NCBI RefSeq assembly: GCF_000018545.1
Contig: NC_012587.1
Span: 3,376,001 to 3,440,000, forward strand
Length of the DNA stretch: 64,000 nucleotides
From: Sinorhizobium fredii NGR234
GTDB lineage: Bacteria; Pseudomonadota; Alphaproteobacteria; Rhizobiales; Rhizobiaceae
Reading direction: 5' to 3'
The translations under genes were made by a program, and so were the position numbers. The notes beneath the pieces are model-generated. The model was not told the origin of the DNA, searched no databases, and was given only the letters and a program-made list of their open reading frames with translations. Of the stretch, positions 1-64,000 are shown piece by piece. The stretch's first letter is position 1. Each line of letters begins with the position of its first letter.

Positions 1-323
1 GCAACAACATGCGGGCGATGAAGATCGGCGACAAGGGCTTCTTCTACCATTCCAACGAAGGGCTGGAGATCGTCGGCATCACCGAGGTCTGTGCGCTTTC
101 GCATCCGGATTCGACGGCCGAGGGTGACGCCCGCTGGGACTGCGTCGATATCCGCGCCGTAAGGGACATCCCGCGGCCGGTCTCCCTGAAGGAGATCAAG
201 GAAAACCCCACGCTCGCCAAGATGTCGCTGGTGACCTCGATGCGCCTTTCCGTCCAGCCGGTGACCGAGGACGAGTGGATCGAGGTCTGCCGCATGGGCG
301 GGCTCGACAATCCGCCGAAGTAG
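1..323 (+). CDS. EVE domain protein, 3' part (5' end outside the window)
   Basis: The reading frame is open from the first bases of the window (asparagine codons precede the first ATG at 9), so this is the C-terminal part of a longer protein. The visible 105 or so residues contain the pattern NNMRAMKIGDKGFFYHS followed by a beta-rich segment (GLEIVGITEV) and a C-terminal VTEDEWIEVC. This is the typical core of the small EVE-domain proteins of alphaproteobacteria, usually about 140 residues, so roughly 35 residues are missing upstream. EVE domains are PUA-like folds thought to bind modified bases in nucleic acid; the ligand of this small stand-alone version is not known to me. The ATG at 9 is internal and should not be taken as the start. 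The next gene follows in the same direction after 68 bp. Confidence 0.85.
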   Translation, partial: NNMRAMKIGDKGFFYHSNEGLEIVGITEVCALSHPDSTAEGDARWDCVDIRAVRDIPRPVSLKEIKENPTLAKMSLVTSMRLSVQPVTEDEWIEVCRMGGLDNPPK

Positions 324-391
324 TTTGTTTTTCCGCGTGATTTATCCGAAAACCGGTTCCCACTTTTCGGATCACGCTTGAGAGTCCCCGT

Positions 392-1081
392 TTGAAAACC
401 GATCCGGAAAGCTTCATCCGCGCCAATACCGGCATTCTCTCGCCGCCGCATGTGCCCGAGATCCGCCTGCACCTCGCGAGCGAAGCGCATGACCTGTGGC
501 TGAAGACCGAGGAGGAACTGGAGGCGATCGGCCTGCCGCCGCCCTTCTGGGCCTTCGCCTGGGCCGGCGGGCAGGGCCTCGCCCGCTATGTGCTCGATCA
601 TCCGGATACCGTCCGCGGCCGTTCGGTCGTCGATTTCGCCTCCGGCTCGGGCCTTGTCGCCATTGCCGCCATGCTGGCCGGGGCTGCCGAGGTTCTCGCC
701 GTCGACATCGACCCCTGGACCGAAACTGCCGTGCGCCTCAATGCGGAACTGAATGGCGTTCCGGTCGGCTTCCTCGGCAGGGACATCATCGGCCACGAGC
801 GCGCCGCCGACGTCTATCTTGCCGGTGACGTCTTCTACGACAAGGGCTTTGCCGACCTGCTTCAGCCGTGGTTCGACACGCTCCAGCGTGCCGGCGCCGT
901 GGTCGTCGTCGGCGATCCGGGGCGCGCCTATTGCCCGCGTGACCAGCTGACGGCGCTTGCGACCTATGAGGTGCCGGTGACAAGAGCGCTGGAGGATAGC
1001 GAAGTGAAGCGGACGACCGTCTGGCGGTTCGGCGCGGGTGATGCTGCCAATCAAGGTCCGCCGGCGCGGGTGATCGGTTGA
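392..1081 (+). CDS. Class I SAM-dependent methyltransferase (ETF-beta lysine methyltransferase-like)
   Basis: This 229-residue protein starts at a TTG (ttg aaa acc gat); no ATG gives a better N-terminus. Residues about 79-91 (VVDFASGSGLVAI) form the glycine-rich SAM-binding motif I of Rossmann methyltransferases, followed by the acidic strand-2 end VDIDPW near residue 110 and a motif like GDVFYDK further on. The conserved N-terminal PPFWAFAWAGGQGLARY is characteristic of the COG3897 family of small protein methyltransferases. Related proteins methylate lysines of the electron transfer flavoprotein beta subunit, and I infer a similar protein-lysine methylation role here, without proof of substrate. 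It is a soluble cytoplasmic protein with no signal peptide. It ends 190 bp before rplS, and that interval carries a possible structured leader, so it is probably a separate transcription unit from rplS. Confidence 0.8.
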   Translation: MKTDPESFIRANTGILSPPHVPEIRLHLASEAHDLWLKTEEELEAIGLPPPFWAFAWAGGQGLARYVLDHPDTVRGRSVVDFASGSGLVAIAAMLAGAAEVLAVDIDPWTETAVRLNAELNGVPVGFLGRDIIGHERAADVYLAGDVFYDKGFADLLQPWFDTLQRAGAVVVVGDPGRAYCPRDQLTALATYEVPVTRALEDSEVKRTTVWRFGAGDAANQGPPARVIG

Positions 1082-1156
1082 GAAAAACCGCGATCGGGGA
1101 TGACAAGCCGCCTCGTTTGGTGTATGTGCCGCCCCGGTTCGGGTAGTTGCCCGTCG

Positions 1157-1224
1157 ACCATCAACAAAGAATGGTGAAACCGCTCCTGCCTGAAAAGGCA
1201 AGGCCCGAAGGAAACCGACGGGCC
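1157..1224 (+). promoter_or_regulatory. Possible structured 5' leader of rplS (three consecutive hairpins)
   Basis: Three short stem-loops follow each other about 50-115 bases before the rplS start. The first pairs ACCAT at 1157-1161 with ATGGT at 1171-1175. The second is TGCCT/AGGCA around a GAAA tetraloop at 1187-1200. The third pairs GGCCCG at 1202-1207 with CGGGCC at 1219-1224. Ribosomal protein leaders often bind their own protein for autoregulation; that is only an inference here. Confidence 0.3.
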
Positions 1225-1271
1225 GGTCGAGAGCGCTCTGGCTGTTTCAGAAGAAAGCAAAGGTTAGACCG

Positions 1272-1802
1272 ATGAACATCATTGAGCAGTTGGAAGCCGA
1301 ACAGGCCGCCAAGATCGCCGCCAAGCGCACCCTCCCCGATTTCTCCGCCGGTGACACCGTCCGCGTCAACGTCCGCGTCGTCGAAGGCAGCCGTACCCGT
1401 GTCCAGGCTTATGAAGGCGTCTGCATCGCCCGTTCCGGCGGCGGCCTCAACGAGAGCTTCACCGTCCGCAAGATCTCCTACGGCGAAGGCGTCGAGCGCG
1501 TATTCCCGGTTTACTCGCCGCTCGTCGAAAGCGTCGAAGTGGTTCGCCGTGGTAAGGTCCGCCGCGCCAAGCTCTACTACCTGCGCGATCGTCGCGGCAA
1601 GTCGGCCCGTATCGTCGAGAACACCGGCACGCGCGCCCGCAAGCTGAACGAAGCCGAGCGCCAGGCCGTTGCCGAAGAGAAGGCGCGCATCGAGGCTGAA
1701 AAGGTTGCAGCCGCCCAGGCGCTCGCCGCCGAGAAGGCAGCCGCCGAGGCCGCCGAAAAGGCAGCAGCCGAAGCAAAGGCAGCGGAAGCCGCCGCGGAAT
1801 AA
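1272..1802 (+). CDS. rplS: 50S ribosomal protein L19 (bL19) with long Ala/Glu/Lys tail
   Basis: The N-terminal 120 or so residues are a standard bL19 ([11 protein letters not shown], then [33 protein letters not shown] in pieces, then [13 protein letters not shown]), a protein at the 30S/50S interface of the ribosome. After about residue 125 comes a 50-residue tail made almost only of Ala, Glu and Lys, predicted helical or coiled-coil, giving 176 residues against about 115 for E. coli L19. Such tails are usual in rhizobia. The ATG at 1272 follows a purine-rich stretch (agaagaaagcaaagg). A strong Rho-independent terminator directly follows, so rplS is the last gene of its unit. In this genome trmD, rimM and rpsP lie close by on the other strand rather than in the classical rpsP-rimM-trmD-rplS operon. 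Confidence 0.97.
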
Positions 1803-1826
1803 GTTTTCAAATCCTCGGATTTACGG

Positions 1827-1857
1827 AAAGGCGGCCTCCTGGCCGCCTTTCTTTTTT
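1827..1857 (+). terminator. Rho-independent terminator of rplS
   Basis: A perfect 10-bp stem (AAAGGCGGCC with GGCCGCCTTT) around a TCCT loop is followed by CTTTTTT, 25 bp after the rplS stop codon. Confidence 0.9.
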
Positions 1858-1930
1858 AGCACTATCTGCTTGTCTTCCCGACGAAATTCGTGACATTTTC
1901 GGTCGCCACAATTTTCGGGAGCTTCTTCCA

Positions 1931-2740
1931 ATGACAATCCGCCGCCACGTGCTCGCGGGCATCGCCGCTGCCCTCGCCGTTCCCTTCGCATTCTCCGCGC
2001 CCGCAGTCGCGAGCGACCTGCCGGATCTCGGCGGCAAGACGGTGGTCGTGGTCACCGAGAATGCCTATCCGCCGCTGCAGTTCGTCGACCCGAAGTCCGG
2101 CCAGGCGGTCGGCTGGGAATATGACGCGATGAACGAGATCGCCAAGCGGCTGAACTTCCAGGTCGAGTACCAGAACACCAGTTGGGATGCGATGATCCAG
2201 TCGGTCTCCGATGGCCAGTATCAGATCGGCATGACCGGCATCACCATCAAGGACGACCGCAAGGAGAAGGTCGACTTCTCCGATCCCTATATGCGCTCGC
2301 AGCAGTTCATGCTGGTGCGCGCCGACGAGACGCGCTTCAAGGACGCCAAGAGCTTCGCCGCGGTCGAAGACGGGCTTGTCGGCGCCCAGCCCGGCACCTC
2401 GCCCTTCTACACGGCCGTCTACGAGATCCTCGACGGAAACGAGCAGAATCCGCGCATCAAGCTGTTCGAAACCTTCGGAGCCACGGTGCAGGCGCTGAAG
2501 GCCGGAGACGTCGACCTGGTGCTCACCGACAGCGTCGCCGCGAAGGGCTATGTCGACGCGTCCGAGGGCAAGCTCAAGGTCGTCGGCGAGCCGCTCGGCA
2601 CCGAGGATTTCGGTTTCATCTTCCCGAAGGGATCCGATCTCGTCCAACCGGTCAACGCCGCCATCAAGGCGCTGAAGGACGACGGCACCTTCGACGCGCT
2701 CAACAAGAAATGGTTCCTCGACTACAAGATGGGCGGCTGA
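1931..2740 (+). CDS. Amino-acid ABC transporter substrate-binding protein (periplasmic)
   Basis: A 269-residue protein of the SBP_bac_3 family. Residues 1-27 form a signal peptide (MTIRRHVLAG, then a hydrophobic stretch, then SAPAVAS) for export to the periplasm. The mature part begins with the polar-amino-acid receptor pattern TVVVVTENAYPPLQFVD and continues with GWEYDAMNEIAKRLNF and the GMTGITIKDDRKEKVDFSDPY hallmark (in pieces), which lines the ligand pocket in glutamine, arginine and lysine binding proteins. The exact amino acid cannot be read from the sequence. The permease gene follows after 21 bp, so the two are co-transcribed. No ATP-binding subunit gene is present nearby, so the system must share an ATPase encoded elsewhere or upstream loci have been rearranged. 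Confidence 0.92.
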   Translation: MTIRRHVLAGIAAALAVPFAFSAPAVASDLPDLGGKTVVVVTENAYPPLQFVDPKSGQAVGWEYDAMNEIAKRLNFQVEYQNTSWDAMIQSVSDGQYQIGMTGITIKDDRKEKVDFSDPYMRSQQFMLVRADETRFKDAKSFAAVEDGLVGAQPGTSPFYTAVYEILDGNEQNPRIKLFETFGATVQALKAGDVDLVLTDSVAAKGYVDASEGKLKVVGEPLGTEDFGFIFPKGSDLVQPVNAAIKALKDDGTFDALNKKWFLDYKMGG

Positions 2741-2761
2741 TCGCCAGGTCCTGACCCAAAA

Positions 2762-3583
2762 ATGGCGCCGGTGCAATCATCCGACACGTCCGAGAAGGGC
2801 GACTATCCCTGGTGGCTGGTCGCCCTTCTCGTAATCGCCGTGGCGCTCGCCGCGGTCATCGTCACCAACGAAATCTTCACCCAGGTCTTCACCGTTGTCC
2901 TCAAAGGCCTCGGCGTCACCGTCTTCGTGACGCTGGTCGGCTTCGCGCTGGCGACCCTGCTTGGCCTCGGCGTTGCACTGATGGCGCTTTCCGAGCACCC
3001 AGCGCTGCGCCAGATCGCGCGCTTCTACACCGAGGTCATCCGCGGCGTGCCGATCCTCGTGCTGCTCTTCTACATCGCCTTCGTCGGCGCGCCGGCGCTG
3101 GTCGTGGCCGTGAACTTCCTGGCGGCGCCGCTGATCACCTGGGGCTTTATGGAACCGCTCGTCGTTCGTGATATCTCGCTGATGTGGCGGGCGATCATTG
3201 CCCTGATGATCGGCTATTCGGCCTTCATCGCCGAGGTGTTCCGCGCCGGCATCCAGTCGGTCGACAAGGGACAGGTGGAAGCGGCCAAGACGCTGGGGCT
3301 GACGCGTTACCAGCGCTTTCGCCTCGTTGTTTTTCCGCAGGCGATCCGTGTCATCCTGCCGCCGCTCGGCAACGACTTCGTGGCGATGGTCAAGGATTCC
3401 TCACTCGTCTCGGTGCTCGGCGTCGCCGACATCACGCAGATGGGCAAGGTCTACGCCTCCGGCTCGTTTCGCTTCTTCGAGACCTATTCGATCGTCGCCT
3501 ATGTCTATCTGATCCTGACGATCGGCCTGTCGCTGGCCCTCCGGGGGCTTGAACGGCGGCTGAGAAGGGCTGAGGCGCGGTAG
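2762..3583 (+). CDS. Amino-acid ABC transporter permease
   Basis: A 273-residue inner-membrane protein of the HisM/GlnP family. A first membrane segment lies at about residues 19-40, followed by several more. The EAA loop that docks the ATPase is visible at about residues 165-185 (EAAKTLGLTRYQRFRLVVFPQA in pieces), followed by LPPLGNDFVAMVKDSSL, the typical end of the polar-amino-acid permease domain. A family feature is the pattern YTEVIRGVPILVLLFYI near residue 85. It lies 21 bp behind the substrate-binding protein gene and is probably translated from the same message. After the stop there is a GC-rich imperfect inverted repeat (3607-3648) and then a RIME-like element before the next gene. 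Confidence 0.92.
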   Translation: MAPVQSSDTSEKGDYPWWLVALLVIAVALAAVIVTNEIFTQVFTVVLKGLGVTVFVTLVGFALATLLGLGVALMALSEHPALRQIARFYTEVIRGVPILVLLFYIAFVGAPALVVAVNFLAAPLITWGFMEPLVVRDISLMWRAIIALMIGYSAFIAEVFRAGIQSVDKGQVEAAKTLGLTRYQRFRLVVFPQAIRVILPPLGNDFVAMVKDSSLVSVLGVADITQMGKVYASGSFRFFETYSIVAYVYLILTIGLSLALRGLERRLRRAEAR

Positions 3584-3704
3584 ATCCGTTCCCTTTGTAC
3601 GCCGCTCCAACCCCGTCCGCTTGAGCGGCGAGCGGGGAGAGGTTGGGACGCCCATGCCTGCCGCGGGCTTGCGGTCGATTGCTTCAGCCGCTATCCCCGA
3701 AGCG

Positions 3705-3804
3705 ACTGCATGTTTCCTTAGATCGCAGCCGGTTTAAGGAAACATGCAGCAATTCAAAGGGCTAGGGCGACCTTTGCGCGTCTGAATGACGCGCGGCGCT
3801 GTAG
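3705..3804 (+). repeat. RIME-like intergenic mosaic element, copy A
   Basis: Two palindromes in tandem. The first is TGCATGTTTCCTTA facing TTAAGGAAACATGCA (3708-3749). The second, about 3762-3804, runs from a degenerate GGGCGACCTTTGCGCG to CGCGCGGCGCTGTAG. The size of about 100 bp and the two-palindrome design match the RIME1 family described in Rhizobium. It lies between two genes of the same direction. Confidence 0.8.
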
Positions 3805-3823
3805 GCGGATACGAGGACGGGCC

Positions 3824-4570
3824 ATGACTATTTTCCAGGCGTTGTTGCTTTTCGTTGCGGGATTCCTGTCCGGCGCCGTCAATGCCATTGCCGGCGGCGG
3901 CACGTTTCTCACCTTCGGCGCGATGACGCTTGGCGGCGTGCCGCCGATCGTCGCCAACGCCACGTCCTCGATCGTCCAGTTTCCCGGCTACGTCACCTCG
4001 GCGCTCGCCTATGCCAAGGAGATCCGCGCCGACCGCAGGAACGCCATTCTCCTCGGCGTCATATCGGCGATCGGCGGGCTCGCCGGCGCGCTTCTCCTGC
4101 TCTCGCTTTCCAATCCGTCGTTCCGCGCCATGGTGCCCTGGCTGCTGATTGCCGCGACGGCGATCTTTGCGGCCGGCCCTCTTTTGAAGGTGAAGGCCCG
4201 CAGCGATGAGCACCGGATCGGCCCGCTCGGCGTCGCGAGCCAGATGGCGACATCCGTCTATGGCGGGTTTTTCGGGGCCGGCATGGGCATTATGATGCTC
4301 GCGGTGCTCGGGCTTGCGACCGGCGGCAGTTACCACCGGCTGAATGCGCTGAAGAACTTCATCTCGATCGTCATCGCGCTGATCGCCATCCTCGTCTTCG
4401 CGGCGGGCGGCGTCGTTTCCTGGCTGCATGCGGCGATCATGGTGCCGGGTGCGGCACTTGGCGGCTATTGCGGCGTCTGGGCCGCCCGACGCGTTCCGCA
4501 GGCGGTCATTCGCTCGATCGTCGTCGCCGTCGGCCTGCTGCTCGCCGCCTATTACTTCTTCACCGGCTGA
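3824..4570 (+). CDS. TauE/SafE family (TSUP) membrane transporter
   Basis: A 248-residue integral membrane protein with about seven or eight hydrophobic segments. The N-terminal pattern [21 protein letters not shown] and the second repeat [21 protein letters not shown] are the two half-repeats typical of the TSUP (sulfite exporter TauE/SafE, COG0730) family. Members export or import sulfur-containing organic or inorganic anions; the substrate here is not known. The ATG at 3824 follows a weak purine stretch (acgaggacgggcc). The 3' end overlaps the trmD 3' end on the other strand by 19 bp, so the two genes are strictly convergent with no room for a terminator between them. A RIME-like element fills the region just upstream. 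Confidence 0.9.
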
Positions 4571-5274
4571 GCCGGATCACGCTCGACATTTTGATTGTGC
4601 TCCAGCAGATCGGGGCGGCGCTCCGCCGTCAGCCGCCGCGCTTCGGCCTCGCGCCATTTGGCGACGGCGCCGTGATTGCCGGAGGTCAGCACGGCCGGGA
4701 TCTCCTGGCCTTCGAAAAGCTGCGGCCGGGTATAGTGCGGGTGCTCGAGCAGCCCGCCCTCGAAGCTTTCGTGCAGGCCGGACAATTCATTGCCCATCAC
4801 CCCCGGCAGGATACGGACAATCGCGTCGAGCACGACCAGCGCCGCCGGTTCGCCACCGGAAAGGATGTAGTCGCCGATCGAGACCTCTTCGAGATTGCGT
4901 GTGTCGATCACCCGCTGGTCGACGCCCTCGAAGCGCCCGCAGACGATGACGACGCCGGGGCCGGCGGAAAGCTCGCGAACGCGAGCCTGTGTCAGGGGCC
5001 GGCCGCGTGGGCTCATCAGCAGGCGTGGACGGTCCTCATCCGCCGAGACCTGGTCGATGGCGCGGGCGAGCACATCCGGCTTCAGCACCATGCCGGCGCC
5101 GCCGCCGGCCGGCGTATCGTCGACCGTGCGATGCTTGTCCTCGGCGAAATCGCGAATCTGCACGGCCTCGATCGACCACTGGCCGCGCTCCAGCGCCTTG
5201 CCGGCGAGCGATGCGCCGAGATGGCCCGGGAACATCTCCGGATAAAGCGTCAGGACCGTCGCGCGAAAGGGCAT
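4552..5274 (-). CDS. trmD: tRNA (guanine-N1)-methyltransferase TrmD
   Basis: A 240-residue SPOUT methyltransferase that makes m1G37 in tRNAs reading CNN and UGG codons, which prevents +1 frameshifting. Recognisable parts are [14 protein letters not shown] at the N-terminus, [15 protein letters not shown] at about 52-66, the knot elements [10 protein letters not shown] (87-96), GRFEGVDQR (113-121) and [11 protein letters not shown] (132-142), and [10 protein letters not shown] in the C-terminal half. The start at 5274 gives the family N-terminus [13 protein letters not shown]; longer upstream frames have no family similarity. It lies 14 bp behind rimM and forms a rimM-trmD unit. The 3' end overlaps the convergent transporter gene by 19 bp. 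Confidence 0.96.
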
Positions 5275-5288
5275 CGTTAGACTAGAGC

Positions 5289-5852
5289 TCACTTGCGCTT
5301 CGTCGGGAATTGCTTGTCGAGGCTCTCGTCCTTGTCTTCGACGAGGCCGGCGGCAACCGGGTCGACCAGCAGCTTTCCCGCTTCTAGATCGATCTCCAGC
5401 ACCGACCACTCGGTGAACGGGATCAGCACCGGCCGGCGGCCAGGGCCCTTGAGCTCCAGGAGATCGCCCGCGCCGAAGTCGAATACGCCGGTCACCGAGC
5501 CGTAGCTCTTGCCGGTGCCGTCGACCGCTTCGAGGCCCTCGAGATCGGCATAGAAGAACTCGTCTTCGTCGAGATCGTCGTCGGGGAGATTGTCGCGCTC
5601 GATGAACAACTCAAGGCCGTTCAGTGCTTCGGCCGCCGAGCGGTCGTTGATGCCGCGAAAGCGGACGATGACGACGTTCTTCGTTTCACGGACTTCCAGC
5701 ACTTCGAAGACGCGGCCGTCCTCGCTGTGGAGATTGCCGTAGTCGCCGAGCGCCGTCGGATCGTCCGTAAAGGATTTCACCCGCACTTCGCCGCGCAGGC
5801 CTTGCGCCGCGCCGATCGTCGCCATCAGTACAGGGTTTTCGAGCTTCGTCAT
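5289..5852 (-). CDS. rimM: Ribosome maturation factor RimM
   Basis: A 187-residue protein required for late assembly of the 30S head around uS19. The N-terminal RimM domain begins with [26 protein letters not shown] in pieces and contains [28 protein letters not shown]; the C-terminal PRC-barrel-like domain has the typical [21 protein letters not shown] and VLIPFTEW patterns. An acidic linker ([10 protein letters not shown]) sits between them near residue 95. trmD follows after 14 bp. Upstream, a RIME-like element separates it from rpsP, so rpsP and rimM are neighbours in the classical order but with an inserted repeat of about 100 bp. Confidence 0.96.
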
Positions 5853-5904
5853 TCGGCATCCAGGCGGGCGGGGTTTGCTACCCGGTCCCGCTCCAATTCT
5901 TTCT

Positions 5905-6009
5905 ACTGCATGTTTCCTTAAATCGTAGCCGATTTAAGGATAAAAACATGCAGCGATTCAAGGTGCTACAGCGTCCTCGGTGCGTCCGAAAATACGCACG
6001 GCGCTGTAG
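5905..6009 (+). repeat. RIME-like intergenic mosaic element, copy B
   Basis: The first palindrome is ACTGCATGTTTCCTTAAATCG facing its complement with a small insertion (GATAAAAACATGCAG). The second runs from GCTACAGCGTCC to GCACGGCGCTGTAG. It sits between rimM and rpsP, both on the minus strand, so it is transcribed as part of that unit. Confidence 0.8.
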
Positions 6010-6074
6010 GTGCACATAAAGCAAAACGGGCGGCATGAAAATGCCACCCGTTCGCCACACCGTTTTGACGGTGA

Positions 6075-6449
6075 TTATTCTGCGGCAGATTCCGCAGCGG
6101 CAGCGGCTGCGTCTTCAGCCTTCTGCTTGGCTTCGGCGGCGCGCTCCTGAGCCTTCTTGCCCGGTACAGCCTTGGTCGGGTTGCTGCGGGCAGGACGCTT
6201 GGCAAGGCCGGCCTGGTCGAGGAAGCGCAGGACGCGGTCGGTCGGCTGGGCGCCCTGGGCGATCCAGTGGCTGACGCGCTCGGCATTCAGCTCGATACGC
6301 TTTTCGTCGTCCTTGCTGAGCATCGGGTTCCAGGAGCCGATCTTCTCGAGGAAGCGGCCGTCACGCGGGCTGCGCGCATCGGCAACGACGATCTGGTAGT
6401 AGGGACGCTTCTTGGAACCGCCACGGGCGAGACGAATTTTCAGTGCCAT
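6075..6449 (-). CDS. rpsP: 30S ribosomal protein S16 (bS16) with Ala-rich tail
   Basis: A 124-residue protein whose first 80 residues are standard S16 ([42 protein letters not shown] in pieces, then [13 protein letters not shown]). The ATG at 6449 is preceded by an ideal ribosome binding site, AAGGAG at 6463-6458, which decides the start against longer frames. The C-terminal 35 residues are an Ala/Glu/Lys-rich tail ([24 protein letters not shown] in pieces), similar in style to that of L19 in this window. S16 binds 16S rRNA early in 30S assembly. It probably heads an rpsP-rimM-trmD transcript with a RIME-like element between rpsP and rimM. Confidence 0.97.
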
Positions 6450-6486
6450 TTCTATTACTCCTTGCAGGCTTTCTTGACCGCATCTT

Positions 6487-6822
6487 TCAAGCGGAACGGG
6501 TGGTGTCGGCGCTGCTCGCGGGCTGCGAGCGATCGGCGGCGATGGCTTCATGATGCCGGATGACTTCCTTGATGATGAAGTTCAGGAACTTCTCGGCGAA
6601 ATCCGGATCCAGATTGGCATCCTTGGCGAGGCGCCGAAGGCGTTCGATCTGGTATTCTTCGCGCGCCGGATCGGCCGGCGGCAGCTTGTGCTTGGCCTTG
6701 AGAACGCCGACCGCCTGGGTGCAGCGGAACCGTTCGGCCAGCATGTGGACGAGCGCGGCATCGATGTTGTCGATCGACTGCCGGTAACCCGCCAATTCTT
6801 CTTTGATCTCGGGATCAAGCAT
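6487..6822 (-). CDS. Chorismate mutase, AroQ type
   Basis: A 111-residue all-helical AroQ-class chorismate mutase, which turns chorismate into prephenate for phenylalanine and tyrosine synthesis in the cytoplasm. The pattern [56 protein letters not shown] (read in pieces) shows the key residues of the family: the helix 1 Arg (residue 14), the Lys of VLKAKH, an Arg-Glu pair and a Gln/Glu later on. The last 20 residues are a Ser/Ala-rich tail. It starts 29 bp after the ffh stop codon on the same strand and ends 37 bp before rpsP, so ffh, chorismate mutase, rpsP, rimM and trmD may form one long transcript. Confidence 0.93.
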
Positions 6823-6851
6823 TCGTCGCGATCCTCACTTCTTCTTGGGCC

Positions 6852-8408
6852 TCACTTCTTCTTGGGTAAACCGGGAAGACCCGGGAAACCGCCACCGAGG
6901 CCGGGCAGACCGCCTCCGGGCAAACCGCCGCCGCCGAGGCCCGGAAGGCTGCCGGGCTTGCCGAGACCGGCGGCTTCCGCCTGCTTCTGCAGCGCTTCGA
7001 GCTGTTTCGGGTCGAGCTTCGAGAGATCAGGCATACCGCCGCCCATTCCCCCGAGGCCCATCTTGTTGGCAAGGCCGCCCATCATCTGCTTCATCATGCC
7101 GCCTTTGCCCTTGCCGCCCATCATCTTCATCATGTCGGCCATCTGGCGGTGCATCTTCAGAAGCTTGTTGATGTCGGCGGCGTCGGTCCCGGAGCCGCTG
7201 GCGATGCGCTTCTTGCGCGAATGCTTGAGCAGGTCCGGATTGGCGCGCTCCGCCTTGGTCATCGAGGAGATGATGGCGAGCTGCCGTTTGAACAGCCTGT
7301 CGTCGAGGCCGGCGGCGGCCATCTTGTCCTTCATGCCGGCCATGCCGGGCATCAGCCCCATGATGCCGCCCATGCCGCCCATCTTCTGCATCTGGCGCAA
7401 CTGGTCGGCGAGGTCGTTGAGGTCGAACTTGCCCTTCGCCATCTTGGCGGCCATGGCAGCCGCCTTCTCGGCGTCGATGTTTTCCGCCGCCTTCTCGACC
7501 AGCGAGATGATGTCGCCCATGCCGAGGATGCGGTCGGCAACGCGGCGCGGATGGAACTCCTCGAGCTCGTCCATCTTTTCGCCGACGCCGATCAGCTTGA
7601 TCGGCTTGCCGGTCACGGCGCGCATCGACAGCGCCGCACCGCCGCGGCCGTCGCCGTCCATGCGGGTCAGCACCAGGCCGGTGATGCCGACGCGGTCGTC
7701 GAAGTTGCGGGCGAGATTGACGGCGTCCTGGCCGGTCAGCGCATCGGCGACGAGCAGGATCTCGTGCGGATTGGACTTCCGCTTGATCTCCGCCATCTCG
7801 ATCATCAGCGGCTCGTCGATATGGGTGCGGCCGGCGGTATCGAGGATGACGATGTCATGGCCGCCGAGCTTGGCCGCCTGCACGGCGCGCGCGGCGATAT
7901 CGGTCGGCGACTGGCCGGCGATAACAGGCAGCGTGTCGACGCCGGTCTGGACGCCGAGCTGGCGCAACTGCTCCTGGGCGGCCGGGCGGCGCGTGTCGAG
8001 CGAGGCCATCAGGACCTTCTTCTTGTCCCTGGTCGTCAGCCGCTTGGCGATCTTGCCGGTCGTCGTCGTCTTGCCCGAGCCCTGCAGGCCGACCATCATG
8101 ACGACGACGGGGGCCGGCGCATTGAGGTCGATCGTCACGCCCTCGGAGCCGAGCATGGCGATGAGTTCGTCGTGGACGATCTTGACGACCATCTGGCCGG
8201 GCTTGATCGACTTCAGGATTTCGGCGCCGACCGCCTTCTCGCGGACCTTTTCGGTGAAGGAGCGCACGACGTCGAGCGCGACGTCGGCTTCGAGCAGCGC
8301 ACGGCGAACCTCCCGGAGCGCCGCGGAAACATCAGCTTCCGACAGGGCGCCGCGGCCGGTCAGTCCATTCAATATGGAACCAAGACGGTCCTGGAGGCTC
8401 TCGAACAT
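6852..8408 (-). CDS. ffh: Signal recognition particle GTPase Ffh
   Basis: A 518-residue SRP54 homologue that binds 4.5S RNA and signal peptides and docks on FtsY, also encoded in this window. The N-domain starts MFESLQDRLGSILNGLTGRG. The G-domain has the P-loop GLQGSGKTTTTGK near residue 110, DTRRPAAQEQL near 140, DTAGR near 190 and TRMDGDGRGG near 250. The methionine-rich M-domain follows (MGGMGGIMGLMPGMAGMKDKM in pieces, KRIASGSGT). The last 50 or so residues are an unusual Gly/Pro/Leu-rich tail with repeated GGGLPG-like units, making the protein longer than E. coli Ffh (453 residues). A hairpin with a T-run on the minus strand lies upstream at 8492-8527. Confidence 0.97.
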   Translation of the reverse strand: MFESLQDRLGSILNGLTGRGALSEADVSAALREVRRALLEADVALDVVRSFTEKVREKAVGAEILKSIKPGQMVVKIVHDELIAMLGSEGVTIDLNAPAPVVVMMVGLQGSGKTTTTGKIAKRLTTRDKKKVLMASLDTRRPAAQEQLRQLGVQTGVDTLPVIAGQSPTDIAARAVQAAKLGGHDIVILDTAGRTHIDEPLMIEMAEIKRKSNPHEILLVADALTGQDAVNLARNFDDRVGITGLVLTRMDGDGRGGAALSMRAVTGKPIKLIGVGEKMDELEEFHPRRVADRILGMGDIISLVEKAAENIDAEKAAAMAAKMAKGKFDLNDLADQLRQMQKMGGMGGIMGLMPGMAGMKDKMAAAGLDDRLFKRQLAIISSMTKAERANPDLLKHSRKKRIASGSGTDAADINKLLKMHRQMADMMKMMGGKGKGGMMKQMMGGLANKMGLGGMGGGMPDLSKLDPKQLEALQKQAEAAGLGKPGSLPGLGGGGLPGGGLPGLGGGFPGLPGLPKKK

Positions 8409-8491
8409 TCTCTCTTCCTTCTGGTTTCCGGTTGCGCCAGTGGCTCAGCCGGAAACGTGGGTTCCTTCGCACGGAAAACAAGACGCAAAGC

Positions 8492-8527
8492 CAAAAACCA
8501 CCCGAGGGCGCAACGCGCTGTCGGGTG
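8492..8527 (-). terminator. Possible Rho-independent terminator between the MarR gene and ffh
   Basis: On the minus strand ACCCGA (8526-8521) pairs with TCGGGT (8505-8500) around a GC-rich loop, followed by GGTTTTTGG. It lies about 110 bp behind the MarR gene stop and 84 bp before the ffh start. It could end the regulator transcript. The rest of 8409-8633 shows nothing else clear to me. Confidence 0.5.
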
Positions 8528-8633
8528 TTGACCTCCGGGCTCTCTTTATACCTTTGCGGGGCCCGGTCGGCGGCTTCGAAGTCATCACTTGCGAAGGAAT
8601 TCTGCCGGGATAAACAGGAAAGCGACCGGAAAG

Positions 8634-9113
8634 TCAAGCTGGAGGCGGAGCCGCCTCGCCCGCCTGCCGGGCAAGCGCCTCGAAGGCTTGATCGATTCGC
8701 GTCATGACCCGCAAGGCGACGACCACCTCGGTCTGGTTGATATCGCCGAGCACCGCATGCAGCATTTCGAGTTCTCGCTGATGGATGACAGTGAAGAGAT
8801 CCCGGCCGGCTGGGCTCGGTGCGCAGAAATAAGCCCGCCGGTGTTCCGGATTGGGCTTCCTCTCGAGCAATCCTTTGCTGATGAGGCCGGCGGCGATGCG
8901 CTGCACGAACTGGCGCTTCATCGACAGCCGCCTGGCGGCCTCCGGCACCGTCGACGGCGCCTCGCAGATGAGTTCCAGCACGGCGCGCTCGGCAACGGTG
9001 ATCCCGGCGCCCTCGAGCATCTTCTCCACCGTCCTGCTGACGTTGAGATGCACCGGGCGGACGAGCTTGACCGCCTTGTAGAGGCGTTCCTGTTTGTCGA
9101 ATCGGACCAGCAT
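8634..9113 (-). CDS. MarR family transcriptional regulator
   Basis: A 159-residue winged-helix regulator. The core MarR pattern is visible: an N-terminal helix region (LVRPVHLNVSRTVEKMLEGAGITVAERAVLELI in pieces), the recognition helix region STVPEAARRLSMKRQFVQRIAAGLISKGLLE near residues 65-95, and the wing KPNPEHRRAYFCAPSPAGRDLF. MarR proteins bind DNA as dimers and are usually released by a small phenolic or oxidised ligand. The gene is divergent from a metallo-hydrolase gene; the 129-bp interval holds a dyad at 9138-9161 that could be the shared operator. The natural inference is that it represses itself and the hydrolase, but no ligand can be read from the sequence. Confidence 0.9.
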   Translation of the reverse strand: MLVRFDKQERLYKAVKLVRPVHLNVSRTVEKMLEGAGITVAERAVLELICEAPSTVPEAARRLSMKRQFVQRIAAGLISKGLLERKPNPEHRRAYFCAPSPAGRDLFTVIHQRELEMLHAVLGDINQTEVVVALRVMTRIDQAFEALARQAGEAAPPPA

Positions 9114-9137
9114 CCGTGTATGATAGCAATCGAGTTG

Positions 9138-9161
9138 CCGTTCTCAAGAAATTCTTAACGG
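9138..9161. promoter_or_regulatory. Dyad between divergent MarR and hydrolase genes, candidate operator
   Basis: The sequence has an inner palindrome AAGAA-A-TTCTT and outer arms CCGTT and AACGG. It lies 25 bp upstream of the MarR start codon. Position and symmetry suit a MarR-type operator, but the outer arms are offset by three bases. Confidence 0.35.
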
Positions 9162-9242
9162 ATTTTGCCGCAGCCCTGTGATCGGACGCGAAAGCGCTTA
9201 TCTTTCTCGCACAAGAGAGGCGTTCGACGGCTTGGGGCGACG

Positions 9243-10250
9243 ATGAGCAAAGGCGGCAACCGCTATTACAACGGACCCGTTTCGGACCATTTCGACGGCG
9301 TCCGCTTCTTCAATCCCGGCGGGACGCCTCCGCGCGGTCTCGCGCACCTGCTGCGCTGGCAGTTCGGCGGCAAACGCGTGCGATGGCCCGGGCGCTACGA
9401 CAGCCCCTTCCTCGAGGTACGGCCCGAACTCAGTGTCGACGGAGACCGCCTGCGGGTGACCATGGTCGGTCACGCAACGCTGCTGGTTCAGGTGGCCGGT
9501 CTCAACATCCTGACGGACCCGGTCTGGTCGCACCGGGCGAGTCCTTTCGCCTTCGCTGGACCGCAACGCCGCAACGCACCCGGCATCCACATGGACGACC
9601 TGCCGCCGATCGACGTCGTGCTCGTCACCCACAACCACTACGACCATCTCGACCTCGAAACGCTGGGCACGCTGCATGCCGAACATGCGCCGCATGTCAT
9701 AACGCCGCTCGGCAACGACACGATCATCCGCCGCGCCGCACCGGACGCTGAGATTTCCGTGGTCGATTGGGGCGATCGGATCGACACGGGCGACGGCATC
9801 ATCATCCATGCGGAGCCCTGCCACCATTGGTCGGCCCGGGGCACGCGCGACCGTCGCATGGCGCTTTGGGCCGCCTTCGTCATCGAGACGCCGGCCGGCA
9901 AGATCTATCATATCGGCGACACCGGCTTCCACGGCGGCATCAACTATCGCGCCGCCCGCGACAAGCACGGCCCCTTCCGCCTCGCCAACCTGCCCTTCGG
10001 CTGCTACGAGCCGCGCTGGTTCATGGAAAGCCAGCACCAGAACCCCGAAGAGGCAGTGATGGGCATGCTCGCCTGCGGCGCCGGTCATGTGGCGGGGCAC
10101 CATTGGGGAACATTCCGCCTGACCGACGAGGGCATCGAGGAGCCGCTGAGAGCGCTGGAAGCCGCACTCGACAAGGCCGGTATCGAGCCGAGCCGGTTCC
10201 GGCCGCTGCGACCCGGTGAAGTCTTCGACGTTCCGGCTGGAGCGGGATAA
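9243..10250 (+). CDS. MBL-fold metallo-hydrolase (NAPE-PLD/UlaG-like)
   Basis: A 335-residue metallo-beta-lactamase-fold protein. The metal-binding signature THNHYDHLD is at about residues 130-138, followed by a later histidine in CHHWSARG, the aspartate in IGDTGFHGG and a terminal histidine in GHHWGTFRLTDE. The segment after residue 60 (VGHATLLVQVAGLNILTDPVWSHRASPF in pieces) is the N-terminal strand pair seen in the N-acyl phosphatidylethanolamine phospholipase D and RomA-like subgroup. Its substrate is unknown; a phospholipid or other phosphodiester is a family-based guess. The ATG at 9243 gives the family N-terminus (MSKGGNRYYNGPVSDHFDG); the frame is open further upstream. It is divergent from a MarR gene and 92 bp in front of dapF. 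Confidence 0.88.
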   Translation: MSKGGNRYYNGPVSDHFDGVRFFNPGGTPPRGLAHLLRWQFGGKRVRWPGRYDSPFLEVRPELSVDGDRLRVTMVGHATLLVQVAGLNILTDPVWSHRASPFAFAGPQRRNAPGIHMDDLPPIDVVLVTHNHYDHLDLETLGTLHAEHAPHVITPLGNDTIIRRAAPDAEISVVDWGDRIDTGDGIIIHAEPCHHWSARGTRDRRMALWAAFVIETPAGKIYHIGDTGFHGGINYRAARDKHGPFRLANLPFGCYEPRWFMESQHQNPEEAVMGMLACGAGHVAGHHWGTFRLTDEGIEEPLRALEAALDKAGIEPSRFRPLRPGEVFDVPAGAG

Positions 10251-10342
10251 AGCCGGCACTGGTAATTTTCGGCCTTTTCCGCCATATACAGCCCGAATGA
10301 AAGGCGCCTCCCGGTCGGAGGCCGAGTTTGGACAATCGCGAC

Positions 10343-11248
10343 ATGGCCGACCACGTGCAATTTGCCAGGATGAACGGGCTTGGAAACAAGATCCTGGTCG
10401 TCGACATGCGCGGCCGCAAGGATCGTGTCACGCCCGGGGCCGCGATCGCCCTCAACGCCGATCCGGCAACCGAGTTCGACCAGATCATGGCGATCCACGA
10501 CCCGAGGGCCCCCGGCACCGATGCCTGGATCGACATCGTCAATTCCGACGGTTCGATGGCCCAGGCCTGCGGCAACGGCACCCGCTGCGTCGTCCAGGCG
10601 CTCGCCGCCGAGACCGGCAAGAAGGCCTTCCTCTTCCATACGGTCGCCGGCCTGCTCGAAGCCAGGGAGCACGACGACGGCTTGATTTCGGTCGACATGG
10701 GAAGCCCACGCTTCGGCTGGAACGAAATCCCGCTCGCCGAGGAATTTCACGATACGCGCCGCATCGAGCTGCAGATCGGCCCGATCGACGACCCGGTGCT
10801 GCATTCGCCTTCGGTCGCCTCGATGGGCAACCCGCATGCGATCTTCTGGGTCGAGAACGACGTGTGGAGCTATGAGCTCGACCGTTTCGGACCGCTCCTC
10901 GAAAACCACCCGATCTTCCCCGAGCGCGCCAATATCTCGATCGCCCATGTCCGCTCCCGCCAGGAGATGGATCTGAGGACTTGGGAGCGCGGCGCCGGGC
11001 TGACGCTGGCCTGCGGCTCCGCCGCCTGTGCTGCCGCCGTCAGCGGCGCCCGGACCGGGCGAACCGATCGGATCGTGACGGTGAACGTGCCGGGCGGGCC
11101 GCTGAAGATCGAGTGGCGCGAAAGCGACGACCACGTCATCATGACCGGACCGGCCGAATGGGAATGGACGGGCACCGTCGATCCCGCCACCGGCGCCTTC
11201 GAGCGCGATGCCGCGGCGACCAGCGAAAGCGGAGCGCGGGCGCTTTGA
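10343..11248 (+). CDS. dapF: Diaminopimelate epimerase
   Basis: A 301-residue enzyme that converts LL- to meso-diaminopimelate for lysine and peptidoglycan synthesis. The N-terminal half begins [20 protein letters not shown] and carries the first catalytic cysteine in [10 protein letters not shown] near residue 78. The second half carries the other catalytic cysteine in [10 protein letters not shown] near residue 225, preceded by [14 protein letters not shown] residues. The family usually has ACGTGACA at the second site; here it reads ACGSAACA, which is common in rhizobia. I prefer the ATG at 10343; a TTG five codons upstream is also possible. The stop codon overlaps the TTG start of mtaB (TTGA), which implies translational coupling. 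Confidence 0.95.
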
Positions 11249-12519
11249 GCGGCGTCGAGGTCATAACCTTCGGCTGCCGCCTCAACACCTATGAATCGGA
11301 AGTGATGCGGGCGGAGGCCGAGAAGGCGGGGCTGAACAACGCCATCCTCGTCAACACCTGCGCCGTTACAGCCGAGGCCGTGCGCCAGGCGCGCCAGGCG
11401 ATACGCCGGGCACGGCGCGACAATCCGCATGCCCGCATCATCGTCACCGGCTGCGCCGCCCAGACCGAGAAGGAAACCTTCGCCGAAATGGCCGAGGTCG
11501 ACGCGGTTCTCGGCAACGAGGAGAAGCTGAAAAGCGCCTCTTATCGTTCGCTGCCGGATTTCGGCGTCTCGGCCGAGGAGAAGCTGCGCGTCAACGATAT
11601 CATGAGCGTGCGCGCCACCGCGCCGCAGATGATCAGGCATATCGACGGGCACGTGCGCGCCTTCATCCAGGTGCAGAATGGCTGCGACCATCGCTGCACC
11701 TTCTGCATCATCCCCTACGGCCGCGGCAATTCCCGCTCCGTGCCTATGGGCGCCGTCGTCGACCAGGCGCGGCGGCTTGTCGAAAGCGGCTATCGCGAGA
11801 TCGTCCTGACGGGTGTCGACGCCACCAGCTACGGCGCCGATCTGCCCGGAACCCCGACGCTCGGGTTACTCGCCAGGACGCTTCTGAAGCAGGTGCCGGA
11901 CATCCTGCGCCTGCGCCTTTCGTCGATCGACAGCATCGAGGCGGACCGGCATCTCCTCGACCTGATCGCCGATGAGCCGCGCTTCATGCCGCATCTGCAC
12001 CTATCGCTGCAGCACGGCGACGACCTGATCCTGAAGCGGATGAAGCGTCGCCATTCGAGTGCCGAGGCCCGCGCCTTCTGCGCCGAGGTGCGCCGCCTGC
12101 GCCCCGAGATCAGCTTCGGCGCCGACATGATCGCCGGCTTTCCGACCGAAACGGAAGCGATGTTCGACAACGCCGCGCGGCTTGCCGAGGACTGCGGCAT
12201 CGCCTATCTGCACGTCTTCCCCTACAGCCCCCGCCCCGGTACGCCGGCGGCGCGCATGCCGCAACCCGACCGGGCGCTCGTCAAGGAGCGGGCCGCGCGG
12301 CTGCGGGGCAAGGGGGCGGAGCTCTACGCGGCTCATCTCGACCGTATGGTCGGCAGCGAGCAGACGATCCTCGTCGAGATGAACGGGCTGGCGCACACCG
12401 AAAACTTCACCCTCGTCGATGCGGCCGGCCTTGCGCCGCGCGCGCTCATCGAGGTCAAAATCACCGGCCACGACGGCAAGCATCTGACGATGCACAGAGA
12501 ACAGATGGCTGCGGCCTGA
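11245..12519 (+). CDS. mtaB: tRNA (N6-L-threonylcarbamoyladenosine37-C2) methylthiotransferase MtaB
   Basis: A 424-residue radical-SAM methylthiotransferase that turns t6A37 into ms2t6A37 in ANN-decoding tRNAs. The N-terminal UPF0004 domain carries the cysteines of the auxiliary cluster in [17 protein letters not shown] and TGCAAQ. The radical-SAM cluster is CDHRCTFC near residue 150, followed by YGRGNSRS. The C-terminus holds a TRAM-like region. The TTG start at 11245 overlaps the dapF stop in TTGA; a longer open frame upstream lies inside dapF and has no family similarity. ftsY follows after 14 bp, so dapF-mtaB-ftsY is a tight operon, an order often seen in alphaproteobacteria. Confidence 0.95.
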
Positions 12520-12533
12520 CACCGGACATTCCC

Positions 12534-14288
12534 ATGGCGATTGGTTTCATCAAGAAGATCTTCTCCTTCGGCAAGGACACCGTCGAAGAGAAACCCGTGC
12601 CGCCGGCAGAGACGATGCCTGTTGCCGATGAGATACCGGAAACCCCCTCTGTCCCTGCGGGACATCTCCCCCACAAGGGGGGAGAGGACGTGGTCGCGGC
12701 ACCCGCCGAGGATGACCGCGCCGCCTCGAACGAGGACAGGGCCGCCACGGAAGAGGCGAAGACCGGCGCGCACGATCTCGCTATTCCGCCTGCGCCAGCC
12801 GAACCAACACCTGACGTCAAAAGGGAAGAAGCCCCGGAAAGCGCTCGTCCCGCCGAAGATGATGCCGTTCCGGCGGAGGACGAGAGCCCGCCACCTCCGA
12901 TCTCCCCCCTTGTGGGGGAGATGCCCGGCAGGGCAGAGGGGGGTGAGGCCCCGATCGGAGACGCTGCACTTGGTGATGGGGCCGCGATACCCCCCTCTGT
13001 CCCTTTGGGACATCTCCCCCACAAGGGGGGAGAGCAGAGGGCGGTCGAGGCCGCCGCTGAGGCAGGCCGCGCGGCAATCGAGGAGGAAAAGGCTGGCTCA
13101 GACGATATCGCGCCATCGCCCCAGCGCGCGACAGAAGAGGTCGCCACCCCTAGTGAAGACGTCGTGGCAGTTCCCGACATCACCGCGCACGAAGACGTTG
13201 TAATGGAGGACGAGCCCGCGGCTCTTCCGATCTCCCCCCTTGTGGGGGAGATGCCCGGCAGGGCGGAGGGGGGTGAAACTCCCGAAAACCTCGCCCCCGC
13301 CCTCCCCAAAGGCTTCGCCGCCGCCGACCAGCGCCCGAAGGAGGCCGCCCCCGCCTCGCAGCCAAAGCTTTCCTGGTACCAGCGGCTGCGCCACGGCTTG
13401 GCTCGCACCTCCTCGCAGCTCACCGGCCAGATCGCCAGCCTGTTCACCAAGCGGAAACTCGACGAGGCGACGCTGGAGGATCTCGAGGACCTGCTGATCC
13501 AGGCGGACCTCGGGGTCGAGACGGCGATGCGCATCACCGACACGCTCGCCTCGGAACGCTACGGCAAGGACGTGACCGGCGAGGACGTCTCGCGCATCAT
13601 GGCCGGCGAGATCGCCAAGGTGCTGGCGCCGGTCGCCAGGCCGCTGGAGCTCGACCTCAGCCAGAAGCCGCACGTGATCCTCGTCGTCGGCGTCAACGGC
13701 ACCGGCAAGACGACGACGATCGGCAAGCTCGCGGCAAAACTTTCCGGCGCGGGCCTCAAGGTGATGTTGGCGGCCGGCGACACGTTCCGGGCCGCGGCGA
13801 TCGAGCAATTGAAGATCTGGGCCGAGCGGACCAAGTCCGACATCGTCGCCTCGAAGCTCGGCGCCGATGCGGCCGGTCTTGCCTACGAGGCCTTCCAGCT
13901 CGCCCGCGAGAAGAAGTCGGACGTGCTGATCATCGACACCGCCGGACGGCTGCAGAACAAGGCCGAACTGATGGCCGAGCTCGAAAAGATCGTCCGCGTC
14001 CTCGGCAAGCTCGACCCGGATGCGCCGCATACGGTCCTGCAGACGCTTGACGCGACGACCGGGCAGAATGCCCTGCAGCAGGTGGAGATCTTCCGCAATG
14101 TCGCCGGCGTCAGCGGCCTGATCATGACCAAGCTCGACGGCACTGCGCGCGGCGGCATTCTTGTGGCGATCTCCGCCAAGCACAAGCTGCCGGTCTATTT
14201 CATCGGCGTCGGCGAGGGGATCGACGATCTCGAACCCTTCGAGGCGAAGGATTTCGCCGAGGCGATCGCCGGCGTTGGCGCCGCCTGA
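12534..14288 (+). CDS. ftsY: SRP receptor GTPase FtsY with repeat-bearing N-terminal region
   Basis: A 584-residue membrane-targeting receptor for Ffh (encoded at 6852-8408). The C-terminal NG domain (from about residue 285) has the P-loop GVNGTGKTTTIGKL near 386, DTFRAAAIEQL near 418, DTAGRLQNK near 468, TKLDGTARGG near 533 and GVGEGIDDLEPF near 563. The first 265 residues are an acidic, disordered A-region after the basic amphipathic start MAIGFIKKIFSFGK. Within it four palindromic DNA repeats are translated in frame, at residues about 37-51, 123-138, 153-167 and 233-248, giving PSVPAGHLPHKGGE in one orientation and PISPLVGEMPGRAEGG in the other. The spacers inside the first and second pair resemble each other (RAATEEAKTGAHDLA and RAAIEEEKAGSDDIA), suggesting a module duplication. 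The gene follows mtaB by 14 bp. Confidence 0.96.
   Translation: MAIGFIKKIFSFGKDTVEEKPVPPAETMPVADEIPETPSVPAGHLPHKGGEDVVAAPAEDDRAASNEDRAATEEAKTGAHDLAIPPAPAEPTPDVKREEAPESARPAEDDAVPAEDESPPPPISPLVGEMPGRAEGGEAPIGDAALGDGAAIPPSVPLGHLPHKGGEQRAVEAAAEAGRAAIEEEKAGSDDIAPSPQRATEEVATPSEDVVAVPDITAHEDVVMEDEPAALPISPLVGEMPGRAEGGETPENLAPALPKGFAAADQRPKEAAPASQPKLSWYQRLRHGLARTSSQLTGQIASLFTKRKLDEATLEDLEDLLIQADLGVETAMRITDTLASERYGKDVTGEDVSRIMAGEIAKVLAPVARPLELDLSQKPHVILVVGVNGTGKTTTIGKLAAKLSGAGLKVMLAAGDTFRAAAIEQLKIWAERTKSDIVASKLGADAAGLAYEAFQLAREKKSDVLIIDTAGRLQNKAELMAELEKIVRVLGKLDPDAPHTVLQTLDATTGQNALQQVEIFRNVAGVSGLIMTKLDGTARGGILVAISAKHKLPVYFIGVGEGIDDLEPFEAKDFAEAIAGVGAA
12643..12686 (+). repeat. Palindromic repeat inside ftsY, copy 1
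   Basis: A 44-bp unit with an internal hairpin (CTCCCCCACAAGGGGGGAG region) and arms CCCCCTCTGTCCCTGC. It is translated as PSVPAGHLPHKGGE. Confidence 0.9.
12901..12947 (-). repeat. Palindromic repeat inside ftsY, copy 2 (inverted)
   Basis: The reverse complement form of copy 1, starting TCTCCCCCCTTGTGGGGGAG. It is translated as PISPLVGEMPGRAEGGE. It differs from copies 1 and 3 by only a few bases in the compared part. Confidence 0.9.
12990..13034 (+). repeat. Palindromic repeat inside ftsY, copy 3
   Basis: Same orientation as copy 1 and nearly identical (CTGTCCCTTTGGGAC replaces CTGTCCCTGCGGGAC). It is translated as PSVPLGHLPHKGGE and lies only 42 bp behind copy 2. Confidence 0.9.
13231..13277 (-). 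repeat. Palindromic repeat inside ftsY, copy 4 (inverted)
   Basis: Matches copy 2 over its full length apart from an A/G change (GGGCAGAGG to GGGCGGAGG) and the last bases. It is translated as PISPLVGEMPGRAEGGE in the same frame relation as copy 2. Confidence 0.9.
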
Positions 14289-14314
14289 TCAAGGGACGGG
14301 AAGCTTGCAGCCGC

Positions 14315-14382
14315 AGCGCTGCTGCGCAATTTGAAGTGCCACAGCGACCTTTGCGCGCCGGATGAGACGCGCGGCGCTGTAG
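14315..14382 (+). repeat. RIME-like element, copy C (partial)
   Basis: The second RIME palindrome is intact: CCACAGCGACCTTTGCGCG facing GACGCGCGGCGCTGTAG. The first palindrome is replaced by a GC-rich inverted repeat (GCAGCGCTGCTGC). It lies between ftsY and the septation gene, both on the plus strand. Confidence 0.65.
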
Positions 14383-14483
14383 TGATATGGTTTTGCCGCA
14401 ATGCTGGTGTTATGAGCAGCCAGAGAGCGGGACAGGAAAAGTGTGAAGCGGTTTTCCGCCCGCGTCCCGCAGGAATTCGAAAG

Positions 14484-14527
14484 CTACAGCGACCTTTGCG
14501 CGTCTGGTAAGACGCGCGGCGCTGTAG
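14484..14527 (+). repeat. RIME-like element, copy D (second palindrome only)
   Basis: CTACAGCGACCTTTGCGCG faces GACGCGCGGCGCTGTAG. It repeats the right half of copy C 100 bp further on, 11 bp before the next start codon, so it lies in the ribosome-binding region of the septation gene. Confidence 0.75.
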
Positions 14528-14537
14528 AAGGCGCGAA

Positions 14538-15191
14538 ATGCAAGAACAGGATCCGCACATGTCGACAATCGAGGCCGAGAAGCCGCGGACGGAAGTTAGC
14601 CCGCGCCTGAAGCTCGTGCTGGAGCTCGGGCCGCTCATGGTCTTCTTCTTCGCCAATTCCCGCGGCGACTGGCTGGCAAGCCGCTTTCCCGTGCTTGCCG
14701 AGCTCGGCGGGCCGATCTTCATCGCCACCGGCCTGTTCATGGCGGCGACAGCGACAGCGCTCATCGTTTCCTGGATCATGACGCGCACTCTGCCGATGAT
14801 GCCGCTGATCTCCGGTATCGTCGTCTTCGTCTTCGGCGCGCTGACGCTCTGGCTGCAGAACGACACCTTCATCAAGATGAAGCCGACCATCGTCAACACG
14901 CTCTTCGGCGCCATCCTGCTCGGCGGTTTGCTGTTCGGCAAATCGCTGCTCGGCTACGTCTTCCACGCCGCCTTCAAGCTCGACGAGGACGGCTGGCGCA
15001 AGCTGACGATCCGCTGGGGCGTGTTCTTCCTGTTCCTCGCGGTCCTCAACGAGATCGTCTGGCGCTCCTTCTCGACCGACTTCTGGGTCGCCTTCAAGGT
15101 CTGGGGAACGATGCCGATCACCATTCTCTTCACCCTTGCCCAGATGCCGCTGATCATGAAGCATTCGCAGGAACGGGAGAGTGCCGAGTGA
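14538..15191 (+). CDS. Septation protein A (YciB/IspZ family)
   Basis: A 217-residue inner-membrane protein with about five or six membrane segments. The family patterns [18 protein letters not shown] near residue 28, [33 protein letters not shown] in pieces, and [24 protein letters not shown] are all present. Members (YciB/IspZ) affect cell envelope and septum synthesis and interact with elongation and division proteins in enterobacteria; the biochemical role is not settled. The ATG at 14538 comes 11 bp after a RIME palindrome. A second ATG ten or so codons later is also possible. The stop codon overlaps the GTG of the DUF2585 gene (GTGA), so the two are translationally coupled. Confidence 0.92.
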
Positions 15192-15781
15192 CGATCGCCG
15201 CCGGGACGGACGACAACAGGCAACGCAGCACCTGGATCTGGCTGATCGCCTGCCTCGGCGTCGTCGCCATCCAGATCCTCACGCAACACCTGATGGGGCG
15301 GCTGTGGATCTGCGAATGCGGCTACGTGAAGCTCTGGGAGGGTGTCGTCAATTCCAGCGGCAACTCGCAGCATATCTCCGACTGGTATACGCCGTCGCAC
15401 ATCATCCACGGCTTCCTCTTTTACGGCCTCGGCTATCTCCTCTTGCGCGGCAAGCCGCTCAGCGTCCGCCTGCTGCTGGCGACGCTGATCGAATCCGCCT
15501 GGGAGATCGCCGAGAACACGCCGATGGTGATCAACCGCTATCGCTCGGCGACGATCTCGCTCGACTATTTCGGCGACAGCATCCTGAATTCCACCATGGA
15601 TACGCTCGCCATGGCGGCCGGATTCCTGCTCGCCTCGCGGCTGCCGGTAGCGGTGACGGTGACGATTGCCATCGTCCTAGAGCTCTTCACCGGCTGGATC
15701 ATCCGCGACAACCTGACCCTCAACGTGCTGATGCTCGTCTGGCCGCTCGATGCGGTGAAGGCGTGGCAGGCGGGCCTTTAG
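15188..15781 (+). CDS. DUF2585 (UPF0314) membrane protein
   Basis: A 197-residue membrane protein of a family largely confined to alphaproteobacteria, function unknown. It begins with a GTG inside the GTGA overlap with the septation gene. A first membrane helix lies at residues 13-33, followed by a conserved periplasmic-looking loop with two cysteines ([14 protein letters not shown]), then the family core [16 protein letters not shown], a segment [19 protein letters not shown] and a further helix pair [15 protein letters not shown]. The conserved His/Glu/Asn residues inside membrane segments hint at an enzymatic or metal-binding role, but that is speculation. The constant pairing with YciB suggests a shared role in the cell envelope. 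Confidence 0.88.
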
Positions 15782-15801
15782 CCAAATGCCGGTTGAAGAA
15801 C

Positions 15802-16176
15802 TCAGAATTCTTCCAGCCGATATGGCGCGGACTTGTCCCGATCGTTGCCGAAGAAGTTTATGCGCTTGAAGACTCCTTGGACGTAGCCTTTTTCGCGCAA
15901 ATACTGAACCTGATAGTCCGCTCCCATGTGACGGTGCGTAGCAAAGGGGACGCCCATGTCGCGTAGCGTCTCGCACATCCTGAACACGGCCGGTTCCGCA
16001 GCGGCGAACCCGTAAACGTCAGCGTAGTTTTCGCTCTTCTTGAAGCCGAGTCTCGTGAAGGTTTCGATCGAATCTGAGTCGCCAATCGCAATCACGAGAC
16101 GTTCGCTTTCAACAATGGTCACCCTCGTTGGCCGTTTGGCGCGTTGACCTTGAGGCTGAAACGTTTGCTCATTCAT
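15802..16176 (-). CDS. Hypothetical protein, 124 residues
   Basis: I do not recognise a family. The protein starts with a polar, basic stretch (MNEQTFQPQGQRAKRPTR), continues with a beta-alpha pattern (VTIVESERLVIAIGDSDSIETFTRLGF) and a likely helix (EPAVFRMCETLRDMGVPF), then a His-rich turn ATHRHMGADYQ and a C-terminal YLREKGYVQGVFKRINFFG. There is no signal peptide or membrane segment, so it is probably cytoplasmic. Base use is slightly less GC-rich than in its neighbours. It lies 20 bp from the convergent DUF2585 gene and 43 bp downstream of ccmG, so it could be read through from the ccm transcript. The mix of strands and helices suggests a small globular domain; a real gene is likely but not certain. 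Confidence 0.6.
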   Translation of the reverse strand: MNEQTFQPQGQRAKRPTRVTIVESERLVIAIGDSDSIETFTRLGFKKSENYADVYGFAAAEPAVFRMCETLRDMGVPFATHRHMGADYQVQYLREKGYVQGVFKRINFFGNDRDKSAPYRLEEF

Positions 16177-16219
16177 GAGGCTGCACCTGTCACCATGACT
16201 GCTCCGATGGCTTCGCCGC

Positions 16220-16831
16220 TCACGATCCCGCCAGCGCCTTCTCGATCGCGGGCATGAGCCCTTCCTTCAAGGTCTGCTCGTCGAATGGACCGGCGCGCTT
16301 ATACAGGATCGTGCCATCCGCTCCGACCAGAAACGACTCCGGGATCCCATAGACGCCCCAGTCGATCGCCGCCTTGCCGTTCGGATCCGTGCCGATCGCC
16401 GCGAACGGATTGCCGAGTTCGCCGAGGAATCTCAGCGCATTGTCGTTGCGGTCCTTGTAGTTGATGCCGACGACGGTCAACCGCGGGTCCTTGGAAAGTT
16501 CGAGGATGATCGGATGCTCCTGCCGGCAGGGCACGCACCAGGAGGCCCAGACATTGACGAGCGTCAGCCTGCCCTTGAGCGCCGCATCGGTGAGCGCCGG
16601 CATCGGCTGGCCGGAAGGTGACATGGCGCCTTCGAGCGGCGGCAGGTCGAGCTTCGGCGCCTTGGTGCCGATCAGCGCCGAGGGGATTTCGCTGATGTCC
16701 TTGCCGGAGTTCAACTGGCTCCAGAAGATCAGCGCAAGTGCTGCGAAGATCAGAAGCGGAAGGGCCGCGAGCAGGTAGCGCAAGGCCCCGGGCCCGCGCT
16801 CGTCCGGTTGCGGCGCCTGGGTGCTCGTCAT
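16220..16831 (-). CDS. ccmG: Cytochrome c biogenesis thiol:disulfide oxidoreductase CcmG (DsbE)
   Basis: A 203-residue periplasmic thioredoxin-like protein anchored by one membrane helix (YLLAALPLLIFAALALIFW, about residues 19-37). The active site is WASWCVPCRQE near residue 115, preceded by LVNVWAS. The partner motif with a cis-proline is YGIPESFLV near residue 165. It keeps apocytochrome c cysteines reduced before haem ligation. The ATG at 16831 overlaps the ccmD stop codon (ATGA), so the gene is coupled to ccmD in the order ccmC-ccmD-ccmG. Confidence 0.96.
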   Translation of the reverse strand: MTSTQAPQPDERGPGALRYLLAALPLLIFAALALIFWSQLNSGKDISEIPSALIGTKAPKLDLPPLEGAMSPSGQPMPALTDAALKGRLTLVNVWASWCVPCRQEHPIILELSKDPRLTVVGINYKDRNDNALRFLGELGNPFAAIGTDPNGKAAIDWGVYGIPESFLVGADGTILYKRAGPFDEQTLKEGLMPAIEKALAGS

Positions 16832-17004
16832 AGGGCTTCTCCGCCCGGCGCTTCCGCCGAACGGCGGCGAATGCCGGCGGCTTCGAGCGTTTTCAATTCA
16901 CGCTGCCGGGCGCGACCATCGCCGACGACCCAGATGACGAGCCCCGCAGCGACCGCGAAGGCGACCGCATAGCTGGCAATCACATAGGCTGCATGGCTCA
17001 TCAT
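16828..17004 (-). CDS. ccmD: Haem exporter protein CcmD
   Basis: A 58-residue protein with one membrane helix (AAYVIASYAVAFAVAAGLVIWVV) followed by a basic cytoplasmic tail (DGRARQRELKTLEAAGIRRRS). This is the typical build of CcmD, which releases holo-CcmE from the CcmABC complex. The ATG at 17004 overlaps the ccmC stop as ATGA, and the stop overlaps the ccmG start as ATGA. A second ATG directly follows, so the start could be 3 bp later. The gene is easily missed because longer open frames run through it from the ccmC region. Confidence 0.9.
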   Translation of the reverse strand: MMSHAAYVIASYAVAFAVAAGLVIWVVGDGRARQRELKTLEAAGIRRRSAEAPGGEAL

Positions 17005-17771
17005 GGCGCCAAGCTCTCCCGGCCGGCATTGCGGGCCGCCTGGCGCCGGAGCGACGTCACCCGGCGGCGCCAGATTTCGTTGCGCATCGCCGCGATGTGC
17101 AGCGTGAAGAACAACAGCGTGAAACCGATTGCCATGACGATGAGCGGCCACAGGAATTCCGGATCGATCGACGGCCCGTCGAGGCGCATGACGCTGGCCG
17201 GTTGGTGCAGGGTGTTCCACCACTCGACCGAGAATTTGATGATCGGAATATTGACGAAGCCGACCAGCACCAGCACCGCCGAGACGCGTGCCGAGCGGGC
17301 CGGATCGTCCATGGCACGGTTGAGCGCCATCAGCCCGAGATACATGAGGAAGAGCACGAAGACCGAGGTCAGCCGCGCATCCCATACCCACCAGGTTCCC
17401 CACATCGGCTTGCCCCAGAGCGAGCCGGTGACGAGCGCCAGGAAGGTGAAACAGGCGCCGATCGGCGCCGCCGCCCTGGCCGAGACATCGGCGAGCGGAT
17501 GGCGCCACACCAGCGTGCCGAGTGCCGAAATCGCCATCACCGAGTAGCACATCATCGACAGCCAGGCGGAGGGCACGTGCACATACATGATGCGCACCGT
17601 CTCGCCTTGCTGATAATCACTCTCGGTGGTGAAGGAGAGCCAAAGGCCGGCTGCGAAGGTGAGCACCGTAAGAACGGCAAACCACGGCAAGACGCGATCG
17701 GCCAGCGCCAGGAACCGGGTCGGGTTGGCGAGGTCGCTGAACTTGCGGATGGCCAGGCTGTTTTCGCTCAT
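17001..17771 (-). CDS. ccmC: Haem exporter/transfer protein CcmC
   Basis: A 256-residue inner-membrane protein with six membrane helices. The tryptophan-rich haem-handling motif WGTWWVWDARLTS is near residue 120, flanked by histidines in YVHVPSAWLSM and the later VEWWNTLHQP. CcmC delivers haem to CcmE in the periplasm during cytochrome c maturation (System I). It starts 142 bp after ccmB, unlike the overlapping joins of the other ccm genes here, and that gap contains a 9-bp-stem hairpin and an FNR/FixK-type dyad at 17807-17820, so ccmCDG probably has its own promoter. Confidence 0.96.
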   Translation of the reverse strand: MSENSLAIRKFSDLANPTRFLALADRVLPWFAVLTVLTFAAGLWLSFTTESDYQQGETVRIMYVHVPSAWLSMMCYSVMAISALGTLVWRHPLADVSARAAAPIGACFTFLALVTGSLWGKPMWGTWWVWDARLTSVFVLFLMYLGLMALNRAMDDPARSARVSAVLVLVGFVNIPIIKFSVEWWNTLHQPASVMRLDGPSIDPEFLWPLIVMAIGFTLLFFTLHIAAMRNEIWRRRVTSLRRQAARNAGRESLAP

Positions 17772-17806
17772 GACGGCTCTTTAACGCGGAAGACGTCCTT
17801 CGGCAA

Positions 17807-17820
17807 TTGACCCCGGTCAA
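17807..17820. promoter_or_regulatory. FNR/FixK-type box upstream of ccmC
   Basis: TTGACCCCGGTCAA is a perfect dyad that fits the FNR/FixK consensus TTGAY-N4-RTCAA, inside a longer 16-bp palindrome at 17806-17821. Its centre lies about 42 bp before the ccmC start codon. Confidence 0.5.
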
Positions 17821-17876
17821 TCACGATTGCGTCAGTATAGCGGTTTTGAGACAACGCATGCACAAAACAAGGACGT

Positions 17877-17915
17877 GAAGGCTGCCATCTGGCCTGTCGA
17901 AGCGCAGCAGCCTTC
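17877..17915 (-). terminator. Hairpin between ccmB and ccmC, possible attenuator or terminator
   Basis: GAAGGCTGC and GCAGCCTTC form a perfect 9-bp stem around a 21-base loop, overlapping the ccmB stop. On the minus strand it is followed by a weak T-rich stretch (CCTTGTTTTG) about six bases later. Confidence 0.4.
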
Positions 17916-18573
17916 AATCGGCCGAGTGCCTCAGCGCGGCGGCCGCCGCCACCGGTCCAATCACCGCGAAGAACAGGGTTATCGCCATCAAAATCATGAA
18001 AGGCGGCAGGAAGGGGGCGGGATCCTCGATCGCCGCATAGACCGCACTGACCCCGAAGATCAGCACCGGGATGGCGAGCGGCAGCACGAGGATCGAGACG
18101 AGCAGCCCGCCGCGCGGCAGGGCCACCGCAACGGCTGCACCGACCGCCCCGATGAAGGTGATCGCCGGCGTCCCGGCAAAGAGGGTGAGCATGGTCGCGC
18201 CGATGGCAAGCTCGTCCATGTTCATGAACAGGCCGAGAAACGGCGAGGCGACCACCAGCGGCAGGCCGGTGGCGGCCCAATGGGCGACGCATTTGACGAA
18301 GACGGTGAGAACGAGCGGCGTCTCGTGCATCAGCATGAGATCGAGCGAACCGTCCTCGCGCTCCGCCTGGAAAAGCCGGTCGAGGCCGAGCAATGAGGCG
18401 AGCAGCGCGCCGATCCAGAGGATCGCCGGGCCGATGCGGGCGAGCAGATTGAGATCCGGCCCGACGCCGAACGGGATCACCGAGACGACCGTCATGAAGA
18501 AGAGCACGCCGATCATCGCGCCGCCGCCGGCGCGCACCGAGAGCTTCAGGTCACGGAAGAAGAGAGCGATCAA
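17914..18573 (-). CDS. ccmB: Haem exporter protein CcmB
   Basis: A 219-residue inner-membrane protein with six hydrophobic segments, the membrane partner of the CcmA ATPase in the CcmABCD complex that releases haem-loaded CcmE. The N-terminal MIALFFRDLKLSVRAGGG and the family segment FQAEREDGSLDLMLMHETPL near residue 70 are typical of CcmB. Its ATG at 18573 overlaps the ccmA stop as ATGA, so ccmA and ccmB are translationally coupled. A hairpin follows its stop codon and may reduce read-through into ccmC. Confidence 0.95.
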   Translation of the reverse strand: MIALFFRDLKLSVRAGGGAMIGVLFFMTVVSVIPFGVGPDLNLLARIGPAILWIGALLASLLGLDRLFQAEREDGSLDLMLMHETPLVLTVFVKCVAHWAATGLPLVVASPFLGLFMNMDELAIGATMLTLFAGTPAITFIGAVGAAVAVALPRGGLLVSILVLPLAIPVLIFGVSAVYAAIEDPAPFLPPFMILMAITLFFAVIGPVAAAAALRHSAD

Positions 18574-19193
18574 TGCGCGAACCCCGTCATCTGCAACGCC
18601 TTCGCCTGGCCGATCCCCAGCGACTGGTGGGTGGCGGCGATGACGATGCCGCCACGCTCACGGTGGCCTGCGACGAGCCCGGCAAAGAGCCTGTCCGCCC
18701 CGGCATCGAGCGCGGCCGTCGGCTCGTCGAGAATCCAGATCGGCCGATAGGCGACAAGCAGCTTCGCCATGGCCATGCGCCGCTGTTGCCCGGCGGAAAG
18801 ATAGCCGAACGGCAGATGGGTGACGCCGGCAAGGCCGACGGCCGCGGCGGCCGCTGCGAGATCGAGGCCGGAGCCGCCCGGCGAATTGCCGAGGAAGCGT
18901 TGCCAGAAACAGAGATTTTCCTCGACCGTCAATTCCCGCTTCATCGCATTGCGGTGGCCGAGATAATGACTGAGCTCGCGGGGATGCTCGAAGCCGGAAG
19001 GCCCGTCCTTCAGCGATACCCGCCCCGATTCGGCCTGAAGAAGGCCCGCCAGAACGCGCTGCAGAGTCGATTTTCCCGAGCCGTTCGGACCTGTCACAAC
19101 CAGTGCTTCGCCGGTTGCAAGGTCGAAGGAAATATCGTGGAAAATCAAGTCTTCACCGCGCCTCGCGCTCAAACTCTCTACCAGCAGGCGCAT
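18570..19193 (-). CDS. ccmA: Cytochrome c biogenesis ATP-binding protein CcmA
   Basis: A 207-residue ABC ATPase. Walker A is GPNGSGKST near residue 34, the signature is LSAGQQRRMAMAKLL near 125, and Walker B is WILDEPTAALD near 150, followed by the H-loop in AATHQSLG. The start at 19193 (MRLLVESLSARRGE) gives the family N-terminus; the frame is open further upstream but without similarity. CcmA powers release of haem from CcmC-CcmE. It is the first gene of the ccm set, divergent from acnA across a 269-bp interval. Confidence 0.95.
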   Translation of the reverse strand: MRLLVESLSARRGEDLIFHDISFDLATGEALVVTGPNGSGKSTLQRVLAGLLQAESGRVSLKDGPSGFEHPRELSHYLGHRNAMKRELTVEENLCFWQRFLGNSPGGSGLDLAAAAAAVGLAGVTHLPFGYLSAGQQRRMAMAKLLVAYRPIWILDEPTAALDAGADRLFAGLVAGHRERGGIVIAATHQSLGIGQAKALQMTGFAH

Positions 19194-19340
19194 CAACTTT
19201 AGGCTTTCCCTGACGCTCTCTTCTGAAGAGCAAAAAAAGTTCCGATTGACCCTTGGTTGGTCTGGCACGATTTCAAGAAATTATCTATAAGGCGGCCAAC
19301 ACGCCAGCGGTCGGCGTGAATTTCATCCAAGCGCCGAACC

Positions 19341-19355
19341 TGGAATGACATTCCA
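19341..19355. promoter_or_regulatory. Perfect palindrome upstream of acnA, candidate operator
   Basis: TGGAATG-A-CATTCCA is a perfect 7-1-7 palindrome in the ccmA-acnA interval, 108 bp before the acnA start. A second short palindrome, CTCTTC-T-GAAGAG at 19218-19230, lies nearer ccmA. The binding protein is not known. Confidence 0.4.
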
Positions 19356-19462
19356 CGTACGGACAGCGGAAATGGCCGCACCCGCATCCCATTTCGCGCC
19401 TCACAGGCGCTCGGGCGTTCGTACGTCAGTTTTTGGCGATCAGACGGAACGGGGTATTTCCA

Positions 19463-22153
<2,691 letters not shown>

Positions 22154-22231
22154 TCCGGTCGCCTGACTGCAGGGGGATAGAAGCTTTCCGCCGCAGTCCG
22201 CGCATCACTCGATCTGGTTGCCAATCGACCT

Positions 22232-22264
22232 GGCCGGGGCATCAGCCGATGCCCCGGCCTTTTG
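22232..22264 (+). terminator. Rho-independent terminator of acnA
   Basis: GGCCGGGGCAT pairs perfectly with ATGCCCCGGCC (11 bp) around a six-base loop, followed by TTTT, about 80 bp behind the acnA stop. Confidence 0.85.
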
Positions 22265-22303
22265 CTGTCCGCCGCTGCCCGGGCGTCCTTCGCCGTTTTT
22301 CCC

Positions 22304-22342
22304 CAACGGAACGGCAGGTCACTCCAACGTGACTTTCCGTTG
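22304..22342. promoter_or_regulatory. Nested inverted repeat upstream of the DUF1223 gene
   Basis: Outer arms CAACGGAA (22304-22311) and TTCCGTTG (22335-22342) enclose inner arms GTCAC (22318-22322) and GTGAC (22329-22333). It ends 69 bp before the DUF1223 start codon and may be an operator or a leader hairpin. Confidence 0.35.
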
Positions 22343-22411
22343 AAACCGGGCCGTCGTATGTAATGTACTCCCCTGATGAGAGACGCCCGCCCGACAAATG
22401 CAAGGGAAGCC

Positions 22412-23185
22412 ATGACTTTCGCCTCGATGCCAATGATCCGCCGCCTGGCCCTGACGATAGGGCTTCTCGGTGCCATTGGCGGCACGGCGGCGGCAGACAA
22501 CGGCAAGGCGTTCAAGGGTGTCGTCGAACTCTTCACCAGCCAGGGCTGTTCTTCCTGTCCGCCGGCCGACGCCGCACTGAAGAAACTCATCGACGACGGC
22601 GACGTCGTGGCGCTCGCCTATCACGTCGACTACTGGAACTATCTCGGCTGGACCGACACGCTCGCCACCAAGGAGAACACCGAGCGGCAATACGCCTATG
22701 CCCGGATGCTTGGCCGAAGCGGCGTCTACACGCCCCAGGTGGTCCTGAACGGCCGTGACCACATGAATGGCTCCGACCTGCAGGCGATCAAGACCCGTCT
22801 GACGACGATGAGCGCCAGCGGCGGCGGCCTCGCCGTGCCGGTCGATGCCTCGATGGGTGGCGAGGAAATTTCCATCAGGGTCGGCGCCGGCGAGGGCAAG
22901 GCGAATGTCGTCGTCGTCTATTTCGACCGGGCCCGGGAGGTCAAAGTCGAAAGAGGCGAAAACAAAGGCAAGGAGATCGCCTACTGGCACGCGGTCAAGG
23001 ATATCCAGACCATCGGCATGTGGGACGGCCAGCCCGCCCAGTTCACGCTGCCCGCCTCGGTGCTGATCGAGGGGCGCGGCAACAGCGGCTGTGCCATCCT
23101 GCTGCAGTCGATGAAGGATGCGGAAACGCCGGGCCCGATCATCGGCGCCGCAACCCTGCTCGCCGGCCCGCAGGGCAAGCTTTAG
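22412..23185 (+). CDS. DUF1223 protein, exported thioredoxin-fold
   Basis: A 257-residue protein with an N-terminal signal peptide (MPMIRRLALTIGLLGAIGGTAAA), so probably periplasmic. The mature N-terminus VVELFTSQGCSSCPPADAALKKL carries a CSSC motif in a thioredoxin-like context, the hallmark of DUF1223. Further conserved parts are ALAYHVDYWNYLGWTD and YTPQVVLNGRDHMNGSD. The family is widespread in alphaproteobacteria but without an established function; the CxxC motif suggests redox or metal handling. The ATG at 22412 follows AAGGGAAGCC and gives a good ribosome site; an upstream in-frame ATG at 22376 has none. A nested inverted repeat lies upstream. Confidence 0.88.
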   Translation: MTFASMPMIRRLALTIGLLGAIGGTAAADNGKAFKGVVELFTSQGCSSCPPADAALKKLIDDGDVVALAYHVDYWNYLGWTDTLATKENTERQYAYARMLGRSGVYTPQVVLNGRDHMNGSDLQAIKTRLTTMSASGGGLAVPVDASMGGEEISIRVGAGEGKANVVVVYFDRAREVKVERGENKGKEIAYWHAVKDIQTIGMWDGQPAQFTLPASVLIEGRGNSGCAILLQSMKDAETPGPIIGAATLLAGPQGKL

Positions 23186-23513
23186 ACGATACGGGTGGGA
23201 AAGACGCCCTGGCGATTGGCTAGAGGAATGGTTCGGCCCGGCAGCATCGAGGGGCTGGGGCTGAGGGTTCGAAGTTACCGGACCGAACCGGCCATGACCG
23301 CGTTTGGAAACCTCCCGCAGCATGACAACCTGTCCGGACATACGGTGGCAACGACTCTGTCCGGCAGCGGTCGGAGTTTTGCGGTGAATTGGGGCGGCGA
23401 TTTGACTGAATTGCGGCAAGGGCAAGAATTGCCCGCCTTACCAACAGCTTCCGGCTTGCTTTTCGTCTCCCGTCAGGCACACTGTCATCGTCCTGTCACA
23501 TCAGAAGGCCGAA
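23186..23513. other. Intergenic region of 328 bp with a possible promoter
   Basis: No gene is visible. TTGACT at 23402 followed after 17 bp by AGAATT could be a plus-strand promoter for the DUF2794 gene. A 15-bp palindrome GGGCAA-GAA-TTGCCC (23420-23434) overlaps its -10 region and could be an operator. Both calls are weak. Confidence 0.3.
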
Positions 23514-23921
23514 ATGCCGATGACCGATCAATCGGATTTGCCGGAGGGCGAAGCGCATCACCAGGGCCAGACCACCAACGTGGTCGTCGATTTTCACGAA
23601 TACAAGCAAGCCAAAAATCCCCCGCCTATAACCTTCCATCGGCGCGAACTGGACATGATTCTGAGGCTCTACGGCCGCATGGTCGGCGAGGGCGAATGGC
23701 GCGACTATGCGATCGACCATATGCGGGACCGCGCCGTATTCTCGGTGTTCAAGCGCGCCGGGGAGGTCCCCCTCTACCGCATCGAGAAGAACCCGAAGCT
23801 CGCCGCCAAGCAGGGCGCCTACAGCGTGCTCAACGCCCACGGCACGATCCTGAAGCGCGGCCACGAGCTGACACAGGTCCTCAAGGTCTTCGACAAGGTG
23901 CTGAAGCTCGTCGAAACTTGA
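23514..23921 (+). CDS. DUF2794 protein
   Basis: A 135-residue cytoplasmic protein of an alphaproteobacterial family of unknown function. The conserved core is FHRRELDMILRLYGRMVGEGEWRDYAIDH (in pieces), then DRAVFSVFKRAGEVPLYRIEKNPKLAAKQGAY and VLNAHGTILKRGHELTQVLKVFDK. There is no signal peptide or membrane segment. ATG codons at 23514 and 23520 are both possible starts; the ribosome site AGAAGG fits either. It ends 34 bp before a perfect 74-bp palindrome shared with the convergent acetyltransferase gene. Confidence 0.85.
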   Translation: MPMTDQSDLPEGEAHHQGQTTNVVVDFHEYKQAKNPPPITFHRRELDMILRLYGRMVGEGEWRDYAIDHMRDRAVFSVFKRAGEVPLYRIEKNPKLAAKQGAYSVLNAHGTILKRGHELTQVLKVFDKVLKLVET

Positions 23922-23954
23922 GTTAAGTTTCTGCGGCGGCGCTGTTTGCCCGTT

Positions 23955-24028
23955 CTGCCCCTCATCCGCCTACCGGCACCTTCTCCCCGCATGCGGGGAG
24001 AAGGTGCCGGTAGGCGGATGAGGGGCAG
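23955..24028. repeat. Perfect 74-bp palindrome in a convergent junction
   Basis: The left 37 bases are the exact reverse complement of the right 37 with no loop. The arms begin CTGCCCCTCATCCGCC and the centre is CCCCGCATGCGGGG. It lies between the stops of two convergent genes and belongs to the GC-rich palindrome family also found at 34013-34200, 58113-58247 and 62399-62573. It can act as a two-way terminator stem, although no T-run follows. Confidence 0.9.
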
Positions 24029-24045
24029 CGAACCGGACCACCCAC

Positions 24046-24603
24046 TCAACTGCGATAGAGCGTATCCGGATAAACGCCCTCGGGAGGCAGGGTGTCCGTT
24101 CCCTCGCCGAGCGGAAGCTGCATGATCGCGGTGTCGAGCCAGCGCCCATGCTTGAAGCCGGTTGCCTTCATCGTCCCCTGGTGCGCAAAGCCGACGGCGC
24201 GATGAACCGCGATCGAGGCCGGATGGGCGCCGCCGATCACCGCCACCATCTGGCGGAAGCCGAGCGCCGTGGATCGCCTGACGAGTTCCTCGAGCAGCGC
24301 CCTGCCGATGCCTCGGCCGCGCGCTTCCGGCGCCAGATAGATCGAATCCTCCACCAGGAACCGATAGGCGGCACGGGTGCGGAATGCGAAGGCATAGGCG
24401 TAGCCGAGCACGATTCCCCGCTCATCCACGGCGGCGACATAGGGATAGCCGCTGCCGGTGATGGTCGAGAAGCGCAGCGCCATCTCCGCCTCGGAAGGCG
24501 GCGTCAGCTCATAGGTGGCGACCCCGTTCAGGACGGATTCGCGGTAGATCTCGGTGATTGCGGGAAGGTCGGCGGCGACGGCGTCGCGAAGCGTGAAAGT
24601 CAT
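24046..24603 (-). CDS. GNAT N-acetyltransferase, phosphinothricin acetyltransferase-like
   Basis: A 185-residue acetyltransferase. The N-terminus MTFTLRDAVAADLPAITEIYRESVLNGVATYEL and the pattern GYAYAFAFRTRAAYRFLVEDSIYLAPEARGRGIGRALLEELV (in pieces) match the Pat/MnaT subgroup that acetylates phosphinothricin, methionine sulfone or similar amino-acid analogues. The acetyl-CoA loop is RGRGIG near residue 103. The ATG at 24603 gives the family N-terminus; a longer frame upstream has none. The natural substrate is not known. It is a single gene between a perfect palindrome and a terminator. Confidence 0.88.
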   Translation of the reverse strand: MTFTLRDAVAADLPAITEIYRESVLNGVATYELTPPSEAEMALRFSTITGSGYPYVAAVDERGIVLGYAYAFAFRTRAAYRFLVEDSIYLAPEARGRGIGRALLEELVRRSTALGFRQMVAVIGGAHPASIAVHRAVGFAHQGTMKATGFKHGRWLDTAIMQLPLGEGTDTLPPEGVYPDTLYRS

Positions 24604-24674
24604 GGCAGGTTTCGTCGTTGCGATTGCCACAGCCTTCGCATGAAGCAACGCGATCGATCAAGATTCGCCGCAAC

Positions 24675-24700
24675 AAAAAAGGCGGCCGAAGCCGCCTTCT
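24675..24700 (-). terminator. Rho-independent terminator of the Bax-inhibitor-like gene
   Basis: AAGGCGGC and GCCGCCTT pair around a CGAA loop, and on the minus strand the stem is followed by TTTTTT, 20 bp behind the stop at 24719. Confidence 0.88.
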
Positions 24701-24718
24701 TCGTCAATTCGGTCCCGA

Positions 24719-25456
24719 CTACTCGTTCTTGTTGCCCATGAACTGCAGCAGGAACATGAACAGGTTGATGAAGTCGAGGTAGAGCGTCAGCGCGCCCATG
24801 ATGGCCTTGCGGCCGGCAACGGCGACATCATCGGCCTCGAAGTACATTTCCTTGATCTTCTGCGTGTCGTAGGCGGTCAGGCCGGCGAAGACCAGGACAC
24901 CAATGACGGAGATCGCGAAGCTAAGCGCCGAAGAGGCAAGGAAGATGTTGACGATCGACGCGATGATCAGGCCGAACAGGCCCATGATCAGGAACGTGCC
25001 GAAGCCCGACAGATCCTTCTTCGTCGTGTAGCCGTAAAGCGAGAGCGCCCCGAACGAGGCGGCCGTCACGAAGAACGTCTGCACGATGCTCTGCCCGGTG
25101 AAGACCAGGAAGATCGAGGACAACGAAAGGCCCATCAGCGCGGCGTAGATCCAGAACGTCGTCTGGGCGGCGGAAACGCTCATGGAGTTGATGCGGAAGC
25201 TCATGAAGAACACCAGCGCCAGAGGTGCCAGCATCACGACCCACTTCAGCGGCGAGGCGTAGATGAGCTGGGCGAATGCCGGATTGGAGACGGCAAGCGC
25301 ATAGGTTCCGTAAGCTGCCACGCCGGTGATCGCCAGCCCCAGGGCCATCAGGTTGTATACCTTCAGCATGTAAGCGCGAAGGCCTTCATCGATCACGGCA
25401 CCCGCCTGAGCGCCGGCGGGCGACATTCGGGTTTGGTAGTTTCTCAGATCAGCCAT
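24719..25456 (-). CDS. Bax inhibitor-1/YccA family membrane protein
   Basis: A 245-residue inner-membrane protein with seven hydrophobic helices, of the BI-1 family (TMBIM, YbhL/YccA in E. coli). Family marks are YMLKVYNLMALGLAITGVAAYGTY near the N-terminus, an acidic pair late in the protein (DFINLFMFLLQFMGNK) and VFAGLTAYDTQKIKEMYFEAD in the sixth-seventh helix region. BI-1 proteins are calcium leak channels in some bacteria, and YccA binds the FtsH protease; the role here is not known. AGGAAA lies five bases before the ATG. The 5' untranslated region looks like the ybhL RNA motif of Rhizobiales. Confidence 0.92.
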   Translation of the reverse strand: MADLRNYQTRMSPAGAQAGAVIDEGLRAYMLKVYNLMALGLAITGVAAYGTYALAVSNPAFAQLIYASPLKWVVMLAPLALVFFMSFRINSMSVSAAQTTFWIYAALMGLSLSSIFLVFTGQSIVQTFFVTAASFGALSLYGYTTKKDLSGFGTFLIMGLFGLIIASIVNIFLASSALSFAISVIGVLVFAGLTAYDTQKIKEMYFEADDVAVAGRKAIMGALTLYLDFINLFMFLLQFMGNKNE

Positions 25457-25550
25457 TGTTTCCTCTTTAAGCCCCGATTGGAACTACGGTGTCGGGCGGC
25501 AGGTGTCTGTGCCAGCGCACGCCCAGGCGCCGCTGCGGGGCTCCAGCATG
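25457..25550 (-). promoter_or_regulatory. ybhL-type leader RNA upstream of the BI-1 gene
   Basis: Rhizobiales carry a conserved ybhL RNA motif just in front of BI-1/ybhL genes. Here the leader ends in a hairpin pairing CCCGA (25497-25493) with TCGGG (25478-25474) around ACCGTAGTTCCAA, right before the ribosome site AGAGGAAAC. Call based on gene context and recalled motif layout, with no covariance search. Confidence 0.55.
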
Positions 25551-25667
25551 CCTGTGGACAAATATGATGTTGAAAACCGCGCTGCACAAGACCTGGCCCC
25601 TTCGGATTCGCGCGAATCCGGGCGTTTGAGCGATCAAACAAGGGTGATTTACGGTTAATCGCCACCG

Positions 25668-28223
25668 CTACAGCTCGCGCAGGACCGGAGCGGCCTTCTG
25701 CCCGAGAATGCGCCAGGTTCCGGCAAGACCGATGCCGACGGTCACGACGAGGGCGACGGCGATCGTCGCGACGGCCACGTCCGGCAGAAAGCTCGAGGGC
25801 AGCGTCATGATCCGGCTGACGACGAACCAGGCGGCAACACCGCCGGCCAGCAGCGCGAAAACGGCGGTGGCCAGGCCGAGAATGAAGTATTCGTAGCTGA
25901 AGGCGCGGATCAGCGTTCCCCGCGTCGCCCCGAGGGTCTTCAGCACCACCGCGTCGTGGATGCGCGCCCGGTTTCCGGCGGCGAGCGCCCCGGCGAGAAC
26001 GAGCACCGATGCGACCAGCGCCACGGCGGCGGCGGCGCGGATTGCCGTCGCGAGCTGGCCAAGCAGCGAATTGACGATATCGAGCGCGTCCTTGACGCGG
26101 ACGCTGGTGATCGTCGGATAGGCATTGGTGACGGACTTCAACACCGCCGCCTCCTCGGCCGCCGTCGCATCCGGATCGATGATCGTCGCGAGCCACGCAT
26201 GCGGCGCCCCGGCGAAAGTGTTCGGCGAGAACACCATGACGAAATTGATCGACAGCGATTCCCACTCGACATTGCGGAAATTGGCGATCCGGGCGGTGAC
26301 ATTGCGGCCGAGCACGTTGACCGTGACCGTGTCGCCGAGCTTCAGGCCAAGCTCGCCGGCTTCCTCCGCCGAGAAGGAGACAAGCGGCTCGCCGCTGTAA
26401 TTCGCCGGCCACCAGGCGCCCTCGGTGAGCGTCGAATTCTCGGGCTTGTTCTTCGCATAGGTAATGCCGCGGTCGCCGCGAAGCACCCATTGCCCGCCGG
26501 GCGGCACGGTGCGGCTGTTCACGTCCTGACCGTTCAGCGCGACGATGCGACCGCGCAGCATCGGCACCTCGATGACCTTGCCCTTCGGCATGGCGTCGCC
26601 GAGCAGCGACCGGAAGCCGTCGATCTCGTGACCCTGGATATCGACGAAGAAGAAGTTGGGCGCGCGCTCGGCCATGTCGCCGGTCAGTTCGCGCCGCAGA
26701 TTGCCGTCGATCAGCGCCAGCGTGACCAGAAGCGCCAGGCCCAGCCCGAGCGACAGGACCACCGACGGCGTCAGAGCACCGGGGCGGTGGATGTTGCCGA
26801 TCGCCAGCCGGAGGGCCGGCGAGTGGACGTGCGGGCTGCGCCGCGCCAGCCAGCCGATCAGGAATGCCACGGCGCGCAGGACGACGAAGGCGAAGGCGAT
26901 CGCGCCGAGGAAGATCAGCGAGATGTAGCGGTCATAGGCCGTCCAGACGGCGAGACCGGCGAGCACTGCCAGGCAGATGAGCGCGCCCGCGAGATAAGGC
27001 CAGGCGGGAAAACCGCTCGGCTCGAAACCCTGCTGGCGGAAAAGCGCCGTGGCCGGGATGCGGCGGGCCCGGCCGAGCGGCAGCACCGCAAAGGCAAGCG
27101 CCGTCAGGAAACCGAAGAGCGCCGCAAGGCCGAGTGCCGAGGGATAGAGCTCGAAGGCGGTCGAAACCGGCAGGACATCGGCCAGGAACTGGGCCGCCAC
27201 GAACGGGATCAAGGCGCCGATGACGAGGCCGACGGCGATGCCGATCGACGCGATCATCAGGATCTGCGCGAGGTAGATCGTTGCCACCAGCGAAGCCGGC
27301 GCGCCGAGGCACTTGAAGGTGGCGATGACGCCGCGCTTGCCGTCGAGATAGGAGCGCACCGCATTGCCGACGCCGACGCCGCCGACGATCAGAGCCGTCA
27401 GCCCGACGAGTGTCAGGAACTGCGAGAAGCGGGTGATGTTGGCGTCGAGCGACGGGGCGGCGTTGCTGCTGGTGCGGATCGACCAGCCGGCCGCCGGGAA
27501 GCGGGACTGCGCCTCGGTCCGCACGGAGGCGACGCGCGACGGGTCGGCGAGCTTGAGCTTGTAGCTGTGCTCGACGAGGCTGCCGGTCTGCACCAGGCCG
27601 GAAGCGGCGAGCGCATCGGCCGACACCATCAGCCGCGGCGCGAAGCCGAAACCGTCGGAGAGCGCATCGGGCTCTCGGACGAGCGTGGCAATGATCCGGA
27701 TCCGGGCGTTGCCGATGAGGACCTCCGTACCCGGGGCGATGCCGAGCCGATCGAGGAGCAGCGGCGCGGCGACGGCGCCGTACACGTCACCCTGTTTCGA
27801 CAGCAGGTCGGAGAGCGGTTTTGCCGGCTCGCTTTCGAGCACGCCATAGAGCGGATAGGCGCTGTCGACCGCCTTCAGTTCCACCAGCGCCTGGTTCGAT
27901 CCGTCCGGAAGGCGCGCCATGGAGCGCAGCCCGGCGGACGCCGAGACATCGCCGAGCCCGTCGAGGAAGGCACGCTCCTCGGAGGTCGCGACGCGGTTGT
28001 TGAGCTCGAAGCGGATGTCGCCGGCAAGGATCTCCTGACCCCGCGAGGCGATCGTCGCGCTGATCGACTGCGACAGCGAATTGACGCCGGCGATCGCCGC
28101 GGTGCCGAGCGCGATGCAGGCGAGAAAGATGTAGAAACCCTTGAGACCGCCGCGCATTTCCCGCAGCGCCAGGCGAAGGGCAAGAAGCGGTCGTAGCCTG
28201 CGGATGACGGTCGCCGCGCTCAT
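25668..28223 (-). CDS. ABC transporter permease, FtsX-like (YbbP family)
   Basis: An 851-residue membrane protein with one N-terminal membrane helix (FYIFLACIALGTAAIAGVNSL), a periplasmic region, then groups of helices near residues 265-400, 415-460 and 730-840. The two FtsX-type core segments are at about 265-390 (LIVGGVGVGNAVRSYLDGKRGVIATFKCLGA in pieces) and the C-terminal end (VLKTLGATRGTLIRAFSYEYFILG). This is the layout of YbbP, which works with the YbbA ATPase. The substrate is unknown; lipoprotein, lipid or peptide extrusion are suggested roles. Its GTG/ATG end overlaps the ATPase stop by four bases. The ybbA-ybbP pair divergent from a TesA-like esterase is the same arrangement as in E. 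coli. Confidence 0.92.
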   Translation of the reverse strand: MSAATVIRRLRPLLALRLALREMRGGLKGFYIFLACIALGTAAIAGVNSLSQSISATIASRGQEILAGDIRFELNNRVATSEERAFLDGLGDVSASAGLRSMARLPDGSNQALVELKAVDSAYPLYGVLESEPAKPLSDLLSKQGDVYGAVAAPLLLDRLGIAPGTEVLIGNARIRIIATLVREPDALSDGFGFAPRLMVSADALAASGLVQTGSLVEHSYKLKLADPSRVASVRTEAQSRFPAAGWSIRTSSNAAPSLDANITRFSQFLTLVGLTALIVGGVGVGNAVRSYLDGKRGVIATFKCLGAPASLVATIYLAQILMIASIGIAVGLVIGALIPFVAAQFLADVLPVSTAFELYPSALGLAALFGFLTALAFAVLPLGRARRIPATALFRQQGFEPSGFPAWPYLAGALICLAVLAGLAVWTAYDRYISLIFLGAIAFAFVVLRAVAFLIGWLARRSPHVHSPALRLAIGNIHRPGALTPSVVLSLGLGLALLVTLALIDGNLRRELTGDMAERAPNFFFVDIQGHEIDGFRSLLGDAMPKGKVIEVPMLRGRIVALNGQDVNSRTVPPGGQWVLRGDRGITYAKNKPENSTLTEGAWWPANYSGEPLVSFSAEEAGELGLKLGDTVTVNVLGRNVTARIANFRNVEWESLSINFVMVFSPNTFAGAPHAWLATIIDPDATAAEEAAVLKSVTNAYPTITSVRVKDALDIVNSLLGQLATAIRAAAAVALVASVLVLAGALAAGNRARIHDAVVLKTLGATRGTLIRAFSYEYFILGLATAVFALLAGGVAAWFVVSRIMTLPSSFLPDVAVATIAVALVVTVGIGLAGTWRILGQKAAPVLREL

Positions 28224-28945
28224 GCCGATGCGGCCTCCTGGCGGGTCGGCTCGGTGAGAGGCGCGGCCTCGGCGCCCGAGACGATCTCGCCGGAGCGCAC
28301 CCGCACCTGCCTTGTGCAGCGCCCGGCGAGTGCCGCGTCATGGGTGACGAGAATGAGCGTCATGCCGCGCTCGCGCTGCTCGGCAAAGAGCAGGTCGGCG
28401 ATCTGCCGGCCCGTCTCGGCGTCGAGATTGCCGGTCGGCTCGTCGGCGATCAACAGTTTCGGCGACGGCGCCAGCGCCCTGGCGATCGCCACGCGCTGCT
28501 GCTCGCCACCGGAAAGCTGCCCCGGATAGTGCGTCAGCCGTTCGCCGAGCCCGACGGCGACAAGCTCCCGGCGAGCGATGTCGAAGGCGTCGCGGACATT
28601 GGCAAGCTCGAGCGGCACCGCGACATTTTCGAGCGCCGTCATGTTGGGGATGAGGTGGAAGGACTGGAAGACGATGCCGATATTGCGGCCGCGGAAATCG
28701 GCGATCTCGTCCTCGCTCATGCGGTGCAGCGCCGTGCCGTCGATGACGATCTCGCCGCCATCGAGCTGCTCCAGGCCGGCCATGACCATCAGCAGCGTCG
28801 ATTTTCCCGAACCGGACGGCCCAACGATGCCGACGGATTCGCCGGCATCGACGGTCAGGCTCACGCCCTTCAGCACATGCACCGAGGCCGCCGCCTCTCC
28901 GAGGGTCAGGTCCGCATTTTTCAGTTCGATGATGGTTTTTGCCAC
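28220..28945 (-). CDS. ABC transporter ATP-binding protein (YbbA family)
   Basis: A 241-residue ATPase of the MacB/LolD type. Walker A is GPSGSGKST near residue 43, the Q-loop follows in VFQSFHLIPNMTALENVAVPLEL, the signature is LSGGEQQRVAIARALA near 145 and Walker B is LLIADEPTGNLD near 165. The stop overlaps the permease start as ATGA, so the two subunits are coupled. The divergent esterase gene starts 68 bp away. The YbbA-YbbP-TesA grouping suggests a common job at the cell envelope, for example handling of lipid or lysolipid products, but this is not proven. Confidence 0.93.
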   Translation of the reverse strand: MAKTIIELKNADLTLGEAAASVHVLKGVSLTVDAGESVGIVGPSGSGKSTLLMVMAGLEQLDGGEIVIDGTALHRMSEDEIADFRGRNIGIVFQSFHLIPNMTALENVAVPLELANVRDAFDIARRELVAVGLGERLTHYPGQLSGGEQQRVAIARALAPSPKLLIADEPTGNLDAETGRQIADLLFAEQRERGMTLILVTHDAALAGRCTRQVRVRSGEIVSGAEAAPLTEPTRQEAASA

Positions 28946-29013
28946 GCGGAACGACCCTATATGAAAGACAGTGGAATGACGAAAAGATTGCCCGCCGATT
29001 TAGGAACGAACTT

Positions 29014-29655
29014 ATGCGATTAAAAGATTTTCTGCCCTTTTTCTTCTGCCTGGCAATGACAATCGTGTTATCGGCGCCGGCCCGTGCCGAAAGCGTGAGT
29101 CTCGTCGGCTTCGGCGACAGCCTGATGGCCGGCTATCAGCTTCCGCCGGGGGATGCCTTTCCCGCCCGGCTCGAAAAGGCGCTCAAGGACAAGGGTTTTG
29201 ATGTCACCATCGCCAATGCGGGGGTTTCGGGCGATACGACGTCCAGCGGACTTGCCCGCATAGACTGGTCGGTACCGGGCGGGACGAAAGGCGTGATTCT
29301 CGAGCTCGGCGCCAATGACGCGCTGCGCGGCATCCCGCCCGAAGAAACCGCCAAGAACCTGGAGGCGATGATCCTGCGGCTCAAGGAGCGCGGTGTCGCC
29401 GTGCTGCTGGCCGGCATGATGGCGCCGCCGAACATGGGCGCCGACTACGCGGCCCGGTTCAATTCGATTTATTCCGGCCTTGCGAGGGAACACAACCTCG
29501 CCTTTTACCCTTTCTTCCTCGACGGCGTCGTGACCAAGGCGGGGCTGCAACTCGAAGACGGCATGCATCCGAACGGCGATGGTATCGCCATAATGGTGGA
29601 GCGCTTTCTTCCGACGGCCGAGCAATTCGTCCGGTCGCTTCAGAAAGGAGAGTGA
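29014..29655 (+). CDS. GDSL arylesterase / lysophospholipase (TesA-like)
   Basis: A 213-residue SGNH hydrolase with a signal peptide (MRLKDFLPFFFCLAMTIVLSAPARA), so periplasmic. Block I is GFGDSLMAGYQLP with the nucleophile serine near residue 35, block II has the glycine in NAGVSGDTTSSG, block III has the asparagine in LGANDALRG, and block V is DGMHPNGDG with the catalytic aspartate and histidine near residue 187. It is of the TesA type (thioesterase I/protease I/lysophospholipase L1). The ATG at 29014 gives the signal peptide; the frame upstream is open but not similar. It is divergent from the YbbA-YbbP exporter. Confidence 0.93.
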   Translation: MRLKDFLPFFFCLAMTIVLSAPARAESVSLVGFGDSLMAGYQLPPGDAFPARLEKALKDKGFDVTIANAGVSGDTTSSGLARIDWSVPGGTKGVILELGANDALRGIPPEETAKNLEAMILRLKERGVAVLLAGMMAPPNMGADYAARFNSIYSGLAREHNLAFYPFFLDGVVTKAGLQLEDGMHPNGDGIAIMVERFLPTAEQFVRSLQKGE

Positions 29656-29769
29656 CACAACATCCACAAATTAAGCAGGCGTTAATATCTGAACCCGCCA
29701 AATAACTGTTGCGTGCAGAGTCGATGCGTGATTCGCTAAGACATCTGCAAGAGATTCGGGGAGCTCGCC

Positions 29770-30357
29770 ATGCCGAGACTATTCACCGCCCTCGAAATTC
29801 CGCGCAATGCAGCAATGAGCCTTTCACTGCTGCGCGGAGGTCTTCCCGGAGCTCGATGGATCGATGTGGAGAACTACCACATCACCCTGCGTTTCATCGG
29901 CGACGTCGACTGGCGCACCGCCAATGAGATCATCGACGGGCTCGACCGCATCGAACGGCCCGAATTCCAGCTTCAACTGACCGGCACCGGCGCCTTCGGC
30001 TCCAAAAAACCGCATTCGGTCTGGGCCGGCGTCAGCAACAATCCGGACATGTTCGCGCTGCAGGCGGAAATCGAGCGCATCTGCCAGCGTCTCGGCCTGC
30101 CGCCGGACCCGCGAAAGTTCACGCCGCACGTGACGCTGGCGCGACTACGCGCCTCACGTGTCGACGATGTTGTCGAATATCTATCGGGGCGCGGCAATTT
30201 CATGACCGCGCCCTTTATCGTTCCGCGCTTCGTCCTGCTGTCCTCACGCGACTCGGTCGGCGGCGGGCCCTATCTGACGGAAGAGGTGTTCCCGCTTTAC
30301 GAAGGGCCCTCAAGCTTCGCAAGCAGCGAGGAGCAACCGGCCTCCAACGTCTGGTAA
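29770..30357 (+). CDS. thpR: RNA 2',3'-cyclic phosphodiesterase ThpR (LigT)
   Basis: A 195-residue member of the 2H phosphodiesterase superfamily, which opens 2',3'-cyclic phosphates or reversibly ligates tRNA halves in vitro. The two HxT motifs are HITLRF near residue 37 and HVTLARL near residue 120, and the N-terminus MPRLFTALEIP is typical. The 3' end overlaps the phosphatase gene on the other strand by 61 bp, so both C-termini are encoded in the same DNA. The last 20 residues ([15 protein letters not shown] region) are probably an unstructured tail created by that overlap. Confidence 0.92.
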   Translation: MPRLFTALEIPRNAAMSLSLLRGGLPGARWIDVENYHITLRFIGDVDWRTANEIIDGLDRIERPEFQLQLTGTGAFGSKKPHSVWAGVSNNPDMFALQAEIERICQRLGLPPDPRKFTPHVTLARLRASRVDDVVEYLSGRGNFMTAPFIVPRFVLLSSRDSVGGGPYLTEEVFPLYEGPSSFASSEEQPASNVW

Positions 30358-30779
30358 AGCGCCTCGAAGGCATCTGCCGGCTCGTAGTAGGGATCCGGAA
30401 CGTCGTCGTTCCGGCCCGTGGCGAATTTCATGAAGAGATGCACCTTGTGGGCCGTTTCCGGCGAGGCGAAACTCGACAGCTCGCTGGCGTTGTGGCGGTC
30501 CATGCAGAGGATGAGGTCGAAACGGACAAAATCCGCCGCGTCGATCTGGCGGCCGCGCAAATCCGTGATGTCGATGCCGTGGGCCTTGGCGACCGCGATC
30601 GAGCGCCGGTCGGGCGGATGGCCGATATGCCATGCGCCGATGCCGGCGGAATCGACCGAGACCACGTCGCCACAACCGGCGCGGCTTGCCAGCTCGCGCA
30701 TCACCCCCTCGGCCAGAGGGGACCGGCAGATATTGCCGAGACAAACGAAGAGAATTCTGACGGGTTTCATGGTATCCAT
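30297..30779 (-). CDS. Low-molecular-weight protein-tyrosine phosphatase
   Basis: A 160-residue phosphatase. The P-loop CLGNICRSP with catalytic cysteine and arginine is near residue 12, and the general acid aspartate is in VPDPYYEP near residue 133, with two tyrosines as in many family members. It removes phosphate from tyrosine residues; in rhizobia such enzymes often act on exopolysaccharide tyrosine kinases, but no kinase gene lies nearby. Starts at 30779 or 30770 are both possible, neither with a clear ribosome site. Its 3' end overlaps thpR by 61 bp. Confidence 0.92.
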
Positions 30780-30865
30780 TGGCATATAGGCGACCTGCAT
30801 TCAGGGAGCGCGACCGCTCGTCCATCGCGGCATGGTTAGACCGAATTGGCCAGGGAGAAAACCGC

Positions 30866-31183
30866 ATGAGGCCCGAAAAGCTCGATGCCGAAGCCATCGC
30901 CGAACAGCTGCACAGGATGGAAGGCTGGGTTCTCGCCGAGGACGGCGCCTCGATCTGGAAGGCGTTCCGCTTCCGCAATTTCGCCGAAGCCTTCAGCTTT
31001 ATGACGCAATGCGCCCTTGCGGCGGAGAAGCTCAACCATCACCCGGAATGGTTCAATGTCTACAACAAGGTGGATGTGACGCTGTCGACGCACGATGCCA
31101 GCGGGCTGACGGAGCTCGACTTCAAGCTGGCGGCGAAAATGGATCAGGCGGCCGCCGGCCGGATGCCAGACCATTTGAAATAG
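30866..31183 (+). CDS. phhB: 4a-hydroxytetrahydrobiopterin dehydratase (PCD/DCoH)
   Basis: A 105-residue pterin-4a-carbinolamine dehydratase, which recycles the cofactor of aromatic amino-acid hydroxylases. The family signature is [31 protein letters not shown] (in pieces): the HHPEW histidines near residues 60-62 and the later histidine in STHD form the active site. The ATG at 30866 follows a purine-rich stretch, GGGAGAAAACC. Its last codons lie in the first of three tandem 13-bp repeats. No phenylalanine hydroxylase gene lies in the window, and many rhizobial PCDs support a moco-dependent or other role. Confidence 0.92.
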
Positions 31184-31212
31184 GCCATTTGAAGTAGCGC
31201 CATTTGAAATAG
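31171..31212 (+). repeat. Three tandem 13-bp copies around the phhB stop codon
   Basis: CCATTTGAAATAG, CCATTTGAAGTAG and CCATTTGAAATAG start at 31171, 31185 and 31200. The first copy encodes the last residues and stop of phhB (HLK-stop). The others lie after the stop in shifted frames. Confidence 0.85.
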
Positions 31213-31261
31213 CACCCCGCCCATCCCATATCGAGCTTCGGCGAAAGGCGGAACGGACGCG

Positions 31262-31639
31262 ATGGACGATATCAAGATCGGTGAGATCCTTCTTCCCGGC
31301 GAGGAATCCGAACAGGAGCGCCGCGAGCGCAAGGTGCGCCGCAGCTTCTGGCCGACCTTCCGCCGGGCCGTGCGCCAGGTCCCCTTCAGCCGCGACCTCG
31401 TCGCCGCCTATTATTGCGCGGTGGACCCGCAGACGCCGACGCGCACCCGCGGCATTTTGCTCGCCGCACTCGCCTATTTCGTCCTGCCGCTCGATTTCGT
31501 GCCCGACGTGCTCGCCGCCGTCGGCTTCTCCGACGACGTCGCCGTGCTGACTGCGGCCTTTGCGGCGATCAGCGGCCAGATCAAGGAAACGCACTATCGC
31601 AGGGCCGACGAGACCATTGGCGATCGCCCCGGCGAATAG
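31262..31639 (+). CDS. YkvA family (DUF1232) protein
   Basis: A 125-residue protein with the DUF1232 core: LVAAYYCAVDPQTPTRTRGILLAALAYFVLPLDFVPDVLAAVGFSDDVAVL, read in pieces at about residues 45-95. The YFVLPLDFVPD and GFSDDVAVL patterns are the family hallmark, in two short hydrophobic helices probably inserted in the membrane. The N-terminal 40 residues are charged and cytoplasmic. Function unknown. The ATG at 31262 follows AACGGACGCG, a weak ribosome site. It lies 78 bp after phhB. Confidence 0.87.
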   Translation: MDDIKIGEILLPGEESEQERRERKVRRSFWPTFRRAVRQVPFSRDLVAAYYCAVDPQTPTRTRGILLAALAYFVLPLDFVPDVLAAVGFSDDVAVLTAAFAAISGQIKETHYRRADETIGDRPGE

Positions 31640-32033
31640 CGACGGCGAGCATCGCCGCATCGCCGCCCGCAACGACAAACTCTTGCCCGATTCTTTGTGA
31701 CATAGATTCCGGAAACGTGACCGCTGCGAGCAGAAAAGGCAGCAGGACGGCGCGTCCGACGAGATTTGAGACAGGATAACCACCGGGCAGGTCCTCCAGT
31801 ACCGACGTTCGACCGAACCGGCAGGTCCGCACGAAAGAACCGCAATGCCCCAGAATGGCCAATGCTGTACGGGCTACGATCGGTCCGCCTCCCGGGGAGC
31901 AGGCGACGCCATTGCGGCGTTCGTTGACGGATTGGTAACCTGAATTAAGTCAAAATATATTCAAATCGTGTCTATGCAGTGCCCGTGAAAGCCTGGTTCG
32001 GGCAACCGCAAGCTAGAAAATCGGCAGGAACAC
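31640..32033. other. Intergenic region of 394 bp before the IalB gene
   Basis: No gene visible. A short hairpin ACGCC-ATTGC-GGCGT lies at 31906-31920. The segment 31920-31975 is AT-rich; TTGGTA followed after 17 bp by ATATAT near 31932-31960 is a weak promoter candidate for the IalB gene. No repeat family member is seen. Confidence 0.3.
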
Positions 32034-32537
32034 ATGTTTGCAAGAAAGATCGCAACTGCAATCGCACTCGTACTGGCGGCAGCCGGCGCAGCTTCCGCGC
32101 AATCGCCGACGCGAATCCAGCAGTTCAACGCCTGGGGCGCCTACTCCTACCAGTCCGGCGGCGGCAAGGTCTGCTACGTTCTCTCCATCCCCAAGGAGAA
32201 GACTCCTGCCGGTGTCGACCACGGCGACATCTTCTTCCTCGTCTCGCAGCGCCCGGGGCAGAACATCAGCTATGAACCGCAGGCGATGATGGGGTATCAG
32301 CTGCAGGACAACTCCAAGGTCAATGTCGTTATCGACGGACGCACCTTCGTGATGTTCACCAAAGGCAACTCGGCCTGGGTGGAAAATGCCGCGGAAGAGC
32401 CGGCGCTGGTCGCCGCCATGAAGTCCGGCAAGGACATGTCGGTCAACGCGAAGTCCCGCAAGGGGACGGCAACGTCCTACTCCTATTCGCTCTCCGGCAT
32501 CTCGGCTGCCCTGAAGCAGATCGAGGCCTGCAAGTAA
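32034..32537 (+). CDS. Invasion-associated locus B (IalB) family protein
   Basis: A 167-residue exported protein. Residues 1-22 are a signal peptide (MFARKIATAIALVLAAAGAASA). The mature part follows the IalB family pattern: FNAWGAYSYQSGGGKVCYVLSIPK, then DIFFLVSQRPGQNISYEPQAMMGYQL, VNVVIDGRTFVMFTKGNSAWVEN and SYSYSLSGISAALKQIEACK (in pieces). Two cysteines, in KVCYV and at EACK, probably form a disulfide. IalB was named for erythrocyte invasion in Bartonella, but the family is common in free-living rhizobia with unknown function. The ribosome site is AGGAA six bases before the ATG. A strong terminator follows. Confidence 0.92.
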   Translation: MFARKIATAIALVLAAAGAASAQSPTRIQQFNAWGAYSYQSGGGKVCYVLSIPKEKTPAGVDHGDIFFLVSQRPGQNISYEPQAMMGYQLQDNSKVNVVIDGRTFVMFTKGNSAWVENAAEEPALVAAMKSGKDMSVNAKSRKGTATSYSYSLSGISAALKQIEACK

Positions 32538-32562
32538 GCCGCGATAGTGCTTGTCGATCGCC

Positions 32563-32588
32563 AAGGCCGGCCGCTGCGCCGGCCTTTT
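32563..32588 (+). terminator. Rho-independent terminator of the IalB gene
   Basis: AAGGCCGGC pairs with GCCGGCCTT around a short loop, followed by TTT, about 25 bp behind the stop codon. Confidence 0.85.
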
Positions 32589-32768
32589 TGCTTTCCGGTG
32601 ACGCGCTCATGGTGACTCGCCGCCGAAAGAATGCTAAAGCGCCGGCAATTCAGAGCCCTGCGCCCCTTCGAGCGCGCACCGAGGCTCGCCCATACTTCAA
32701 TTCGAGCATCGGAAGATGATCCGGAGACGCACTCCGGACAGGCCCCGCTCCATGACAGGACCACGAGC

Positions 32769-34004
32769 ATGCCAGCCACTGAGATCTTGAACAGGGCGGA
32801 CATCGTCAAGGCGCCGCAGGTGCGGCCTCAGCCGCAAACGGAAAAGCCGTCGCTGATCGGCCTGTTGCGCGAGGACATGGCCAAGCTCCTGGTCGAAAAG
32901 GGCGTGCCTGAGCGGCAGGTCAAGATGCGCGTCAGCCAGCTCTGGCACTGGCTCTATGTCCGCGGCGTCTCGGACTTCGACCAGATGTCGAACGTATCGA
33001 AGGACATGCGCGAGATGCTCAAGGAGCATTTCACCGTGGCCCGGCCGGAGATCGTCGAGGAGCAGGTTTCGGGCGACGGCACCCGCAAGTGGCTGCTGCG
33101 TTTCCCGCCGCGCGGCGCCGGCCGGCCGGTCGAGATCGAGACCGTCTATATCCCGGAGGAAGGCCGCGGCACGCTCTGCATCTCGAGCCAAGTCGGCTGC
33201 ACGCTCACCTGTTCCTTCTGCCACACCGGCACGCAGAAGCTGGTGCGCAACCTGACGGCCGAGGAGATCCTCGCGCAGCTTCTGCTCGCCCGCGACCGGC
33301 TTGGCGACTTCCCCGAGCGCGACACGCCGCAGGGGGCGATCGTGCCGGCCGAGGGCCGCAAGATCACCAATATCGTCATGATGGGCATGGGCGAGCCGCT
33401 CTACAATTTCGACAACGTCAAAACGGCGCTGCTGATCGCCTCGGACGGCGACGGCCTGTCGCTGTCGAAGCGGCGCATCACGCTCTCGACCTCGGGGATC
33501 GTTCCGGAGATCTACCGCACCGGCGAGGAGATCGGCGTCATGCTGGCGATCTCCCTGCATGCGGTGAATGACGAGCTGCGCGACATGCTGGTGCCGATCA
33601 ACAAGAAATACCCGCTGAAGGAATTGATGGAGGCCTGCCGCGCCTATCCGGGCCTTTCCAACGCCCGCCGCATCACCTTCGAATATGTGATGCTGAAGGA
33701 CGTCAACGACAGCCTGCAAGACGCCAAGGAACTGGTGAAGCTGTTGAAGGGCATTCCGGCGAAGATCAACCTGATCCCCTTCAATCCCTGGCCCGGCACG
33801 AACTACCAGTGTTCGGACTGGGAGCAGATCGAGGCCTTTGCCGATTTCATCAACCAGGCCGGCTACGCCTCGCCGATCCGCACCCCGCGCGGCCGCGACA
33901 TCCTGGCCGCCTGCGGCCAGCTCAAGTCGGAATCGGAACGCATGCGCAAGGTCGACCGCCTCGCCTTCGAGGCGATGATGATCGCCAATCACGGCGAGGA
34001 TTGA
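32769..34004 (+). CDS. rlmN: Dual-specificity RNA methyltransferase RlmN
   Basis: A 411-residue radical-SAM enzyme that adds C2-methyl groups to A2503 of 23S rRNA and A37 of some tRNAs. The [4Fe-4S] cysteines are in [12 protein letters not shown] near residue 145. The conserved SAM residues are in [13 protein letters not shown] and the resolving cysteine is in [13 protein letters not shown] near residue 387. The ATG at 32769 gives the usual rhizobial N-terminus ([16 protein letters not shown]); the frame is open 46 codons further up but without similarity. It stands alone between the IalB terminator and the palindromic junction with LysE. Confidence 0.96.
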
Positions 34005-34012
34005 GGGGGTTT

Positions 34013-34065
34013 CTGCCCCTCATCCCGCTGCCGCGACCTTCTCCCCGCCTGCGGGGAGAAGCGGC
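34013..34065. repeat. GC-rich palindrome, convergent-junction family (J)
   Basis: CTGCCCCTCATCCCGC is followed by the palindrome CTTCTCCCCGC-CT-GCGGGGAGAAG. The outer arm is the left arm of the same family as at 23955. It begins nine bases behind the rlmN stop. Confidence 0.8.
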
Positions 34066-34151
34066 ATACCGCAATGACAGCGCTCCAATATGCGCCTTGA
34101 AGTACGGCCTGCTGTCATAAAGATGAGAGAACGGGGAGCGTCCCACTCGTC

Positions 34152-34200
34152 TCTTCTCCCCGCCTGCGGGGAGAAGATGCCGGCAGGCAGATGAGGGGCA
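34152..34200. repeat. GC-rich palindrome, convergent-junction family (K)
   Basis: CTTCTCCCCGC-CT-GCGGGGAGAAG is followed by ATGCCGGCAGGCAGATGAGG, the right arm of the family. With copy J it forms a large inverted pair across the rlmN-LysE junction. Confidence 0.8.
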
Positions 34201-34219
34201 AACGCCGCTCGGACTCGCG

Positions 34220-34861
34220 TTACCGCGACTGGGTCAGAAAGATCTTCACCGCAAACACCGAAAAGACCCCGGCGAAGCTGTAGTCGATCGCCCGCATCGC
34301 CCGCCTGTTGCGCTGCAGCCATGCCGCCAGCCAGTCGGCGGCGAGCACCACCAGCGCGTTGACCGGCATGCCGATGGCGATGAAGAAGAAGCCGAGGAAC
34401 AGCAGCTTGCCGGTCACCGCCGGATCGTCGGCGCTGACGAATTGCGGCAGGAAGGTCATGAAGAAGATCACCACCTTAGGGTTGAGGATGTTCACCGAGA
34501 AGCCGGTGGCGATATTCGACAGGGCCGAGCCCTTCGCCTCGGCGACTTTCGTCACCGACAGGCTCGACCCGTAGCGGATCGCCTGGATCGCCAGCCACAG
34601 AAGATAGGCGGCACCGCCGGTCTTCAGGACCAGGAAGGCTGTCGGCGAGGCGGTGATCAACGCCGAGATGCCGAAGGCGACGAGCAGCGTGTGGACGACG
34701 ATGCCAAGCCCGGTGCCGACCACGACGAAGAGGGCCGCCTTCTTGCCCTGCGCCAGCGCCCGGCTGATGGAGAGGGTCATGTCGGGGCCCGGTGTCGCGG
34801 CGAGCAGCAGGCTGGCGGCGGCAAAGGCGAGGAGTGTCGGCAGGCTGGGGACGAATTCCAT
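34220..34861 (-). CDS. LysE family amino-acid exporter
   Basis: A 213-residue inner-membrane protein with about six hydrophobic segments. The N-terminus [34 protein letters not shown] (in pieces) contains the ATPGPDM signature of the LysE/RhtB superfamily, and the second family segment [23 protein letters not shown] is present near residue 115. It probably exports a neutral or basic amino acid or a homoserine-like compound; the substrate cannot be read from the sequence. The ATG at 34861 gives the family N-terminus, the frame beyond it overlaps the argG upstream region. It is divergent from argG with 166 bp between. Confidence 0.9.
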
Positions 34862-35027
34862 GGCGTTTTCCCGGTCGGTGATCCTTGGTGATACCGCCGG
34901 GCACGCGCTTTTGCCAGCCGATTCATGCATACGACGCTGGTTCCGCTTGTATCGCTTCAAGTTCTGGCTAAAGTGCCGCAGATTTTGCACGGCGGCTTCG
35001 CCGCCCCGAAAAGCACGGACAGACATC

Positions 35028-36245
<1,218 letters not shown>

Positions 36246-36304
36246 AGGTCGCCTTTTCAGATGGAAGCCGCGGCGGAGCGATCTGCCGCGGCTTTTCGTT
36301 GCGG

Positions 36305-37543
36305 CTATTCTGCCGCCTCCCGCAACGCCTCCTCGGAGGAGGCCGGCACCGTCAAGGGGCGCAGCCGGACGGTCCGGCAATACCACACATAGCTTGCTAT
36401 GGAAATGACGCCGAACCCCGGGATGATCGTTCCGAGCGCCAGCGCCGGGGCGCCGACCAGGGCCGCCAACGCGCCGCCGAGGAGACCGGAGCCCATCTGG
36501 ATGAAGCCCATCATCGCCGATGCGGTGCCGGCGATATGCGGGAAGGGCGCCATCGCCGCGGTCATCATGTAGGGCATGACGAAGGCGATGCCGAAAGCAT
36601 AGAGGCCGATCGGGACCATCACCGCGAGAAAGCTCGGGCTCAGCGCATGCATGGTGAAGGCAAGAATGAGGCTCGCCATGCCGATGAAATTCAATCCGGC
36701 CGGCACCAGCGCCTGCGGCGTAAAGCGCCGCATCAAGAGCCGCACGGTCACCGTGCCGGAAAAGAACAGGCCGGACTGCATCAGCATGCCGACACCGAAT
36801 TCCGTCGGCGTCAGCCCGACTTCGCTGATCAGCACGAAGGGTAGCATGGTCGCCCAGGCATAGAGCGCGCCGACCGCCCCGGCGATCACCAGCGTCGACG
36901 AGACGAAGCGGCTGTCCGACAGCAACTCGCGATAGGCGGCAAGGATGGGCTTGAGGTGCCCCTTGCCGCGGTCCGGCGTCACCGTCTCGGCCATGAAGAA
37001 CTGTACGGTGAAACAGGCCATCGCCGCGAAGCCGACCATCAGGAAGAAGATCGACTGCCAGCCGAAAAGGCCGAGGGCGATGCCGCCGAGCGTCGGCGAG
37101 ACCGCCGGTCCTAGCGCCAGCATCATGCCGATCATGTTCATGATGCGGGCGGCCGTGGTGCCGGTGAACTGGTCGCGGACGATGGCGCGCGCCACCGTCA
37201 TGCCGACCGAGGCGCCGATCCCCTGCACGAGCCGGCCGGCCAGCAGCACCGCGACCGATGGGGCAAAGGCGGCCATCAGGCTGCCGGCGAGATAGATCGC
37301 CATGAAGATCAGCGTCGCCGGGCGCCGGCCGATGACGTCGGAGAGCGTGCCGGAAACGAGCTGGGCGAAGGCGAAGCCGCCGAAATAGAGCGACAGCGTC
37401 ATCTTGATCGCCGCTTCGCTCGAGGCAAAGGCGCGAACGAGCTCCGGCATTGCCGGCGTATAGAGCGCCATGGAGACGGGCCCGAGCGCCACCAGGAAGG
37501 CGCCGATGATGCTCGTGCGCCGTTCGCTCATCCGCAACGTCAT
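36305..37543 (-). CDS. Bcr/CflA-type multidrug efflux MFS transporter
   Basis: A 412-residue major facilitator with 12 membrane helices of the Bcr/CflA subgroup (drug:proton antiporter-1). The conserved pattern SMALYTPAMPELVRAF after helix 1, the loop-2 motif GTLSDVIGRRPATL near residue 78, GRLVQGIGASVGMTVARAIVRD near 105 and the DHA1 motif C-like GPAVSPTLGGIALG near 155 are all visible. The ATG at 37543 overlaps the stop of the MarR gene as ATGA, which decides the start and implies coupled translation. A MarR repressor in front of a drug pump suggests induction by a lipophilic compound. Confidence 0.93.
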   Translation of the reverse strand: MTLRMSERRTSIIGAFLVALGPVSMALYTPAMPELVRAFASSEAAIKMTLSLYFGGFAFAQLVSGTLSDVIGRRPATLIFMAIYLAGSLMAAFAPSVAVLLAGRLVQGIGASVGMTVARAIVRDQFTGTTAARIMNMIGMMLALGPAVSPTLGGIALGLFGWQSIFFLMVGFAAMACFTVQFFMAETVTPDRGKGHLKPILAAYRELLSDSRFVSSTLVIAGAVGALYAWATMLPFVLISEVGLTPTEFGVGMLMQSGLFFSGTVTVRLLMRRFTPQALVPAGLNFIGMASLILAFTMHALSPSFLAVMVPIGLYAFGIAFVMPYMMTAAMAPFPHIAGTASAMMGFIQMGSGLLGGALAALVGAPALALGTIIPGFGVISIASYVWYCRTVRLRPLTVPASSEEALREAAE

Positions 37544-38019
37544 TCCGCCGCCCCCTTCTCCTTGCCGGCGAGACAAGGGTCGAGGCGGCGAAGGTTGTCG
37601 CGCAGGATGCGAAGATTGGCGCGCAGCAGCTCCCGTCCCTCGTCGCCAAGGCCGTCGGTGTAGGCGTTCATCATCTCGCGAAGCCCAACGATCAGCTCGG
37701 AAAGCAGCGGATCGGCCTTGTCGGTGATGACGACATTCTTGGCGCGGCGGTCGGCCGGGTCGGGCAGACGCGCCACGAGCCCGAGCGCCTCGAGGCGATC
37801 GAGATAGGCCGAAAGCGTCATCGGCTCGATCCCCATACGGGTGGCGATTTCCGCCTGCTTGATGCCCTCCGTCATGGCCACCTGCATCAGCGTGCGCGCC
37901 TCGCCCGGTGTGATTCCGAGCGCCATCGCATTGACCTTGCGGTCGAAGGCACCGCGCAGCAGCCGCGAGACATCGGTGAGCAGCAATCCGATCGTGTCGG
38001 ATTCGAGTTTTCTGGGCAT
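37540..38019 (-). CDS. MarR family regulator of the efflux pump
   Basis: A 159-residue winged-helix protein. It contains the MarR helix-turn-helix MTEGIKQAEIATRMGIEPMTLSAYLDRLEALGLVAR (in pieces) and the wing PADRRAKNVVITDKADPLL. It directly precedes the Bcr/CflA pump gene and overlaps its start, so it most likely represses its own operon. A perfect palindrome ATAAGG-TTT-CCTTAT lies 24 bp upstream of the ATG and is the likely operator. The ligand is unknown. Confidence 0.93.
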   Translation of the reverse strand: MPRKLESDTIGLLLTDVSRLLRGAFDRKVNAMALGITPGEARTLMQVAMTEGIKQAEIATRMGIEPMTLSAYLDRLEALGLVARLPDPADRRAKNVVITDKADPLLSELIVGLREMMNAYTDGLGDEGRELLRANLRILRDNLRRLDPCLAGKEKGAAE

Positions 38020-38042
38020 CTGGATCGTTCACAGGGAAAATA

Positions 38043-38057
38043 ATAAGGTTTCCTTAT
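38043..38057. promoter_or_regulatory. Palindrome upstream of the marR-efflux operon, likely operator
   Basis: ATAAGG-TTT-CCTTAT is a perfect 6-3-6 palindrome 24 bp before the MarR start codon at 38019. Size, symmetry and place match autoregulatory MarR operators. Confidence 0.6.
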
Positions 38058-38094
38058 CATATTCCGGTGAAGCGTTCAACACGAGCTGGATGCC

Positions 38095-39925
<1,831 letters not shown>

Positions 39926-39945
<20 letters not shown>

Positions 39946-40576
39946 AGGGCCGTGCGAGAACCACCGCCCGGCCGGATTTCAGGGAAAAGCGAACCGGACC
40001 TTCCGCGACATTGGAAATCGTCCGGGAGGAGCCGAAGGGCAGCGCGAAGTCGTCGAGCGGATAGCGGGCATTTCCGATCGACAGGCCGGAAAGCGCGGTG
40101 AAGCCGAGGACCGAGAACAGGCTGCCCTTCGGCAGGTCGATCTCATGGGTGCCCGGCATCAGCGCGTAGGCTTCCTCCTCGCCGGAGGTCATGAAGGCGG
40201 CATGCCCCTCTTCCGCGAGCGCCGCGAGCTGCAAGAGATGCAGGAAGGCATGGTCGCTGCGGGTGCCGCCGAGTGCCCCGGCGAAGATCAACGCGGTCGC
40301 GCCCCGCGCAATCGCGGCCTCGACGGCGAGTTCGCCATCGGTGGCGTTCTTGGCAGCCGGATAATTTTCCCGCGGGACCTCGGCGAAGTCCGCCAGCAGC
40401 GCTTCGTCGGTCGAGTCGAAATCGCCGACCCAGAGATCCGGCACGACGCCCAATGTCTTCGCATGCCGCATGCCGCCGTCGGCCGCGATGAACCGGCTGC
40501 CGGAAAGCTGCGCCGCCAGCCGCGCCGTGAGGGTCAGCGCGCCGCCGAGAAGAATGGTGTAGGTCGATCGGGTCAT
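39926..40576 (-). CDS. thiN: Thiamine diphosphokinase
   Basis: A 216-residue enzyme that makes thiamine diphosphate from thiamine and ATP. The N-terminal catalytic domain has the pattern FIAADGGMRHAKTLG near residue 30, DLWVGDFDSTDEALLAD near 46, NATDGELAVEAAIARGA and GALGGTRSDHAFLHLLQL near 100. A beta-rich thiamine-binding domain follows (LFSVLGFTALSGLSIGNARYPL). It lies close to the thiBPQ thiamine importer, though on the other strand, and completes a salvage route from uptake to cofactor. It overlaps the downstream ABC-F gene by 20 bp. Confidence 0.93.
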
Positions 40577-40672
40577 GGCTGAAGCCCATAGCGCAAAGCG
40601 GCTCCCAAGGAAAAGGGCAGAACGCCTTTTCGGAACCCGTCACCGCCATTTGGCCAACGCGACGTGCGCGGA

Positions 40673-41152
40673 TCAGGTTCCCGTTTCGTCCGGCGAAAGC
40701 ATGTCCGCATAGATGCCGGGCGTCGAATCCGGAATTTCCACCGCCCCGACGGCCCGCGCATAAAAATCCGCCGGGCCAACGCCGCCGATGATCGCATAGG
40801 CATAGCCGGCAGCGCGCATGGCGGAGAGACTTTCGAAGAGCAGGGCCTCGCCTATGCCGCGGCCGCGCCTCGCTTCGTCGACGCCCGTCGGACCGAAGAA
40901 GCCGAGCGCCGTGACGTCGTGGCAGGCAAAGCCCGAAAGTTCTCCCTTGCAGAGCGCGATATGGATCCGCGTCGGCGTCGACGAAAGGGCCGCCTCCGCC
41001 TCGCCGGCCCAGAGGGAACCGAACCGTTCCTCGATCCAGGCGACGACGGTCCTGCGTTCGGCCGCGAGGGCTCGGCGAATGGTGACGTCGGTACCGAGCC
41101 GGGAAGCGCGGCCCTCGGGCAAGGCATAGAGGCGAACGAGCATATCCGGCAT
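40673..41152 (-). CDS. GNAT family N-acetyltransferase
   Basis: A 159-residue acetyltransferase with an N-terminus MPDMLVRLYALPEG and a central TDVTIRRALAAERRTVVAWIEERFGSLWAGE. The acetyl-CoA motif is DEARRGRGIGEALLFESL near residue 107, followed by AMRAAGYAYAIIGGVG and FYARAVGAVEIPDSTPGIY. The substrate is unknown. It lies 96 bp upstream of thiN on the same strand and is divergent from the thiBPQ operon with its riboswitch between, so a link to thiamine metabolism is possible but not shown. Confidence 0.85.
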   Translation of the reverse strand: MPDMLVRLYALPEGRASRLGTDVTIRRALAAERRTVVAWIEERFGSLWAGEAEAALSSTPTRIHIALCKGELSGFACHDVTALGFFGPTGVDEARRGRGIGEALLFESLSAMRAAGYAYAIIGGVGPADFYARAVGAVEIPDSTPGIYADMLSPDETGT

Positions 41153-41311
41153 GAAATGGCCTCGCTTGGCGAACAAAACCCCGCCGCCGTTGTTTGTAAT
41201 CCAGAGCTTTCCGGCTTCCGGAAACCCTTGATAGCGCAGGCGGCGCCTGGGGCCAATGCTCGGCCGAAACTCCGCTTGCCTTGGCCGCCGCCGGAAGCTA
41301 AATCTTGGCTG

Positions 41312-41409
41312 CTCTAACGGGGTGCCTGAGGCCGCTTGCGGTCCCATGGCTGAGAGGCTTCGAGCCAACCCGCGGAACCTGATCCGGCTCGTACCGGCGG
41401 AGGGATTAG
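41312..41409 (+). promoter_or_regulatory. TPP riboswitch (thi box) controlling thiBPQ
   Basis: The conserved thiM-type landmarks are all there in order: ACGGGGTGCC at 41317-41326, GGCTGAGAGG at about 41348-41357, ACCC then GAACCTGATCCGG at about 41368-41387, and ACCGGCGGAGGGA at 41393-41405. It begins about 160 bp before the thiB start. It senses thiamine pyrophosphate and is expected to repress the importer when the cofactor is plentiful. Confidence 0.95.
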
Positions 41410-41470
41410 AAGCGATCGGAACGATACGCGCTTTTCCCGTACAACATCAACACAGGGAGAGGTGCCCATC

Positions 41471-42499
41471 ATGTCCAGTTCACGCCATCGCAAGATCCTT
41501 AGCCGGCTCGCCATCGCAACTCTGGCTGCAGCCGCATTTTCGGCGAACACTGAGGCCGCGGAAAAAACGCTGACGATCTACACCTATGAGAGCTTCATCA
41601 CCGAATGGGGACCGGGCGCCAAGGTCGCCGAAGCCTTCGAAAAGACCTGCGACTGCAAGGTAAATTATGTCGGCGTCGCCGACGGCGTCGAGCTGCTGAC
41701 GCGGCTGAAGCTCGAAGGCGAGGGGTCGAAGGCCGATGTCGTCGTCGGCCTCGACACCAACCTCGTCGCCGAGGCGAAGGCCACCGGCTATTTTGCCCCG
41801 CATGGCGTCGATACCAAGGACGTGAAGGTTCCCGGCGGCTTTTCCGACGACACCTTCGTTCCCTATGACTACGGCCATTTCGCCGTGATTTACGACACCG
41901 AAACCCTGAAGAACCCGCCGAAGAGCCTGAAGGAGCTGGTCGAGGGCGATCCTGCACAGAAGATCGTCATCGAGGATCCCCGCACCTCGACGCCCGGCCT
42001 TGGGCTGCTTCTCTGGGTGAAATCGGTCTATGGCGACAAGGCCGGCGAGGCCTGGGCCAAGCTCAAGGAGCGCGTGTTGACGGTGACCCCGGGCTGGTCG
42101 GAGGCCTATGGCCTGTTCACCAAGGGCGAGGCGCCGATGGTGCTCTCCTACACCACCTCTCCCGCCTACCACATGGTGGCGGAAGGAACCGACCGTTATC
42201 AAGCCGCGCCCTTCGCCGAGGGTCACTACATCCAGATCGAAGTGGCCGGCCTAACGAAGAACGCCAAGGAGCCCGAACTCGCTCGCACGTTCCTCGCCTT
42301 CATGACGGGCTCGGAATTCCAGTCGATCATCCCGACCACCAACTGGATGATGCCAGTCGGCGCCACCAAGGAACCGCTGCCGGAGGCCTTCGGCAAGCTC
42401 GTCAATCCGCAAAAGACATTCCTCTTGCCTTCGGAAGAGGTGGCCGCCAACCGCAAGGCCTGGATCGACGAATGGCTGGCCGCGATGAGCAAGAACTGA
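41471..42499 (+). CDS. thiB: Thiamine ABC transporter, periplasmic binding protein ThiB
   Basis: A 342-residue periplasmic receptor with a signal peptide ([29 protein letters not shown]). The mature part begins [36 protein letters not shown], a ThiB/TbpA pattern, and contains [16 protein letters not shown] and [16 protein letters not shown]. The ATG at 41471 lies nine bases after AGGGAGAGG; a GTG at 41462 is too close to it. It binds thiamine and its phosphates and hands them to ThiPQ. It is the first gene behind the TPP riboswitch. Confidence 0.95.
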
Positions 42500-42506
42500 G
42501 GCCGGC

Positions 42507-44129
42507 TTGATTGACGCCAGCGAAAACAGGACGACGATCGCCGCCGCGGCCCTCTGCCTCGGCGGCATCCTGCTTTTCGTCGGCCTGGCAGCCGCCGCGC
42601 TGCTCGCCCAGTCCGGCGAGGGCGGCGCCAACGGGCTGTTCGACGCCTATATCTGGCGCGTCACCCGCTTCACCCTGCTGCAAGCCGGCCTCTCGACCGG
42701 CCTGTCGATCCTTTTCGCCATACCCGTCTCGCGCGCCCTGGCACGCCGCACATCCTTCCCGGGCCGGATCTGGATGTTGCGGCTGATGGCGCTGCCGCTC
42801 GGGCTGCCGGCTCTGGTTGCTGCGCTCGGCCTCATCGAGGTGTGGGGCCGGCGGGGCCTCTTGAACACTGCTCTGGCGGCAATGGGCGTTGAGCAGCCGA
42901 TCAGCATCTACGGCCTGTTCGGCATCCTCATTGCCCATGTCTTCTTCAATATGCCCCTCGCGGCGCGGCTTATGCTTGCCGGCCTCGATCGCGTTCCGGC
43001 GGAATATTGGCGCAGCGCCGCCAATCTCGGCATGGGCTCGCTTGCCATCTTCCGCTTTATCGAATGGCCGGCGATCCGGGGTCTGTTGCCGGGCATTGCC
43101 GGCCTCATCTTCATGCTCTGTGCCACCAGCTTCACGCTGGTGTTGACGCTTGGCGGCGGCCCGGCGGCGAGCACGATCGAGGTGGCGATCTACCAGGCGC
43201 TACGCTTCGATTTCGACCCGCCCCGGGCGATCGCCCTGTCCGGCCTCCAGGTCGTGCTGACCGGAACGCTGCTTGTCGCGCTCAAATATCTCGCTCCGCC
43301 CCCCGAAGAAGGCACGACGAGCGGCAGAACGACCCGCCGTTTCGATGGTCTCAGCCGTGTGTCGCGCCTTACGGATGGCGCTTGGCTTATCCTTGCATTC
43401 CTCTTCGTCGGTCTGCCCTTCGCCGCCATCGCCGTTTCCGGAATTAAGGCGGATCTCGCCCGACTCGTCGGGGAGCCGGCGTTGCATCGGGCGCTCGCCA
43501 CCAGCATCGCGATCGCCCTGCCCTCCGCCATCATCTCGGTTGCCATCGCCGCGCTGATGATCCACACGCAACGCCTGCTTATCGCCCGGCGACGCCCTGG
43601 AAGGCCGGTCCGCCTGTTTGCCGGTACGTTCAGCGCCAGCACCTCCTTCATCCTGCTCGCCCCGCCGGTCGTCCTCGGCGCCGGCTGGTTCCTGCTCTTG
43701 CGGCCCTTCGGCGACGTCGCCCGCTTCGCTCCCTTCGTCGTCATCGCCATCAATGCGCTGATGGCGCTGCCTTTCGTCCATCGCGTCCTTCAGCCGGCCA
43801 TGGCGACCCATGCGGTGCGCACCGGGCGCCTCGCCGCCAGCCTCGGCATCGGCGGCTTCCATCGCCTGCGATGGATCGATTGGCCGGGGCTGCGCAAGCC
43901 GCTCTCGATGGCCTTCTCCTTTGCACTGGCGCTGTCGCTGGGCGATCTCGGCGCCGTCGCGCTGTTCGGTTCGCAGGATCTCGCGACCCTGCCCTGGCTG
44001 CTCTATAGCCGGATGGCCAGCTATCGCACCGCCGATGCGGCCGGGCTTGCCCTGATCCTGGGGCTTATCTGCCTGGCGCTCACCATGCTCGGCACCGCGG
44101 GAGAGAATGCGGAGGGACGACGCGGATGA
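42507..44129 (+). CDS. thiP: Thiamine ABC transporter permease ThiP
   Basis: A 540-residue fused permease with about twelve membrane helices, made of two homologous halves. The two EAA-like loops are visible: EYWRSAANLGMGSLAIFRFIEWPAIRGLLPG near residue 170 and TGRLAASLGIGGFHRLRWIDWPGLRKPL near 440. The start is a TTG at 42507, seven bases behind the thiB stop; a later start is possible. The stop overlaps the thiQ ATG as ATGA. It forms the channel for thiamine with ThiB and ThiQ. Confidence 0.94.
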   Translation: MIDASENRTTIAAAALCLGGILLFVGLAAAALLAQSGEGGANGLFDAYIWRVTRFTLLQAGLSTGLSILFAIPVSRALARRTSFPGRIWMLRLMALPLGLPALVAALGLIEVWGRRGLLNTALAAMGVEQPISIYGLFGILIAHVFFNMPLAARLMLAGLDRVPAEYWRSAANLGMGSLAIFRFIEWPAIRGLLPGIAGLIFMLCATSFTLVLTLGGGPAASTIEVAIYQALRFDFDPPRAIALSGLQVVLTGTLLVALKYLAPPPEEGTTSGRTTRRFDGLSRVSRLTDGAWLILAFLFVGLPFAAIAVSGIKADLARLVGEPALHRALATSIAIALPSAIISVAIAALMIHTQRLLIARRRPGRPVRLFAGTFSASTSFILLAPPVVLGAGWFLLLRPFGDVARFAPFVVIAINALMALPFVHRVLQPAMATHAVRTGRLAASLGIGGFHRLRWIDWPGLRKPLSMAFSFALALSLGDLGAVALFGSQDLATLPWLLYSRMASYRTADAAGLALILGLICLALTMLGTAGENAEGRRG

Positions 44130-44875
44130 GTTCGCTTGCCCTGTCGCTCAAGGACGTCAAGGTTCGTTTCGAAACGACGACGCTGGCGTTCGATTGCGCG
44201 GTTTCGGCCGGTCAGATCGTCGCGGTCATTGGCCCCTCCGGCTCGGGAAAATCGACGCTTTTCAACGTCATCGCCGGCTTCGAGACGCCGGAAGCGGGCG
44301 AAGTGCGAATCCTCGGCGAAGACACGGCCGGGCGCATGCCGGCGGATCGCCCGGTGTCCTTCATTTTCCAGGAAAACAATCTCTTCGCCCATCTCGATGT
44401 CGCGACCAATATCGGCCTCGGGATCAGCCCGTCGCTCAGCCTCGCCCCGTCCGATCGGCAAAGGATCGACGAGGCGCTGGGGCGGGTCGGGCTCGCCGGT
44501 TTTGGCAAGCGCTTGCCGCCGACGCTTTCCGGCGGCGAGCGCCAGCGGGTGGCGCTTGCCCGCGCGCTGGTGCGGCACCGGCCGCTATTGCTGCTCGACG
44601 AACCTTTCGCCGCGCTCGATCCTGGCATGCGCGCAGAGATGCGCGCCCTGCTGAGCGAGCTTCACGCCGAGGAAGGCAACACCATTCTGATGATCACGCA
44701 TCATCCCGAAGACGTGAGGAGTCTCGCCGACAGCGTGCTTTTCCTCGACCAGGGGCGTATCGTCGCCCATGACGCTCTGGACCGCTTTCTGGCGCGGCGC
44801 GACCTTAAGGCGGTCAACCGGTTTCTCGGCAACGAGGAGGATCAGGTGAGGCAATGGCGTCCTTCGACCCGGTGA
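44126..44875 (+). CDS. thiQ: Thiamine ABC transporter ATP-binding protein ThiQ
   Basis: A 249-residue ABC ATPase. Walker A is GPSGSGKST near residue 36, the signature is LSGGERQRVALARALVRHRP near 133 and Walker B LLLLDEPFAALD near 155, followed by the H-loop in MITHHPED. It energises ThiBP uptake. Its ATG overlaps the thiP stop. It is longer than E. coli ThiQ (232 residues) by a short C-terminal tail. It ends the thiBPQ operon. Confidence 0.95.
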   Translation: MSSLALSLKDVKVRFETTTLAFDCAVSAGQIVAVIGPSGSGKSTLFNVIAGFETPEAGEVRILGEDTAGRMPADRPVSFIFQENNLFAHLDVATNIGLGISPSLSLAPSDRQRIDEALGRVGLAGFGKRLPPTLSGGERQRVALARALVRHRPLLLLDEPFAALDPGMRAEMRALLSELHAEEGNTILMITHHPEDVRSLADSVLFLDQGRIVAHDALDRFLARRDLKAVNRFLGNEEDQVRQWRPSTR

Positions 44876-45179
44876 TGGCAATCGATCGGGAGCGCGTCAG
44901 TATTTTTGAACAATGGGTGGTTCGCCACAATTTGACCGCCCCGTTGTGCGACGCGCGGAACGTCCGGCCGGGTGGCGCGTTACTCGCGCATCCGTTGCTG
45001 TGATACCACGGGGCAACTATTTCTACTGGGATCAGCTAGGCAGGCGGCGCTTAAATCGATACAGCAGGGTTATGGCTGAAAAACCTGCGCCGGAGACCTT
45101 ATGCGGCTGAAAAAGTAGGATTTTTCTACGCTGGCGACTGTTTGCGCAGGGCGCATCGGCGGATGGAACGGGCTGAGGA
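44876..45179. other. Intergenic region of 304 bp between thiQ and the M48 protease gene
   Basis: No gene, terminator or repeat family member is clear. The GC content falls toward 45010-45130, with short A- and T-rich stretches, so a promoter of the protease gene probably lies there, but I cannot place it. Confidence 0.3.
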
Positions 45180-46691
45180 ATGGCAAGGCAGACAGTCACG
45201 AAAGGCTGGTTTCCGACGCGGCGGGGCGGCATCGCGGCGCGCGCTGTGGTTGCGCTGTCTTCGTTGAGTCTTCTGTCCGCCTGCCAGTCGATCATCGAGC
45301 AGACCTACGAGCCCGCCGTCTCGCCCTCGTCCAATCCGCAGATCGTCGAGGAGGTGCAGAAGAACGATCCGCGCGCCCAGCTCGGCGCGCGCGAGCATCC
45401 GCGCATCGTCGCGAGCTACGGCGGCGAGTACAAGGACGCCAGGACGGAACGGCTCGTTGCCCGCATCACCGGCGCGCTGACGGCGGTCTCGGAAAACCCG
45501 CAGCAGTCCTACCGCATCACCATCCTGAATTCCCCGGCGATCAACGCCTTTGCGCTGCCGGGCGGCTATCTCTACGTCACGCGCGGCCTGCTGGCGCTGG
45601 CCAACGACGCCTCGGAAGTGGCCGCCGTGCTGTCGCACGAAATGGCGCATGTCACCGCCAATCACGGCATCCAGCGCCAACAGCGCGAGGAAGCCGAGGT
45701 GATCGCCAGCCGCGTGGTCTCCGAAGTGCTGTCGTCCAACCTTGCCGGCAAGCAGGCGCTCGCCCGCGGCAAGCTGCGACTGGCCGCCTTTTCGCGCAAC
45801 CAGGAACTGCAGGCCGACGTCATCGGCGTCCGAATGCTCGGCGAAGCCGGCTACGATCCCTATGCCGCCGCACGCTTCCTGGATTCGATGGCTGCCTATA
45901 GCCGCTTTACGGCGGTCGATCCCGAAGCGGACCAGAGTCTCGACTTCCTGTCGAGCCACCCGAACGCGCCGCAGCGCGTCGAGCTGGCGCGCCGCCACGC
46001 CCGCGCCTTCGGTCCGGAAGGAACGAGCGGCGACCGCGGCCGTGACTATTATCTCGCCGGCATCGACGGGCTGCTCTATGGCGACAGCCCGCAGGAAGGC
46101 TATGTCCGCGGGCAGACCTTCCTGCACGGCCAGCTCGGCATACGCTTCGACGTGCCTCAAGGCTTCCAGATCGACAACAAGGCCGAAGCCGTGCTCGCCA
46201 CGGGCCCGGGTGAAGTCGCCATCCGCTTCGACGGTGTCGCCGACAATGGCCGCCGCAGCCTGACCGACTACATCGCCAGCGGCTGGGTGACCGGCCTGCA
46301 GCCGGACACAATTCGGCCGGTTGCCGTCAACGGCCTCGAAGCCGCGACGGCGCGGGCCTCTGCCGATCGCTGGGATTTCGATGTCACCGTCATCCGCATC
46401 GGCGAGCGCATCTACCGATTCCTGACCGCCGTTCCGAAGGGTTCGACAGCGCTCGAAGCGACGGCCACCCAGCTGCGCAGTTCCTTCCGCCGCATGTCGC
46501 CGACCGAGGTCCAGGCCTTGAAGCCGCTGCGCATCCGCGTGGTCACGGTGCGGCCGGGCGACACCAGCGCCACCCTGGCGGCACGCATGATGGGAACGGA
46601 CCGCAAGCTTGACCTCTTCCGGCTCATCAACGCGATGCAGGTCACCTCCACCGTCAAGCCGGGCGACAAGGTGAAGATCATCTCCGAATAG
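45180..46691 (+). CDS. M48 family zinc metalloprotease, lipoprotein with LysM-like C-terminus
   Basis: A 503-residue protein of the COG4784 type (BepA-like). The N-terminal signal ends in a lipobox, LLSACQS, near residue 36-38, so the mature protein is probably a lipoprotein in the periplasm or outer membrane. The zinc motif HEMAH is near residue 156, with the third ligand in ELQADVIGVRMLGEAGYDPYAA near 205. The C-terminal 50 residues (VRPGDTSATLAARMMG and NAMQVTSTVKPGDKVKII) resemble a LysM peptidoglycan-binding domain. A role in outer-membrane protein quality control is likely by family, unproven here. A weak RIME-like element follows. Confidence 0.93.
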   Translation: MARQTVTKGWFPTRRGGIAARAVVALSSLSLLSACQSIIEQTYEPAVSPSSNPQIVEEVQKNDPRAQLGAREHPRIVASYGGEYKDARTERLVARITGALTAVSENPQQSYRITILNSPAINAFALPGGYLYVTRGLLALANDASEVAAVLSHEMAHVTANHGIQRQQREEAEVIASRVVSEVLSSNLAGKQALARGKLRLAAFSRNQELQADVIGVRMLGEAGYDPYAAARFLDSMAAYSRFTAVDPEADQSLDFLSSHPNAPQRVELARRHARAFGPEGTSGDRGRDYYLAGIDGLLYGDSPQEGYVRGQTFLHGQLGIRFDVPQGFQIDNKAEAVLATGPGEVAIRFDGVADNGRRSLTDYIASGWVTGLQPDTIRPVAVNGLEAATARASADRWDFDVTVIRIGERIYRFLTAVPKGSTALEATATQLRSSFRRMSPTEVQALKPLRIRVVTVRPGDTSATLAARMMGTDRKLDLFRLINAMQVTSTVKPGDKVKIISE

Positions 46692-46732
46692 ACGACCGGG
46701 TCCCGGATCGGGCATACCTCGGTCCGTTTTGT

Positions 46733-48035
<1,303 letters not shown>

Positions 48036-48059
48036 TGCGTCGGAAAGGGAGTGGTCGAT

Positions 48060-48926
48060 TCAATGCATGGCGGCGGTCAATGCCGGCGCCCTCGACGCCA
48101 GTGCCGTTCTGAGCTTCTCGAGCGCCCGCGTTTCGATCTGCCGAACCCGTTCCTTCGAGATGCCCAGCGCCAGGCCGAGCTCCTCGAGGGTGGCGCCGTC
48201 CTCCGACAGGCGGCGCGCCCGTATGATCTTCATCTCCCGCTCGGTGAGCTGCGTCAGGGCGACCTGCAGCCAGCGGCGCGCCCGCTCGCCGTCGATCATG
48301 TCGCTCACCTGCTCGTCGGGAAGCGGCGCATCGCTCGGCAGAAAATCGAGGCGCGCACCGCCGTCGGAATCGCCGTGGCCGACCGGCGCCTGCAACGACG
48401 CATCGTTGCCGGAAAGGCGGGCATCCATCGTCTGCACATCGGCGAGGCTGACGCCGAGAGCGGCGGCGATTTCCTGATGCATGGCAAGCGATGTAAGCTG
48501 CCGGTCGCCCTGGGCGAGCCGCGCCCGCAACCGGCGCAAATTGAAGAACAGCGCCTTTTGGGCCGAACTCGTACCGCCCCGCACGATCGACCAGTTGCGC
48601 AGCACGAAGTCCTGCATCGATGCACGGATCCACCACGTCGCATAGGTCGAGAAACGGACCTCGCGGCTCGGCTCGAAACGTGCCGCCGCTTCCAGCAGCC
48701 CGATATGACCCTCCTGGACGAGATCGCCCATCGGCAGGCCGAAGCTGCGGAACTTGGCCGCCATGGCGATCACCAGCCGCATATGCGACATGGCGATCTT
48801 GTTGCGGGCTTCCTGGTCGTGGTCGTTCCGCCAGGCCTCGGCCAGCGCATGCTCCTCGTCGCGCTCGAGATAGGGGGCATCCATTGCGATCTTGATCAAA
48901 CGCCTGTCTGCTGTGAGGGTCTTCAT
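48060..48926 (-). CDS. rpoH2: RNA polymerase heat-shock sigma factor, RpoH2 type
   Basis: A 288-residue sigma-70 family protein. Region 2 has SHMRLVIAMAAKFRSFGLPMGDLVQEGHIGLLEAAARFEPSREVRFSTYATWWIRASMQDFVLRN (in pieces), the RpoH box variant QKALFFNLRRLR follows, and region 4 contains LTEREMKIIRARRLSEDGATLEELGLALGISKERVRQIETRALEKLR. The modified RpoH box and the divergence from RpoH1-type starts point to the RpoH2 paralogue of rhizobia, which acts in late stationary phase and oxidative or osmotic stress. An RpoE2-type promoter lies about 210 bp upstream. The gene is single and converges with the beta-lactamase gene. Confidence 0.9.
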   Translation of the reverse strand: MKTLTADRRLIKIAMDAPYLERDEEHALAEAWRNDHDQEARNKIAMSHMRLVIAMAAKFRSFGLPMGDLVQEGHIGLLEAAARFEPSREVRFSTYATWWIRASMQDFVLRNWSIVRGGTSSAQKALFFNLRRLRARLAQGDRQLTSLAMHQEIAAALGVSLADVQTMDARLSGNDASLQAPVGHGDSDGGARLDFLPSDAPLPDEQVSDMIDGERARRWLQVALTQLTEREMKIIRARRLSEDGATLEELGLALGISKERVRQIETRALEKLRTALASRAPALTAAMH

Positions 48927-49134
48927 CGATCTGCTCCCTGGCTGGCGCTGAACGCCACACTGTTGATCTTGAAGAGCCGAACGCGTGTCGCAGCGATCGG
49001 TTGAAGGGCGGCCGGCGCTGCTTGACGAATTCAGGCAGTGCCCTAAATCGAAGAATACGAACCTGAGACGGTGAGGACTCACAGCACCAAGATCGCGCGG
49101 GAAAACAGGCGCAAGCCCGCCCCCGTGAACGCGA

Positions 49135-49159
49135 AACGTGCGCAGGGTCGAAAAGTTCC
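49135..49159 (-). promoter_or_regulatory. RpoE2-type general stress promoter of rpoH2
   Basis: On the minus strand GGAAC (49159-49155) is followed by 16 bases and CGTT (49138-49135), which fits the extracytoplasmic sigma factor EcfG/RpoE2 consensus GGAAC-N16/17-cgTT. It faces rpoH2. RpoE2 control of rpoH2 is known in Sinorhizobium meliloti. The rest of 48927-49408 contains a RIME copy and the carD terminator. Confidence 0.65.
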
Positions 49160-49242
49160 CTTCGGTGATGACGATTTTAGATTGCATGCCGCGTGCGATG
49201 CCACCGGCTCCAGACCTGCTCGCGGCAGGGAACCCGCAACGA

Positions 49243-49312
49243 CAGAAGCATGCAGCAATCCCAAGCGCTCCAGCGACCCTTGGTACGCCTGAGAAGACGC
49301 ACAGAGCTACAC
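49243..49312 (+). repeat. RIME-like element, copy F (degenerate)
   Basis: AGAAGCATGCAGCAATC is followed by CTCCAGCGACCCTTGGTACGC and AAGACGCACAGAGCTACAC, recognisable as end of the first and a decayed second palindrome. It lies between rpoH2 and the carD-like gene. Confidence 0.55.
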
Positions 49313-49324
49313 CGCGCAAGGCAC

Positions 49325-49358
49325 GAAAAAAGGCCCGGCGTCAACACCGGGCCTTCTT
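49325..49358 (-). terminator. Rho-independent terminator of the carD-like gene
   Basis: On the minus strand AAGGCCCGG pairs with CCGGGCCTT around TGTTGACG, followed by TTTT. It lies about 50 bp behind the stop of the gene at 49409. Confidence 0.88.
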
Positions 49359-49408
49359 CAAATGCGGAGCATGGGCCTCGCCCGCGTCGAGCGGGCCGGC
49401 AGCCGGCC

Positions 49409-49978
49409 TTAGGCGGCTTCGTCCTGCGTATCGTCTTCTTCGATGGCCTTGCCGCGCTTCGGCCCCTTGTTCAGATTGGCTTCGACGAGGCGCACGGCTT
49501 CCGTTTCCGACATCTTGTTCACGGCAGCGATTTCGCGCGCCATGCGGTCGAGAGCGGCTTCATAGAGCTGGCGCTCGGAATAGGACTGTTCCGGCTGATT
49601 TTCGGCACGATAGAGGTCGCGCACCACTTCCGCGATGGAAATGAGATCGCCGGAGTTGATCTTGGCATCGTATTCCTGGGCGCGCCGCGACCACATGGTC
49701 CGCTTCACGCGTGCCTTGCCCTGCACAACCTTCAATGCGCGATCGACGAAATCGGTTTCGGACAGTTTGCGCATGCCGATGCTGACGGCCTTGGCCACCG
49801 GCACTTTGAGACGCATCTTGTCCTTGTCGAAATCGATGACAAAAAGCTCGAGCTTCATGCCGGCGACTTCCTGCTCCTCAATCGCCACGATCTGACCAAC
49901 GCCATGAGCCGGATAGACGATCGATTCACCGGTCTTGAAGCCTTGGCGCGTTGAAGATTTTTTCTGCTGGGTCGTCAT
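49409..49978 (-). CDS. CarD/CdnL family transcription factor
   Basis: A 189-residue RNA polymerase-binding protein. The N-terminal CarD/RID domain is FKTGESIVYPAHGVGQIVAIEEQEVAGMKLELFVIDF (in pieces) followed by DKMRLKVPVAKAVSIGMRKLS, and the helical C-terminal DNA-binding part has RAQEYDAKINSGDLISIAEVVRDLYR and SERQLYEAALDRMAREIAAV. It ends in an acidic tail (EEDDTQDEAA). Such proteins stabilise open complexes at growth and rRNA promoters in alphaproteobacteria. The ATG at 49978 gives the family start; the frame is open further up. It is separated from fdxA by 407 bp. Confidence 0.93.
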   Translation of the reverse strand: MTTQQKKSSTRQGFKTGESIVYPAHGVGQIVAIEEQEVAGMKLELFVIDFDKDKMRLKVPVAKAVSIGMRKLSETDFVDRALKVVQGKARVKRTMWSRRAQEYDAKINSGDLISIAEVVRDLYRAENQPEQSYSERQLYEAALDRMAREIAAVNKMSETEAVRLVEANLNKGPKRGKAIEEDDTQDEAA

Positions 49979-50385
49979 TCGTTTCAAACACTCCCTAGTG
50001 CGCACCGGCCTCAATCGGCCGGGCCGGGTCGTGAGGCCCGGATAGACGGGGATACCGCCGGATGGGGTCAATCCTGGTCCGTCCAACGAAATGCAAATGG
50101 CATCCTGCGTCGCAGTCACGAGCAACGGAACGTTGCCTATTTTGAAAGTGCCGCGCCGTGGAAATCGATTTGCTTTCGTGCTGGTTTTCGGGCGCGCAAA
50201 GGCACCCTCTGTGGATCAGTGTGTGGAACGTAGCACAAAAAAGAGCGGAAATCAATAATTTGCTGCATGGCAACGATCAAGCCACCATGCTCGCACCTGC
50301 GAGGCACCGGCGGGATTTCCCCAGATTTCCAGCCTCGCGCTTTTTCTGTCGTGCGTCAGCCGCCACGAACCGGGCGGCCGAGGCT
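49979..50385. other. Intergenic region of 407 bp between fdxA and the carD-like gene
   Basis: No convincing gene, terminator or repeat is visible. The middle part near 50150-50270 is less GC-rich and is a likely promoter region for the carD-like gene. Confidence 0.3.
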
Positions 50386-50724
50386 TCAGTCGCCCTGGCC
50401 GGGTTTCTCGGAGAAATACTGCTCGTATTTCCCTTCGACCCCGTCCATCTCCTTGGCCTCCGGCAGAGGGTCCCGCTTGACGGTGATGTTCGGCCACTGG
50501 GTCGCAAAATCAGCGTTCAATTTCAACCACATATCGAGACCCGGCTCGGTATCCGGCTTGATCGCGCCGGCAGGACATTCCGGCTCGCACACGCCACAAT
50601 CGATGCACTCATCCGGATGGATGACGAGGAAATTCTCGCCTTCGTAGAAGCAATCCACCGGGCAGACTTCCACACAGTCCGTGTACTTGCAGCGAATGCA
50701 ATTGTCGGTCACGACATACGTCAT
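50386..50724 (-). CDS. fdxA: Seven-iron ferredoxin FdxA
   Basis: A 112-residue ferredoxin. The cysteine pattern [18 protein letters not shown] at residues 9-24 gives the [3Fe-4S] plus part of the [4Fe-4S] ligand set, and [16 protein letters not shown] follows at 40-55. The C-terminal half ([36 protein letters not shown] in pieces) matches FdxA of alphaproteobacteria. It carries electrons in the cytoplasm; partners are unknown. It lies between the S4/helicase pair and carD, as in other rhizobia, with a RIME element upstream. Confidence 0.95.
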
Positions 50725-50848
50725 GAGGTACTCCAGCCAAGCTCACATTTGACGGCAGACGGCAAATCGCGGTGATGCTCGATCGGCCGCGCATGCTAGG
50801 AATGCCCGGCGCGCATAGCTGCCCGAAGCAAACCACGAACGCCACCTT

Positions 50849-50952
50849 CTGCATGGTTCCTTAGACAGGGCACCGATTTACGGATGAGACCATGCAGCAG
50901 TTCAATTCTTGCAGCGACCTTTGTGCGCCTGAACATGCGCACGGCGCTGCAA
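50849..50952 (+). repeat. RIME-like element, copy G
   Basis: CTGCATGGTTCCTTAGAC faces CGGATGAGACCATGCAG, and TTGCAGCGACCTTTGTGCGCC faces TGCGCACGGCGCTGCAA. It sits between the S4 gene and fdxA, both on the minus strand. The remaining part of the 371-bp interval 50725-51095 shows nothing else. Confidence 0.75.
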
Positions 50953-51095
50953 ACTGGCTTGTGACGTAAAGGCTTTGGGCGGCCTTTGCAAGAATAATCC
51001 ACGCGCAATTTGCCCCGAAAAGGGCAGAGTTTTCCAGCCTGGCCACGCTATCGGATCGAAGCATCCAAAACCCGGTTTCCGACACCGGACAAGGC

Positions 51096-51506
51096 CTACT
51101 TGTCGTCCTCGAAGCCGGGCTTGAGGCGCTCGGTGTCGCGCCGCTCCCGCTTCGTCGGCCGTCCTGCGCCGCGCTCGCGCGTCGCCTGTTCGAAGCGCGT
51201 GAGACGCTCGGCGGGTGCTTCCGGCGTCAGGTCCTCGTAAAGCAGCCGCGCCTCTTCAAAGGGGCCGCGCCGGGTTCCGGGCAGCAGCACCCGTACGACG
51301 AGGTCGCGGCGCTCGAGCGAAAGCTCCAGCGTGTCACCCGCCTTGACTGTTGCGGACGACTGCGTCGCCCGCGCTCCGTTGACGGCCACATGGCCCGCCT
51401 CGATCGCCTTCTGGGCGAGCGAACGCGACTTGATCAGCCGGGCGAAGAACAGCCACTTGTCGAGCCGCTGGCGTGCCGCGGGCGGGGACGGTGGCTGTTT
51501 CTCCAT
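51096..51506 (-). CDS. RNA-binding S4 domain protein (Hsp15-like)
   Basis: A 136-residue protein whose residues 12-75 form an S4 domain (RQRLDKWLFFARLIKSRSLAQKAIEAGHVAVNGARATQSSATVKAGDTLEL in pieces). The rest is basic and probably disordered (RFEQATRERGAGRPTKRERRDTERLKPG). Hsp15 rescues stalled 50S subunits carrying peptidyl-tRNA, and a similar role is likely. It starts seven bases behind the stop of the Suv3-like helicase, so the two are co-transcribed and probably co-translated. Confidence 0.93.
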   Translation of the reverse strand: MEKQPPSPPAARQRLDKWLFFARLIKSRSLAQKAIEAGHVAVNGARATQSSATVKAGDTLELSLERRDLVVRVLLPGTRRGPFEEARLLYEDLTPEAPAERLTRFEQATRERGAGRPTKRERRDTERLKPGFEDDK

Positions 51507-51513
51507 GGTCCGC

Positions 51514-54500
51514 CTACTTCTTCAGTTGCTCCTTGAGCGCGGCGAGCTTCGCGAAGGGCGAATCCGGATCGATCGGCTTCTCCTTGCGCGGCGGGCGATT
51601 GTCGAACTTGACGGCCCGGTCGTGGCGCTCGTGTCGGTCCTGACGCTCCTTGCGCTGGCCGCCCGGCTTGCCATCCTGAGGCTTGGCGCGCCCCGGGGCA
51701 CCGCCCTTGCGGCCGCCCTCCCGGGCTTCCCCCTGGCCGTGCCGCTGACCGCCACGGCGCTGGTCGCCCTGCTGATGGCGTCCGCCGCGCTGGTTGTCCT
51801 GGCGGGTGCCGGGACGCCACAGGAGCACCGGCTTCGGCTCGGCTGGCTCTTCCGGCTGCGCGGCTGCGGGAGCTTCCTCGCCGCCAGCCTCAGCCGGCGC
51901 CGCTTCCGTCGGAGCAGCTTCTGCCAGTTCGGCTTGTGTCGACGCCGTTTCCGCCGGTGCCGCATCCGCATCGGATGGCTCCGCTGCGTCATCTGCATCC
52001 GCCTCGACGTGCTCGGTCGCCGCTTCCGGCGCTGCGCTCGCCTCTGCCGGCGTGCCGTCCTGCTTCGCAAGGAAGGCTGCCGCCTCCTCCGCGGTCACGC
52101 TGTCGGCGCGATAGCCGAGACCCTTCAGGATCTCCTCCATATCATCCGGCGTCGCGCCGAGGATCGACAGCATCGACGTCGTCGCCGTGAAGCGACGGCC
52201 GTCATAGGCACCCTCGGGCCGCTGCGTCGTGCCGGGCTTCCATTGGAGGAGCGGGCGGATCAGGTCCGCGAGACGCTCCAGGATGTCGATCCTGACCGCC
52301 CGCTTGCCGAGATAGCGAAATCCGGCGAGCTTGTAGAAGGTCCGCTCGAAGGACGGGTCGGTGACGACCGAAGTCCGGCCGGCGGCAAGAATCGGGATCA
52401 GTTCGCCGTAGCCGGGCTTGTCCAGGCCGTCGTTCTTCAGCGCCCAGAGAAGCGTGATCAGTTCGGCCGGGGCCGGCTTCAGGAGGGCCGGCAGGAAGAT
52501 GTGGTAGGCGCCGAAACGAACGCCATACTTGCGGATCGACGCCCGGCTTTCCTGGTCGAGCGACTTCACCTCTTCGGCGACGTCGCGCCGGAAGAGCACG
52601 CCGAGATTCTCGACGATCTGGAAGGCCAGCCCCTTGGCCAGCCCCTCAAGATCCTCGGCGCGCGAAATATCGTCGAGCGGCTTCAGCACCGTGCTGATGT
52701 GATGGTTCACGTAGCGCTCGATCCGCGCCACGACATGGTCGCGGGCATTGGCCGTGAGCTGCTCGTCGGCAAGCAGGATGACGCGGGGCCGCATGACGTG
52801 GTCGCTGGCCGCAAGCCGCGCCACCGGATCGCCGAGCCAGCGCACGAGACCGTCCGACGAAAGCGCCAGGTCGTTGTTGCCGGCCGCATGCAGACGGGCG
52901 GCGCGCGCCTCGAATTCCAGCGCAAGCGCCTTCTGGGCAGCGCCCTGAACGGCCTTTGCGTCCGTTCCCTCGCTGCCGGCGACAAGCGTGAACCGGAAAC
53001 CGGTTAGCTGACCCACGTGGTGCCCTTCGACGAAGACATCACCATTCACACTGATTTCTGCTTCCAGCATCGCATTCTCTCTCAGGCGCTTCATGAGCAC
53101 AGATGTCCTGCGGTCAACGAAGCGTTTCGTCAACCTTTCATGTAACGCGTCGGACAATCGATCTTCGATTTCCCGCGTCTTTTCTTGCCAGTGTGTCGGA
53201 TCGGCAAGCCACCCGGGCCGGTTGGACACATAGGTCCAGGTCCTGATCTGCGCGATTCGCGCCGAAAGTGTGTCAATCTCGCCATCCGTATGGTCGGCGC
53301 GGCGGACCTGCTCGGCCATGAAGTCCTCGTTGACAGTGCCATGGCGAACGAGATCGGCATAGATGCTCGCAATCAGGTCGGCGTGCTGCGCCGGCGCGAT
53401 GCGACGGTAGTCGGGCAGCGCGCAGGCTTCCCAGAGCTTCTCGACGCGTTCCGAAGTCGTGGCCACGTCCACGACCTCCGGATATCGGGCCAGGTGCTCC
53501 AGTGCCTGCTGGTCGACGGCCGGAAGGGCGCGCGTCAGGCCGGACACCGCCGGTGCCGCCTCGAGGCTGTGCTTCAGCGCCTTCAGGGAGGAATAGTCGA
53601 CCGCCTTGGAGCGCCATTGCAACACCCGGACCGGATCGAACTCATGCGACTCGATCCGCTGCACCAATTCGTCCTCGAAGGGATCGACGCGACCGGTGAC
53701 GCCGAATGTGCCGTCACGGACATGACGGCCGGCGCGGCCGGCGACCTGGGCAAGCTCAGCCGGATTGAGATTGCGGTACTGGTAGCCGTCGAACTTGCGG
53801 TCCTGCGCGAAGGCGACGTGATCGACGTCGAGGTTGAGCCCCATGCCGATCGCGTCGGTCGCCACCAGATAGTCGACGTCGCCTTCCTGGTAGAGCGCCA
53901 CCTGGGCATTGCGGGTGCGCGGCGAGAGAGCGCCGAGCACCACCGCGGCGCCGCCGCGCTGCCGCCGGATCAGCTCGGCGATGGCATAGACCTCGTCGGC
54001 CGAGAAGGCGACGATCGCCGAGCGATGCGGCAGCCGGGTGATCTTCTTCGAGCCCGCATAGAGAAGCTGCGACATGCGCGGCCGTTCGACCACCGTTATA
54101 CCGGGCAAGAGGTGCTCGAGGATCGGCCGCATGGTCGCGGCACCAAGCAGCAGCGTCTCTCCCCTGCCGCGCAGATGCAGGAGCCTGTCGGTGAAGATAT
54201 GGCCGCGCTCCAGATCGCCGGCGAGCTGCACCTCGTCGATCGCCACGAAGGAAGCCGTCGTCTCGCGCGGCATCGCTTCCACCGTGCAGACCGAGTAGCG
54301 GGCCCGATGCGGGGCGATTTTCTCCTCGCCGGTGATCAGCGCGACGTTGTGGTGTCCGACCTTCTCGACGAGACGCGTATAGACCTCGCGGGCAAGCAAT
54401 CGAAGCGGCAGCCCGATGACGCCGCTGTCATGCGCGACCATGCGCTCGATGGCGTAATGCGTCTTGCCGGTATTGGTGGGTCCGAGCACCGCGGTCACGC

Positions 54501-54540
54501 CGCGGCCGCTCAGGATCATGGATTGGAAGGACAAGGTCAT
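51514..54540 (-). CDS. Suv3-like DEAD/DEAH RNA helicase with long low-complexity tail
   Basis: A 1008-residue helicase. Motif I is GPTNTGKT near residue 20, motif II DEVQLAGD near 105, motif III-like GAATMRP, and motif VI QVAGRAGRHV near 277, followed by a long helicase C-terminal and SUV3-type region up to about residue 800. The last 200 residues are first Ala/Glu/Pro-rich and acidic (AEASAAPEAATEHVEADADD) and then Gly/Arg/Gln-rich and basic (QDNQRGGRHQQGDQRRGGQRHG in pieces), like RNA-binding degradosome helicases. In the mitochondrial relative Suv3 works in RNA decay. The ATG at 54540 precedes the P-loop; 54519 is an alternative. Upstream lie a RIME copy and the GANTC cluster. It is followed by an S4 protein gene after 7 bp. 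Confidence 0.9.
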   Translation of the reverse strand: MTLSFQSMILSGRGVTAVLGPTNTGKTHYAIERMVAHDSGVIGLPLRLLAREVYTRLVEKVGHHNVALITGEEKIAPHRARYSVCTVEAMPRETTASFVAIDEVQLAGDLERGHIFTDRLLHLRGRGETLLLGAATMRPILEHLLPGITVVERPRMSQLLYAGSKKITRLPHRSAIVAFSADEVYAIAELIRRQRGGAAVVLGALSPRTRNAQVALYQEGDVDYLVATDAIGMGLNLDVDHVAFAQDRKFDGYQYRNLNPAELAQVAGRAGRHVRDGTFGVTGRVDPFEDELVQRIESHEFDPVRVLQWRSKAVDYSSLKALKHSLEAAPAVSGLTRALPAVDQQALEHLARYPEVVDVATTSERVEKLWEACALPDYRRIAPAQHADLIASIYADLVRHGTVNEDFMAEQVRRADHTDGEIDTLSARIAQIRTWTYVSNRPGWLADPTHWQEKTREIEDRLSDALHERLTKRFVDRRTSVLMKRLRENAMLEAEISVNGDVFVEGHHVGQLTGFRFTLVAGSEGTDAKAVQGAAQKALALEFEARAARLHAAGNNDLALSSDGLVRWLGDPVARLAASDHVMRPRVILLADEQLTANARDHVVARIERYVNHHISTVLKPLDDISRAEDLEGLAKGLAFQIVENLGVLFRRDVAEEVKSLDQESRASIRKYGVRFGAYHIFLPALLKPAPAELITLLWALKNDGLDKPGYGELIPILAAGRTSVVTDPSFERTFYKLAGFRYLGKRAVRIDILERLADLIRPLLQWKPGTTQRPEGAYDGRRFTATTSMLSILGATPDDMEEILKGLGYRADSVTAEEAAAFLAKQDGTPAEASAAPEAATEHVEADADDAAEPSDADAAPAETASTQAELAEAAPTEAAPAEAGGEEAPAAAQPEEPAEPKPVLLWRPGTRQDNQRGGRHQQGDQRRGGQRHGQGEAREGGRKGGAPGRAKPQDGKPGGQRKERQDRHERHDRAVKFDNRPPRKEKPIDPDSPFAKLAALKEQLKK

Positions 54541-54556
54541 CGATCCCGGGCAGTCT

Positions 54557-54659
54557 CTACAGCGCCGCGCGTCTTTCAGACGCACAAAGGTCGCTGAAGC
54601 ACTTCTGATTGCTGCATGTTCTATCCTTAAATCGGCGCCGATTTAAGGATGGAACATGC
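54557..54659 (-). repeat. RIME-like element, copy H (reversed)
   Basis: CTACAGCGCCGCGCGTCT faces AGACGCACAAAGGTCGCTGAAG, then TGCATGTTCTATCCTTAAATC faces GATTTAAGGATGGAACATGC. It begins 17 bp before the helicase start codon, on the 5' side of that gene. A further GC-rich hairpin (CTCCGG...CCGGAG) lies at 54683-54712. Confidence 0.8.
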
Positions 54660-54819
54660 GATAGGAGCCAAGCGCTGACGCACTCCGGCGGGCAACAGAT
54701 GCCCACCCGGAGGCCCGAGCGCAAGGGGGCGCGAGCAATTAAAAGCATCAGGCTGCCGCCGGCCATATCTTGGGGCTCTTTTCATCTGCAAAAATTGACA
54801 CGTGGAACAGTGGTGGAAC

Positions 54820-55116
54820 GAATCGGAGACGAATCGCTGACTCGCGCCGATTCACTGTATGTTCACGACTATATATAGATTTCAACGACTGGACTCGCAC
54901 CATATGCTGAATCTTCCGTCGCCCCAGGCGTCGCACCATGAACGAGGCGGCACATTAGGGCCGCCGACGACGGAATCAGCTCAAAGGATTCCGAATCCAA
55001 GAGTCTGGAATAGCTGGAAAATTTTGACCAAGATTCGTTTTTCGGCACTCCGATTCCGGGAATACGAATCGCCACATCGCAGGCGCGGCCGAGTTGAGGC
55101 GACTCCGCTCGGACTC
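54820..55116. other. Dense cluster of 15 GANTC (CcrM) methylation sites
   Basis: GANTC starts at 54820, 54831, 54839, 54849, 54892, 54909, 54973, 54987, 54993, 55001, 55032, 55052, 55066, 55101 and 55112. Random sequence would give about one in this length; the first kilobase of the window has two. Most copies sit in CGAATC, GATTCG or GATTCC contexts. The stretch is non-coding, contains the AT-rich palindrome CTATATATAG at 54869-54878 and a hairpin CTCCGC-N8-GCGGAG at 55103-55122. It lies upstream of the helicase gene and behind the phbB terminator. Confidence 0.85.
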
Positions 55117-55199
55117 GCGGAGTGCGTAGTCCCTGCCTCTGCCCGCTACAACATATAGTGGTCACGTGCTTCGTTGATGCAGGGATTTCGACGGCGCAA

Positions 55200-55231
55200 A
55201 AATGAAAAGCGGCGCCCCGAAGAGCGCCGCG
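55200..55231 (-). terminator. Rho-independent terminator of phbB
   Basis: On the minus strand GCGGCGC pairs with GCGCCGC around TCTTCGGG, followed by TTTTCATTTTT, about 23 bp behind the phbB stop. Confidence 0.85.
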
Positions 55232-55253
55232 CAACAACCGACGATCGAAAATG

Positions 55254-55979
55254 TCAGGCGAAATACTGCCCGCCATTCGCCGAGATCGTCGAACCGGTGA
55301 TGAAGCCGGATTCATCCGAGGCCAGGAACACGACGCAGCGGGCGATTTCCTCCGGCTCGCCGAGGCGGCCGACGGGGATCTGCGGGATGATCCTTTCGTT
55401 CAAGACCTTTTCCGGCACCGCCCGCACCATCTCCGTGCCGATATAGCCGGGGCATATCGCATTGACGGTGACGCCCTTTGCCGCGCCTTCCTGGGCCAGC
55501 GCCTTGGTGAAGCCGAGATCGCCGGCCTTGGCGGCCGAATAGTTCGCCTGGCCCATCTGGCCCTTCTGGCCGTTGATCGACGAGATGTTGATGACGCGGC
55601 CGAAGCCGCGGTCGCGCATGCCCGACCAGACCGGATGCGTCATGTTGAAGAGGCCGGTGAGGTTGGTGTTGATGACCTCGCCCCACTGTTCCGGCGTCAT
55701 CTTGTGGAACATCGCATCACGGGTGATGCCGGCATTGTTGACGAGAATGTCGACCGGCCCGAGATCCGCCTCGACCTTGGCGATGCCGTCGACGCAGGCC
55801 TGATAGCTGGAGACATCCCATTTGTAGACCGGGATGCCGGTTTCCTGCTTGAAGGCCTGAGCCTTCTCGTCATTGCCGGCATAGTTCGCGGCCACCTTGT
55901 AGCCGGCCGCCTTCAGCGCGACGGAAATTGCAGCGCCGATACCGCGGGACCCACCCGTAACCAATGCTACCCTGCTCAT
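55254..55979 (-). CDS. phbB: Acetoacetyl-CoA reductase PhbB
   Basis: A 241-residue short-chain dehydrogenase that makes (R)-3-hydroxybutyryl-CoA with NADPH for polyhydroxybutyrate. The cofactor motif is VTGGSRGIG near residue 7, the NAG motif near 88, the catalytic serine in NISSINGQKGQ near 138 and Tyr-Lys in YSAAKAG near 151. The ATG at 55979 gives the family start. It lies 109 bp behind phbA, the usual phbAB order, and ends at a terminator. Confidence 0.97.
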   Translation of the reverse strand: MSRVALVTGGSRGIGAAISVALKAAGYKVAANYAGNDEKAQAFKQETGIPVYKWDVSSYQACVDGIAKVEADLGPVDILVNNAGITRDAMFHKMTPEQWGEVINTNLTGLFNMTHPVWSGMRDRGFGRVINISSINGQKGQMGQANYSAAKAGDLGFTKALAQEGAAKGVTVNAICPGYIGTEMVRAVPEKVLNERIIPQIPVGRLGEPEEIARCVVFLASDESGFITGSTISANGGQYFA

Positions 55980-56088
55980 GTTCGCCTCCCATTGGGTTAA
56001 GTCTGCCAAAACTGTCCTTCCACGGCCCGGAGGTCCGGGCCGTGCTCTCGTTTGATAGGGCGGGTAGCCCTTGCATGCCGCTGGCCGG

Positions 56089-57270
56089 TTACAGGCGCTC
56101 GACGCACATGGCGACGCCCATGCCGCCGCCGATGCACAAGGTTGCAAGGCCCTTGGAAACGCCGCGCCGCTTCATCTCGAAGAGCAGCGTGTTGAGGACG
56201 CGGGCACCGGAAGCGCCGATCGGATGGCCGATGGCGATCGCGCCGCCGTTGACGTTGACGATCGACGGATCCCAGCCGAGATCCTTGTTGACCGCGCAGG
56301 CCTGCGCCGCGAAGGCTTCGTTGGCCTCGACGAGTTCGACGTCGCCGATCGGCCAGCCGGCCTTCTCGAGCGCCTTGCGGGAGGCGGGAATCGGGCCGGT
56401 GCCCATGATCTGCGGGTCGACGCCGGCCGTCGCCCAGGAGACGATGCGGGCGAGCGGCTGGATGCCGCGTTTGGCAGCCTCGGCCTCGGTCATCAGCAGC
56501 GTCGCGGCGGCGCCGTCATTGAGCCCGGAGGCATTGCCGGCGGTCACCGTTCCTTCCTTGTCGAAGGCCGGCCTGAGCTTGGCAATCGACTCGAGCGTGG
56601 CGCCGTGGCGGATATATTCGTCCTGATCGACGGTGACGTCGCCCTTGCGCGTCTTGACGATGAAGGGGACGATCTCGTCGGCGAAGCGGCCGGCCTTCTG
56701 CGCCGCCTCGGCCTTGTTCTGCGAGCGGAGCGCGAATTCGTCCTGCTCCTCGCGGGTCAGCTGCCACTTGCGCGCCACGTTCTCGGCGGTGGTGCCCATG
56801 TGGTAGCCGTAGAAGGCGTCGGTCAGGCCGTCCTTGATCATCGTGTCGATCATCTTGTAGTCGCCCATCTTCACGCCGCCGCGCAGATGGGCGCAATGCG
56901 GCGCCATCGACATCGACTCCATGCCGCCGGCGACGATGATGCTCGCATCGCCGGTGGCGATCTGCTGCATGCCGAGGGCGACGGCGCGCAAGCCCGAGCC
57001 GCAGAGCTGGTTCATGCCCCAGGCGGTCTTTTCCTGCGGGACGCCGGCCTTGATCGCCGCCTGGCGGGCCGGGTTCTGCCCTTCGCCGGCCGGAAGCACC
57101 TGGCCGAGGATCACCTCGTCGACCTCTGCCGCATCGACACCGGCCCGTTCGAGGACCGCCTTGATGACCGTTGCACCCAGTTCATGAGCGGGAGTGTTGC
57201 CGAAGGCGCCGTTGAAGGACCCGACTGCGGTGCGAGCGGCGCTGGCGATCACGATGGAGGGATTGCTCAT
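56089..57270 (-). CDS. phbA: Acetyl-CoA acetyltransferase PhbA (beta-ketothiolase)
   Basis: A 393-residue biosynthetic thiolase that joins two acetyl-CoA into acetoacetyl-CoA. The acyl-carrying cysteine is in [11 protein letters not shown] near residue 89, the catalytic histidine in [10 protein letters not shown] near 349 and the second cysteine in [10 protein letters not shown] near 379. The ATG at 57270 gives the family start ([17 protein letters not shown]). It is the first gene of phbAB, divergent from phaR across 225 bp that may hold a PhaR site. Confidence 0.97.
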
Positions 57271-57403
57271 GGGACGTTTCCTCTTGTTTCCTTTGCCTGG
57301 AGAAGCAGACTGGCAAAGCCAAGAGCGCAAGTCAAACGCCTTTGATGCCCTGCAACAAAAGCTTCACGGGCGCGCCGTTCATCACGTTTTGCACCTGCGT
57401 CGC

Positions 57404-57415
57404 CGCAACGCACAA
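57404..57415. promoter_or_regulatory. Candidate PhaR site between phbA and phaR
   Basis: CGCAACGCACAA differs in one base from the PhaR motif TGCRNYGCASMA as I recall it for Sinorhizobium. It lies 81 bp before the phaR start in the divergent promoter region. The motif is from memory and needs checking. Confidence 0.3.
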
Positions 57416-57495
57416 AGAGATTGTCAGCGGTGCTCTTTTGCGGATACTCTTAAAAAACACAATAAAGACGGGACGATGGGTAAGAGGAGACCCTG

Positions 57496-58074
57496 ATGGC
57501 GAAGAATGAAGGCCAGATCGTTATCAAAAAATACGCTAACCGGCGGCTCTACAATACCGGCACGAGCACCTATGTGACCCTCGACGATCTGGCCGTGATG
57601 GTGAAGAGGGGCGAGGACTTCATCGTGCAGGATGCCAAGTCGGGCGAAGACATCACGCATTCGGTCCTGACGCAGATCATCTTCGAACAGGAATCAAAAA
57701 CCGGCAACACGCTCCTGCCGATTTCCTTCCTGCGCCAGCTCATCTCCTTCTACGGCGACCAGATGCAGATGGTCGTGCCGAGCTATCTTGAACATTCGAT
57801 GCAGGCCTTCACCGAGCAGCAGTCGCAGATGCGCGAACAGATCAACAAGGCCTTCGGCGACTCGCCGCTCGGCAAGAACCTGCAGGTGCCCTTGCAACTG
57901 GTCGAGGAGCAGGTCCGGCGCAACACCGAAATGTTTCATCAGGCCATGCAGATGTTCTCGCCCTTCATGGCCGCTCCTCCGGCCAAGGAGACCAAGAAGG
58001 CGGAGGCGAAGGACATCGACGAGCTCAAGGAGCAGCTGCGCGCCTTGCAGACGAAGCTCGACAATTTGGGCTGA
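57496..58074 (+). CDS. phaR: Polyhydroxyalkanoate synthesis regulator PhaR
   Basis: A 192-residue DNA-binding protein, divergent from phbAB. The N-terminal PHB/PHA accumulation regulator domain is IVIKKYANRRLYNTGTSTYVTLDDLAVMVKRGEDFIVQDAKSGEDIT (in pieces), followed by the conserved LTQIIFEQESKTGNTLLPISFLRQLISFYGDQMQ. The C-terminus holds helices and a short coiled coil (DELKEQLRALQTKLDNL). PhaR binds PHB granules and represses phasin and central carbon genes. The ATG at 57496 follows AAGAGGAGACCCTG, a good ribosome site. The junction behind it with rpmF holds GC-rich palindromes. Confidence 0.95.
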   Translation: MAKNEGQIVIKKYANRRLYNTGTSTYVTLDDLAVMVKRGEDFIVQDAKSGEDITHSVLTQIIFEQESKTGNTLLPISFLRQLISFYGDQMQMVVPSYLEHSMQAFTEQQSQMREQINKAFGDSPLGKNLQVPLQLVEEQVRRNTEMFHQAMQMFSPFMAAPPAKETKKAEAKDIDELKEQLRALQTKLDNLG

Positions 58075-58112
58075 GAGTCCCGGCGAATCTCGTGATCGCG
58101 ATCTTACGGCAA

Positions 58113-58247
58113 ATGCCCCTCTCCTCGGGTTTAACCCGAGGACTAGCCCTCTCCCCGCAAGCGGGGAGAGGGGACTTGCGCGGCCGCCACGATTCCCCTT
58201 CGCCCCGCTAGCGGGGAGAAGGTGGCCGGCAGGCCGGATGAGGGGCA
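58113..58247. repeat. GC-rich palindromes, convergent-junction family (L)
   Basis: The block contains CCTCGGGTTTAACCCGAGG, then CCCTCTCCCCGC-AA-GCGGGGAGAGGG, then CGCCCCGCTAGCGGGGAG followed by the right arm AAGGTGGCCGGCAGGCCGG. It lies between phaR and rpmF, which converge. Confidence 0.8.
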
Positions 58248-58285
58248 GTCGCTCACGCCAGCAGCCGTAATCCTATCACTCCAAT

Positions 58286-58313
58286 AAAAAAGGGCCGGCA
58301 GAGCCGACCCTTC
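58286..58313 (-). terminator. Rho-independent terminator of rpmF
   Basis: On the minus strand GGGTCGGC pairs with GCCGGCCC (one G-T pair) around TCT, followed by TTTTTT, 27 bp behind the rpmF stop. Confidence 0.88.
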
Positions 58314-58339
58314 TCATTTCCTCCGCACACGAAGAGCGC

Positions 58340-58525
58340 TTATGCGCTTTCCTTCGGCGTCAGGACCTGACGGCCGCGGTACATGCCGGTCTTCAGGTCG
58401 ATGTGGTGCGGGCGGCGCAGTTCGCCGGAGTTCTTGTCTTCGACGTAGGTCGGAGCCTTGAGGGCGTCAGCGGAACGGCGCATGCCACGCTTGGACGGGC
58501 TCGTTTTTCTTTTGGGTACAGCCAT
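58340..58525 (-). CDS. rpmF: 50S ribosomal protein L32 (bL32)
   Basis: A 61-residue ribosomal protein with the family start [22 protein letters not shown] and the later [22 protein letters not shown]. There are no zinc cysteines, as is usual for alphaproteobacterial L32. The ATG at 58525 is preceded by GAGAATGAA; a start four codons earlier is less likely. It is monocistronic, between the palindromic junction with phaR and a 176-bp gap to the GST gene. Confidence 0.96.
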
Positions 58526-58701
58526 TTCATTCTCCACTTATCGGGCAAAACACTGTTCAGCAGCCGAAAATGGCCGGGTCAAACAGATGTCGATCTCGGA
58601 ATTTCGCGCGCTTATACATGCCCGACCACGGTTTGACCAGTCCCTGCGCGCAAATTTTCGAATCGGCCAGCAGGCGCAACCGCCGGCACTCCTTGAGAAC
58701 C

Positions 58702-59349
58702 TCAGGCCTCGTCCTCCGGCACGATCCACGGTTCCGCCCTTGCGGCTTCCTCCCATTTGCGGAAGGCCGGATGCGCCTTGACCGCCTCCATATAGGCGAG
58801 CGTCCCCGGATCGGTCGTCAATTCGTAGACCTCCAGGCGGTTGACGACCGGGGCGAACATCGCGTCGGCGGCGGTGAAGCGGCCGAAGAGGAACGGTCCG
58901 CCGGAGCGGGCGATCGCCTCGCGCCAGATCGTTTCGATCCGCGCGACATCGTCCATCACGCCGTCGGGAAGGGCAATCGCCTTCACCGGCCGGCGGATGT
59001 TCATCGGGCAGGCGCCGCGCAGCGCCCGGAAGCCGGCAAGCATCTCCATCGAATAGCTGCGCGCCCGGGCCCGGTCCTCGCGGTTCTCGGGCCAGATACC
59101 GGCATCCGGAAAAAGCTCCGCGACATATTCGATGATGGCCAGCGATTCCCAGACGCGGATTTCTCCGTGGTGGAGCACCGGCACGCGACCCGTCGGCGAA
59201 ATCTCGCGAAAACGCGGATTGCCCGCCGGAAAGTCGAAGGGGATGACGACGTCTTCGAACGGGATGCCGCAGCCTTCGAGCGCCAGCCATGGCCTAAGCG
59301 ACCAGGACGAATAATTCTTGTTGCCGACATAAAGAACGAGCTTGGCCAT
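58702..59349 (-). CDS. Glutathione S-transferase family protein
   Basis: A 215-residue protein. The thioredoxin-like N-terminal domain has YVGNKNYSSWSLRPWLALE near residue 7, with the SSWSLR catalytic-serine context of the zeta-like/YfcF subgroup, SPTGRVPVL near 51 and VWESLAIIEYVAELFP near 66, which binds the glutamyl part of glutathione. The C-terminal helical domain follows (FLFGRFTAADAMFAPVVNRLEVYEL). The substrate is unknown. It is a single gene between rpmF and mtgA. Confidence 0.92.
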   Translation of the reverse strand: MAKLVLYVGNKNYSSWSLRPWLALEGCGIPFEDVVIPFDFPAGNPRFREISPTGRVPVLHHGEIRVWESLAIIEYVAELFPDAGIWPENREDRARARSYSMEMLAGFRALRGACPMNIRRPVKAIALPDGVMDDVARIETIWREAIARSGGPFLFGRFTAADAMFAPVVNRLEVYELTTDPGTLAYMEAVKAHPAFRKWEEAARAEPWIVPEDEA

Positions 59350-59422
59350 AGATCCCCCATTGCGCTGATTGGCCAGAGGATTGCCACATCACCGGCGACA
59401 ACACCAATGAATTGCCTTCATC

Positions 59423-60196
59423 TCAATCATAAAGACATGTGATGTAGCCGCCGGACCGGCTGGCGCGGCGCTCGATCACCGAGGCAAGGCGCCTGAGGCC
59501 CCGCCCCGGCTTGCCGGCATTGCGATCGATCGGGTTGGGGAGCGCCACGGCAAGCAGCGCGGCCTGGCGGCGCGAGAGCTTCGCGGCGGAAACCCCGAAA
59601 TGATGCCGCGCGGCGGCCTCGATGCCGTAGATGCCGTCGCCCCACTCGGCGACGTTCAGGTAGATTTCCATCATCCGCCGCTTGCTCCAGACGAGATCGG
59701 CGACGACGGCAAGCGGCAGTTCCATGCCCTTGCGAATGAAGGAGCGCCCGTTCCAGAGATAGAGGTTCTTGACCGTCTGCATCGGGATGGTGCTTGCGCC
59801 GCGCGTCTGTTCGCCGTCCAGGGCGTCCTCGACGACGCCGCGCATCTGGCCCCAATCGACTCCGTTATGAGCGCAGAACTGGCCGTCCTCGGACATCATC
59901 ACCGACTGGACGAGGACCGGGGCGATGTCGTCGAACTCCACCCATTGCCGGTCGTAGCCGCGCAGCAGCACGAGGTCGCGCAGCATCAATGTCGAGACCG
60001 GATGGATGAAGCCGGTGAGATAGACGAAGATCAGCAGATAGGGGAGCAGGAGAATGGAAAGCGCCGCGAGAATGAAACGCCGGCGCCGTGTTCGCCAGGT
60101 GCGGCGCAGCGCGGACCAGCGGCCGGCGGGCAACTCGCCCTCCTCACGTTCGTGCGGAACGATGTCCACGGCCTGACTGTCCACCCCTCTGTCCAT
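59423..60196 (-). CDS. mtgA: Monofunctional peptidoglycan transglycosylase MtgA
   Basis: A 257-residue glycosyltransferase family 51 enzyme that polymerises lipid II. A single membrane helix lies near residues 42-62 ([22 protein letters not shown]) after a basic stretch. The catalytic glutamate is in [15 protein letters not shown] near residue 100, followed by [31 protein letters not shown] and [28 protein letters not shown], all family motifs (read in pieces). It lacks a transpeptidase domain. The ATG at 60196 follows three tandem mini-units with a start, one codon and a stop. It is divergent from ispA. Confidence 0.93.
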
Positions 60197-60200
60197 GCCC

Positions 60201-60254
60201 CCACTCTTATTTCATGGCCCACTCTTATGTCATGGCCCCACTCTTATTTCACGG
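60201..60254 (-). repeat. Three tandem 17-bp units before mtgA, each a start-codon-stop mini ORF
   Basis: CCACTCTTATTTCATGG, CCACTCTTATGTCATGG and CCACTCTTATTTCACGG start at 60201, 60219 and 60238. On the minus strand they read GTG-AAA-TAA, ATG-ACA-TAA and ATG-AAA-TAA, each followed by GAGTGGGxxC and the next start codon; the last one leads into the mtgA ATG. Confidence 0.85.
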
Positions 60255-60381
60255 ATCGCGAAAGTTGAACGGCCTTTCTTGGAAAAGACAAGGCGCCTGT
60301 GCGCTCATCCCGTACAAAACGCGCGGCCTCAGACGCGAAAGTCCGTTGAAAGCCGCTCTCCCCCGTGCCAAAGAGCCTCTC

Positions 60382-61296
60382 ATGCAAGACGAGACACCAT
60401 TTTTTCCGGAACGCCTCAAGGCCGCGGCGCTGGCGGTGGAGAGCCTGCTTTCGAACCTCCTCGGGCCTTCCGCCCAAGCGGACGAAATCGCCCGGCCGGC
60501 TCAGCTCCTCGATGCCATGCGCCATGGCGTGCTCAACGGCGGCAAGCGACTGCGCCCCTTCCTCGTCGCCGAAAGCACCGCCCTGCTCGGCGGCAGCGCC
60601 GATGCGGCGCTCCGGATCGGCGCGGCGCTCGAATGCGTGCATTGCTATTCGCTCGTCCATGACGACCTGCCGGCGATGGACGACGACGACCTGAGGCGCG
60701 GCCAGCCGACCGTGCATATCGCCTTCGACGAAGCGACCGCCATTCTCGCCGGCGACAGCCTGCTGACCTTCGCCTTCGACATTGTCGCCGCGCCGGAAAC
60801 GCCGCTCTCCGATGGCCAGAAGACGGCGCTCGTGCTGGCACTGGCCCGCGCCGCCGGTCTTGGCGGCATGGCAGGCGGCCAGGCGCTCGACCTCGCGGCC
60901 GAGAAGACCGCGCCCGACGAGGCGGCGATCGTCACGCTGCAGGCGATGAAGACCGGCGCCCTCATCCGCTTCGCCTGCGAGGCAGGGGCGATCATCGCCG
61001 ACGCGGGCCTCGAGGACCGCCGACGGCTGCGCGCCTTCGGCGAGAAGATCGGCCTTGCCTTCCAGCTTGCCGACGACCTTCTCGACCTCACCGCCGATGC
61101 CGAGGCGATGGGCAAGGCGACCGGCAAGGATGCCGCCCGCGGCAAAGGCACCCTCGTCGGCCTCCATGGCCAGGCCTGGGCCGAGCGCCAGCTCGAAGGC
61201 CTGGTGACCGAGGCCAAAGAGCTGCTTCGGCCCTACGGCGCCCGTTCGGCCATTCTTGTCGAAGCCGCCCGCTTCGTTGCCAATCGCAGGAACTGA
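60382..61296 (+). CDS. ispA: Polyprenyl synthetase (farnesyl diphosphate synthase type)
   Basis: A 304-residue prenyltransferase. The first aspartate-rich motif is [14 protein letters not shown] near residue 93, the second is DDLLDLT near 235. The residues before the first motif (YSLVHDDL) fit short-chain synthases making C15 products. It probably gives farnesyl diphosphate for undecaprenyl and quinone synthesis. The ATG at 60382 gives the family start ([12 protein letters not shown]); the frame is open further upstream through the mtgA divergent region. hisC follows after 4 bp, and ispG of the MEP pathway lies 1.3 kb on. Confidence 0.92.
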
Positions 61297-61300
61297 GTTC

Positions 61301-62356
61301 ATGAGCAAATTCTGGTCGCCGATCGTATCCACGCTGAAACCCTATGTTCCGGGCGAACAGCCGCGTATCGCGAATCTCGTCAAGCTCAACACCAATGAAA
61401 GCCCCTACGGACCCTCCGAACAGGCGCTCGAAGCCATCCGGGCGGCGGCAAACGCCGATCTGCGGCTCTATCCGGACCCGGTCGCGCTCGGCCTGAGGGA
61501 GGCGATCGCCGCACGATACGGCATCTCGGCCGGCGAAGTCTTCGTCGGCAACGGTTCCGACGAGGTGCTGGCCCATGCCTTCGCCGCGCTGCTGAACCAC
61601 GACGCGCCGCTGCTCTATCCGGATATTTCCTACAGCTTCTATCCGACCTATGCCGGCCTGTTCGACATCGAGGCGATCGAAGTGCCGCTCGATGCGGCCT
61701 TCCGCATCGATATCGCCGACTACCGCCGCGCCTCAGGCGCGATCATCCTGCCCAATCCCAATGCGCCGACCGGCATCGGCCTGCCGCTCGCCGAGATCGA
61801 GAGGCTGGTCGCCGAGCATCCCGACCAGCCGGTGGTGATCGACGAGGCCTATGTCGACTTCGGCGGTGAATCGGCGATTGCGCTCGTCCCGAAATACGCC
61901 AACCTGCTGGTCGTCCAGACCTTCTCCAAGTCACGCGCGCTGGCGGGCCTGCGCGTCGGCTTCGCGATCGGCCAGCGGGTGCTGATCGAGGCGCTGGAAC
62001 GGGTCAAGGACAGCTTCAACTCCTACCCGCTCGGTCGCGCCGCCCAGGCCGGCGCGACCGCCGCGATCCAGGACGACACATGGTTCGAGGCGACGCGCGG
62101 CAAGATCATCGCGACGCGTGCGGGGTTGACGAGCGAGCTGGAAAAGCGCGGCTTCGAGGTCCTGCCGTCGCAGGCGAATTTCGTCTTTGCCCGTCATCCA
62201 AGCCATGCCGGACAGACGCTCGCGGCCAAGTTGCGGGAGCGCGCGGTGATCGTCCGCCATTTCGCCAAGCCGCGGATTTCCGATTTCCTGCGCATCACCA
62301 TCGGCACCGACGAGGAATGCAAAAGGCTGGTTGCAGCACTCGACGAGATTCTTTGA
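61301..62356 (+). CDS. hisC: Histidinol-phosphate aminotransferase HisC
   Basis: A 351-residue class I/II PLP enzyme that converts imidazole-acetol phosphate and glutamate in histidine synthesis. The N-terminal pattern [32 protein letters not shown] (in pieces), LPNPNAPTG near residue 150, [16 protein letters not shown] near 180 and the PLP lysine region [16 protein letters not shown] near 207 are present. Rhizobia usually have more than one hisC, so this copy could also serve aromatic amino acids. It starts four bases behind ispA and is followed by palindromes. Confidence 0.94.
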
Positions 62357-62398
62357 AGCGGGGGCCGGCGACGGGGTGAAAAGAAGAACGGCATGTCT

Positions 62399-62573
62399 GG
62401 CCCCTCACCCTGACCCTCTCCCCGCGCGCGGGACGCGCGCGGGGAGAGGGGACTTGGACGGCGCGGCATACCTTTTCCGCTCACGGTATCTTAGGCTCGG
62501 ATCGGCGACGCCGCCGCGCGTCCCCTTCGCCCCGCTTGCGGGGAGAAGGTGGCCGGCAGGCCGGATGAGGGGC
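62399..62573. repeat. GC-rich palindromes, convergent-junction family (M)
   Basis: The first, 62415-62450, pairs CCTCTCCCCGCGCGCG with CGCGCGCGGGGAGAGG. The second, 62521-62573, is CGCCCCGC-TT-GCGGGGAG with the right arm GGTGGCCGGCAGGCCGGATG, the same as in block L. Together they fill the hisC-ispG convergent junction. Confidence 0.8.
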
Positions 62574-62606
62574 GATTCGGACCGGGTAACTGGTTGACGC
62601 GAAGCG

Positions 62607-63860
<1,254 letters not shown>

Positions 63861-64000
63861 GAAGGCCTCTTCGTAGTCCCATTTGCGGGACGGATCCTCG
63901 TCCCAAGCATTCGCCTTTCAGGTGGCGAAGGAAAGCGTGCTTGTCAACGGCAACATCATGTGCTGACGGCGAATTGATGGCAGGGTAGGTGTCGAGCGCG

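Follow-up and report, generated by a model that had tools for sequence, protein, structure and literature searches.

A conserved, unusually dense GANTC array joined to an SOS-type box upstream of a helicase gene

What are 15 GANTC sites, the targets of the CcrM methyltransferase, doing within 297 bp of intergenic DNA in Sinorhizobium fredii NGR234? An earlier note, made from the letters of this DNA, had singled out the cluster and proposed, among other readings, a cell-cycle dependent switch for the helicase gene downstream. The element proves to be real and conserved: before one helicase gene, unusually many GANTC sites are fused to an SOS-type box. We rate it as a putative new variant of CcrM-linked control regions, for which the mechanism set out below is a proposal. 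In the sampled part of the genome no other place comes near it in GANTC density, and it is kept over many genera; it could therefore serve as a natural test bed, since an effect of methylation, if there is one at all, would be expected at this place. Its features are listed by position in the window (the whole 64-kb stretch of DNA that was analysed).

51514..54540, minus strand: Suv3-like helicase gene (PF22527 and PF00271 matches), adjoining the element.
54804..54878, plus strand: unit 1, GGAAC-N6-GGAAC GAATC-N6-GAATC-N3-GACTC-N5-GATTC ... GTTCAC-n2-CTATATATAG, with spacing kept across genera.
54805..54819, no strand assigned: SOS-box-like operator GAACAGTGGTGGAAC (GAAC-N7-GAAC), touching the first GANTC; the only such box in the window.
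54820..55116, no strand assigned: GANTC array of 15 sites, from direct count and alignment conservation; the sites start at 54820, 54831, 54839, 54849, 54892, 54909, 54973, 54987, 54993, 55001, 55032, 55052, 55066, 55101 and 55112.
54861..54878, plus strand: GTTCACgaCTATATATAG, the conserved end of unit 1; in other genera GTTCAC-n-GC-n-A-n-AT-n-T-n-G.
54983..55009, no strand assigned: middle block AAAGGATTCCGAATCCAAGAGTCTGGA with three GANTC, the N of the third being G or C between species.
55101..55158, plus strand: worn second unit, recognised from the alignment and from unit spacing in other genomes.
55209..55230, minus strand: phbB intrinsic terminator, which marks the limit of the element away from the helicase.

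Density and setting of the array

Direct counting placed the 15 GANTC sites at exactly 54820-55116, as the earlier note had it. Across the window there are 108 GANTC (93 outside the cluster), against a mean of 364 in dinucleotide shuffles, so that the motif is avoided outside the cluster, where the fullest 300-bp segment holds 4. Sampling of the same genome (60 stretches of 20 kb, 1.2 of 6.89 Mb) yielded 1,991 GANTC, or 1.66/kb, and a best 300-bp segment of 6 sites; places of similar density, named in the earlier note as grounds for dismissing the cluster, were thus absent from the 1.2 Mb sampled. The six-site segment, at L402 6005 (G000 C3 ~2376005), is the second densest met in the genome. 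Under a Poisson model with the background density, at least 15 sites have a probability of ~1e-17, rising to 3e-13 if the density is doubled. Furthermore, strong enrichment among the 16 like palindromes (XYNY'X' pentamers) is limited to GANTC, which is enriched 30-fold in the cluster relative to a 400-kb genome sample (4.5-fold for the next pentamer) and 21-fold over 33 aligned sequences (4.8-fold for the next).

A density unmatched in the 1.2 Mb sampled, together with the site conservation described below, leaves almost no chance that the cluster is accidental, a decayed simple repeat or a coding stretch. No direct repeats were found in the region, and the reading frame 54859-55155 is open in only 3 of 33 aligned rows, on which ground the coding reading was rejected.

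The array region is single-copy in the genome and lies 280-576 bp upstream of 54540, taken as codon 1 of the helicase (an alternative GTG start, the one in the ORF list, is at 54585); the earlier note had given 280-575 bp. Its other landmarks were located as well: the AT-rich palindrome is CTATATATAG at 54869-54878, and the phbB terminator behind which the cluster was said to lie is at 55230-55209 on the minus strand. Judged by position and description, the helicase is probably the counterpart of SMc03877/mgpS of S. meliloti, and mgpS is named among the RNA helicases raised in acid (PMC4941405; papers cited by PMC number are represented throughout by the portions of their text that were retrieved). 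The genome encodes GcrA and LexA, as well as an ORF of 387 aa of RAMA/CcrM type, assigned by its RAMA domain; GcrA and a putative CcrM, the two factors of a CcrM/GcrA promoter, are present.

Two minor sequence features lie near the array. CACGTG hexamers occur at 54799 and 55163, one on either side of the cluster; within the alignment the one at 55163 is present only here (L006) and in L007 and L035, and the pair is not generally conserved. A nearly perfect 46-bp palindrome at 54614-54659, in the helicase leader, was rejected as part of the cluster, being a dispersed repeat, similar copies of which are scattered through related Sinorhizobium genomes and occur on plasmids.

Conservation and unit structure

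Sixty relatives were searched and the intergenic DNA between two gene anchors was extracted. Three rows were dropped (L001, this genome's own sequence a second time; L026, identical to L025; and L012, without the phbB anchor), giving an alignment of 33 rows, of which 31 are distinct sequences from the genus and two come from one other genus each. The intergenic region carries 12-18 GANTC in all 31 genus sequences, and 10 and 6 in the two others. Sites at 54831 and 54909 are kept in 33/33 rows, those at 54820, 54839, 54849, 54987, 54993, 55001, 55032 and 55066 in 29-32 rows; 10 of the 15 are kept in at least 29 of the 31 genus rows, and the least kept, at 54973, in 10 of 31. Averaged over the genus rows, the share of the majority letter is 0.925 for the G, A, T and C of the sites and 0.824 for their N, against 0.692 for the rest of the region and 0.699 for the flanks. 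The alignment that the earlier note had proposed as a check thus shows GANTC positions kept in relatives while neighbouring bases drift, the opposite of the lack of conservation that the note had set as a refutation, and the sites upstream of this gene appear to be kept by selection, as in a CcrM/GcrA promoter.

The central N is informative in its own right. At five sites it changes while GANTC is kept, namely 54892 (G/C/T/A), 55001 (G/C), 55052 (A/T/G), 55101 and 55112, a turnover to be expected if selection acts on a CcrM target. At the other 10 of 15 sites N is nearly fixed, so a larger protein site may account for some of the conservation, and the fixed-N sites may also serve another protein. 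The array could accordingly be read as a platform for a sequence-specific protein with GAATC or GACTC in its site, CcrM methylation being incidental. That reading is possible, though we think it unlikely: the near-fixed N at most sites speaks for it, as does a unit spacing fixed across genera that includes non-GANTC letters (GGAAC, TTTGTTCAC, GC-n-A-n-AT), whereas the five sites at which N turns over, and the lack of strong enrichment of any other like palindrome, speak against it.

The turnover of N also bears on a reading of the region as a small RNA or structured 5' leader in which GANTC pairs form parts of stems. GAATC can pair with GATTC and GACTC with GAGTC, and RNAalifold finds some pairing on both strands; against this, changes of N would break stem pairs while GANTC stays, the consensus energy is weak for 379 columns (column shuffling is a poor control here, and its z-values were not used), and Rfam gives no match at E<=1 in 53500-56500. 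An RNA role is highly improbable on this evidence, and of the hairpins described in the earlier note there remains a weak folding signal that lacks an adequate control.

The account of the array in the earlier note stood, but it had missed the SOS-box-like GAACN7GAAC, the repeated unit and the spread of both beyond the genus. The box GAAC-N7-GAAC is the complement of GTTCN7GTTC, the SOS box of alphaproteobacteria (PMC6237742, PMC7987155), and is exact in 33/33 aligned rows, so that a LexA/SOS-type operator sequence stands at a conserved place. The same box form occurs as GAACACATATGGAAC before the genome's own lexA, ending 47 nt before the ATG by hand count, and 13 SOS-type boxes in either orientation were found in the 400-kb genome sample. 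Many other Rhizobiaceae have GAGTC-TG as the spacer between the two GAAC, which places GANTC at 0, 11, 22, 30 and 40 bp in those genomes. A link between CcrM and the control of the DNA-damage response becomes testable through this joined box.

The second unit, worn at 55101..55158 here, is clear at the same place in several related species (for example L025, L029 and L034), where it reads GGAACGAATCGGCGACGAATCG ... GTTCACCACAACATATAG. Many genomes carry a second unit ~273 or 283 bp farther from the helicase, and among the stretches listed from named genomes the distance within a pair is 271-274 or 280-285 bp in at least 41 of at least 51 pairs. A helical phasing rule, with the main distances one turn apart, was considered and is not claimed, because distances of 201, 216, 238, 241, 244, 246, 257, 277 and 294 bp also occur and the genomes are related. 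Copy number varies in places: one Rhizobiaceae locus (L268, G085) has three copies of the unit in a row upstream of the helicase, 202-206 bp apart and one of them with a mismatch, and L105/L200 and L114 have a further copy ~1.6-1.8 kb beyond the usual pair.

Distribution and linkage to the helicase gene

The exact core GAACGAATCNGNGACGAATC was found in 159 of 297 Rhizobiaceae genomes, representing 64 of 109 genera and often twice per genome; the reversed control gave 0. The start of the helicase gene adjoins the core in 72/72 further loci, 71 of which have the exact box within 900 bp, mostly ~105-205 bp upstream of the helicase start. Among the matches listed, which include records of Mesorhizobium, Rhizobium, Ensifer, Hoeflea, Nitratireductor, Chelativorans, Brucella/Ochrobactrum and Bartonella, the helicase lies in the same block in at least 109 of at least 119 stretches from named genomes; in nine of the ten listed stretches without it the unit is within 645 bp of the block end, the tenth being L254. 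An exact box directly at an exact copy of the core is present in 87 of the 109 helicase stretches listed and missing from 22. Within the genus, 24/24 genomes have the box with GAATC attached in the intergenic DNA of the helicase, with 2 further matches elsewhere in them (one per genome, two genomes having one more); this combination occurs in 0 of 16 genomes from other families. The linkage extends to a plasmid: in Rhizobium sp. NLR16a the element, with 11 GANTC per 300 bp, lies on a 489-kb plasmid together with the helicase and phbB, two extra genes standing between the element and phbB. The connection with the helicase drawn in the earlier note is thereby strengthened, by the 72 loci, the named stretches and the plasmid copy alike.

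This linkage also weighs on another class of explanation. SeqA-bound GATC clusters of E. coli are dense arrays of a palindromic methylation site, and the present array resembles them in that respect and in the near-helical spacing of its core; the motif and enzyme are different, and the element is not at an origin as far as tested. A SeqA-like sequestration site, a replication-timing site or a site titrating CcrM or GcrA, which merely happens to adjoin the helicase, would fit a count of 15 sites in 297 bp, far above the one to three per promoter of tested targets in the retrieved literature, and a region present once in this genome, with one box-GAATC per same-genus genome (two having one more); in addition, parS-like sites form a group some 70-160 kb away from the chromosomal copy. 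Such a function might be expected at a place tied to the origin and independent of the neighbouring gene; the element instead goes with the helicase, even on the NLR16a plasmid, which makes this reading very unlikely. An origin or parS element proper was rejected: the parS-like CACGTG site at 54795 departs from parS at 2 positions, a degree of match for which chance alone predicts 1.2 cases, and better parS-like sites lie 70-160 kb away. A phage element was likewise rejected, as the 3 viral contigs with the core pattern have no helicase and about two are expected by chance on a rough estimate of collection size.

Beyond the family, an order-wide sample searched with up to 2 mismatches gave matches in 16 of 61 genomes (2 for the reversed control). 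Eight of these, among them this genome and one relative from the same family, have the match beside the helicase; the eight with matches only elsewhere were taken as chance. The helicase-linked matches from six other families have 2 (L274, without a box), 7, 9, 11, 12 and 14 GANTC per 300 bp, so that boxed arrays of 7-14 sites stand beside the helicase in five other families of Hyphomicrobiales (L260, L261, L267, L272, L275). We also read 56 helicase upstream regions, mostly from genomes without the exact core and leaving out G058, in which the helicase is in two pieces. The 32 with a box have a median of 5 GANTC in their best 300 bp (the pattern had guided the choice of 6 of the 32; leaving these out, a hand count gives n=26 and a median of 4.5), and the 24 without a box a median of 1; box and array, as read from these sequences, go together. 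None of the 24 box-less regions exceeds 3 GANTC per 300 bp, though a CcrM-type RAMA match is present in those genomes, which suggests that the element is dispensable in some lineages. A RAMA match was found in all 77 genomes tested, and loss of CcrM is therefore unusable as a control.

These more distant regions return to the idea of a protein platform from both sides. The consensus of the 32 box-anchored regions has partly lost the first GAATC while GAAC, CGAATCGCTGAC and TTTGTTC remain, a point in favour of the platform; against it, lineages add many GANTC outside the core (12 sites in L261, 14 in L267).

A class-level sample, with the helicase in 58 of 96 genomes, allowed 30 upstream regions to be read. 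Outside the order, 25 of 28 of these regions have 0-3 GANTC per 300 bp, and three (L288-L290; 4-5 GANTC) hold unit-like sequence with no exact box at the unit. Four genomes without the helicase are also without the exact unit; they belong to a set chosen beforehand for having no exact core, and so provide no test of linkage.

A candidate control region and its known relatives

We read the cluster, with moderate confidence, as a region upstream of the Suv3-like (mgpS) helicase operon that controls it, composed of a LexA-type operator and a spaced CcrM array, because the element is found with the helicase and keeps its distance from it, and because phbB is not always the other neighbour. The sequences themselves establish the conserved sites and spacing, the linkage to the helicase, the specificity for GANTC and the turnover of N; methylation, occupancy by LexA and GcrA, and any regulatory output are inferred. 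The element would form a compact nucleoprotein site in which GAACN7GAAC is fused to spaced CcrM sites, often with one strong unit near the gene and a weaker second unit ~270-285 bp away. Late in the cell cycle CcrM would methylate the array, which the passing replication fork would then leave hemimethylated; the methylation state could in turn affect how GcrA-sigma70 binds, or how some other protein does that contacts several GANTC along nearly the same face of the DNA, while LexA would cover the adjoining box until DNA damage. Expression of the helicase would in this way answer to replication timing and DNA damage together.

Two results speak against a role of GcrA in its simple form. YGAKTCK, the extended GcrA motif, shows hardly any enrichment in the element, accounting for 3 of the 15 GANTC here (L006) and 158 of 445 in the 33 rows, compared with 196 of 671 in the 400-kb sample; in 72 other loci, whose copies are related, the share is higher, at 326 of 616. 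In addition, a scan for sigma70-like promoters that used only the E. coli consensus gave no match in 54500-55300, so that the SOS-type box overlaps no promoter recognisable by that consensus.

A bolder version of the control-region reading, which we consider doubtful, is a deeply conserved single-place epigenetic gate, in which the dense array of GANTC in fixed geometry would read fork passage by hemimethylation and open or close the LexA operator, the two units looping over ~270-285 bp. If true, it would be the GANTC counterpart of GATC-array epigenetic switches, with a helicase operon switched by replication and DNA damage; according to the retrieved text of PMC5172544 (2016), alphaproteobacteria had no known phase-variable promoters at the time.

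Among known systems, tested CcrM/GcrA promoters (Caulobacter mipZ, podJ and ctrA P1; Brucella ogt and mutL) have one to three sites (PMC3667746, PMC6813329). The present element resembles them in having GANTC near a gene start in a genome with CcrM and GcrA, which makes methylation-dependent control plausible; unlike them, it has up to 15 sites, a unit structure, an SOS-type box and a YGAKTCK share that is hardly raised. GcrA-bound regions in Caulobacter average ~two GANTC/kb (PMC3667746), and in Brucella, where lexA, uvrA and ogt are among the GcrA targets, GANTC shows a 4.4-4.7-fold enrichment in the GcrA peaks (PMC6813329). GANTC above expectation is shared with the Agrobacterium repABC/ori2 module, where two of three repABC promoter sites are needed for replication (PMC11514494); there, however, a stretch holds three sites beside replication genes, and here 15 sites stand with a helicase gene and no rep genes.

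CcrM depletion in Agrobacterium raises SOS-related genes (PMC11514494), and in the Caulobacterales SOS genes ruvC and imuA the LexA motif overlaps GANTC with no apparent regulatory effect (PMC7987155), a precedent that counts against the control-region reading. An SOS box with GANTC is common to those genes and the present element, but the present array runs on for ~300 bp past the box. In S. meliloti some GANTC are shielded by MucR (PMC5172544), and such hypomethylated promoters are a parallel in being regulatory GANTC in the same genus, although the validated loci (SMa1635, SMa2245) are on pSymA; the word helicase is absent from the main text of that paper as retrieved. Between 31 and 53 GANTC sites per Ensifer strain were repeatedly not detected as methylated (PMC8725594), and GANTC is under-represented across genomes, while intergenic DNA has an excess of it (PMC3973325). 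No description of the element was found in the portions of the literature searched, whose scope did not include supplementary tables, and it may be listed somewhere.

A separate observation concerns the parS-like group, which lies outside the window at G000 C3 3501493-3592477. Several of its sites overlap GATTC or GAATC (GTTTCACGTGAATC), and GANTC may mark partition sites in this genome.
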